From IMG/VR virus record IMGVR_UViG_3300023192_002121, positions 1-30,323 of that record: 30,323 nucleotides of DNA. One strand, written 5' to 3'. Positions 1-30,323 of the stretch are shown here, piece by piece. The notes beneath the pieces were generated by a model. The model was not told the origin of the DNA. It made no database searches and saw only the letters and a list, made by a program, of their open reading frames with translations. The position numbers and the translations under genes were made by a program. Origin of the DNA: a virus. Position 1 is the first letter of the stretch, and each line of letters opens with the position of its first letter.

Positions 1-516
1 AACAGAACCTGTTTTATCTTCATACATTTTCAATGCTAGCCACTCTTGAAAAGTAGCAATAATAGGTGCAGTAGGTATTATTTTTGATATGTAATCTTGA
101 AATACTTGCTGATTAATCCATTCATCCCAATCAAGGTAAACCCATTTACATTTAATATCGTATTTATATTCGAATTGACGAACATATTCCTCATCAATAG
201 AATCCTCAAGACAATGCATATGCCAAAGTTCAAACGAATCTCTAGGAGCTACCTCAATAAAAGCTTTAGCTACATATTCCGAATCTAGTCCACCACTGTA
301 TTGTATTTTAATAGGTTTTTCATATCTATCACAAATTTGTTCTACTGCTAAACAAGTTTCTTCCCATAAAGAATTAATTTTTCTTTGTGGAGGATCGTAT
401 TCCCAGTACATTGGTTCTGTAATACTTTTTCTAATTTGACTTTTATTAGCATATTCCCAACGAATTCCACCGCGTAATTGTTGATTTTTAAAATTTACAA
501 TATCATGTAATCTCAT
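1..516 (-). CDS. PP-loop ATPase, asparagine-synthase-like, partial (runs off left edge)
   Basis: Reading leftwards from ATG at 516 the frame stays open to base 1, giving 172 residues with the C-terminus missing. Residues 71-80 read IQYSGGLDSE, the SGGxDS pyrophosphate-binding loop of N-type ATP pyrophosphatases (asparagine synthase, QueC, NAD synthetase families). These enzymes activate a carboxylate or carbonyl by adenylation. No glutaminase domain with an N-terminal Cys precedes the loop, so an amide or amine donor other than glutamine, or a separate partner, would be needed. The start overlaps the SET gene stop by 14 bases, so it is the last visible gene of the leftward operon. It is a distant relative of the three PP-loop genes at 7796-11444. 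The substrate cannot be told from the sequence. Confidence 0.8.
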   Translation of the reverse strand, partial: MRLHDIVNFKNQQLRGGIRWEYANKSQIRKSITEPMYWEYDPPQRKINSLWEETCLAVEQICDRYEKPIKIQYSGGLDSEYVAKAFIEVAPRDSFELWHMHCLEDSIDEEYVRQFEYKYDIKCKWVYLDWDEWINQQVFQDYISKIIPTAPIIATFQEWLALKMYEDKTGSV

Positions 517-814
517 ATAATGTATATCCCGCTGTCAATTCTTCACCTGAATAAATACGTTTTATAGTAACTAATTGTTTATACACAATTTGTCCACTAT
601 TTGAATATCCATTGTGTAAAATACAATTAGGAGTGTCTGAATGATTATAAAAACCACCGAGAGGGGTTCTTATATATCCATCAGAAAAATTTTCATATGC
701 TATATGTGATACTCCTAACACGAATTGTTCTTCAAATTCTTTTGTTGCAAACAAGCCTAACCCTTCAATACTACTAATTTGTATTGTCAATCCATCTGGT
801 AAAGGTTTATACAT
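503..814 (-). CDS. Small SET-domain protein
   Basis: A 103-residue protein carrying the hallmarks of a SET lysine methyltransferase core: GLGLFA at residues 18-23, NHSDTPNC at 57-64 (the pseudoknot NHxxxPN motif) and GEELTAGY at 90-97 (the GEELxxxY strand with the catalytic Tyr). It has no pre-SET or post-SET zinc-binding segments, so it is a minimal SET fold. By family knowledge it should use S-adenosylmethionine to methylate a lysine side chain; the target is unknown and could be a host or virion protein. The start ATG lies one base after the stop of the SpeD-like gene, so the two are co-translated. Small SET proteins occur in phages and bacteria, but few are characterised. Confidence 0.8.
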   Translation of the reverse strand: MYKPLPDGLTIQISSIEGLGLFATKEFEEQFVLGVSHIAYENFSDGYIRTPLGGFYNHSDTPNCILHNGYSNSGQIVYKQLVTIKRIYSGEELTAGYTLYEIT

Positions 815-815
815 T

Positions 816-1172
816 TTATGCCTGCCGTTCTATAAATTTAGCTTTTATTGTTTGAGGACTTAACAAATTAGAAACAACTGCCATTGCCTCATCCCGATCA
901 AAATATTTACAACTAAATATATCTAAATATACATCACCTGTTAAATCAGAAAAATGTCCAGTAATATTACTAGTTTCAATTAATTGGACTAAAGAATATC
1001 CTGCAGCCGCTTCATCATGTGCTGCAAAATGTTCTAATATGGGTTCACCATATTTTTTCATACGAATAGCTCTAACTAATTCGTTAGAAAAATTAGTTAA
1101 TTTTTCTTTATTTGTTATAACATCTTTATCACAACTTTTACAATCTAATATTAAGTGGTAACCCCACGCCAT
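816..1172 (-). CDS. SpeD-like pyruvoyl-dependent decarboxylase (AdoMetDC family)
   Basis: This 118-residue protein aligns by eye with class 1B S-adenosylmethionine decarboxylase. GYHLILDC sits at the N-terminus. The segment TSNITGHFSD at 67-76 corresponds to the ESHxxxHTxP self-cleavage site, and LDIFSC at 83-88 to the catalytic Cys strand. By this alignment Ser68 would form the pyruvoyl group, and His73 and Cys88 match the processing His and proton-donor Cys. The residue before the Ser is Thr rather than Glu, and the Trp-Pro of the substrate loop is absent, so substrate specificity may have changed; some SpeD homologues are known to act on ornithine or arginine. It lies between the acyl-adenylating gene and the SET gene, both of which would share its SAM or polyamine setting. 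Confidence 0.75.
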   Translation of the reverse strand: MAWGYHLILDCKSCDKDVITNKEKLTNFSNELVRAIRMKKYGEPILEHFAAHDEAAAGYSLVQLIETSNITGHFSDLTGDVYLDIFSCKYFDRDEAMAVVSNLLSPQTIKAKFIERQA

Positions 1173-1183
1173 AATATGTCTTC

Positions 1184-2103
1184 CTATTCTTGTTTTCTGC
1201 CTATTATTTTAATATAACCATCTTTATCTTTTTCTACTAAATCCCAAGTTGCATACCAACCATCTTTGGTAAATTTATGAGGCTCATCTAACCTAGTCAT
1301 TACCCACTCTTTACGAATTTGTAATTCTCCATTTACTATACGTGTAGAATTAGGAAATAATTCTTTTCCAATAGTTCCTGCCCTTTTTTCTAATGAATCA
1401 GTTAATTCACAACCAAATAATAAAAAACTCTCCGTTCTTGCACAGTGTTGTGAAAATTTGCCATTAATTAAAGTTTTATCAAATCTAATTGCGTCTTCAT
1501 AATTTACATCGAACCCTGCAACATCCCAGCACCTTATAAAGCTAAAATCATACTTTAATCCACTATTAATAATATTAGATATAGTTTCGGGAACTGAATA
1601 TACTACTGAAGGTTTATACTTATGAATAATATCTATTAATTCTTCAATATGTTCTTTATGATGTTTTTTAGTGTCTAATAAAGGGGCTCCTACCAATAAA
1701 CATTGTCTAATAATATTTTGCCAAGCAGGAGTACCTGTAAGACGTAAATTTAATACTAAATCATTAGATGTTAGTCTAGTATGTTGTATTAACTGCCTAG
1801 TATGACACTCTTTTTCTTTTCTAGAAGAATATATTAATTTAGTTTGAGCAGTAGTACCACTACTAAAGGCAATTTGGTGTCCATCTTCTATATAATGAAA
1901 ATGTGCTTTTACTCTTTCAATTATATCATTTGCATGTGTATTTTTATTGCAGAGTACATTTTAACCATCATATCTATAGAACTCTTACCGTGTATAAATT
2001 TAATAACTTTTAAAGTTTCTTCGTAATGATTATATTCAATTACTTTTCTAAAAAAATTTAATTTAGTTAAGAACTCACCTGAATCTAAATTTTTAAAATA
2101 CAT
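1184..2103 (-). CDS. Acyl-adenylating enzyme (PaaK/LuxE-like), split by a -1 frameshift
   Basis: Two overlapping minus-strand frames together give one AMP-binding enzyme. The first starts at ATG 2103, five bases after the glycosylase stop and preceded by AGG, and runs to a stop at 1921. The second is open from 1960 to 1184 but has no ATG, GTG or TTG before 1696. A -1 slip in the A5 run at 1941-1945 joins them into about 306 residues. Visible motifs of the ANL superfamily are FSSGTTAQTK near residues 80-89 (P-loop A3), ARTES (A5-like) and DGWYATWDL...GYIKIIGRKQ at the end (A7/A8). The protein stops at the hinge, so the C-terminal lid domain with its catalytic Lys is absent. It may be a truncated ligase, an acyl transferase partner, a decayed gene or one carrying a sequencing error. 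Confidence 0.7.
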
Positions 2104-2107
2104 CCTA

Positions 2108-2992
2108 TTATTTCTGAACTGTTGGTGACCAATGAGTTGTTCTTCCATCATCTAGGTTTATTTTTTCAACAGGATTCCCATGAGGGTCATGTGTTTGTGA
2201 ATAAACCATTACTCCTATTCTTGATTTCATCATTTCATCTGCTTTTGAAGGAAAAGCAATATAATTTCCCTGAGTATTATGTAAATCAGAATAATTTCTT
2301 ATAGTTGCTCCGCCTGTTTCAAAGCTATTTTTTAAAACGGTTCTAACCGCTGTATACAATCGTAACAAGTCTTCTTCGCTACAGTTCCCCACTTTGCGAT
2401 GCGGAGCCAAAGCAGCGAGAAAAAGACTTTCAGATTTGTAAATATTACCCACACCTGATACATTTTTCTGCTCCATTAAAAATTTTACTAAAGAATTATT
2501 TTTTCGTTTTTCACATATTGCAAGCCAAGTTTCTTCGTCACACGGCTTGTTTAACATATCGGGTCCAATACTTGCAAGTTTTTTATCTAACTCTTGTTTA
2601 GGATTTTTTGTAATAAATTTTAGTGTTCCAAAGTTTCTCATATCAGAATAATAAAGACTTTTACTTTCTGTTGGATCATTTTGACCATTATCTCTAACAT
2701 CAAATCTGACTCTAGCGTATTTATTATCTTCAGTCTTATAAGTTCCGGTCATACCTAAAGTACTGAATATAACTCCATCCATACACAACCAATATATAAA
2801 CTTACCTTTATTACAAACTGCATGAACATAAAGACCATTATTCTTTTCTATAACTTCTTCAAACGCAGAAAAACCGTCAGGTTCTTTTTTAGTATATCTT
2901 CCTGTTAATAACTCGATATTAGTTATGCTCCAACCACTAACCTCTTGATTAAGTTGGTTAGTAACAATCGTACATTCTGGTCCTTCTGGCAT
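2108..2992 (-). CDS. mutM-like: Fpg/Nei-family DNA glycosylase with a zincless finger
   Basis: A 294-residue base-excision repair protein. It starts MPEGPE, supplying the catalytic N-terminal Pro and the Glu of the Fpg/Nei family. The helix-two-turn-helix region is visible as KNVSGVGNIYKSESLF near residues 177-192. The C-terminal antiparallel finger keeps its shape and the essential Arg (DDGRTTHWSPTVQK), but the four zinc-binding cysteines are gone: VYSQTHDPHGNP replaces the usual CxxC half and THWSP the second. It therefore resembles the zincless-finger branch (NEIL1, plant Fpg, mimivirus Nei). It would remove oxidised bases from phage DNA and nick the abasic site. Its ATG shares a base with the rubredoxin stop (TAATG), so translation is coupled. 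Confidence 0.85.
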   Translation of the reverse strand: MPEGPECTIVTNQLNQEVSGWSITNIELLTGRYTKKEPDGFSAFEEVIEKNNGLYVHAVCNKGKFIYWLCMDGVIFSTLGMTGTYKTEDNKYARVRFDVRDNGQNDPTESKSLYYSDMRNFGTLKFITKNPKQELDKKLASIGPDMLNKPCDEETWLAICEKRKNNSLVKFLMEQKNVSGVGNIYKSESLFLAALAPHRKVGNCSEEDLLRLYTAVRTVLKNSFETGGATIRNYSDLHNTQGNYIAFPSKADEMMKSRIGVMVYSQTHDPHGNPVEKINLDDGRTTHWSPTVQK

Positions 2993-3162
2993 TATTCTTC
3001 CAATTCTACGAACATATCTTTAGTAGCACCACAGTCAGGACAATACCAGTCGTCAGCAATATCTTCAAACCTAGTACCAGGTGCCAAACCTTCTTCTTTA
3101 TCACCAAATTCCTCATCATAAATAAAATCGCATGTCATACATTGCCATTTTTTAAATTTCAC
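2992..3162 (-). CDS. Rubredoxin
   Basis: A short 56-residue frame with GTG start at 3162 (GTGA overlap with the upstream stop) and stop at 2992. Cys8 and Cys11 (QCMTC) and Cys41 and Cys44 (YCPDCG) form the two CxxC knuckles that ligate one iron. Residues 20-31 (GDKEEGLAPGTR) and 36-40 (DDWYC) match the rubredoxin core, including GxxPGTxFxDxPxDWxCPxCG. It is a small electron carrier, here lying between an unknown gene and the glycosylase and close to two 2OG-Fe(II) oxygenases. Which reductase or acceptor it serves is not visible. An ATG at 3138 would lose the first CxxC, so the GTG start is required. Confidence 0.92.
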   Translation of the reverse strand: MKFKKWQCMTCDFIYDEEFGDKEEGLAPGTRFEDIADDWYCPDCGATKDMFVELEE

Positions 3163-3389
3163 GGTGTTACCTCTGTTATAAATAGACGAACACCTTTTTG
3201 TGCAGAATCTAACAAATGTAATCCTTGTCTAGAAAATTTTCCATCTTTTTCTACTTCTTTTAAATCCCGTGTAATAGATTGGAATAATTTTCCTAATCTT
3301 TCTTCGGGCATTTTATTAACTATTTCTTTAATTAATTTTCCTAGCTGCTCACGTTCATGTTTTGCAGCCCATTCCATACCTCCGCTCAT
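3159..3389 (-). CDS. Hypothetical charged helical protein
   Basis: A 76-residue protein rich in Lys, Glu and Arg, predicted mostly helical (for example EWAAKHEREQLGKLIKEI near the N-terminus), with no membrane segment and no cysteines. I do not recognise the family. It is kept because it fits the operon: it starts 12 bases after the stop of the upstream oxygenase gene, preceded by GGAAAAATTA, and its stop overlaps the rubredoxin GTG in a GTGA junction. A longer frame on the opposite strand covers the same bases but has no ribosome binding site or recognisable content. Confidence 0.6.
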   Translation of the reverse strand: MSGGMEWAAKHEREQLGKLIKEIVNKMPEERLGKLFQSITRDLKEVEKDGKFSRQGLHLLDSAQKGVRLFITEVTP

Positions 3390-3401
3390 TAATTTTTCCT
3401 T

Positions 3402-3995
3402 TCATTCAGCGTATTCAAGTACATCAGTAAGCCAAATCGCAATCGTATACCGTATTCCTGATAAAACTTTTCGTACTCCATGAGTATACTCTATTCCACT
3501 AGGAAATGCCAACATTAAACCTTGTTGAGGTGATATGTCATCACCAAAATTTTTAAAATAAAATTCACCACCTTCAACTCCACCTGTTAGGTAAAATACA
3601 GCTGAATATTTTCTATACCAAGTAGGATGCGTTTCGTTTTTAGTCTCATCCGGTGTATCAGGTTGCCAACAATTATCAGCATGAAGAGACATTGAATCTC
3701 CTGGCCCCCAAATTGTTAATTCAGTATTATCAGGAACACACCATTTTCCCCAATGCTGCATAATTTGTTTTTGGGCGTAAAAACGAGCATAATTAAGACC
3801 ACGTTCAAAATTTGCCCACGGTTGAGGCATTGATCTATGTAATTTTTTATAACTGAGAGTTCTATTCTTGAATGCAGGAATTGCTTGTTGATTATCGTTT
3901 AAAAAAATTTTTGGATTTTTATATGCAGTAGAAGTTAAATAATCACAAGTCTCATCTGGAAGTGCATTTTCAATTCTTAAAAAATCAGGATTCAT
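3402..3995 (-). CDS. 2OG-Fe(II) oxygenase, prolyl-4-hydroxylase-like
   Basis: A 197-residue protein with a complete facial triad in the double-stranded beta-helix fold: His105 and Asp107 (SLHAD), His172 (YTHGV) and the 2-oxoglutarate-binding Arg182 (GIRYTI). The stretch SAVFYLTGGVEGGEFYF at 131-147 is the strand pair typical of the P4Hc family, followed by PQQGLMLAFPSG. It should hydroxylate a protein, peptide or small-molecule substrate using O2 and 2-oxoglutarate. It overlaps the end of the upstream oxygenase gene by 11 bases, so two related but clearly different oxygenases are made together. The substrate is unknown; phage P4H-like proteins are usually annotated only at family level. Confidence 0.85.
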   Translation of the reverse strand: MNPDFLRIENALPDETCDYLTSTAYKNPKIFLNDNQQAIPAFKNRTLSYKKLHRSMPQPWANFERGLNYARFYAQKQIMQHWGKWCVPDNTELTIWGPGDSMSLHADNCWQPDTPDETKNETHPTWYRKYSAVFYLTGGVEGGEFYFKNFGDDISPQQGLMLAFPSGIEYTHGVRKVLSGIRYTIAIWLTDVLEYAE

Positions 3996-4539
3996 TAAAA
4001 TACCATTTATAACCTTTCTCTAAATCTTTTTTGGTTAAATTTTTATAATTCGGTTGATCCAAAAAAGATGTAATAGTCCATCTTCTATTTGTAACAGGAG
4101 GTTTTATTCTATGTACCATATAACAAGGAAATTGAATAATTTTTCCAGGAGTAGGGTACACTACAGCCAATATTTTAAATGGTATAGGAGCACTAAATTC
4201 TGTTTCCCAAACTCTACTTGCTTTAGGATTCCAATTTCCTATTTCTAAAGGTGTTCCCTCTGTTAAATAAATAACTTGAGTCCAATATCTTGTAGGTCTA
4301 GGGCAAGTTAACTTACCATCAGAAAAATCCATATTATCAAAATGCCAGTCATATAAATCACCTGGAGTTAATAATACACATACTCCTCCACTTACTACAT
4401 CATTTGCTACCCACTGATTACCATATCGTTTAACGCTTTTTTCTGCTTTTTCTACAATTTTTTTAGAAGAATTTTTTATAGTCGAACTAAAAGAAATACT
4501 TATAAAGGGCTTGATTTTAAGGTCAATGAAATCTTCCAT
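3985..4539 (-). CDS. 2OG-Fe(II) oxygenase
   Basis: A 184-residue protein with His66 and Asp68 (YDWHFDN), a distal His143 (YMVHRI) and Arg152 or Arg153 (NRRWTI), the arrangement of a 2-oxoglutarate- and iron-dependent dioxygenase. The segment VIYLTEGTPLEIGNW follows the usual strand pattern between HxD and the distal His. It shares only the family fold with the oxygenase just downstream and is not a recent duplicate. The ATG at 4539 makes it overlap the SGNH gene by 40 bases, a long overlap. An internal start is possible, but none has a better ribosome binding site by eye. Confidence 0.8.
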   Translation of the reverse strand: MEDFIDLKIKPFISISFSSTIKNSSKKIVEKAEKSVKRYGNQWVANDVVSGGVCVLLTPGDLYDWHFDNMDFSDGKLTCPRPTRYWTQVIYLTEGTPLEIGNWNPKASRVWETEFSAPIPFKILAVVYPTPGKIIQFPCYMVHRIKPPVTNRRWTITSFLDQPNYKNLTKKDLEKGYKWYFNES

Positions 4540-5105
4540 CTATTTTCTATTTCCTCTTTTAATTTTGCTGCAAATATTTTATGTGCTAATTGATTCATAT
4601 GACCTGAACCATCAGGATATTTTTTTCTATAGTCTCCTAAATAATCCCACATAATATTAGGATATTCATTTAACTCTGGACTTTCTAAAACATTGGGTCT
4701 ATATAATGGTATTAATAGTATATTTTCTATTGATATTTTAGAAAGTACTGCTAACACAGATAAAACTCCGAGTCTATAATGCCATTTTATTGTGGTCATT
4801 TTTTTAAACCATAAGTTTTTAGTTAAATCTGCCCACGTATCTGTATCTTTCCATTTATAAGGAATAATAAAATCTTTATCAGCTTTTGGATCGGCTCGAT
4901 GATGGTGTCCAATAATCCAAACTATATATTCATAATTTACTCCTGGCTCTTTTAAAATCATTTCTGCCTGATAATCTAAAGTTGCACCAAAATCTTCAAT
5001 TTTATTTTCTAATTTTAATAATAAAGGAAATGGGAGAGGCACTGTTAAAGAGGGAATAGTGTAACTATTCCCAATAAGTAAAATTTTGTTTGACTCTTGC
5101 TCCAA
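4500..5105 (-). CDS. SGNH/GDSL-type hydrolase-like protein
   Basis: A 201-residue protein opening with KILLIGNSYT, a form of the block I GDS motif with Asn in place of Asp. A C-terminal DGSGHMNQLAHKIFA supplies the block V DxxH pair. SGNH proteins are esterases, deacylases or acyltransferases acting on sugars and lipids. The shift from GDS to GNS keeps the nucleophile Ser. It is the first gene of the leftward operon and is head to head with another SGNH gene starting at 5124, leaving only 18 bases between them. The best start in frame is TTG at 5105; no ATG precedes the motif, so the start is uncertain. Confidence 0.6.
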   Translation of the reverse strand: MEQESNKILLIGNSYTIPSLTVPLPFPLLLKLENKIEDFGATLDYQAEMILKEPGVNYEYIVWIIGHHHRADPKADKDFIIPYKWKDTDTWADLTKNLWFKKMTTIKWHYRLGVLSVLAVLSKISIENILLIPLYRPNVLESPELNEYPNIMWDYLGDYRKKYPDGSGHMNQLAHKIFAAKLKEEIENRWKISLTLKSSPL

Positions 5106-5118
5106 TTTTTGTTACCAT
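5090..5118 (+). promoter_or_regulatory. Possible sigma70-type promoter for the rightward SGNH gene
   Basis: TTGACT at 5090-5095, a 17-base spacer and TACCAT at 5113-5118 lie just before the ATG at 5124. Transcription would begin at about the start codon, so the message would be nearly leaderless. The -10 match is weak, so this is tentative. Confidence 0.3.
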
Positions 5119-5123
5119 TTCTT

Positions 5124-5789
5124 ATGAAAATTATTTCTTGTGGTGATAGCTACACTTTAGGAGAAGGATTAAATTCTCTTGAAGAAACTTACGGATATCT
5201 CGTTGCTAAAAAGTTTAACACAGAATACACAACGCTAGCGCAATCTGGTGCTAGTGAATATCTTATATTATCGCAAATTGAAGAAGCTGTCAAGCTAAAT
5301 CCTAATTTAATTCTTGTTGGTCATACAAGTGAATATCGATGGCAAGTACGAAGTAAAAGAACTAATAATTGGCAAGGCTTTTTAGTTGCTAATTTTATTA
5401 AACAAAATAAAAAGTTTTTTAGACAATGGGTTTTTAGTGAACAAATTTTAGATAATAAAAGAAATAGTCCTGAACATAAAGCAGCATGGCACGCTGCTGG
5501 ACTATTATATTATTCTGAAGATAGTGTAGTAAATAATTTATGGAAAGCCGCAGTTGCTTTGCAACTTAATATTTTAAAAAAATACAATATTAATTCTATA
5601 CACATAGCATGTTTTGGTCATTTACATAAAGATTTAAAAGAATTAACAGAAAATTGTATATATGCACCTTTAGATGACATGAAACATATACAAAAAGCAA
5701 ACGACGGAAGCCATGCAGGCCCCGTCGTTCATCAAAAAGTATCTGAAAAAATTATTAAATTTATCGAGAACAGATCTCAATTAATTTAG
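5124..5789 (+). CDS. SGNH/GDSL-type hydrolase-like protein
   Basis: The ATG at 5124 is chosen because the protein then opens MKIISCGDSYTLGEG, placing the GDS block I motif near the N-terminus as usual; an upstream TTG adds only hydrophobic residues. The 221-residue product has LVGHTSEYRW (block III-like) and a C-terminal DGSHAGPVVHQKV that could supply the Asp and His of the catalytic triad. It is a second SGNH-type protein, head to head with the one at 4500-5105 and different in sequence. A role in adding or removing acyl groups on a glycan is plausible from family knowledge. It ends 29 bases inside the convergent DsbA-like gene. Confidence 0.65.
   Translation: MKIISCGDSYTLGEGLNSLEETYGYLVAKKFNTEYTTLAQSGASEYLILSQIEEAVKLNPNLILVGHTSEYRWQVRSKRTNNWQGFLVANFIKQNKKFFRQWVFSEQILDNKRNSPEHKAAWHAAGLLYYSEDSVVNNLWKAAVALQLNILKKYNINSIHIACFGHLHKDLKELTENCIYAPLDDMKHIQKANDGSHAGPVVHQKVSEKIIKFIENRSQLI
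5700..5729. other. Intragenic hairpin near a convergent gene junction
   Basis: AACGACGG at 5700-5707 pairs perfectly with CCGTCGTT at 5722-5729. Inside the loop GCC (5710-5712) pairs with GGC (5718-5720). It is unusually GC-rich for this region and lies shortly before two genes meet tail to tail at 5761-5789. It could slow or end transcription from either side, but there is no T-run after it. Confidence 0.4.
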
Positions 5790-6024
5790 AAATTGTATCA
5801 TACTCTTCTTCAATATCTTCTTGCTTATTTTTAAACATAGTTGTTGCCACTTTTCTACCTAAGGTGGGAGATATTCCGTAACTATCTTTTAAAGTTTTTA
5901 ATGATGCTGAAATTTGCTCTCTTGCATTTTCAATAATTACTAGTTGATCAATAATAAAATTGATACTTGTTTTAATTTCTGTACTAACTGTATCAAAGTT
6001 AGTAAGTTTTACATTTTCTTCCAA
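5761..6024 (-). CDS. dsbA-like: DsbA-like dsDNA-binding protein (T4 late-transcription type)
   Basis: An 87-residue protein. Its C-terminal half (LKTLKDSYGISPTLGRKV followed by FKNKQEDIEEEYDTISKLIE) resembles T4 DsbA in length and pattern: a helix with KD, a G-x-S/D turn, a hydrophobic helix, then DxxExE and a closing helix. DsbA binds double-stranded DNA near late promoters and assists late transcription. It is the last gene of a five-gene leftward cassette and starts one base after the upstream stop. The match is from memory of the family pattern and not from an alignment, so confidence is moderate. Confidence 0.5.
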   Translation of the reverse strand: MEENVKLTNFDTVSTEIKTSINFIIDQLVIIENAREQISASLKTLKDSYGISPTLGRKVATTMFKNKQEDIEEEYDTISKLIEICSR

Positions 6025-6025
6025 T

Positions 6026-6454
6026 TCATTCTCCTGATTTAATTACTTTAAATTCCGACCGTATAACTTCTGGAATTTTTCTAATTATTCTTTTCTTTTC
6101 TAACTCTTCCATAACCGTTTTTAAAACTTCAAAAGCTAAATCCGTATCATCATCGCTTTCCGTATCAAGTAATTCTTCAGGTTGGCGTTCAATTAAACCG
6201 CACTCTTCAGCAACATAGTGATTAGCATATAACATATTTGCTGCCCCTATTCGTCTGGAACCTTTGGCTGGTCCTTTATCTCTAGGTTCAACTAGTTCCC
6301 ATAATCCACCTTCAAAAGACACGCCTTCCCATTCATTAAATATATCTAAAGGAGTATCGCGTAATATATATGTAATACCGTCTTTTAGATTTTCTAGTTT
6401 TTTTGCACTAGTTATTGTTATATTAGTCAAAAAGTTTTTCCATCCTTCAAGCAC
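6026..6454 (-). CDS. Hypothetical protein
   Basis: A 142-residue soluble protein with no recognised motif. The middle has a basic turn (RDKGPAKGSRRIGAANML at about 58-75), then an acidic stretch (DTESDDDTD) and two charged helices at the C-terminus. The gene lies one base upstream of the DsbA-like gene and 14 bases downstream of another unknown, so it belongs to the leftward cassette. In T4 the gene before dsbA is gene 33, but I see no residue-level resemblance to gp33, which is also shorter. Confidence 0.65.
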   Translation of the reverse strand: MLEGWKNFLTNITITSAKKLENLKDGITYILRDTPLDIFNEWEGVSFEGGLWELVEPRDKGPAKGSRRIGAANMLYANHYVAEECGLIERQPEELLDTESDDDTDLAFEVLKTVMEELEKKRIIRKIPEVIRSEFKVIKSGE

Positions 6455-6468
6455 AGCTTCGCCCTCTC

Positions 6469-6819
6469 TTAATTTTTTACCCAGTCCTGCAATCTTTGGT
6501 TATTGCAAAACCAAGCATAAGATATAGATAGATCTCTCATGTTTATTTTAGGATATGAAGACATAACGTGTAAGAACTCCGTTCTTAACAATTCCCACGG
6601 ATTACGTGAGTAATCGCTATGACACTCCGTGTCATCTTCAAAAAACTTTAAATAAGGATGAGAATATAAATATAAAGATGGATTAACATCTTTAATATAT
6701 TTTTCAATATTTATAAGAAGTTCAATTTTTTCAAACTCGTCTTCTTTATAAATAAGAATCTTATACAAATTCTTTGTAAAGTTTTTATATTTGTTTAATT
6801 TATGAAATCTCAATTTCAT
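6469..6819 (-). CDS. Hypothetical protein
   Basis: A 116-residue protein, basic and lysine-rich at the N-terminus (MKLRFHKLNKYKNFTKNLYK), with aromatic residues throughout and SYAWFCNNQRLQDWVKN at the end. I recognise no family and see no membrane segment. It sits in the middle of the leftward cassette. Its ATG overlaps an upstream TGA of a different, unassigned frame (ATGA at 6816-6819). Confidence 0.6.
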   Translation of the reverse strand: MKLRFHKLNKYKNFTKNLYKILIYKEDEFEKIELLINIEKYIKDVNPSLYLYSHPYLKFFEDDTECHSDYSRNPWELLRTEFLHVMSSYPKINMRDLSISYAWFCNNQRLQDWVKN

Positions 6820-6913
6820 TTTTTTAATTTTTTCTTATAACATAATTTAGCATAAATTTCTCTAGCTGTCAAATTTAAATTACAGTAATTTACGACGAAA
6901 CCTCCAAAGCAAT

Positions 6914-7255
6914 TTACAAAGAAGGAAACCCAAAATCTTCTCCGTCTTCCATTAAGTCTAATCTCATTGGTGCTAATGTTCGATATACTCCAAATATATC
7001 TTCGGTTGTCCAAAACTGTTTCTTGGTATAGAACCTGCATTTTTCTACTGAATCTAAATATTCATTTATACTTTTAGCAGTTCTATTATACTGGCGTATT
7101 TGGGAGCCATACCATACTTTATTTTTAACTCTATCCATTATTTCAATAGCTAATGGAATATTCCATCTAACAATATTACCCGCATCTTGAATAATTTCGT
7201 GAGCTTCTCTAGAATCATGCAGTGTTCTTTGTGCAGGTGCTTTTTTTCTTGCCAT
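6914..7255 (-). CDS. Hypothetical protein
   Basis: A 113-residue protein starting MARKKAPAQRTL, basic at the N-terminus and acidic at the C-terminus (DLMEDGEDFGFPSL). The acidic-aromatic tail resembles the short clamp-binding tails of some T4 late-transcription factors, but this is a loose likeness only. Its start codon shares one base with the stop of the upstream 64-residue gene. About 95 bases separate its stop from the next assigned gene; no convincing gene was found there. Confidence 0.6.
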   Translation of the reverse strand: MARKKAPAQRTLHDSREAHEIIQDAGNIVRWNIPLAIEIMDRVKNKVWYGSQIRQYNRTAKSINEYLDSVEKCRFYTKKQFWTTEDIFGVYRTLAPMRLDLMEDGEDFGFPSL

Positions 7256-7449
7256 TATTTAATCTCCAATTGTGCTTTAATATCTTTATTAAACCCTTGA
7301 TAAACTTCTAAAATAAAACGAGCCGCTAAAAATTCGCCTCTTCTTTTTTTAATTTTTTTATATATTCTCATTGTTTCTTTTGCTTGTTGTATGTTTTCCA
7401 CTTTTGCTAGATATGTAAAGTATTCTTTTGCTTCAGCATATTGCGTCAT
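7255..7449 (-). CDS. Hypothetical small helical protein
   Basis: A 64-residue protein starting MTQYAEAKEYF at ATG 7449. This start is chosen over two upstream ones because AAAGGAG lies five bases before it and because the promoter -10 (7478-7483) would fall inside a longer reading. It is basic and helical (KETMRIYKKIKKRRGEF), with no recognised domain. It is the first gene of the leftward cassette 7449-5761. Confidence 0.65.
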   Translation of the reverse strand: MTQYAEAKEYFTYLAKVENIQQAKETMRIYKKIKKRRGEFLAARFILEVYQGFNKDIKAQLEIK

Positions 7450-7477
7450 ATAATCTCCTTTCATGACTTTATAATCT

Positions 7478-7506
7478 ATTATATAAGAAAAAAGTATTAT
7501 TTGCAA
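7478..7506 (-). promoter_or_regulatory. Sigma70-type promoter, leftward cassette
   Basis: On the minus strand TTGCAA (7506-7501), a 17-base spacer and a perfect TATAAT (7483-7478) precede the AAAGGAG ribosome binding site and ATG 7449. It should be read by unmodified host RNA polymerase, as for a phage early operon. Confidence 0.75.
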
Positions 7507-7545
7507 GAATAATATAGCCAAATCTCGTACAATTTGAGAAATTAT

Positions 7546-7574
7546 TTGACAATAGCCTCACTTATTGATACACT
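7546..7574 (+). promoter_or_regulatory. Sigma70-type promoter, rightward PP-loop operon
   Basis: A perfect TTGACA at 7546-7551, a 17-base spacer and TACACT at 7569-7574. Downstream is AAGGGA and the ATG at 7595. It is back to back with the leftward promoter at 7478-7506, with only 39 bases between the two -35 boxes, so one regulator could act on both. Confidence 0.75.
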
Positions 7575-7594
7575 AATAATCAAGGGAACAATTT

Positions 7595-7792
7595 ATGTTA
7601 TATGCATCAAGGGAAGAGTTAAAGGTAGAAGTCAGGGAATGTCATTCTATGATCAGAGAAGTTGCCGCCGATTTAGGTGGTGACATTAAAACCTTAAATG
7701 ATCGCTTTAAAGATTTACAAGATATTTTTAATAATCTTGAAGATACATTAAAACAACTGGATACGCAAATAAAATTTTTAAGTAATGAATAG
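7595..7792 (+). CDS. Small coiled-coil protein
   Basis: A 65-residue protein whose second half (LNDRFKDLQDIFNNLEDTLKQL and beyond) shows a clear heptad pattern of Leu, Ile and Phe. AAGGGA lies at a proper distance before the ATG. It has no cysteines, membrane segment or known catalytic motif. As first gene of the PP-loop operon, three bases ahead of the next start, it may act as a small adaptor or oligomerisation partner; that is inference from position only. Confidence 0.65.
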   Translation: MLYASREELKVEVRECHSMIREVAADLGGDIKTLNDRFKDLQDIFNNLEDTLKQLDTQIKFLSNE

Positions 7793-7795
7793 TTA

Positions 7796-8866
7796 ATGTA
7801 TATTTTAAAAAATAAAGTTACAGGAGATATCTATAAAAATAGGCAAGACATATTAAACAGTTCAACATTTAACATTAAAGATCTTGAAGCAATTTGGCCA
7901 GAAGGTTGGGATTCTATTAACTGGACAGAAGAACCTAGTGAACCTTTAGAAGAACTATACAAACAACGAGCGTTACAACTTAGGGGATCATATGATTATC
8001 TAATACTATATTACAGTGGAGGAAGTGACTCTTCTACTGTTTTAAATATATTTAAAAAGTATAATATTCCTTTAGATGAAGTCATAACAAATAGATTTGC
8101 AGATCACGATTTACTTAAATTACCTTATGTAGTTCCTGATTATGGAAATAAAATAACGAGTATTAATATAACCCATGATTTTTTACAGGACTTTCATTAT
8201 AATCAAAAGTGGTTAACTGATGGATTTGGATATAGTGGACTAATGCATACATTATCTAGAAACGAAATTTATTTTTTTGAAAAACATAATTTAATAAAAA
8301 CTCTAACTAGAAAAGGTAATGTTGCTCATATTTATGGAATAGATAAACCTTTAATAAAAATAGTTAATAATAAATATTATTGTACTTTTAGTAGTAATAC
8401 TATAAATTTTAATGAGCATAATCAACATGAGTATAAAGAACATTTTTTTACAAGTGAAAATTTCCCAAAACTACATGCTAAACAGTGTCATATTATAATG
8501 AATTGGTGTAAAATTAAATATCCAAAAAGTACTAGAGCTGTTTCAGAATCAGCTTATCCAGATTCTAGAGAGATAATGAATAGATTATTACGTGATCCTT
8601 TTGATAATAGAAATGACCCAGGAGGAAGTAGCGCAGGAGGGTTTTTAAATAGTATAACTAATATTAAAACAGAAGTTGGAAAGTTGTTATCAATTTATAA
8701 AAAAGATAAATTTTATGATACTTATGTAAATGGAGTAGTAAAATCTTATTTTAATACAGACTCTGCAATAAAATTAATGAAATTTACAAAACAAAAAGAT
8801 ATACAATTAATAGATAAGAATTTAGAAAAACGAATTTATTTAGGTGACACAGTAAATGAACAATAG
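7796..8866 (+). CDS. PP-loop ATPase, asparagine-synthase-like, copy A
   Basis: A 356-residue protein with LILYYSGGSDSS at residues 69-80, the SGGxDS ATP-pyrophosphatase loop. An 80-residue N-terminal segment unique to this family (MYILKNKVTGDIY... and WPEGWDSINWTEEPSEPLEELYKQRA) precedes it in place of a glutaminase domain. Further conserved blocks shared with copy B are GFGYSGLMHTLSRNE, HAKQCHIIMNW and GGSSAGGFLNS. The protein should adenylate a carboxyl or carbonyl group. It is a close duplicate of the next gene: 49 of the first 60 residues match. Whether the nitrogen comes from free ammonia or an amine cannot be seen. Confidence 0.8.
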   Translation: MYILKNKVTGDIYKNRQDILNSSTFNIKDLEAIWPEGWDSINWTEEPSEPLEELYKQRALQLRGSYDYLILYYSGGSDSSTVLNIFKKYNIPLDEVITNRFADHDLLKLPYVVPDYGNKITSINITHDFLQDFHYNQKWLTDGFGYSGLMHTLSRNEIYFFEKHNLIKTLTRKGNVAHIYGIDKPLIKIVNNKYYCTFSSNTINFNEHNQHEYKEHFFTSENFPKLHAKQCHIIMNWCKIKYPKSTRAVSESAYPDSREIMNRLLRDPFDNRNDPGGSSAGGFLNSITNIKTEVGKLLSIYKKDKFYDTYVNGVVKSYFNTDSAIKLMKFTKQKDIQLIDKNLEKRIYLGDTVNEQ

Positions 8867-8901
8867 AACTTGGTTAGTAAGTAAAAATCTTAAATAATTA
8901 A

Positions 8902-10011
8902 ATGTATATTTTAAAAAATACCATTACAGGGGAAATCTACAAAAATAGACAAACCATTTTAAATAGTTCAACATTTAATATTAAAGATCTTGAAGCAACT
9001 TGGCCCGAAGGCTGGGATACTATTGATTGGACACAAGAACCTAGTGAATCTTTAGAAGAGCTACATAGACAACGGGCTTTACAACTTAGAGAATCATATG
9101 ATTATTTAATATTATACTATAGTGGAGGAAGTGATTCTTCTACTGTTTTAAATATTTTTAAGAAATATAATATTCCTTTAGATGAAGTAGTTGTGGGACG
9201 ATTCATAGATCATGACTTACTTAAATTACCTTATGTAAAACCAAATTATGGAAATAAAATAACTAATATCAATATAACTCGTGATTTTTTATACGATTTT
9301 CATTCTCAGCAAAAATGGTTAAAAGATGGATTTGGATATAGTGGACTAATGCACACATTATCTAGAAACGAAGTTTATTTTTTTGAAAAACATAATTTAA
9401 TAAAAACCACAGTTAGAAAAGGTAATATTGCCCATGTTTATGGGGTAGACAAACCTTTAATAAAAATGGTTGATAATAAATATTATTGTACTTTAAGTAG
9501 TAATACTGTAAATTTTAATATTCATAATCAATATGAGTATAAAGAAAATTTTTTTACAAGTGAAAATTTTCCAAAACTACACGCTAAACAGTGTCATATT
9601 ATAATGAATTGGTGGAAAATTGAATATCCAAAAAGTACTAGAGCTATTTCAGAATCTTCTTATGTAGATTCTAGACAAGTAATGAATAATTTATTACGTT
9701 ATTCATATGACTCTAGAAACGATGCTGGTGATAATAGTGCAGGAGGGTTTTTAAATAGCGTAACTAATCTTTCGTCTGAAAATGGAAAATTAATAAATTT
9801 ATATAAAAGAGATAAGCTCTATGATACTTATGTAAATGGATTAATAAAAGAATATTTTACTACAGATAATGCAAAATTAATTATGAATAGAGGTATTGCA
9901 GGAAAAAACACAGGAAAAGAGAATAAAATAAGTAAAAGTAACGATCTAAAAATAATAATCAAAGAATTAGAAAAACGTTTTTATTTAGGAGACATGGTAA
10001 ATGACCAATAA
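8902..10011 (+). CDS. PP-loop ATPase, asparagine-synthase-like, copy B
   Basis: A 369-residue tandem paralogue of the preceding gene, with the same SGGSDSS loop at 74-80 and near-identical DNA over long stretches, indicating fairly recent duplication. Changes are spread over the whole length and the reading frame is intact, so it is under selection. The C-terminus carries an insertion of about a dozen residues (from AGKNTGKENK) before the shared ending ELEKRFYLGDMVNDQ. Its stop overlaps the start of the thioredoxin-fold-like gene by 11 bases. It may act on a related substrate or form a hetero-oligomer with copy A. Confidence 0.8.
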   Translation: MYILKNTITGEIYKNRQTILNSSTFNIKDLEATWPEGWDTIDWTQEPSESLEELHRQRALQLRESYDYLILYYSGGSDSSTVLNIFKKYNIPLDEVVVGRFIDHDLLKLPYVKPNYGNKITNINITRDFLYDFHSQQKWLKDGFGYSGLMHTLSRNEVYFFEKHNLIKTTVRKGNIAHVYGVDKPLIKMVDNKYYCTLSSNTVNFNIHNQYEYKENFFTSENFPKLHAKQCHIIMNWWKIEYPKSTRAISESSYVDSRQVMNNLLRYSYDSRNDAGDNSAGGFLNSVTNLSSENGKLINLYKRDKLYDTYVNGLIKEYFTTDNAKLIMNRGIAGKNTGKENKISKSNDLKIIIKELEKRFYLGDMVNDQ

Positions 10012-10267
10012 AATATATGGAATTTGGAATAAAGAAGGAATAAGTAATCAGCAATGGGTTGAAGAAATTATAAATAAAATTAAGATTGATTTTAATAATG
10101 TAACAGCGGAAGCTGTTGATTCAGACCATGCTATGAATAACAGATATGGTATAGAAAGGTATCCCGCATTTTTAGCTATTAAAAATGATGCGTTGTTAGA
10201 TAAAAAGATAGGTAAATTTATGAACAACGATATTGACACATGGTTAAGGAATTATGGATGGAGTTGA
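10001..10267 (+). CDS. Thioredoxin-fold-like protein without CxxC
   Basis: An 88-residue protein. The segment GIERYPAFLAIKND at about 50-63 resembles the cis-Pro loop and following strand of thioredoxins, and FMNNDIDTWLRN resembles the final helix. The N-terminal IYGIWNKEG could be the first strand, but the helix that normally starts with CxxC has no cysteine; the protein has none at all. If the fold call is right it is a binding or chaperone-like module with no redox role. It overlaps copy B by 11 bases at its start and copy C by 14 bases at its end, so it is tightly coupled to the two PP-loop genes. Confidence 0.55.
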   Translation: MTNKIYGIWNKEGISNQQWVEEIINKIKIDFNNVTAEAVDSDHAMNNRYGIERYPAFLAIKNDALLDKKIGKFMNNDIDTWLRNYGWS

Positions 10268-11444
10268 TCCAGCACTACTAACTTATTATATTAAAAATAA
10301 AAAAACAGAAGAAAAAATATATAGTATAAATGAGCTTATAAATACTTCTCACACTTCTTGGGATAATTATGAATTTTACGATCCTAATAAAAATTTTTGG
10401 TCTAAACAAGAATGGACAATAGAACCAGAAGAATCGCTTCGTGAATTGTATAAACAACGAGCTATACAAATCAGAGAATCTTACGATTATTTAATTTTAT
10501 ACTACAGTGGGGGAAGTGATTCTTCTACAATATTAAGAACGTTTTTAGACAATAACATTTTTTTAGATGAAATTGTTACATATACTCATGATTTATATGA
10601 AAATAATACAGATTTATTAAGTAAACAAGACACCTCTGTTATAAAATTAAAAAAAGAATCTAAATTATCAAGTAAAACAAAAATTACAATACACAATATT
10701 ACAAGAGCTGATATATTTGATTATATAAAAAAGGAAAAATGGACTAATGTAAGAGAACATAGATTTAATGGAAATCTTACTCATTTTAGATGTTATAGAA
10801 TAGATCAATTAGATTCTTTTAAAAGACCTAATAGTATAGCACATGTACATGGACATGGAAAACCAGAATTTAAAATATCTGATGATTATTGGCATCACCA
10901 ATATCATTCTGTAAGTTTTTCTTCTAATGCACATGTTGGTTTTTGCCCTTTTTTTATCTCTATAGATTTTCCAAAAATTCAAATAAAACAACATTGGGAA
11001 GTAATTAAACTATTTGAAAGTACAAATCTATTAAAAGAATTAATTTTCTCTTCTATGAAGTATTTTCGTAATTATAAAATTATAGGATTGAGAGAATCGA
11101 CACAAAGTAAATTTTCTGATCCATTAGAAAAGTGTATTAGATATGGATACGGTACTCATTCAAATAATGCTCACACAAATCCGGTTAAATTTTTTACTTA
11201 TAATTATAAAGAACTTACAGAGTGCAACGAAGAAACTACAGAAGTTTTAAGAACTATCTTATTAAACGAAGATTTTGAATTATATAAATTATATAAAAAT
11301 TCTTATATTTCTACTATGGCAAGATGGCAAATTAATAATAAAAAAAATTTACCTATAGAAGAAAAACATCATGGATCATTATATGTTATTCCTAAACCTC
11401 CTCCAACGTCTTTTAAAATAAAGAAACTAAATATAATAATATGA
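10254..11444 (+). CDS. PP-loop ATPase, asparagine-synthase-like, copy C (diverged)
   Basis: A 396-residue third paralogue. The N-terminal module is recognisable (YYIKNKKTEEKIYSINELIN, then EWTIEPEESLRELYKQRAIQIRESYDYL) and the loop SGGSDSS lies at 85-91. Beyond that the similarity falls away except for short blocks (RNEIYFFE replaced by LTHFRCYRI, and HGHGKPEFKIS against IYGIDKPLIKI). It therefore separated from A and B much earlier. The start chosen overlaps the previous gene by 14 bases. Its stop codon overlaps the aminotransferase start, so both are in the same operon. Confidence 0.78.
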   Translation: MDGVDPALLTYYIKNKKTEEKIYSINELINTSHTSWDNYEFYDPNKNFWSKQEWTIEPEESLRELYKQRAIQIRESYDYLILYYSGGSDSSTILRTFLDNNIFLDEIVTYTHDLYENNTDLLSKQDTSVIKLKKESKLSSKTKITIHNITRADIFDYIKKEKWTNVREHRFNGNLTHFRCYRIDQLDSFKRPNSIAHVHGHGKPEFKISDDYWHHQYHSVSFSSNAHVGFCPFFISIDFPKIQIKQHWEVIKLFESTNLLKELIFSSMKYFRNYKIIGLRESTQSKFSDPLEKCIRYGYGTHSNNAHTNPVKFFTYNYKELTECNEETTEVLRTILLNEDFELYKLYKNSYISTMARWQINNKKNLPIEEKHHGSLYVIPKPPPTSFKIKKLNIII

Positions 11445-12541
11445 AAAAAATAGCGTTTATTCCACATAAAAAAAGAATAGAAAGACATAAAGTTGATTAT
11501 CTAAGAGCAATTTCTGATGCAATGGATGATCCCTATCAGTCAGAAGACGGAAGAGATGTTAGAGGTGTTCAACTTAAATTAATAAATAAGTGTGCAGAAC
11601 TTTCTGGAGTACCTTATTGGACATTTACAAATTGTTGTACAGATGCATTACAAATATCTATACACGCCCTTACTAAACCAAATGATGTTATTTTAATGTC
11701 TTCATATGGTTGGCGAGCTTTTGCTAATGCTGCATCATTTATGAGTAGACAAATAAGATTTACTGATTGTGATGCTACAGGTAATATGGATATAGATTTA
11801 ACTGTAGAAGGATTAAAAAATAATAAATGGGGTAAAATAGGAGCCATTATAGTAGTACAAAATTTTGGAACAGTGACTGATGTTAGAAAACTTCAACCAA
11901 TCTGTAAAGAATTAGGTATTCCAATAATAGAAGACGCTGCTCCTGCTTTTCAAATAGGGGAACCTTACGATTATAAACCCGGACACGCATCAGATATAGT
12001 TTGTTTTAGTTTTGATTTTACTAAATATCCCGGAACACTTGGTTCAGGTGGTGGGTTAGCTGTTAATGATCCTGAACTTCATAATTTAATATACGAAATT
12101 ACAGCACACGGTAGGGCTAAAAATAAAGAAATTGTCAGAGTTGGAACTAAATCATATTTAGATATAACTTCGTGTGCTGTACTATTAAAAGAGATAGAAC
12201 TTTTTGAGCAATACGGATATAGAGAGAAGCGAAGACAAGTTGCTTCTTTCTATATGGATAATCTACCCTATACATGTGTACCAGGAGATAACTATATTTG
12301 GGAAAGATATACAATGAGCGTACCGCGTAACGATGTAGATTCAGTTATAGAGAAACTTAATGCAGTTGGTTGTTTAGCTAAAACTTTCTTTAAAGAACCA
12401 CTACATTTATTTCCGTGGCTAAATATATATAATGATAGTTGTCCTATAGCTGAAAATTTTGTGAAAACAACCGTAATGCTTCCTAGCCATCATTATTTAG
12501 AAATAGAAGAATTACAAAAAGTTGCAGATGTTCTGTCGTGA
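11441..12541 (+). CDS. DegT/DnrJ/EryC1/StrS-family aminotransferase
   Basis: A 366-residue PLP-dependent fold type I enzyme. IIEDAAPAF at 162-170 matches the EDAAQA motif that contacts PLP, and CFSFDFTKYPGTLGSGGG at 188-205 holds the Schiff-base Lys195 in the FSFxxxK...GxGG block. The family transfers an amino group, usually from glutamate, to a keto sugar bound to a nucleotide. It lies between a PP-loop amide or amine-forming candidate and a radical SAM protein, consistent with building an amino sugar. ATG 11441 overlaps the copy C stop (ATGA). Confidence 0.88.
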   Translation: MKKIAFIPHKKRIERHKVDYLRAISDAMDDPYQSEDGRDVRGVQLKLINKCAELSGVPYWTFTNCCTDALQISIHALTKPNDVILMSSYGWRAFANAASFMSRQIRFTDCDATGNMDIDLTVEGLKNNKWGKIGAIIVVQNFGTVTDVRKLQPICKELGIPIIEDAAPAFQIGEPYDYKPGHASDIVCFSFDFTKYPGTLGSGGGLAVNDPELHNLIYEITAHGRAKNKEIVRVGTKSYLDITSCAVLLKEIELFEQYGYREKRRQVASFYMDNLPYTCVPGDNYIWERYTMSVPRNDVDSVIEKLNAVGCLAKTFFKEPLHLFPWLNIYNDSCPIAENFVKTTVMLPSHHYLEIEELQKVADVLS

Positions 12542-12564
12542 ATATATTAAGATGTTAGAGTATC

Positions 12565-13410
12565 ATGCTGTATAATTGTTATATGTTAGACGTTCATTTA
12601 GCTAATGCTTGTAATTTACATTGTGATGGTTGTAATCATTGGTCTAATTATAATTTTAAAGAGATATTTTCTAACGAGGTGTTATATAAGTGGGCAAAAC
12701 CATGGGCAAAGAGATTAAGTCCAGAAAGAATTAATTTATTAGGGGGCGAACCTTTATTAAATAAAGAATGTGAACAAATTATAAGTACATATAGAGAATT
12801 ATTTCCAGACTCAGTAATTAAACTTTTTACTAACGGATTATTACTATCTAAACAAGAATGGTTGTACGAATGTTTAAAAAGAAATAATATTGTATTAGTA
12901 ATTACTTTTCATTCTAAAAATAAAGTATATAAAGCAAAATTTAAAAAAGAGTTACAATTTTTACAAACATGGGGTAAAGCAAAACTAATAAAAGAGACTT
13001 GGTTTAGAAAAGTTTATAATATCAAAAAGGTAGAAGTAGAAATTAGATACATGAGCGGACATTGGTATAAGACTTATAAAGGAAACGGTATAAACGCAGT
13101 ACCTTATACAGATAATAATCCAAGTAAAAGTTGGGAAAATTGTATATCAAAAGACAGTATGCAATTATATAATGGTAATTTGTTTAAATGTGGGCCTATT
13201 GCGTATTTAAATGATTTTTTAGATAAATATGGTTTAAAAAATAAATCAGAATGGAAATCCTATAGTAAGTATAAAGGGCTTACTCCTAATTGTACAGATA
13301 ATGAACTAAATAAATTTTTAAAAAGAAAAGATGAGTTTATTTGTAATATGTGCCCAGCTAACCCTGAAAAAATGAATGATAAAGAGATATTTAAAATAAA
13401 AGAAAAGTAA
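12565..13410 (+). CDS. Radical SAM protein with SPASM-like C-terminal cysteines
   Basis: A 281-residue protein with the CxxxCxxC cluster at Cys16, Cys20 and Cys23 (ACNLHCDGCNHW) and the GGEP SAM-binding motif at 60-63, both near the N-terminus. Further cysteines at 193, 209, 243, 260 and 263 (KCGP, CNMCP) form a SPASM or twitch-like set that could hold a second cluster. Such enzymes perform radical chemistry on peptides or sugars. It follows the aminotransferase by 23 bases. The substrate is unknown; the lack of a RiPP precursor nearby and the presence of sugar enzymes favour a carbohydrate or protein target, but weakly. Confidence 0.85.
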   Translation: MLYNCYMLDVHLANACNLHCDGCNHWSNYNFKEIFSNEVLYKWAKPWAKRLSPERINLLGGEPLLNKECEQIISTYRELFPDSVIKLFTNGLLLSKQEWLYECLKRNNIVLVITFHSKNKVYKAKFKKELQFLQTWGKAKLIKETWFRKVYNIKKVEVEIRYMSGHWYKTYKGNGINAVPYTDNNPSKSWENCISKDSMQLYNGNLFKCGPIAYLNDFLDKYGLKNKSEWKSYSKYKGLTPNCTDNELNKFLKRKDEFICNMCPANPEKMNDKEIFKIKEK

Positions 13411-13432
13411 TGATGAGATTAAAAGAAAGGAA

Positions 13433-13717
13433 ATGAAAATAGAAGTATATAATAATAATGTAATTAAAGCTTATAAAAAGCTTAATAAAAAATTACATGA
13501 AGACGGTATGTATAAAAAACTAAAAGAAAAGCAGTTTTATAAGCCTCCTTCTTTAAAGAAGAGAGAGAAGCACGAACTTGCTGTATTAAGGTTAAAAAAG
13601 GCAGAGTTAAAAAGACAACAATTATTTGAAAAACAAGAAAAGCAATTAATAAATAAAAACAAACGTATAAACAAACCATCATCCAGACCACAACATCCAA
13701 TACAAAATTATTCTTGA
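13433..13717 (+). CDS. rpsU: Phage-encoded ribosomal protein bS21
   Basis: A 94-residue, very basic protein. IEVYNNNVIKAYKKLNKKL near the start matches the bS21 opening (V-x-V-x-x-N-x-x-V-x-x-A-L-R-x-F-K-R), and FYKPPSLKKREKHE at about 35-48 matches its signature YEKPSxKRRRK. The remainder is a Lys/Arg helix, with a 25-residue tail longer than typical bS21. bS21 sits near the anti-Shine-Dalgarno end of 16S rRNA and affects initiation. Phage copies are known in marine phages, including pelagiphages. A GAAAGG ribosome binding site precedes ATG 13433. It could replace host bS21 and bias initiation toward phage messages; that role is inferred. Confidence 0.85.
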   Translation: MKIEVYNNNVIKAYKKLNKKLHEDGMYKKLKEKQFYKPPSLKKREKHELAVLRLKKAELKRQQLFEKQEKQLINKNKRINKPSSRPQHPIQNYS

Positions 13718-13743
13718 CTTTTACTCTTATATTAGTATATAAT
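13714..13743 (+). promoter_or_regulatory. Sigma70-type promoter before the SH3-like/purS/tmRNA unit
   Basis: TTGACT at 13714-13719, an 18-base spacer and a perfect TATAAT at 13738-13743, followed by AGAGAGG and ATG 13769. It overlaps the bS21 stop codon and would drive the next two genes and the tmRNA. Confidence 0.7.
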
Positions 13744-13768
13744 ACAAATATAAAGTAGAGAGGAATAT

Positions 13769-14017
13769 ATGAAAGCGTATAAAGGAGAATTTACTAAAAA
13801 ATCTGGAGAAACTAGAAAAATGGTTTTTAGTAGAATTAAAGATTTACCTAGTGATTTTGTTGCTAGTAAAATAGTAGGAGCAGGGTCTGAAACAAACTAT
13901 CCGGAAGGAATGGAGCTAGTTTGGGACTTAGAAATAGATAACTTCAGAATATTTAATTGGAACACTGTTACTTCTCCTGTAGAAGAATCAGAAATTGAAG
14001 AAGCAATATTTAATTAA
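13769..14017 (+). CDS. WYL_2/SH3-like small phage protein (DUF2693 type)
   Basis: An 82-residue protein, MKAYKGEFTKKSGETRKMVF followed by IKDLPSDFV and a beta-rich middle ending in DNFRIFNWNT. The pattern (xYxGEFxKxxGexRxMxFxxxxDLP and a final FRxFNW strand) fits the small Sm/SH3-barrel family often labelled DUF2693 or WYL_2 in marine T4-like phages. The function is not established. It is the first gene after the promoter at 13714-13743, with a good AGAGAGG site. Its last 23 bases overlap the start of purS. Confidence 0.6.
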   Translation: MKAYKGEFTKKSGETRKMVFSRIKDLPSDFVASKIVGAGSETNYPEGMELVWDLEIDNFRIFNWNTVTSPVEESEIEEAIFN

Positions 14018-14228
14018 AATAGTGTTAAAACCCGGCATTCTTGATAATGCAGGTAAAGCAATTACTAGAGCACTTCAAGCATTGGGATTTAATAATGTAC
14101 AAAATGTACGAATAGGAAAAATATTATTTTTAACTTGTAAATCTAGTGATATTGAAAAAATAATAAAGACACAAGTTAACGAAGTTATGGAAACATACAC
14201 AGTAGAGTGTCTTGACGACGCAGACTGA
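13995..14228 (+). CDS. purS: PurS, FGAM synthetase small subunit
   Basis: A 77-residue protein with YLIKIVLKPGILDNAGKAI at the N-terminus and ALQALGF following, the PurS signature (V-x-LKPGILDPQGKAI...L..LGF). PurS bridges PurL and PurQ in phosphoribosylformylglycinamidine synthase, step four of purine synthesis. The start is taken as TTG 13995, because no ATG exists before the conserved strand. It overlaps the upstream gene by 23 bases. No purL or purQ is in this window, so the subunit would either join host proteins or partners elsewhere in the phage genome. The tmRNA acceptor piece begins at or inside its last codons. Confidence 0.82.
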   Translation: MKKQYLIKIVLKPGILDNAGKAITRALQALGFNNVQNVRIGKILFLTCKSSDIEKIIKTQVNEVMETYTVECLDDAD

Positions 14229-14270
14229 AAACTGAACTGGACGGGGGTGCAATACCCCCCGCCTCCACCA

Positions 14271-14365
14271 TAAGCACTCGATGGATACCTGGAACTTGGG
14301 AACATGTCCAGCATCGAGTCCGGACTTCGATGGGTTAACCTCTCTACTTATCGAGTGTTTATGAT
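14271..14365 (+). other. Intervening segment of the permuted tmRNA precursor
   Basis: This spacer between the acceptor CCA and the coding-piece 5' end should be cut out during maturation. TAAGCACTCGAT at 14271-14282 pairs with ATCGAGTGTTTA at 14350-14361 (12 bp, one G-U), extending the acceptor stem and presenting both pieces to RNase P and 3' processing enzymes. A second hairpin lies at 14312-14332 (CATCGA ... TCGATG). Confidence 0.75.
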
Positions 14366-14452
14366 GGGGGCGAAATAGGATCGACAGACAGATAATAGGA
14401 AAGCCGAGAGACAGGTGCGCGAGCGACCTTAACCGCAAGAAATTTAATAAAT

Positions 14453-14497
14453 GCTAACGATAATGAGGCATTTGAGGATTACCGCCTAGCGGCATGA
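14453..14497 (+). other. tmRNA degradation-tag reading frame
   Basis: GCT resume codon followed by codons for NDNEAFEDYRLAA and TGA. With the charged Ala the tag would be A-ANDNEAFEDYRLAA. The AND start and the LAA end are the normal SspB and ClpXP recognition features; the central EAFEDYR is not a tag I know. Confidence 0.88.
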
Positions 14498-14523
14498 TCT
14501 CTCGGGGCGGCCCCTGCCTAGCA

Positions 14524-14545
14524 ACAGAAGTGGGGCACTTTTCTT
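14524..14545 (+). terminator. Possible weak terminator after the tmRNA
   Basis: AAGTG, a GGG loop and CACTT, followed by TTCTT, form a short hairpin with a T-rich tail at the end of the tmRNA. The stem is only five pairs, so it may instead be the 3' end structure of the coding piece. Confidence 0.3.
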
Positions 14546-14558
14546 ATAAGGAATTAAT

Positions 14559-14801
14559 ATGAACCAAGGATATGAAGTAAAATACAAGCTACCTAATATG
14601 TGGTTTTGGAGAAAACTTAAAAATATTGTTGAAGATGGAATTATTGAAGAAAATAAGTGTAGATGGTTTTCTACTAAACATAGAGAAAGAATTGAAATAC
14701 CCCTAACTTGTGAATTTTATTTTTCCGAAGAACGACAAGATATAATTGATAACAGACATAAAGAAGAGCTAGATGCACTTCCAGGTATAAAAATACCATA
14801 A
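14559..14801 (+). CDS. Hypothetical protein
   Basis: An 80-residue soluble protein starting MNQGYEVKYKLPNMWFWRKLKN, with alternating aromatic and charged residues and ending in LPGIKIP. TAAGGA lies at the right distance before ATG 14559. I recognise no family. Similar small proteins with a V-x-Y-x-L-P-xxx-FWRK opening may be expected in related phages, but I cannot confirm this. It precedes the glycosyltransferase-like gene by four bases. Confidence 0.6.
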   Translation: MNQGYEVKYKLPNMWFWRKLKNIVEDGIIEENKCRWFSTKHRERIEIPLTCEFYFSEERQDIIDNRHKEELDALPGIKIP

Positions 14802-14805
14802 AATT

Positions 14806-15522
14806 ATGAATATTTATTACATAACCAGCGAAATTGAATCCACTCTTAGTGGTAAAACTAGATGGAATAATTTAACTAAAAAACAAATTCTTAAAAAAAG
14901 TTGGATTAGTTTAAATCAAAGTATAAATGAAACAGATTATATTCATATTATACACGACAAAGTTTCTAAAAACACATTAAATTGGATGTCTGAAACCTCC
15001 CAAGGACTAGTAAAATTTATCCCCGTTAAAAGGTTATCTCTAAATAAGTATAATTTTTTAGCTACAACTTTTTCGGTTTTAGAAACTGCATTAAAAGATT
15101 CAGAAAGAACCGATTTACACATGATTATCGAAGATGATTATCTATTTGTTTATGATGCTTTAGATGTTATTAGAGAAAATATGAAATATTGGCATAGTTT
15201 TGGTATCCCCTATGATTCTCCAAATAGATATAAAGAAGGCATACCGTGTCAAATATTTGTTGGATTAGACAGACATTGGAGAACTGTTAATAGGTGTGAA
15301 GGATGGACAATGTTTGCATCAACACAAATATGGGAATCTTATATAAGTAAAATAAAAGAAGCTACAAAAGAAAATGATTGGTCTATATTTGCTAAAATTA
15401 TACAAGATGCGCCGATTATTTCTCCAATGCCTGGTGTGGCGTGTCATTTAAAAAATAATGAAATAACACCATTAATAAATTGGACAGACATTTGGCAAGC
15501 TATTGAAACTCAAGAAGGATAG
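14806..15522 (+). CDS. Glycosyltransferase-like protein
   Basis: A 238-residue protein. IIEDDYLF at about 105-112 is placed like the metal-binding EDD/DxD of GT-A glycosyltransferases, following a long helical segment (NFLATTFSVLETALKDSE). The opening MNIYYITSEIES and the late CEGWTMFAS (acceptor-side G-W-T-M-F) fit a GT2-like or LPS GT25-like fold. No membrane segment is seen, so it should act in the cytosol. It is the first of four glycosyltransferase-like genes in this half of the window. The donor and acceptor are unknown. Confidence 0.6.
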   Translation: MNIYYITSEIESTLSGKTRWNNLTKKQILKKSWISLNQSINETDYIHIIHDKVSKNTLNWMSETSQGLVKFIPVKRLSLNKYNFLATTFSVLETALKDSERTDLHMIIEDDYLFVYDALDVIRENMKYWHSFGIPYDSPNRYKEGIPCQIFVGLDRHWRTVNRCEGWTMFASTQIWESYISKIKEATKENDWSIFAKIIQDAPIISPMPGVACHLKNNEITPLINWTDIWQAIETQEG

Positions 15523-15534
15523 AATGAATAAAAA

Positions 15535-15756
15535 ATGAGATATATATGTGATGTTCTTTATGAAATGCGAGCATGCACTAAGACTTTAAACTTTTCTTAT
15601 TTGATAGGAATGATTGAAGAACTACAAACTCTTGCAAATCGAATGGAGGAACGCTTGTACGAAATGAAGGATTTTGAGTACCTTCATGAAGAAATTAGAG
15701 CTTTGAAAAAGAAGAAGAAGAAGTTAGAAAAAGAAGTAGCGGCGCTGGAAGAATGA
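15535..15756 (+). CDS. Small coiled-coil protein
   Basis: A 73-residue protein whose C-terminal half, from MEERLYEMKDFEYLHEEI onward, is a highly charged coiled coil ending in a run of lysines and VAALEE. The stop overlaps the epimerase ATG by four bases (ATGA), so it is translated together with that gene. No catalytic motif. ATG 15535 has no clear Shine-Dalgarno, although AAGGATAG ends the previous gene. Confidence 0.55.
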   Translation: MRYICDVLYEMRACTKTLNFSYLIGMIEELQTLANRMEERLYEMKDFEYLHEEIRALKKKKKKLEKEVAALEE

Positions 15757-16772
15757 ATAAAAAAAGAATATATATAACTGGTACAGCAGGATTATTAGGA
15801 AGTTGGATTGCTAGAAAATTTATAAATAAAAAGTGGGAAGTTAGAGGTTGTGATAATTTAGTAGGCGGATTAAAAGATAATTTACCCCATCCTGATTACG
15901 CTAAAATTGATAAAATTGATATTTTAGATTTAGATGCACTAAAAGAATCAATGAAAGGTTCGAATATTGTTGTTCATTGTGCCGCTCTTCCATATGAAGG
16001 ACTTTCTGTATTTAGTCCAAAACTTATTGTAGAAAATATTGTGGGCGGTACTGTTAGCGTAGCCAGCGCTGCTATTCATAACAATGTTGAATTGTTTGTA
16101 AATTGTAGTTCTATGGCTAGATATGGTGCACAAGAACCTCCTTTTACAGAAGACATGCCAAGAAGTCCAGAAGATCCTTACGGATTAGCTAAGGCGCAAG
16201 CAGAAGAACATTTAGAACTATTATATAAACTTCATGGACTAAAATATTTTACTATAGTTCCACATAATATTATTGGAATTGGGCAAAGATATATGGACCC
16301 GTTTAGAAATGTTGTTGCTATTATGATTAATAGACTAAAATTAAATAAAAAAATTATTATTTACGGAGATGGGGAGCAAAAAAGAAGTTTTAGTAACATT
16401 GATGATTGTGTAGTTGCGATTGAAAGACTTATTGATAGTGAAAAAGATTTATGTGGGCAAGTTTATAATATTGGACCTGATGATAATGAAATTTCAATTA
16501 AAGACTTAGCATATAAAGTTGGACATCATTGTGGTGTGTATCCTCATTTTGAACATTTTCCAGATAGACCAGGAGAAGTCAAATACGCGTGGTGTTCTAG
16601 TAAAAAAATTAAAGAAGAATTTAATTATAACACAACAAAAACATTAGATCAAACTATTCAAGAAATGTGTAATTGGATTAATAAAAGAGGACCACAAGAA
16701 TTTGAATACACACTAAATTTAGAATTTGAAAAGGAAAATACTCCAGAAACATGGAAGAAGAAACTAATATAG
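15753..16772 (+). CDS. NAD-dependent epimerase/dehydratase (extended SDR)
   Basis: A 339-residue nucleotide-sugar enzyme. GTAGLLG at 10-16 is the Rossmann GxxGxxG, NCSSM at 117-121 holds the catalytic Ser, and Tyr143 and Lys147 (YGLAK) complete the SDR triad. Later blocks VPHNIIGIGQRYMDP and GDGEQKRSFSNIDD match the NDP-sugar-binding segments of GalE, WbpP and related enzymes. It interconverts or modifies a UDP- or GDP-sugar. Close neighbours are glycosyltransferases, and the aminotransferase at 11441 is in the same direction, so it likely prepares a precursor for glycan assembly. Confidence 0.88.
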   Translation: MNKKRIYITGTAGLLGSWIARKFINKKWEVRGCDNLVGGLKDNLPHPDYAKIDKIDILDLDALKESMKGSNIVVHCAALPYEGLSVFSPKLIVENIVGGTVSVASAAIHNNVELFVNCSSMARYGAQEPPFTEDMPRSPEDPYGLAKAQAEEHLELLYKLHGLKYFTIVPHNIIGIGQRYMDPFRNVVAIMINRLKLNKKIIIYGDGEQKRSFSNIDDCVVAIERLIDSEKDLCGQVYNIGPDDNEISIKDLAYKVGHHCGVYPHFEHFPDRPGEVKYAWCSSKKIKEEFNYNTTKTLDQTIQEMCNWINKRGPQEFEYTLNLEFEKENTPETWKKKLI

Positions 16773-17521
16773 AAAAAGAACCAACTATTATTTGTCCATT
16801 TGTATTTGAAAACGAAATACAAAGAGTAAGAGATAATTATTGGGAATTACCCTTTATGTTTGAGAGAGATGACGCACAAATTGGTTCAGATATGATGTAT
16901 CAAAAAATGTGGAACTCTACTGATAATGATATCTTTATATTTCATGCAGATATGTCTCATGCAGAAGAGGATGAATCGCCGACCGCGTGGTATGAAAAAC
17001 TTCTACCTTATGTAGATAAATATCCAGAGGCAGGAATTATAGGTTGTTTATTATTATATCCAGCAAAAGATGATGATCAAAATTACTATGTAGAACACGC
17101 AGGAGGACAATTTGATGAAAACGGAAATCCTGAACACATTGGAAGTGGAGTAGATGTTCAAAATCAAAAATTTTTTAAAGAACCAGTTTCTGACACAGGT
17201 CAGTTTGATTATGTAAGAGAAATACCTTGGATTACATTTGGAGGTATTTATATCCGTAGACAAGTATTAGATGAAATAGGAAATTTTGATCCTTCATACG
17301 AGTGGACATATAATAGAGATGTTGATTATTGTATGAGAGTCAGAGAAGCAGGATGGAAGATATATCAAGTACCTGTAAAACTTATTCATATGCAAAGTGC
17401 TGACAATAAAAGATTAGCCACGCCAGAAAATCGATCTGCTGAAGCAAGAAATTTAGAAAAAGTAAAAGCAACATGGAAAGAAACAAAATTTTGGAAAAAT
17501 TTGGATAAAAAAATTGATTGA
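16751..17521 (+). CDS. Family 2-type glycosyltransferase
   Basis: A 256-residue protein. The C-terminal block FGGIYIRRQVLDEIGNFD, then NRDVDYCMRVREAGWKIYQVP and LIHMQS is the acceptor-site and ED region typical of GT2 rhamnosyl or N-acetylglucosaminyl transferases. FIFHADMSHAE at about 61-71 may hold the DxD-like metal site. It starts within the last 22 bases of the epimerase gene, so the two are coupled. It probably transfers a sugar made by that enzyme. Confidence 0.78.
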   Translation: MEEETNIEKEPTIICPFVFENEIQRVRDNYWELPFMFERDDAQIGSDMMYQKMWNSTDNDIFIFHADMSHAEEDESPTAWYEKLLPYVDKYPEAGIIGCLLLYPAKDDDQNYYVEHAGGQFDENGNPEHIGSGVDVQNQKFFKEPVSDTGQFDYVREIPWITFGGIYIRRQVLDEIGNFDPSYEWTYNRDVDYCMRVREAGWKIYQVPVKLIHMQSADNKRLATPENRSAEARNLEKVKATWKETKFWKNLDKKID

Positions 17522-18191
17522 ACATAACTATTATATTCCTATTTTTTTAAAACATTTTGATGCTGGTAAAATACTAGAATATGATGATGTTAAAAAATTG
17601 TATGATAGAGATATATTTAATAAACATAAAAAAACTAAGGAAGCTTCTGCTAATTGGTTTTTAACACAACATATTAATTTAAAGGCTATGTTACCAGAAT
17701 TTTATAAATGGATAGAAAAAGTTTTTGAAGATAAAATAACTGCAACTAGATTATATGTTACTCCTACTTCTTCTTTTACTCCGATTCATACAGACGGTTA
17801 TAAATGGTCAATAAATATTCCTTTAATTGGTTGCAAAAATAGTTTTAATGTATGGTATAATATGAATCCAGATAGTGAGTCTCAGTTTCATTATATAGAG
17901 GATAAAAATAAATTAATTAGTCATCAGAAAAGTGCTAAATCAGCCTGGTCTTATAAAGTAACAGATATGATTAATATATTAGAAAAAGTAGAATTAAATG
18001 GACCAGTGTTATATAATACTTCTATTCCACATAATGTAATTACAGGTCATGCACAAAATGAAAAAGATGAGCCTATTTTAAGAATTATACTTAGTATAAG
18101 AATAGAAAAAAGTAAACATACTACATTTAAAATCGCATCTAAAAATTGTAAAATTTTGGATTTCGAAAAAATGAAAGGAATTTTAAATTAA
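17514..18191 (+). CDS. 2OG-Fe(II) oxygenase-like protein
   Basis: A 225-residue protein with His92 and Asp94 (PIHTDGYKWS), a distal His173 (SIPHNVITG) and Arg190 or Arg196 (LRIILSIRI), consistent with the dioxygenase facial triad. WSINIPLIGCKNSFNVWY between them has the usual beta-helix rhythm. The only in-frame start near the previous gene is TTG 17514, which overlaps its stop by 8 bases. It is one of three oxygenases in the glycosyltransferase region, which hints at hydroxylation of a glycan-linked residue or sugar, but the substrate is not visible. Confidence 0.7.
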   Translation: MIEHNYYIPIFLKHFDAGKILEYDDVKKLYDRDIFNKHKKTKEASANWFLTQHINLKAMLPEFYKWIEKVFEDKITATRLYVTPTSSFTPIHTDGYKWSINIPLIGCKNSFNVWYNMNPDSESQFHYIEDKNKLISHQKSAKSAWSYKVTDMINILEKVELNGPVLYNTSIPHNVITGHAQNEKDEPILRIILSIRIEKSKHTTFKIASKNCKILDFEKMKGILN

Positions 18192-18376
18192 TGATTGATC
18201 GTCGAGTACTAGAGCACTTCAAACATTCCCGCACCGAACAGCCGATCCGCGCATTGATTAATCTACGTGATGATCTTAAGATAGAAATGGAAGATCAGGA
18301 AATCTCAAGATCAATAAGAAACTATAAGAAAGAACTTATGGATGCTGTTGTGATGGTAATAAAATATTATGAATAA
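18191..18376 (+). CDS. Hypothetical protein
   Basis: A 61-residue charged helical protein (IDRRVLEHFKHSRTEQPIRALINLRDDL), with no known motif. Its ATG overlaps the previous stop by one base and its end overlaps the next start by 8 bases. The 5' half is less AT-rich than its neighbours, consistent with a real coding gene. Confidence 0.55.
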   Translation: MIDRRVLEHFKHSRTEQPIRALINLRDDLKIEMEDQEISRSIRNYKKELMDAVVMVIKYYE

Positions 18377-18572
18377 AACTATTAATGTTGGTGAAGGCAC
18401 AGAAAACGTAGAAATCAATCAAACGGTTATACAACCAGAACCTAGTGGTCCAAGTGTGGGTGGTGTAAGTCTCACAACTGGATATGGTTGGGGTGTTGAC
18501 GTTGGTATAATTTTGTTGATTGTTGGATTTCTGTATGTTATGAAAAAGTTTGTTGATAAATGGATTAAATAA
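18369..18572 (+). CDS. Small single-pass membrane protein
   Basis: A 67-residue protein with a polar N-terminal half (GEGTENVEINQTVIQPEPSG), then one membrane segment (VDVGIILLIVGFLYVM at about 43-58) and a basic end KKFVDKWIK. The topology would be N-out, C-in by the positive-inside rule. It could be a holin-like, spanin-like or host-envelope protein, but I see no lipobox and no endolysin neighbour. Confidence 0.6.
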   Translation: MNKTINVGEGTENVEINQTVIQPEPSGPSVGGVSLTTGYGWGVDVGIILLIVGFLYVMKKFVDKWIK

Positions 18573-18593
18573 TGAAATACAAGGAAGTTAATA

Positions 18594-18917
18594 ATGGCTG
18601 AAAATGAAAACCAATGGTTTATGAGTGATCAAGAATTTAAAGATAAGCTTTCAGGTTATTTAAATACTGTGAAAAATAGAAAAAGAAAAATGGTAAATAA
18701 TTTTAAGGTAAAAGATAATATTAGTTTAACATTATTTTTAACTATGACAGGAGTAGTATTAATAATAATTAGTGCTTTAGCAATGCTAATATTTATTCCT
18801 AGTTTTTTAATAATATTATTACTGTTATCACCAATAATTGTACTAGAAGTAATAATTAGAGAATTATTTAAAAGAAAGGAAAAAATTAATGAAGACAATT
18901 CAAAAGGAATTGATTGA
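18594..18917 (+). CDS. Small two-pass membrane protein
   Basis: A 107-residue protein with a polar, lysine-rich N-terminal 45 residues, then two adjacent hydrophobic stretches (LFLTMTGVVLIIISALAMLI and PSFLIILLLLSPIIVLEVII) and a short charged tail. This is a hairpin-type membrane protein with both ends in the cytosol by the positive-inside rule. AAGGAAG precedes ATG 18594. It is adjacent to another small membrane gene. A holin role is possible but there is no direct evidence. Confidence 0.6.
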   Translation: MAENENQWFMSDQEFKDKLSGYLNTVKNRKRKMVNNFKVKDNISLTLFLTMTGVVLIIISALAMLIFIPSFLIILLLLSPIIVLEVIIRELFKRKEKINEDNSKGID

Positions 18918-19596
18918 AAACCATTTTATAAAGTCTGTAAAAGATGCGGAAATGGGAAAATCTAAATTAGGAGATAATCAAAAAGAAGTTTATGGAACTT
19001 CTGGTGACGGAGTAAGAAATTTTATAAATAATATTTGTAGTTTAAGTATTTTAAATACATATGCAGAATTTGGTGTTTACCGAGGAGCTTCGTTTCTTTG
19101 TGCTATGTATAATAATAAAAATATTACTAACGCATACGGATTTGATAATTATAAATACGACGCAATATCTCCAGACAGATGGAAAGAAGACGGACATCCT
19201 AATGTTAAATCAGCATTAGAACAAAATATATGGCTATATAAAGAAAGATGGCATGGAGAAGGTAAAATTATTTTATTTGAAGATGATTTTATAAAAGAAA
19301 CAAAAGTTTCCGATATTAGTAAAAAAATTGATGTTGTATTTTATGACGCAGGAAAGGTGTCAAAAAATGTTGATGAATTATTACAAAAATATAAGCCTGT
19401 TTTAGATAAACATTTTATTATTGCGTTTACTGATTTTTCAGATGTAGGTATTAAAAATACTGTAGAAAATTCAATTAAAAATAACAATTACGTGGTTCAT
19501 TTATATAAACTATATCCAGATACTGGACCGAGCATAACAGGTAGAACTGCAATAGGAATGTATTATTTAGAAAATAAAATAACTGTAAAGGCGTAA
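18889..19596 (+). CDS. SAM-dependent methyltransferase-like protein (class I)
   Basis: A 235-residue protein with YAEFGVYRGASFLCAM at about 58-73, the motif I loop (E/DxGxxxG) seen in TylF and Methyltransf_24-type O-methyltransferases, followed by GFDNYKYD (motif II acidic region) and DVVFYDAG (motif IV). The family methylates sugar or small-molecule hydroxyls. AAAGGAAAAAATTA precedes the ATG. It sits between membrane proteins and two glycosyltransferases, in keeping with glycan methylation. Confidence 0.65.
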   Translation: MKTIQKELIENHFIKSVKDAEMGKSKLGDNQKEVYGTSGDGVRNFINNICSLSILNTYAEFGVYRGASFLCAMYNNKNITNAYGFDNYKYDAISPDRWKEDGHPNVKSALEQNIWLYKERWHGEGKIILFEDDFIKETKVSDISKKIDVVFYDAGKVSKNVDELLQKYKPVLDKHFIIAFTDFSDVGIKNTVENSIKNNNYVVHLYKLYPDTGPSITGRTAIGMYYLENKITVKA

Positions 19597-19598
19597 TA

Positions 19599-20417
19599 AT
19601 GTTAAAAAAATCAGTTATTTCGTTGATAAGTTATGATGCTTATATGTTACCCTCTAGTATTAAAACATATTATAAATATGTTGATGAAATTATATTAGGA
19701 CTAGATGAAGATCGAATTTCATGGAGTGGAAATAAATTTACTTTTGATGAAGAAAAACTATGGGCAGAATTACAAAAAATTGATTCTGATGATAAAATTA
19801 GTATAATTGAATCAAATTTTCATAAAAGTAATATAGCAATACAAAACGATAATTATGAAAGAAACTTTCTAAAATCTCAATGTTCTCACGATTGGATATT
19901 TAGTTTTGATGCAGATGAGCAATTAGTAAATACTAAAGATTTTTTTATAAGATTTTTACCTTTAGCTACTAGATATTATGATAAATATGATCTTACATTT
20001 AGATGGTTTACACCATATAAGAAAATAGGTATTGATTATTTAATAATAGCTAATGAAGATAATAGACTTCATAAAGAAACTCCACAAGGTTTTGCAACGC
20101 ATAAAAATAATGTTTTTACTTATGCTAGATGGACAAATAATAAAAAACATTTATTATCACCATTATGTGTATTGCATTGGAGTTTATGTAGAGAAAAAGA
20201 TGATTTACACCAAAAAATAAATAATATCGGTCACAGCAATATAGCAAAAGAAGATCCTTTTTACGAAACATGGCAAAAAGTAACATTAGATAATTTTGAT
20301 CAATTAAAAGATTTTAAAACATCAGGTTTTGGTAATAATCAATGGCCTAAGTTAATAAAAATACCTGAATCAATGTTAATAGAAGTATGTGAACACGAAT
20401 CGAGAACGGATTATTAA
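19599..20417 (+). CDS. Family 2-like glycosyltransferase
   Basis: A 272-residue protein opening KSVISLISYDAYMLPSSI, with DWIFSFDADEQLV at about 97-109. DADE is the metal-binding motif common in GT2 proteins that add sugars with a late-positioned DxD. It lacks membrane segments. It starts two bases after the methyltransferase stop and ends one base before the next glycosyltransferase start. The later GFATHKNNVFTYARW could belong to the acceptor site. Specificity is unknown. Confidence 0.75.
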   Translation: MLKKSVISLISYDAYMLPSSIKTYYKYVDEIILGLDEDRISWSGNKFTFDEEKLWAELQKIDSDDKISIIESNFHKSNIAIQNDNYERNFLKSQCSHDWIFSFDADEQLVNTKDFFIRFLPLATRYYDKYDLTFRWFTPYKKIGIDYLIIANEDNRLHKETPQGFATHKNNVFTYARWTNNKKHLLSPLCVLHWSLCREKDDLHQKINNIGHSNIAKEDPFYETWQKVTLDNFDQLKDFKTSGFGNNQWPKLIKIPESMLIEVCEHESRTDY

Positions 20418-20418
20418 T

Positions 20419-21591
20419 ATGAATATAGAAATATTTGGAAAATTTTACGACAACCATTCGTTGGCAATTATAAATAGAAATATTTTAATTCAATTATCGC
20501 AAAATAAAAATTTTAAAGTAGCTATAACGCCTACAGATGGGTACAATCCTGATTATAAAGTTGATAAAGAAATAATCAGATTATTAAAAAAACACCAAGC
20601 TGTACAATTTGATGCTCCTGATATACAATTACGACATTCGTATCCACCTATGTGGAGATGGCCTGCGTCAGAAAAAACAAAAATTATTTATATACAACCA
20701 TGGGAATGGTCACGATTTCCAATGGAATGGCAATATAAATTTGAAACATTTACTGATGCTTTAATTGTTCCTAGTCAATGGGAGGCTAATGTTATTTTAA
20801 ATGGAGGTATTAATCCAAATAAAATATTTGTAGTTCCTAACGGATATGATCCTATGATATTTAACAATCAAGAAGAAGAAAAATCAGAATATCTTGATAA
20901 AAATAAGAAATATGTTTTTGTTTTCGTCGGAAACGGTCAGTTTAGAAAAGGTGCAGATTTAGTAATTAATGCGTGGAAAGATTCATTTAAGTTAGCTGAT
21001 AATTGTCAGTTATTTATTAAAGATAGCCCACAAATATATGGGCAATCCACAATTTTTCAACAAATAATGGCCTTGCAATATAATACTGGATGTGGTACTA
21101 TAATTTATAATGATGACTGTTTATCAGACCGAGAAATGGCAAAAATTTATAAACAAGCTCTTGCTATAGTTGCTCCATATAGAGGTGAAGGATTCGGAAT
21201 GCATATCCAAGAAGCAGCAGCTTGTGGCGCTATTCCAATCATATCTAGAGGTGGTCCAACTGATGAATTTATATCTGATGAAATTTCAATAAAAATTGCG
21301 ACAGGTCAAAAAATAGAAAATCTTATGGCGGATCACATATTTGCAGGTAAGGCAGGCGATGCTCTTACTCTAATGAATACACATGGATATGTGTTAGATC
21401 CCAATTTTGATGAATTAAAAAAAGCAATAAAAAACTTATATCATCATCACGAAAAACAAAATATAATTGATAGTGTTAAAAATTCAAAATTAGAAAATAC
21501 ATGGGAGAATGTAGGTAACCGTTATATAAGTATTTTTGATACGGTATTAAGCAAAAACGGTAAACCTTCAAGAATGAATTATGTCAGATAA
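20419..21591 (+). CDS. Family 1/4-type glycosyltransferase (GT-B)
   Basis: A 390-residue protein. ATG 20419 is chosen because the protein then opens MNIEIFGKFYDNHSLAI. A GT-B fold is shown by VPSQWEANVI, IFVVPNGYDP, FVGNGQFRKGADLVINAW and especially PYRGEGFGMHIQEAAACGAIPI, the EX7E-type donor-binding block of GT4. It should be a retaining enzyme using a nucleotide sugar. It follows the GT2 gene directly and overlaps the Fe-S carrier gene by 11 bases. Confidence 0.85.
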   Translation: MNIEIFGKFYDNHSLAIINRNILIQLSQNKNFKVAITPTDGYNPDYKVDKEIIRLLKKHQAVQFDAPDIQLRHSYPPMWRWPASEKTKIIYIQPWEWSRFPMEWQYKFETFTDALIVPSQWEANVILNGGINPNKIFVVPNGYDPMIFNNQEEEKSEYLDKNKKYVFVFVGNGQFRKGADLVINAWKDSFKLADNCQLFIKDSPQIYGQSTIFQQIMALQYNTGCGTIIYNDDCLSDREMAKIYKQALAIVAPYRGEGFGMHIQEAAACGAIPIISRGGPTDEFISDEISIKIATGQKIENLMADHIFAGKAGDALTLMNTHGYVLDPNFDELKKAIKNLYHHHEKQNIIDSVKNSKLENTWENVGNRYISIFDTVLSKNGKPSRMNYVR

Positions 21592-22135
21592 AAAGTCACA
21601 GCTACCTTCCGAGGTTAAAGATTGGTTAGATGGGTTTTTCAATGATGATAAACCTACTGAGCCTATAGAAAATGAACCATCTTCATTTGATTTATCTACG
21701 TTTATGGAAGAACAAAATAATCTTTCTCTCGATGAAAAAATTCTCAGAGATTTTCACGGAAACGAAGTTGAATTCGATGAAACCTATAAAAACATACTAC
21801 CAACTTTATCTAAAAAAGCTAAAACATACATCGAATCACAATTAGAAAAAAAAGATGAATATTTTAGAATTGAAGTAGCAGGAGGTGGATGTAGTGGTTT
21901 TCAGTATGAATTTAAAATTACGGACGATCCAATACTGGAAGACGATAAATGTATTTCAAAAAATCCAAAAACATATATAGATGCCACAAGCTTAAATTAT
22001 ATGCCAGGAGCTATAATTGATTGGGATGAATCAGATTTTGGTGGACGACTAGTTATCAATAATCCAGGTGCTAAACAAAGTTGTGGGTGCGGATCAAGTT
22101 TTTCGTTTGATTGGAACGCATATGAACCTGCATAA
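21581..22135 (+). CDS. A-type iron-sulfur carrier (IscA/ErpA/HesB-like) with N-terminal extension
   Basis: A 184-residue protein whose last 110 residues are an A-type carrier: Cys104 (GGCSGFQY) and Cys168 and Cys170 (SCGCGSSF) are the three cluster-binding cysteines. The first 70 residues are an extra acidic, Pro- and Asp-rich region (WLDGFFNDDKPTEPIENEP) not found in bacterial IscA. A-type carriers pass 4Fe-4S clusters to enzymes such as radical SAM proteins, several of whose partners are in this window. HesB-like genes are known from marine phages. Confidence 0.9.
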   Translation: MSDKKSQLPSEVKDWLDGFFNDDKPTEPIENEPSSFDLSTFMEEQNNLSLDEKILRDFHGNEVEFDETYKNILPTLSKKAKTYIESQLEKKDEYFRIEVAGGGCSGFQYEFKITDDPILEDDKCISKNPKTYIDATSLNYMPGAIIDWDESDFGGRLVINNPGAKQSCGCGSSFSFDWNAYEPA

Positions 22136-22760
22136 TTGGATAACTAAAAATAGTAATTTACCTTGGTTAGAATTAAGAATAGATATTCCTTTTATTAATA
22201 TGTTAGAAGAAGCAATATCTTTAAAAAAAGAGTTTGTGGAACATAGAGAAAATGATTCGTCTAACGGTTATTCACATAAAGGATGGAAAAGTTTATGCAT
22301 ACATGGAATAAGTTCTGAAAAAACTAATCATTACACAGAATATGGATACACAAGTAATAAAGAAACACCTTATATTTGGACGGAAGCTAGTGAGAAAGCT
22401 CCCGTTACTACTAACTTTTTTAAAGAAACATTTCCTATGTCAGAATACTATAGAGTACGATTTATGTTGCTTGAATCAGGGGGATATATTAGTCCACATC
22501 GAGACACAGAAAAAAGTTCTTTAAGTCCTATTAATATAGCACTTAACATGCCAAAAGGTTGTCTTTTTAAATTTGAAAAACATGGATTAGTTCCAATAAA
22601 AACGGGACAAAGTTTTTTATTAGACGTATCTAATAAACATGCTTATATGAATAAGTCTTTTGATGATAGATATCATATTATTGTACACGGAAAGACAAAT
22701 ACACCTGAATGGAGAAGATTAGTAGAAGTAAGTTATGCGAAAAATGGGATTAGAATGTAA
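22122..22760 (+). CDS. Aspartyl/asparaginyl-hydroxylase-like 2OG oxygenase
   Basis: A 212-residue protein from ATG 22122, which overlaps the Fe-S gene by 14 bases; an upstream TTG would overlap by 68. His126 and Asp128 (YISPHRDTE) with distal His173 (NKHAYMN) and Arg183 (DDRYHIIVHG) fit the aspartyl/asparaginyl beta-hydroxylase branch (PHxD...H...R). PINIALNMPKGCLFKFE between them matches the strand pattern. The acceptor is unknown. Confidence 0.72.
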   Translation: MNLHNWITKNSNLPWLELRIDIPFINMLEEAISLKKEFVEHRENDSSNGYSHKGWKSLCIHGISSEKTNHYTEYGYTSNKETPYIWTEASEKAPVTTNFFKETFPMSEYYRVRFMLLESGGYISPHRDTEKSSLSPINIALNMPKGCLFKFEKHGLVPIKTGQSFLLDVSNKHAYMNKSFDDRYHIIVHGKTNTPEWRRLVEVSYAKNGIRM

Positions 22761-24111
22761 ATATGTTGTAGCTATTCTTGATGATAGAAATTCTATACAC
22801 CAAAAGAATAGAGATTATGCAGATAAATTTAAAGAATTAACAGAGTTTTTTACAAGGTTTAAATATTTTGGAAAAATATTATATGGTAAATCTGTAAATG
22901 AAATATTAGAAAAAGCATTACAAACTAACAATAAATATTGTATTATTCAAAGTGTAGGACATCTTATAAAAGAAATAAGTTTTTTTGAGTTAATAGAGAA
23001 ATGGACCTCTGAAAAAGATTTTTTTATAACAGGACATATTATGGATAAGCATACTAAAAATAGTACTTATCCTATAGGTAAAGGTTATTATGGACTACAT
23101 AAACAATGTTTGATAGTTAACTTAGAATATTATAAAAAATTTGGTAAACCAGAATATGGAAATAAAAACACTGGTGAATACAAATTATATATACCAAAAA
23201 GATCTAAAAAAGATATACACGATGATTATACTCCTATAGGACTAATGAGTAGTGAAATAACTGAAATATGTACTCCGGTTGTAGATGGGTGGAATTTTAT
23301 AAATAAAAGTATAGAAAATAGCTTAACTGTATATAATTTTCATCCCAAATTTAGAGATTCTAAACAATATATATATCCAAACAAAGATTTAAACGAATTA
23401 CAGGAACAATTGGGTTGGATAAATCAAATTTTAGTTTATGCCCCACAGTGTGTGTTTTTTTGGAATACGGAAAAATATAACGATATTAAAAAAACTGATT
23501 TAGGAATAGATAGAGTTGATTATTTATATAGCGTAGCAGCTAGTTTTAAGCCTAATTTTATTTTAAATAAATACGGGTTTACAGAAAATACTAAAATAAT
23601 ATTTTTTGATTATAGTAAACAAGCGTTAGCGTTTAAAAAATTATTATTAGAACAATGGGACGGTACAAATTATCCTAAATTTTTATATGATATAAAAAAG
23701 AAGTATCCACAAATAAATGAGACTACACATAATCCTTATGGCGAAGATAATTACAAAGAATTATGGGAAAAAGAAATTGAAAATTGGAATGGTACAAATC
23801 AACTAAAAGAACATTGGGATAGATATAAAAAATTAAAACATAGTTTTGTACATTGTGATGTGTTAAAAAATTCAGATAAAATTACTAATCTAATTAAACC
23901 GGAACCTAATTCAGTTATTTGGTGGAGTAATGTATTTCATACAGTAAATGCTCACTATACAAGAAAATTAGTTGAATTAAAAAATATTTATGAAAATACG
24001 TGGATACAATCAATAAAAGAACAAAATCCAAATATTTGGATTTTTGGAAAGGATTATTTAAATAATCCAGTAGAGGGAACTACTATTTTAAAGTATAAAG
24101 GAGACAAATAA
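22735..24111 (+). CDS. Unknown 458-residue protein, possibly two domains
   Basis: A large soluble protein of unrecognised family. The N-terminal third (CKYVVAILDDRNSIHQKN, KYCIIQSVGH, FITGHIMDKH) has the strand rhythm of a Rossmann or GT-A domain. The C-terminal part (DYLYSVAASFKPNFI, TKIIFFDYSKQALAFKKLLL, SVIWWSNVFHTVNAHY) looks like another Rossmann-type domain, perhaps a SAM- or nucleotide-sugar-binding one. It begins at ATG 22735 or 22744, inside the previous gene's end. Its place among glycosyltransferases and oxygenases suggests a glycan or protein-modifying role; I do not assign one. Confidence 0.6.
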   Translation: MRKMGLECKYVVAILDDRNSIHQKNRDYADKFKELTEFFTRFKYFGKILYGKSVNEILEKALQTNNKYCIIQSVGHLIKEISFFELIEKWTSEKDFFITGHIMDKHTKNSTYPIGKGYYGLHKQCLIVNLEYYKKFGKPEYGNKNTGEYKLYIPKRSKKDIHDDYTPIGLMSSEITEICTPVVDGWNFINKSIENSLTVYNFHPKFRDSKQYIYPNKDLNELQEQLGWINQILVYAPQCVFFWNTEKYNDIKKTDLGIDRVDYLYSVAASFKPNFILNKYGFTENTKIIFFDYSKQALAFKKLLLEQWDGTNYPKFLYDIKKKYPQINETTHNPYGEDNYKELWEKEIENWNGTNQLKEHWDRYKKLKHSFVHCDVLKNSDKITNLIKPEPNSVIWWSNVFHTVNAHYTRKLVELKNIYENTWIQSIKEQNPNIWIFGKDYLNNPVEGTTILKYKGDK

Positions 24112-24112
24112 A

Positions 24113-24337
24113 ATGGATCAAGAACAACTTGATAACGCAATAGAATGGGTTAATGAAGGAAGATTTTTAGATGACTGGCTACGAGTTAACGGTTACACAG
24201 GTGATGTGAGAGAAGAAGCTAAGACAGAAATTGAAAACACACTTTCTAGTCCCGCTCCTACCCCTGCTCCCGCTTCCAAACCAATAATTGAAGATGACGA
24301 CGAAATTTGGGAAGACCACTATAATAAAGACGACTGA
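24113..24337 (+). CDS. Small acidic protein
   Basis: A 74-residue, strongly acidic protein with a helical N-terminus (QEQLDNAIEWVNEGRFLDDWL), a Pro/Ala linker (SSPAPTPAPASKP) and an acidic tail (IEDDDEIWEDHYNKDD). The tail could bind a basic protein or mimic DNA, but this is speculative. AAGGAGACA precedes ATG 24113. It overlaps the next gene by about 44 bases. Confidence 0.55.
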   Translation: MDQEQLDNAIEWVNEGRFLDDWLRVNGYTGDVREEAKTEIENTLSSPAPTPAPASKPIIEDDDEIWEDHYNKDD

Positions 24338-24944
24338 CTTCGTTGTCGCAAAAACTAAAATAGAAGGAGAATGGTCCTCTATTATTAATAAATTAGAAAA
24401 ATGTGTATTTTTTAATTGTGATGATTATGATTTACAAAACTCAGTTACAGGAATTGCTATAAAAAGCGAATCAGGTAAAATTCATGATTTATTAGTAACA
24501 AAAAAGCCGGAACTTCCAGAGAATTATTCTCTAACTATTTTATATGAACATCCAAAAATAAAAAAATTAATTGATTTTTTTGAGTTAGAAACTACAAGAA
24601 TTAGAATTTTTAAACAACAGTCAGGAATTAGTACTAAATTACATTTAGACTACAATAATGTTTTGGCAACGAATAAAAATGAATTTTTAATTAGAATATG
24701 GATGGCATTAAATTATGATAAGAATTTTACTTACATATTTAGAGAAGGGGAAGCTTCTATAAAAAATATAAAACTAAAAACAGGCGAATCTGTAATATTT
24801 AATCCTGATACCGTGCAACATGGAGCTATTAATAGTAGTTTTAATAAAGTAAGATATAGCTTAAATATTATTGGAAGACCGAACCCCTGGTTAAAAAATT
24901 TTATAGAAAAAGAAAAAATTATAAAAATAAATAATGAATATTGA
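24294..24944 (+). CDS. 2OG-Fe(II)/aspartyl-hydroxylase-like oxygenase
   Basis: A 216-residue protein. His117 and Asp119 (KLHLDYNN), distal His176 (DTVQHGAIN) and Arg187 (KVRYSLNIIG) form the triad and 2OG-binding Arg. VIFNPDTVQHGAINSS is a textbook GDxVxFxPxxxHxxxN loop. ATG 24294 is used; a TTG lies six bases upstream. The first 40 residues do not look like the core fold, and the start overlaps the acidic gene, so the true start may be further in. Confidence 0.7.
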   Translation: MTTKFGKTTIIKTTDFVVAKTKIEGEWSSIINKLEKCVFFNCDDYDLQNSVTGIAIKSESGKIHDLLVTKKPELPENYSLTILYEHPKIKKLIDFFELETTRIRIFKQQSGISTKLHLDYNNVLATNKNEFLIRIWMALNYDKNFTYIFREGEASIKNIKLKTGESVIFNPDTVQHGAINSSFNKVRYSLNIIGRPNPWLKNFIEKEKIIKINNEY

Positions 24945-25200
24945 TATTGGAATAGGATATACAAAAAATAACGGGCACATTGTTAAAGTAACCGTTAATG
25001 AATTTAGAAATTTATTATATGTTCATATTAGAGAATATAGAATGGATGGAGATACAGGATTTTGGTTTCCTACTAAATCTGGATATGCAATGCCCGCAGA
25101 AGAAATAGACACAATAATTGAATTATTATCAAATGCGAGCCAAAAAATTGCAGAAAATTCTAGAAAATTTTCAAAACAGTTAGAATTATTTGAGGAGTAA
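24934..25200 (+). CDS. PC4-like transcription coactivator/ssDNA-binding protein
   Basis: An 88-residue protein. IVKVTVNEFRNLLYVHIREY, then GFWFPTKSGYAMPAEEI matches the PC4 (p15) family strand order: basic xxxVxVxEFRxxxYVDIREYY ... WxPTKKGIxLxxEE. The family binds single-stranded DNA through a beta-cradle and forms dimers. In phages such proteins have been linked to transcription or replication. A C-terminal helical tail (ASQKIAENSRKFSKQLELFEE) extends beyond the fold. The ATG overlaps the upstream stop by 11 bases. Confidence 0.82.
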   Translation: MNIDIGIGYTKNNGHIVKVTVNEFRNLLYVHIREYRMDGDTGFWFPTKSGYAMPAEEIDTIIELLSNASQKIAENSRKFSKQLELFEE

Positions 25201-25207
25201 AATAAGA

Positions 25208-25531
25208 ATGAGTGTTAAAGCATGGTCTGATGAAGACGAAAATAAACTCATTGAACTATATACTGAAAAAAGTATTAAAGATGTTCACGAATTAGCAAAT
25301 ACATTTGATAAAGGTTATCGAAGTGTTATTAGTAAACTTGTTCAATTAAAAATATACGAAAAACCTGATCATAACAAAGATAAAAAATTAAAAACAGTAA
25401 AAGTTATGCTCAGAGAACTAGAAGAATTACTAGATATTAGTATTGAAGGTACTAATTTAAATAAAAAGGAAAATTTAACAATTTTAGTAAATGCGTTAGA
25501 AAACAAATTAAAAAATGGAATCAATCAATAA
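25208..25531 (+). CDS. Myb/SANT-like DNA-binding protein
   Basis: A 107-residue protein starting MSVKAWSDEDENKLIELYTE, the WSxxExxxLxxLY opening of a Myb/SANT helix-turn-helix, followed by SIKDVHELANTF and YRSVISKLVQLKIYEK as the recognition helix region. The rest is a basic linker and helical tail (MLRELEELLDISIEG). ATG 25208 is preferred to an upstream in-frame start that lacks a ribosome binding site. Its domain pattern recurs in the four-repeat protein at 29181. Confidence 0.7.
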   Translation: MSVKAWSDEDENKLIELYTEKSIKDVHELANTFDKGYRSVISKLVQLKIYEKPDHNKDKKLKTVKVMLRELEELLDISIEGTNLNKKENLTILVNALENKLKNGINQ

Positions 25532-25603
25532 AACGGGACGGGAAAGAGCCCCCTGGTCGTTCACAGATTTCGTAATTTAACGGACAGCATAGGAGAATTC
25601 TAA
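25532..25603 (+). other. GC-rich leader before the TauD-like gene
   Basis: A 72-base gap. The first half is unusually GC-rich for this genome (GGGACGGGAAAGAGCCCCC at 25535-25553) and can fold, with GAC/GTC and GGG/CCC pairs. TAGGAG near 25591-25596 is the ribosome binding site. I found no match to a riboswitch I can name. Confidence 0.4.
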
Positions 25604-26593
25604 ATGTTAGATGTTGTTCATACATTAAAAACAAATCTTAAAAAATTATCGGACAGTGAAATTAAGAGAATTTCTGTTTTAACAGCACAAAAAACAAATG
25701 TTGTAATAAGGGATCAAGATTTAGATAAAAAAGAGTTCGCTAGAATATTAAGACTGTGGGGTAAAAATCCAAAGCGGAACATATGGTTTGAGGATCAGAT
25801 CGATCACGAGATAATGTATGTCACCAACAAGTACAAAATTGGTAAAGAAAAAAGGCAGGGAGTTTTTGCTAATGGAGAATTAGGATGGCATTGTAATGGT
25901 GCTTTGGCACTTGATCCAGAAGATTGTGTAGCTTTATATTGTCATGAACCTACAAAAGACCCTTGCAATACAGTTTTCTCGAATGGGGTGCTTGCATATA
26001 AAACCTTACCTAAAGATGTTAAAGATCAAATCAAAGACACGTTTCTTATCTTAGGATATGGTGAGAAAAATTTTCAAAGATTAAAATTAGACTATTTGGT
26101 TAAGACCAAAATTCAGCCCAGACTGTTAAGTAAAACTATACCTTATGAGGTTAATAATGATAAGGTTTCCCTAGATGAACATAAAGAAATATTGGCAATG
26201 TCTACTAGGGCCAGATCAAAAGATTCCTCTGTAGTTAAAGAAATGCTAGAGCTCAAAGCTCGCTTTTCTGATTCAAAAGGTTTGTGGAATTGTGTTTATA
26301 AGAAATTAATTCAGCAACATAGATTAACTGGTATTGAAGGATTTTACTTTCCTTTTACTAATGTTGTTGGATTTAGTAATATACCAAAAGACGAATGGCA
26401 AGAATTATGTGATTTTTTAGAGAATCATTATCTGAAATCCGTATATTCTCATTTTTGGGAAGAAGGTGATATTGTAATATTCGACCAAACACAAGGACTA
26501 CATAGAAGAGACAATATACCTTTGGATGAAAATAATATCCCTCAAGAAAGAGAATTGTGGAGAGGTGCTTTTTGGTATAATGGAATTAAATAA
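25604..26593 (+). CDS. TauD/TfdA-like dioxygenase with an atypical metal site
   Basis: A 329-residue protein. The distal His300 and the basic residues after it (FDQTQGLHRRDNIP, then ERELWRGAFWYNG with Arg320) match the TauD ending HxxxxxxxxxRxLxR. The proximal motif reads GWHCNGAL at 94-101: His96 is present but the acid two residues on is Asn98 in place of Asp. TauD-type enzymes use 2OG and O2; an HxN site could still bind iron or may have altered chemistry such as halogenase-like ligand exchange. It has a strong TAGGAGAATT site and richer base composition than the upstream block. It is followed 21 bases later by glutaredoxin. Confidence 0.72.
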   Translation: MLDVVHTLKTNLKKLSDSEIKRISVLTAQKTNVVIRDQDLDKKEFARILRLWGKNPKRNIWFEDQIDHEIMYVTNKYKIGKEKRQGVFANGELGWHCNGALALDPEDCVALYCHEPTKDPCNTVFSNGVLAYKTLPKDVKDQIKDTFLILGYGEKNFQRLKLDYLVKTKIQPRLLSKTIPYEVNNDKVSLDEHKEILAMSTRARSKDSSVVKEMLELKARFSDSKGLWNCVYKKLIQQHRLTGIEGFYFPFTNVVGFSNIPKDEWQELCDFLENHYLKSVYSHFWEEGDIVIFDQTQGLHRRDNIPLDENNIPQERELWRGAFWYNGIK

Positions 26594-26614
26594 TTATTAT
26601 ATAGGAGAATTTTA

Positions 26615-26986
26615 ATGGTATTTAAAAAGGGAGATGTTGTGTTTGATAGTGCGAAACTAACTGTATTTGACAAAATTCAAAATGAAATAGATGCTAATGA
26701 TGTAGTCGTGTTCATGAAAGGCACGCCTGCATTCCCACAATGTGGGTTTTCATCGACAGTAGTGCAGGTGTTGAATCATATCGGTGTTAAATTCAAAAGC
26801 GTTGATGTCCTCGCCAATGATGATGTTCGCAATAAAATTAAAGAATTCTCTGATTGGCCTACGATTCCGCAACTTTATGTTAAAGGTGAGTTTATTGGCG
26901 GATGCGACATTGTACGTGAGATGTCCGAGACAGGAGAATTACAAAAAACTTTCAAAACTAAAGGAGTCGAAACCGAAACGTATTGA
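26615..26986 (+). CDS. grxD-like: CGFS-type monothiol glutaredoxin (Grx4/GrxD)
   Basis: A 123-residue protein with VVFMKGTPAFPQCGFSSTVV at 31-50, the monothiol CGFS active site at Cys43, and WPTIPQLYVKGEFIGGCDI at about 85-103, the TIPQ and GGCD glutathione-binding segments. Such proteins carry 2Fe-2S clusters with BolA or pass them to A-type carriers like the one at 21581. An extra 15 residues precede the usual start; the ATG is supported by AGGAGAATTTTA. Base composition is closer to GC-neutral than the glycan block. Confidence 0.93.
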   Translation: MVFKKGDVVFDSAKLTVFDKIQNEIDANDVVVFMKGTPAFPQCGFSSTVVQVLNHIGVKFKSVDVLANDDVRNKIKEFSDWPTIPQLYVKGEFIGGCDIVREMSETGELQKTFKTKGVETETY

Positions 26987-26988
26987 CC

Positions 26989-27228
26989 ATGACTAAGTTC
27001 AAAAGAAATATGGAAGACAGTATAGATATGGTTAATCACCCACCACACTATAATAAAGGTATTGAAACTACTGAGTACATTAAATCGTGGGAAATGAATT
27101 GGTGTCAAGCCAATGTAATAAAATATGTTTGTAGGTATAACTTAAAACACAAAAACAAAGATAAGCAAATAGAAGATTTAGAAAAAGCAAAATGGTACTT
27201 AGAGGATCTAATTAAGGATTTAAAATAA
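26989..27228 (+). CDS. DUF3310 phage protein
   Basis: An 80-residue protein with MVNHPPHYNKGIETTEYI near residue 14, ANVIKYVCRYNLKHKN and QIEDLEKAKWYLEDLI, the DUF3310 pattern NxPxHYxxxxxExI...AxxYxxRxxxK...DLxKAxwYL. Family members in T7 (gp1.7) are linked to nucleotide kinase activity or dideoxythymidine sensitivity. ATG 26989 or 27010 is possible; a TTG six bases earlier overlaps the glutaredoxin stop. Confidence 0.85.
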   Translation: MTKFKRNMEDSIDMVNHPPHYNKGIETTEYIKSWEMNWCQANVIKYVCRYNLKHKNKDKQIEDLEKAKWYLEDLIKDLK

Positions 27229-27236
27229 AATTAAGA

Positions 27237-27265
27237 TTGACAACATAATTATTTTTATCTATAAT
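27237..27265 (+). promoter_or_regulatory. Consensus sigma70 promoter for ligA
   Basis: TTGACA at 27237-27242, a 17-base spacer and TATAAT at 27260-27265: both boxes match the consensus exactly. It lies after the DUF3310 stop and 30 bases before the ligase start. Confidence 0.85.
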
Positions 27266-27295
27266 AATTAGATAAAATGAAAAACAGGCAAAAAA

Positions 27296-29029
27296 TTGAA
27301 CTACGTAGACTTAAAAGAACTTATAAAAAAACATTGTCATTTATATTATGATATAAATCGACCAGAAATAACAGATCAAGAATTTGATGATTTACATGAT
27401 CAACTTGAAAAGGTAGAAAAAATACAAGGATGGGCAGATCCTGATTCACCCACTCTTCTTGTAGGTGGAACTACAGGCAAACTTAAACATCCACATAAAC
27501 TTTATTCACTTAATAAAGTTTATAATAAATCTGAATTACCAAAAGAAATGACGGTAATTACTCCGAAACTTGATGGTGCAAATTTAACACTTATTTATGA
27601 AAAAAAGAGATTACATACAGCTATTACCAGAGGTGACGGAGAGTTTGGAGAAAATGTAACACATTTAACTCCAGGACTTTTTGGTATTCCTGAGTATCTT
27701 TCAAATAATTTAATAGTTAATGGTGAATGTGTTACTGATAATGAGGTGGACAATTTTAGAAATTATGTTAGCGGAGCATTAGGATTACTTGATAGAGAAG
27801 AATTTAGAACTAGAAAAATAAGATTCATTGCACATGATCTTTTAGGTGTACAAATGAATTACACAGCAAAAATGAAAATTTTATCAAATTCTGGTTTTCA
27901 TACAATATTTGATGATATATGTAATAAATATCCGCAAGATGGACTAGTTTACAGAATTGATGATTGGCAAACTTGTGAGCGTTTAGGATATACTTCTAAA
28001 TATCCAAAATTTGCCATCGCACTAAAAGAAAGAAATTCTTTAGTTGCGACTACAACTTTAAAAGATGTAATATGGGTTGTGGGGAGAACTGGGGCTGTAA
28101 ATCCGACTGGTCTTGTCGAACCTGTTGTATTCGACGGAGCCACGGTAAGTCGTGTAACTCTGCATAATATGGAATACATTAAAAGCCATGACTTGGGCCT
28201 TGGTGACCTAATCGAGCTAGAAAGAGCCGGAGGTGTTATTCCTAAGTTCAATAGAGTTATTCAGCACTCATCTCATAATCTTAAAATTGAACAAAGACAC
28301 GCTGAAGCAGCTGTTGGTCACGCACTTCAAATGGTCGGCCCAAGACTTTATTGTATAGATGATTCGCAACATGATACAGTAAAATTACTTGAATATTTTA
28401 TTAAAACCATAGACATTAAAGGTCTTGGTCCTGCGTCTGTGACTAAGATGCAGCTGAAACATCCGATTGATTTATATCAGTCTCACGATTGGAGTAAGCT
28501 CGGGGCAAACGGAATAAAAATTCAAGACGAAATAAACCGTAGCAAGGCTAAACTATATGAAATAGTTCTTGCATCTTTAGGTATTCCTGGTGTTGGAAAG
28601 TCTATGGCTAAAAAGATAGTACAACACATACCTTCGTTTAATCGGCTGCGAGAGATTGAAACGGTGCATATAGCAGGAATTGGTCCCAAACGTATTGAGC
28701 AAATATTAGCTTGGCTTGATATAAACGAAGAATGGGTAATTAAATTACCACTACAACTTAAACAGAATCAAAGCATAGATTTCGTGCTCAATTCCGCCGA
28801 AATTAAAAATGTATGCATAACAGGAAAACTCGATATGACACGTTCTGAACTAGCCCTCCTTTTGGAAGGGAAGGGATTTTCGGTCACTAACACAGTCACA
28901 AAAGACTGCTATGCTTTGATTTCTGGGGACGATGTAACAAGTTCTAAATATAAAAAAGCTAAGAAACAAGATACTAAAATTATAAACTATTGGGAAAATA
29001 GAAATAACATAGTAATGGGTATTTTATAG
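27296..29029 (+). CDS. ligA: NAD-dependent DNA ligase (LigA-like), lacking the zinc finger
   Basis: A 577-residue ligase. The N-terminal Ia region contains LYYDINRPEITDQEFDDL (NAD/NMN binding, YYxxDxPxixDxxYDxL). The adenylation site is KLDGANL with Lys91, followed by TRGDGEFGENVT. An OB fold (GRTGAVNPTGLVEPV), helix-hairpin-helix repeats (LGIPGVGKSMAKKI, IAGIGPKRIEQIL) and a BRCT domain (from NVCITGKLDMTRSEL) follow. The four-Cys zinc finger normally between OB and HhH is missing, with only one Cys in that stretch. It is shorter than bacterial LigA (about 670). The start is TTG 27296, since no ATG in frame precedes domain Ia. It seals nicks in phage replication. Confidence 0.92.
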   Translation: MNYVDLKELIKKHCHLYYDINRPEITDQEFDDLHDQLEKVEKIQGWADPDSPTLLVGGTTGKLKHPHKLYSLNKVYNKSELPKEMTVITPKLDGANLTLIYEKKRLHTAITRGDGEFGENVTHLTPGLFGIPEYLSNNLIVNGECVTDNEVDNFRNYVSGALGLLDREEFRTRKIRFIAHDLLGVQMNYTAKMKILSNSGFHTIFDDICNKYPQDGLVYRIDDWQTCERLGYTSKYPKFAIALKERNSLVATTTLKDVIWVVGRTGAVNPTGLVEPVVFDGATVSRVTLHNMEYIKSHDLGLGDLIELERAGGVIPKFNRVIQHSSHNLKIEQRHAEAAVGHALQMVGPRLYCIDDSQHDTVKLLEYFIKTIDIKGLGPASVTKMQLKHPIDLYQSHDWSKLGANGIKIQDEINRSKAKLYEIVLASLGIPGVGKSMAKKIVQHIPSFNRLREIETVHIAGIGPKRIEQILAWLDINEEWVIKLPLQLKQNQSIDFVLNSAEIKNVCITGKLDMTRSELALLLEGKGFSVTNTVTKDCYALISGDDVTSSKYKKAKKQDTKIINYWENRNNIVMGIL

Positions 29030-29073
29030 TATTGTATATTTTGACCAAATGACAATTTACGGTCATATTTATC

Positions 29074-29102
29074 TTGCTGAACATATAAATTCTTGTTATA
29101 AT
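29074..29102 (+). promoter_or_regulatory. Sigma70-type promoter for the four-repeat protein
   Basis: TTGCTG at 29074-29079, a 17-base spacer and a perfect TATAAT at 29097-29102. The transcript would have a leader of about 70 bases. Confidence 0.7.
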
Positions 29103-29111
29103 CAATCATTA

Positions 29112-29142
29112 CTTAGAGAGAGAAATAAATCTCTCCTAAAAT
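29112..29142 (+). other. Leader hairpin
   Basis: TTAGAGAGAG pairs with CTCTCCTAA across an eight-base loop, with one bulged A, in the untranslated leader of the next gene. A 5' hairpin of this kind can protect mRNA from decay. It ends well before GAAGGGG, the ribosome binding site. Confidence 0.5.
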
Positions 29143-29180
29143 AAATTCAAAACAAACTTTGAAGAAGGGGAAAAATATAA

Positions 29181-29864
29181 ATGAGTAAATTTGAATATAC
29201 TGAAGACATGGTTGCACGTATGAATGACGTAGCATCCACAGGCGTAACCGAAGAGGTTATTGAACAGCTTGTTGATGAGTTTGAGTATCCTCGTAGGTCT
29301 GTTACTGCTAAGCTTCGTAAGCTTGGATATGACGTACCGAGGAAGCCTGGAGCGGCTCCTGTATTTTCTGCGGAAGAGACAGAAGCTTTAGCGAAGATTT
29401 TAGAGGAAAACAGCGGAAATCAGACGGCTGACGAAATTGCGTCGGCTTTTGCTGATGGAAAGTTTACAGCCCGCCAAATTAATGGTAAGGCACTTTCACT
29501 CGAAATGACTCAGCACATTAAGCCAGCTGAAAAGAAAATCACGCCCAAAACGTATACTGCGGAAGAGGAAGCAACGATTTCCGAAATGGTAGAAGGAAAC
29601 TCCTATCTAGAAGAAATTGCTGATTCACTTGGAAAGAGTGTAAATTCTGTTCGTGGTAAGCTTTTAAGCATGGGGCTTAAGGCTACTCAACGAGATCGCA
29701 AGGCTTCTAAGTCTGATCCATATGAGGGTATCGAAGATATGCTCGATCAGTCTGTAGAAGACTTAGCTGAGCATTTTGATAAGACCGTTCGCGGTGTTAA
29801 GACAGTTCTAACTCGTCGCAGCCTCGCATGCTCGGACTATACGCCAAAAAGCGCAGAAGGCTAA
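29181..29864 (+). CDS. Multi-repeat Myb/HTH-like DNA-binding protein
   Basis: A 227-residue protein built from four similar helical units at roughly 5-50, 60-108, 122-168 and 180-220. Each has an acidic-aromatic opening (YTEDMVARM, FSAEETEAL, YTAEEEATI) and a basic end such as SVTAKLRKLGY, QINGKALSL, SVRGKLLSMGL or GVKTVLTRRSL. This is the pattern of tandem Myb or GcrA-like helix-turn-helix repeats. Codon use is richer in G and C than neighbouring genes, and it has a good promoter and AAGGGG site, suggesting high expression. It could organise phage DNA or control transcription. The unit at 25208 is a single-repeat relative. Confidence 0.65.
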   Translation: MSKFEYTEDMVARMNDVASTGVTEEVIEQLVDEFEYPRRSVTAKLRKLGYDVPRKPGAAPVFSAEETEALAKILEENSGNQTADEIASAFADGKFTARQINGKALSLEMTQHIKPAEKKITPKTYTAEEEATISEMVEGNSYLEEIADSLGKSVNSVRGKLLSMGLKATQRDRKASKSDPYEGIEDMLDQSVEDLAEHFDKTVRGVKTVLTRRSLACSDYTPKSAEG

Positions 29865-29869
29865 AAATA

Positions 29870-29889
29870 AACTACGACCTATCGTAGTT
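29870..29889 (+). terminator. Hairpin after the four-repeat gene
   Basis: AACTACGA and TCGTAGTT form a perfect 8-bp stem with a CCTA loop, starting six bases after the stop codon. There is only a short T-rich run after it, so it may be a terminator or an mRNA 3'-end stabiliser. Confidence 0.5.
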
Positions 29890-29898
29890 CATTGAAGT

Positions 29899-29931
29899 TT
29901 GCAGATTAATGGGATAACCGTTAATCTGCAA
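29899..29931 (+). terminator. Long hairpin, likely terminator or processing site
   Basis: TTGCAGATTAATGG pairs with CCGTTAATCTGCAA (14 bp, one G-U) around a GATAA loop, followed by CTCTGTTTCTTT. With the smaller hairpin just before it, this separates the highly expressed gene from the next one. Confidence 0.6.
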
Positions 29932-29944
29932 CTCTGTTTCTTTA

Positions 29945-30256
29945 ATGTCTGACTGTGCATTTAATCTATACGATTTAGAAGAAAAAACATTAGACAACCT
30001 ATTAAATTTACCAGAATTATCAAAATCTAAATATATTAATGAGTTAATAGAAAGATTTTATCCAAGTGTAAATCCTGATGGGGAGATGTATGCTGATTTG
30101 CAATTAAATTATAGATCCAGTTGGCTATTAGAAAAATTATATCGTGTAAATCCGGTATTTAAAGAAAGTTTTACATTCATATATACCAAAACTGGATTAG
30201 TAAGAAATATGGTAAGTGATTTATATTTTACAGACGATCACCTTATCACACACTAG
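29945..30256 (+). CDS. Hypothetical protein
   Basis: A 103-residue soluble protein starting MSDCAFNLYDLEEKTLDNLL, rich in Leu, Tyr and Asn, with no recognised motif. It starts 13 bases after the long hairpin, with no clear ribosome binding site before ATG 29947 or TTG-like starts nearby. The AT-rich codon use returns to the genome norm. It ends 10 bases before the next gene. Confidence 0.6.
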   Translation: MSDCAFNLYDLEEKTLDNLLNLPELSKSKYINELIERFYPSVNPDGEMYADLQLNYRSSWLLEKLYRVNPVFKESFTFIYTKTGLVRNMVSDLYFTDDHLITH

Positions 30257-30266
30257 GAGATAAAAA

Positions 30267-30323
30267 ATGTTTATCACAGTCACCGTAAAAACGATACCAA
30301 GAACCGTATCAAACAGAGTTGAA
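30267..30323 (+). CDS. Partial gene cut by the right edge
   Basis: ATG 30267 preceded by AGGAGATAAAAA opens a frame reading MFITVTVKTIPRTVSNRVE to the window end. Nineteen residues are too few to name a family, but the strong ribosome binding site makes it a likely gene. Confidence 0.6.
   Translation, partial: MFITVTVKTIPRTVSNRVE

Follow-up and report, generated by a model that had tools for sequence, protein, structure and literature searches.

What three genes for PP-loop ATPases, all encoding proteins without a glutaminase domain, do in a phage genome is the question raised by IMG/VR virus record IMGVR_UViG_3300023192_002121. It was analyzed over positions 1 to 30,323, the whole stretch of 30,323 nucleotides being called the window here. 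The three genes, A, B and C, belong to a protein family that we named family I, and they lie among the following features.

1-516, minus strand: PP-loop protein of family II (SGGLDSE; alignment A4), truncated at the window end
7595-7792, plus strand: 65-aa protein, left border of the variable block; orthologue at L032:4072-4260, there directly overlapping the thioredoxin-like gene
7796-8866, plus strand: PP-loop ATPase A (family I), 356 aa; open reading frame with SGGSDSS, member of alignment A2, HMM E 1.3e-68
8902-10011, plus strand: PP-loop ATPase B (family I), 369 aa, duplicate of A (77% identity); HMM E 3.7e-67
10001-10267, plus strand: 88-aa thioredoxin-fold-like protein, no cysteine, resident backbone gene; weak Pfam Thioredoxin match, E 0.005, below cut-off
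10254-11444, plus strand: PP-loop ATPase C (family I), 396 aa, old divergent lineage; HMM E 2.9e-68, model pTM 0.79
11441-12541, plus strand: DegT/DnrJ/EryC1 aminotransferase, backbone gene; Pfam PF01041, E 1.6e-41; 39 phage loci
12565-13410, plus strand: radical SAM protein, backbone gene, after DegT in many relatives; Pfam PF04055, E 6.5e-9
13433-13717, plus strand: ribosomal protein S21 homologue, right border of the variable block; Pfam PF01165, E 1.7e-9
15753-16772, plus strand: NAD-dependent epimerase/dehydratase, same sugar island; Pfam PF01370, E 4.3e-42
20389-21591, plus strand: glycosyltransferase group 1, same sugar island; Pfam PF00534, E 2.4e-16

Genes A, B and C and their predicted fold

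A, B and C are uninterrupted open reading frames on the same strand, each with SGGSDSS, as the preliminary description of this DNA had claimed, and its count of 49 identities among the first 60 residues of A and B proved exact. The claimed absence of a glutaminase domain was confirmed as well: the PP-loop is preceded by about 60 N-terminal residues, which form a short hairpin, a helix and a strand in the model. The distant fourth PP-loop gene reported at 1-516 does encode such a protein, which carries SGGLDSE and belongs to a second family. The tandem arrangement proposed for all three genes holds for the A-B pair, while C is set apart by one gene, encoding the 88-aa protein, which is not a PP-loop protein. 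At its other end, C overlaps the DegT gene by 4 bp.

A and B are 77% identical over 356 codons, and C is 34-37% identical to either (BLASTP E 5e-30 for A-C and 4e-32 for B-C), a similarity that is not due to chance given these E values. The three genes represent two lineages, A and B being a recent duplicate pair and C an old, separate one. The A-B dN/dS ratio is 0.31 overall and 0.13 across the first 100 codons, indicating that the maintained motif reflects purifying selection. The A/B duplication may predate or postdate the split from the related locus L138 (support 89/67). In the tree, C joins A/B by a long-branch join.

Searches of A, B and C in Pfam, NCBIfam and PHROG gave nothing above cut-off; matches to SCF (Pfam, A), DUF4303 (Pfam, 1-516) and LFAT1 (PDB) were below cut-off or marginal and were taken as chance. 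We modeled C by AlphaFold2 on a 73-sequence alignment (pLDDT 70.9, pTM 0.79, core >90), for which an earlier model on an 8-sequence alignment (pLDDT 49.9) was set aside. The motif loop of the model sits between strand E79-84 and helix H88-99. Among PDB entries, LarE, NAD synthetase, MnmA and GMP synthase match the model best (probability ~1.0, best E 1.3e-3). The model supports a predicted membership of A, B and C in the PP-loop (N-type) ATP pyrophosphatase superfamily. More specifically, family I shares with LarE, NAD synthetase and GMP synthase (PDB 6dg3, 3p52, 5tw7) the PP-loop core around SGG.DS, whereas its N-terminal ~60 residues and C-terminal half are its own; Foldseek matches in PDB cover the core only (TMq ≤0.30, none at E <1e-3). 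It also differs from these enzymes in having neither a conserved cysteine nor a glutaminase.

SGG.DS is found in 73/73 family-I members, and D105 and F233 (C numbering) are invariant across the family. A, B and C diverge at the family-conserved positions E123, D148, D219 and K309 (C numbering), with the ATP site conserved. This pattern of residues fits the earlier suggestion that the copies may act on different acceptors.

Extent of family I

Family I is an undescribed and almost exclusively phage-borne family, with 74 non-redundant members in 55 aquatic-phage loci, and no entry of Pfam, NCBIfam, PHROG or PDB covers it. Four members used as tblastn queries against 50,697 GenBank phage records gave no match, which makes it likely that no family-I enzyme has been studied. 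Viral contigs scanned with the single protein B yielded no match, and a first genome scan was equally empty. Uncultured Caudovirales phage proteins, among them A0A6J5LIE9 and A0A6J5P984, match the fold at full length (TMq 0.56-0.64, E to 2e-16) and are family-I members; their entries carry no function. No named family covers these divergent phage enzymes, at least 74 in number, whose ATP-activating site is intact.

Chromosomal copies occur in 4 of 129 Bacteriovoracales genomes, and once they were found the idea of a strictly viral family was dropped. A match in Methylococcaceae (L089) is probably viral sequence inside a MAG, as judged from its short contig (3.2 kb), its tandem of family-I and DctP-like genes and its nesting among phage genes. 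The preliminary description knew of no characterized pathway with three such enzymes side by side; within family I, tandem genes are common, as six pairs are directly adjacent and L050 has a triple among them, so that neighboring copies are not peculiar to the window.

Gene content of the variable block

About 30 related marine phages share the order of a 62-66 aa protein, a thioredoxin-like protein, DegT, then radical SAM and/or epimerase, as a rule with S21 next (DegT-radical SAM-S21 in L122-L125 and L132), and normally with no PP-loop gene. The number of PP-loop genes at this place is 0 in L032, 1 in L138 (a single A/B-type gene, no C), 2 in L112 and 3 in the window. The slot of C is elsewhere taken by two family-I genes (L112), by two genes of a different PP-loop family (L139) or by radical-SAM genes. 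The PP-loop genes of both L112 and L139 overlap the DegT gene, and an epimerase then follows; next to these sugar enzymes, one PP-loop family has thus independently taken the place of another. From the contents of L138, L032, L112 and L139, we conclude that A+B form one item of exchangeable cargo and C another. That two different PP-loop families swap in one slot beside a sugar aminotransferase suggests an exchange of tailoring enzymes among phages, in the manner of O-antigen genes among bacteria.

These observations speak against a pathway unit of three enzymes, aminotransferase and radical SAM protein, as had been implied, since the backbone neighbors are kept in ~30 phages without PP-loop genes and the copy number varies from 0 to 3. 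C, DegT and radical SAM as one operon-defined pathway was likewise rejected, family-I genes being present in only 2/39 DegT loci, so that the sugar chemistry proceeds without family I. The 88-aa protein had been named for complex prediction with A, B and C; its thioredoxin-like orthologues occur without PP-loop neighbors in the same ~30 phages, so it is a backbone gene and not a dedicated subunit.

The sugar genes of the window comprise DegT, an epimerase, two weak GT2, a GT1 and a methyltransferase, and the region around A, B and C probably rebuilds host surface sugars. Family-I copies of Bacteriovoracales (L091, L092/L100) also have DegT, epimerase and GT2-like genes within ~10 kb. A study of pelagimyophages describes hypervariable regions with glycosyltransferases and radical SAM cassettes, presumed to modify the O-chain of the host (PMC7029224). 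HTVC008M-like pelagimyophages have S21, radical SAM cassettes and a glycosyltransferase-rich hypervariable region in common with the present phage group, and curli-like genes in common with L032, as seen there by eye. The available text of PMC7029224 contains neither "aminotransferase" nor "asparagine", and neither PP-loop cargo nor a TctC link appears in it.

Proposed amide ligation and its alternatives

Our tentative reading, to which we give a probability of roughly 0.38, is that A, B and C perform ammonia-dependent carboxylate activation (amide ligation) for a host-surface sugar, as swappable cargo. The genes ride in the hypervariable sugar-modification island of a marine phage, which would be of the SAR11 type and pelagimyophage-like. 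Each enzyme, predicted to be a working PP-loop (N-type) ATP pyrophosphatase, would adenylate a carboxylate, and attack by free ammonia would give an amide; a uronamide-type sugar is one candidate, some other decorated acid a second. The resident DegT aminotransferase, epimerase and glycosyltransferases may then link this product to their amino-sugar chemistry, and the glycan so decorated could alter the host surface, for example excluding competing phages. Gain, duplication and swapping of the genes would shift which acceptor is decorated. If surface decoration is indeed the purpose, it would account for some of what the hypervariable region contains in phages that are among the most abundant of the sea.

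WbpS-type enzymes have a glutaminase domain, and its absence from family I counts against the analogy with them. WbpG/WbuX/PseA N-acetyl-sugar amidotransferases are PP-loop proteins without a glutaminase of their own, encoded in sugar clusters, and family I resembles them in both respects; however, only 2/73 members match their model (TIGR03573), with a best E of 0.045, below cut-off. As for a partner of the HisH type, class I GATase passed the cut-off in 1/20 phage records and nowhere in the window, and class II GATase was found in 0/20. The lack of a phage-encoded glutaminase in trans points to ammonia or host-supplied nitrogen. The conversion of uronic acids into uronamides by WbpS-type AsnB-like enzymes has been described (PMC7468200). 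WbpS/WbqG-type enzymes are similar in proposed reaction type and in their aminotransferase, epimerase and glycosyltransferase neighbors, but they have the AsnB architecture, and family I matches no asparagine synthase model of Pfam.

In freshwater relatives, the commonest neighbor is the carboxylate-binding protein TctC and not a sugar enzyme, which counts against the sugar reading. Family I may instead act on an organic acid that is imported and bound by the adjoining TctC-type receptor, activating or amidating it for metabolite capture or amide synthesis rather than for a glycan, which we consider somewhat unlikely. Same-strand TctC genes immediately adjoin 31 of the 74 non-redundant family-I genes, counted as neighbors of the PP-loop genes, against 4.9 expected (maximum 12 in 1000 permutations), often with a 4-bp stop-start overlap. 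Their identity is given by Pfam PF03401 in 43/46 members and by PDB profile matches with E to 1e-68; a search with one TctC protein matched only itself. Between two family-I genes of L044 stands a complete TctC-TctB-TctA set, and DctP-like proteins occur in 14/55 family-I loci. However, neither TctC nor DctP adjoins A, B or C, for whose lineage the receptor would have to be missing or host-supplied. Moreover, the receptor has a signal-peptide-like N-terminus and is probably periplasmic, the ligase probably cytosolic; contact between the two is therefore unlikely. The tight TctC link is nevertheless the first handle on the family-I substrate, and relatives that adjoin carboxylate-uptake proteins open its chemistry to testing.

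A broader reading seems to us rather improbable. Aquatic phages would carry a modular carboxylate system, in which a TTT receptor (once the whole TctCBA) captures an organic acid and divergent PP-loop ligases with Rieske, radical SAM or desaturase enzymes convert it to an amide or some decorated product. The marine, glycan-linked branch of this system would be A, B and C, each paralogue with its own acceptor.

LarE-type transfer of sulfur into a carboxylate or cofactor is very unlikely, even though LarE is the best PDB match and the commonest weak NCBIfam match (12/73). LarE and its kin require a cysteine or cluster cysteines. No conserved cysteine was found in family I, where the best cysteine column reaches 30/73, and those of A, B and C (3, 2 and 4) are scattered, which argues against persulfide sulfur transfer.

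Modification of tRNA or nucleobases, by relatives of TilS, QueC, TtcA or MnmA acting on tRNA or DNA, is suggested by superfamily resemblance and weak NCBIfam matches, and pelagimyophages are reported to carry a TilS (PMC7029224). We hold it to be highly doubtful. TilS and QueC, named beforehand as the alternative account, explain none of the three genes: the NCBIfam models match 4/73 members each (best E 0.014 for TilS and 0.018 for QueC; 0.014 for QueC in Pfam), all far below cut-off. The missing conserved cysteine counts against this chemistry too, and several divergent paralogues per phage are unexpected for a single tRNA step. TGT was found in 0/20 records, which may be fragments, and QueC-type DNA modification was rejected on this count. 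Pseudoenzymes, or structural or defense/counter-defense proteins with the PP-loop fold and no ligase chemistry, would fit the altered family-conserved positions outside the ATP site of A, B and C, but are improbable given the invariant ATP motif and the A-B dN/dS of 0.13 over the first 100 codons, and a defense system was dismissed as PADLOC gave no match to the PP-loop proteins.

Family I has only marginal matches in PHROG, where 4/73 members match phrog_424 at a best E of 4.7e-5. PHROG 424 (PAPS reductase-like) and PHROG 1550 (QueC-like) are likewise phage PP-loop proteins, and PHROG 1550 touches family III.

A conserved ATP site in genes A, B and C

In this 30,323-base viral fragment from IMG/VR, the three PP-loop ATPase genes are intact open reading frames on one strand, and a gene for an 88-aa thioredoxin-fold-like protein (Trx-like) is placed between B and C, overlapping both neighbours.

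7796-8866, same strand as B and C: A, 356 aa
8902-10011, same strand as A and C: B, 369 aa
10254-11444, same strand as A and B: C, 396 aa

As claimed in the preliminary description, SGGSDSS is found in all three proteins, and A and B share 49 of their first 60 residues. A and B are 77% identical overall and form a recent pair in the tree; C, 34-37% identical to either (E 5e-30 and 4e-32), lies on a long branch. The dN/dS of the A-B pair is 0.31 overall and 0.13 across the first 100 codons, indicating that the ATP part is under selection. Structure prediction, suggested earlier as a check and run here for C by AlphaFold2 (73 sequences; overall pLDDT 70.9, pTM 0.79), gave a confident PP-loop core, where pLDDT reaches roughly 90 or higher over approximately residues 50-110, and a poorly modelled C-terminal third. 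Foldseek matched this model, over the core only, to the PP-loop enzymes LarE, NAD synthetase, MnmA and GMP synthase. The claimed lack of a glutaminase domain is also upheld, the first ~60 residues being predicted to form a small hairpin-helix-strand module instead.

Searches from these proteins gathered 74 non-redundant members, including A, B and C, spread over 55 loci; almost all of these are viral contigs from aquatic sources, some of them large, at up to 345 kb. We named this group family I. SGG.DS is invariant in 73/73 aligned members, and so are D105 and F233 (C numbering). The ATP-side positions are nearly all kept in A, B and C, which differ at several family-conserved positions away from the ATP side; these changes would be compatible with, not proof of, a changed acceptor. 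Pfam, NCBIfam, PHROG and PDB sequences hold no entry covering family I, and four members had no match among 50,697 GenBank phages. The earlier judgement that no known family explains A, B and C was correct. Six unnamed uncultured Caudovirales proteins have the same predicted fold. Family I is a new family within a known superfamily, broad and unstudied.

Two more phage PP-loop families occur within family-I loci, family II (SGG.DSE, about 290 aa), to which the fourth, more distant gene noticed at 1-516 belongs, and family III (about 390 aa), which touches PHROG 1550. The 20-kb locus L021 has seven PP-loop genes, two of family I and five of family II, within 10 kb of one phage (7849-17798), together with two genes for TctC carboxylate receptors and a Rieske protein. 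In another locus, a family-I relative (L032:9899-11167) has SGESDS as its PP-loop and is possibly altered or inactive; a gene resembling an O-carbamoyltransferase lies close after it.

Resident block and exchangeable cargo

A scan using the DegT aminotransferase gene returned 39 phage loci, about 30 of which share the order [62-66 aa]-[Trx-like]-[DegT]-[radical SAM and/or epimerase]; a ribosomal protein S21 homologue usually closes the series. The interval between Trx-like and DegT is empty in most of these.

Genes at the two variable positions (L-numbers, related loci)
Trx-like/DegT slot
window: C
L112: a pair of family-I genes
L139: two PP-loop genes matching the family-III model
L113: radical SAM gene
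L117-L119, L133, L140: ~560-aa gene with a CxxxCxxC motif, upstream of DegT
L124, L126: ~190-aa gene
Upstream of Trx-like
window: A and B
L138: single A/B-type gene (71% to A, 67% to B); C absent from this locus
L032: no PP-loop gene; 62-aa and Trx-like genes overlap directly

Because slot contents vary among L138, L032, L112, L139 and the window, A plus B and C are two separate cargo pieces, while the aminotransferase and radical SAM genes, belonging to a block common to about 30 loci, are part of the resident block. The idea of three side-by-side enzymes as one pathway is therefore not sustained, A, B and C being exchangeable members of a broad phage family. In the window, L112 and L139, DegT begins within the final 1-4 bases of the PP-loop gene before it, so that the two are probably coupled in translation. 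One phage's tandem copies often fall in different old tree groups (L011, L035, L050, L039), which points to paralogues kept for distinct roles.

The core of the window's radical SAM protein (12565-13410) matches prokaryotic viperin profiles (PADLOC pVip, E 1.6e-13, residues 9-118), probably by generic radical SAM similarity.

Carboxylate receptors and chromosomal relatives

In other loci, the commonest immediate neighbour of family-I genes is a TctC/Bug carboxylate receptor, adjoining 31 of the 74 genes against 4.9 expected when labels were shuffled within loci (maximum 12 in 1000); the junction is often a 4-bp overlap, and Pfam assigns TctC in 43/46 neighbour proteins. Phage contig L044 carries a complete TctC-TctB-TctA transporter flanked by two family-I genes (9975-12611; TctA, PF01970, E 5e-125), as well as a family-II gene, a Rieske protein adjoining the transporter genes and a radical SAM protein. 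Such periplasmic TctC/Bug proteins directly adjoin family-I genes in L014, L021, L035, L044 and about 30 other phage loci. DctP-like proteins occur in 14 loci, the inspected copies having no obvious signal peptide.

Chromosomal family-I genes were found in 4/129 Bacteriovoracales genomes; at two of the loci inspected, genes for DegT, an epimerase and GT2-like proteins are also present, no more than about 10 kb away. The copies at L090, L091, L100 and L101 have nearby genes for membrane proteins that Pfam marks as spermine-synthase-like and for small proteins resembling nicotianamine synthases by eye.

Proposed reaction and host

By analogy with the superfamily, A, B and C would adenylate a carboxylate, or a similar group, for attack by a nucleophile. 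Our guess for the latter is ammonia, since most records lack a glutaminase (class II in 0/20, class I in 1/20, of records that may be fragments) and the 73-member alignment has no conserved cysteine. The genes lie in a sugar-island context, and this context, with the precedent of AsnB-like WbpS-type enzymes that turn uronic acids into uronamides (PMC7468200), suggests that the acceptor may be a sugar acid. The purpose may be a change of the host surface, as pelagimyophage hypervariable regions are read in PMC7029224.

14178-14588, + strand: gene for a permuted tmRNA with tag ANDNEAFEDYRLAA (106 bits against Rfam tmRNA_permuted)

An open reading frame at 14130-14438, overlapped by this gene, was rejected as spurious. 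The permuted tmRNA is of alphaproteobacterial type, in agreement with an alphaproteobacterial host, and ARAGORN also found such a gene in L112 and L122.
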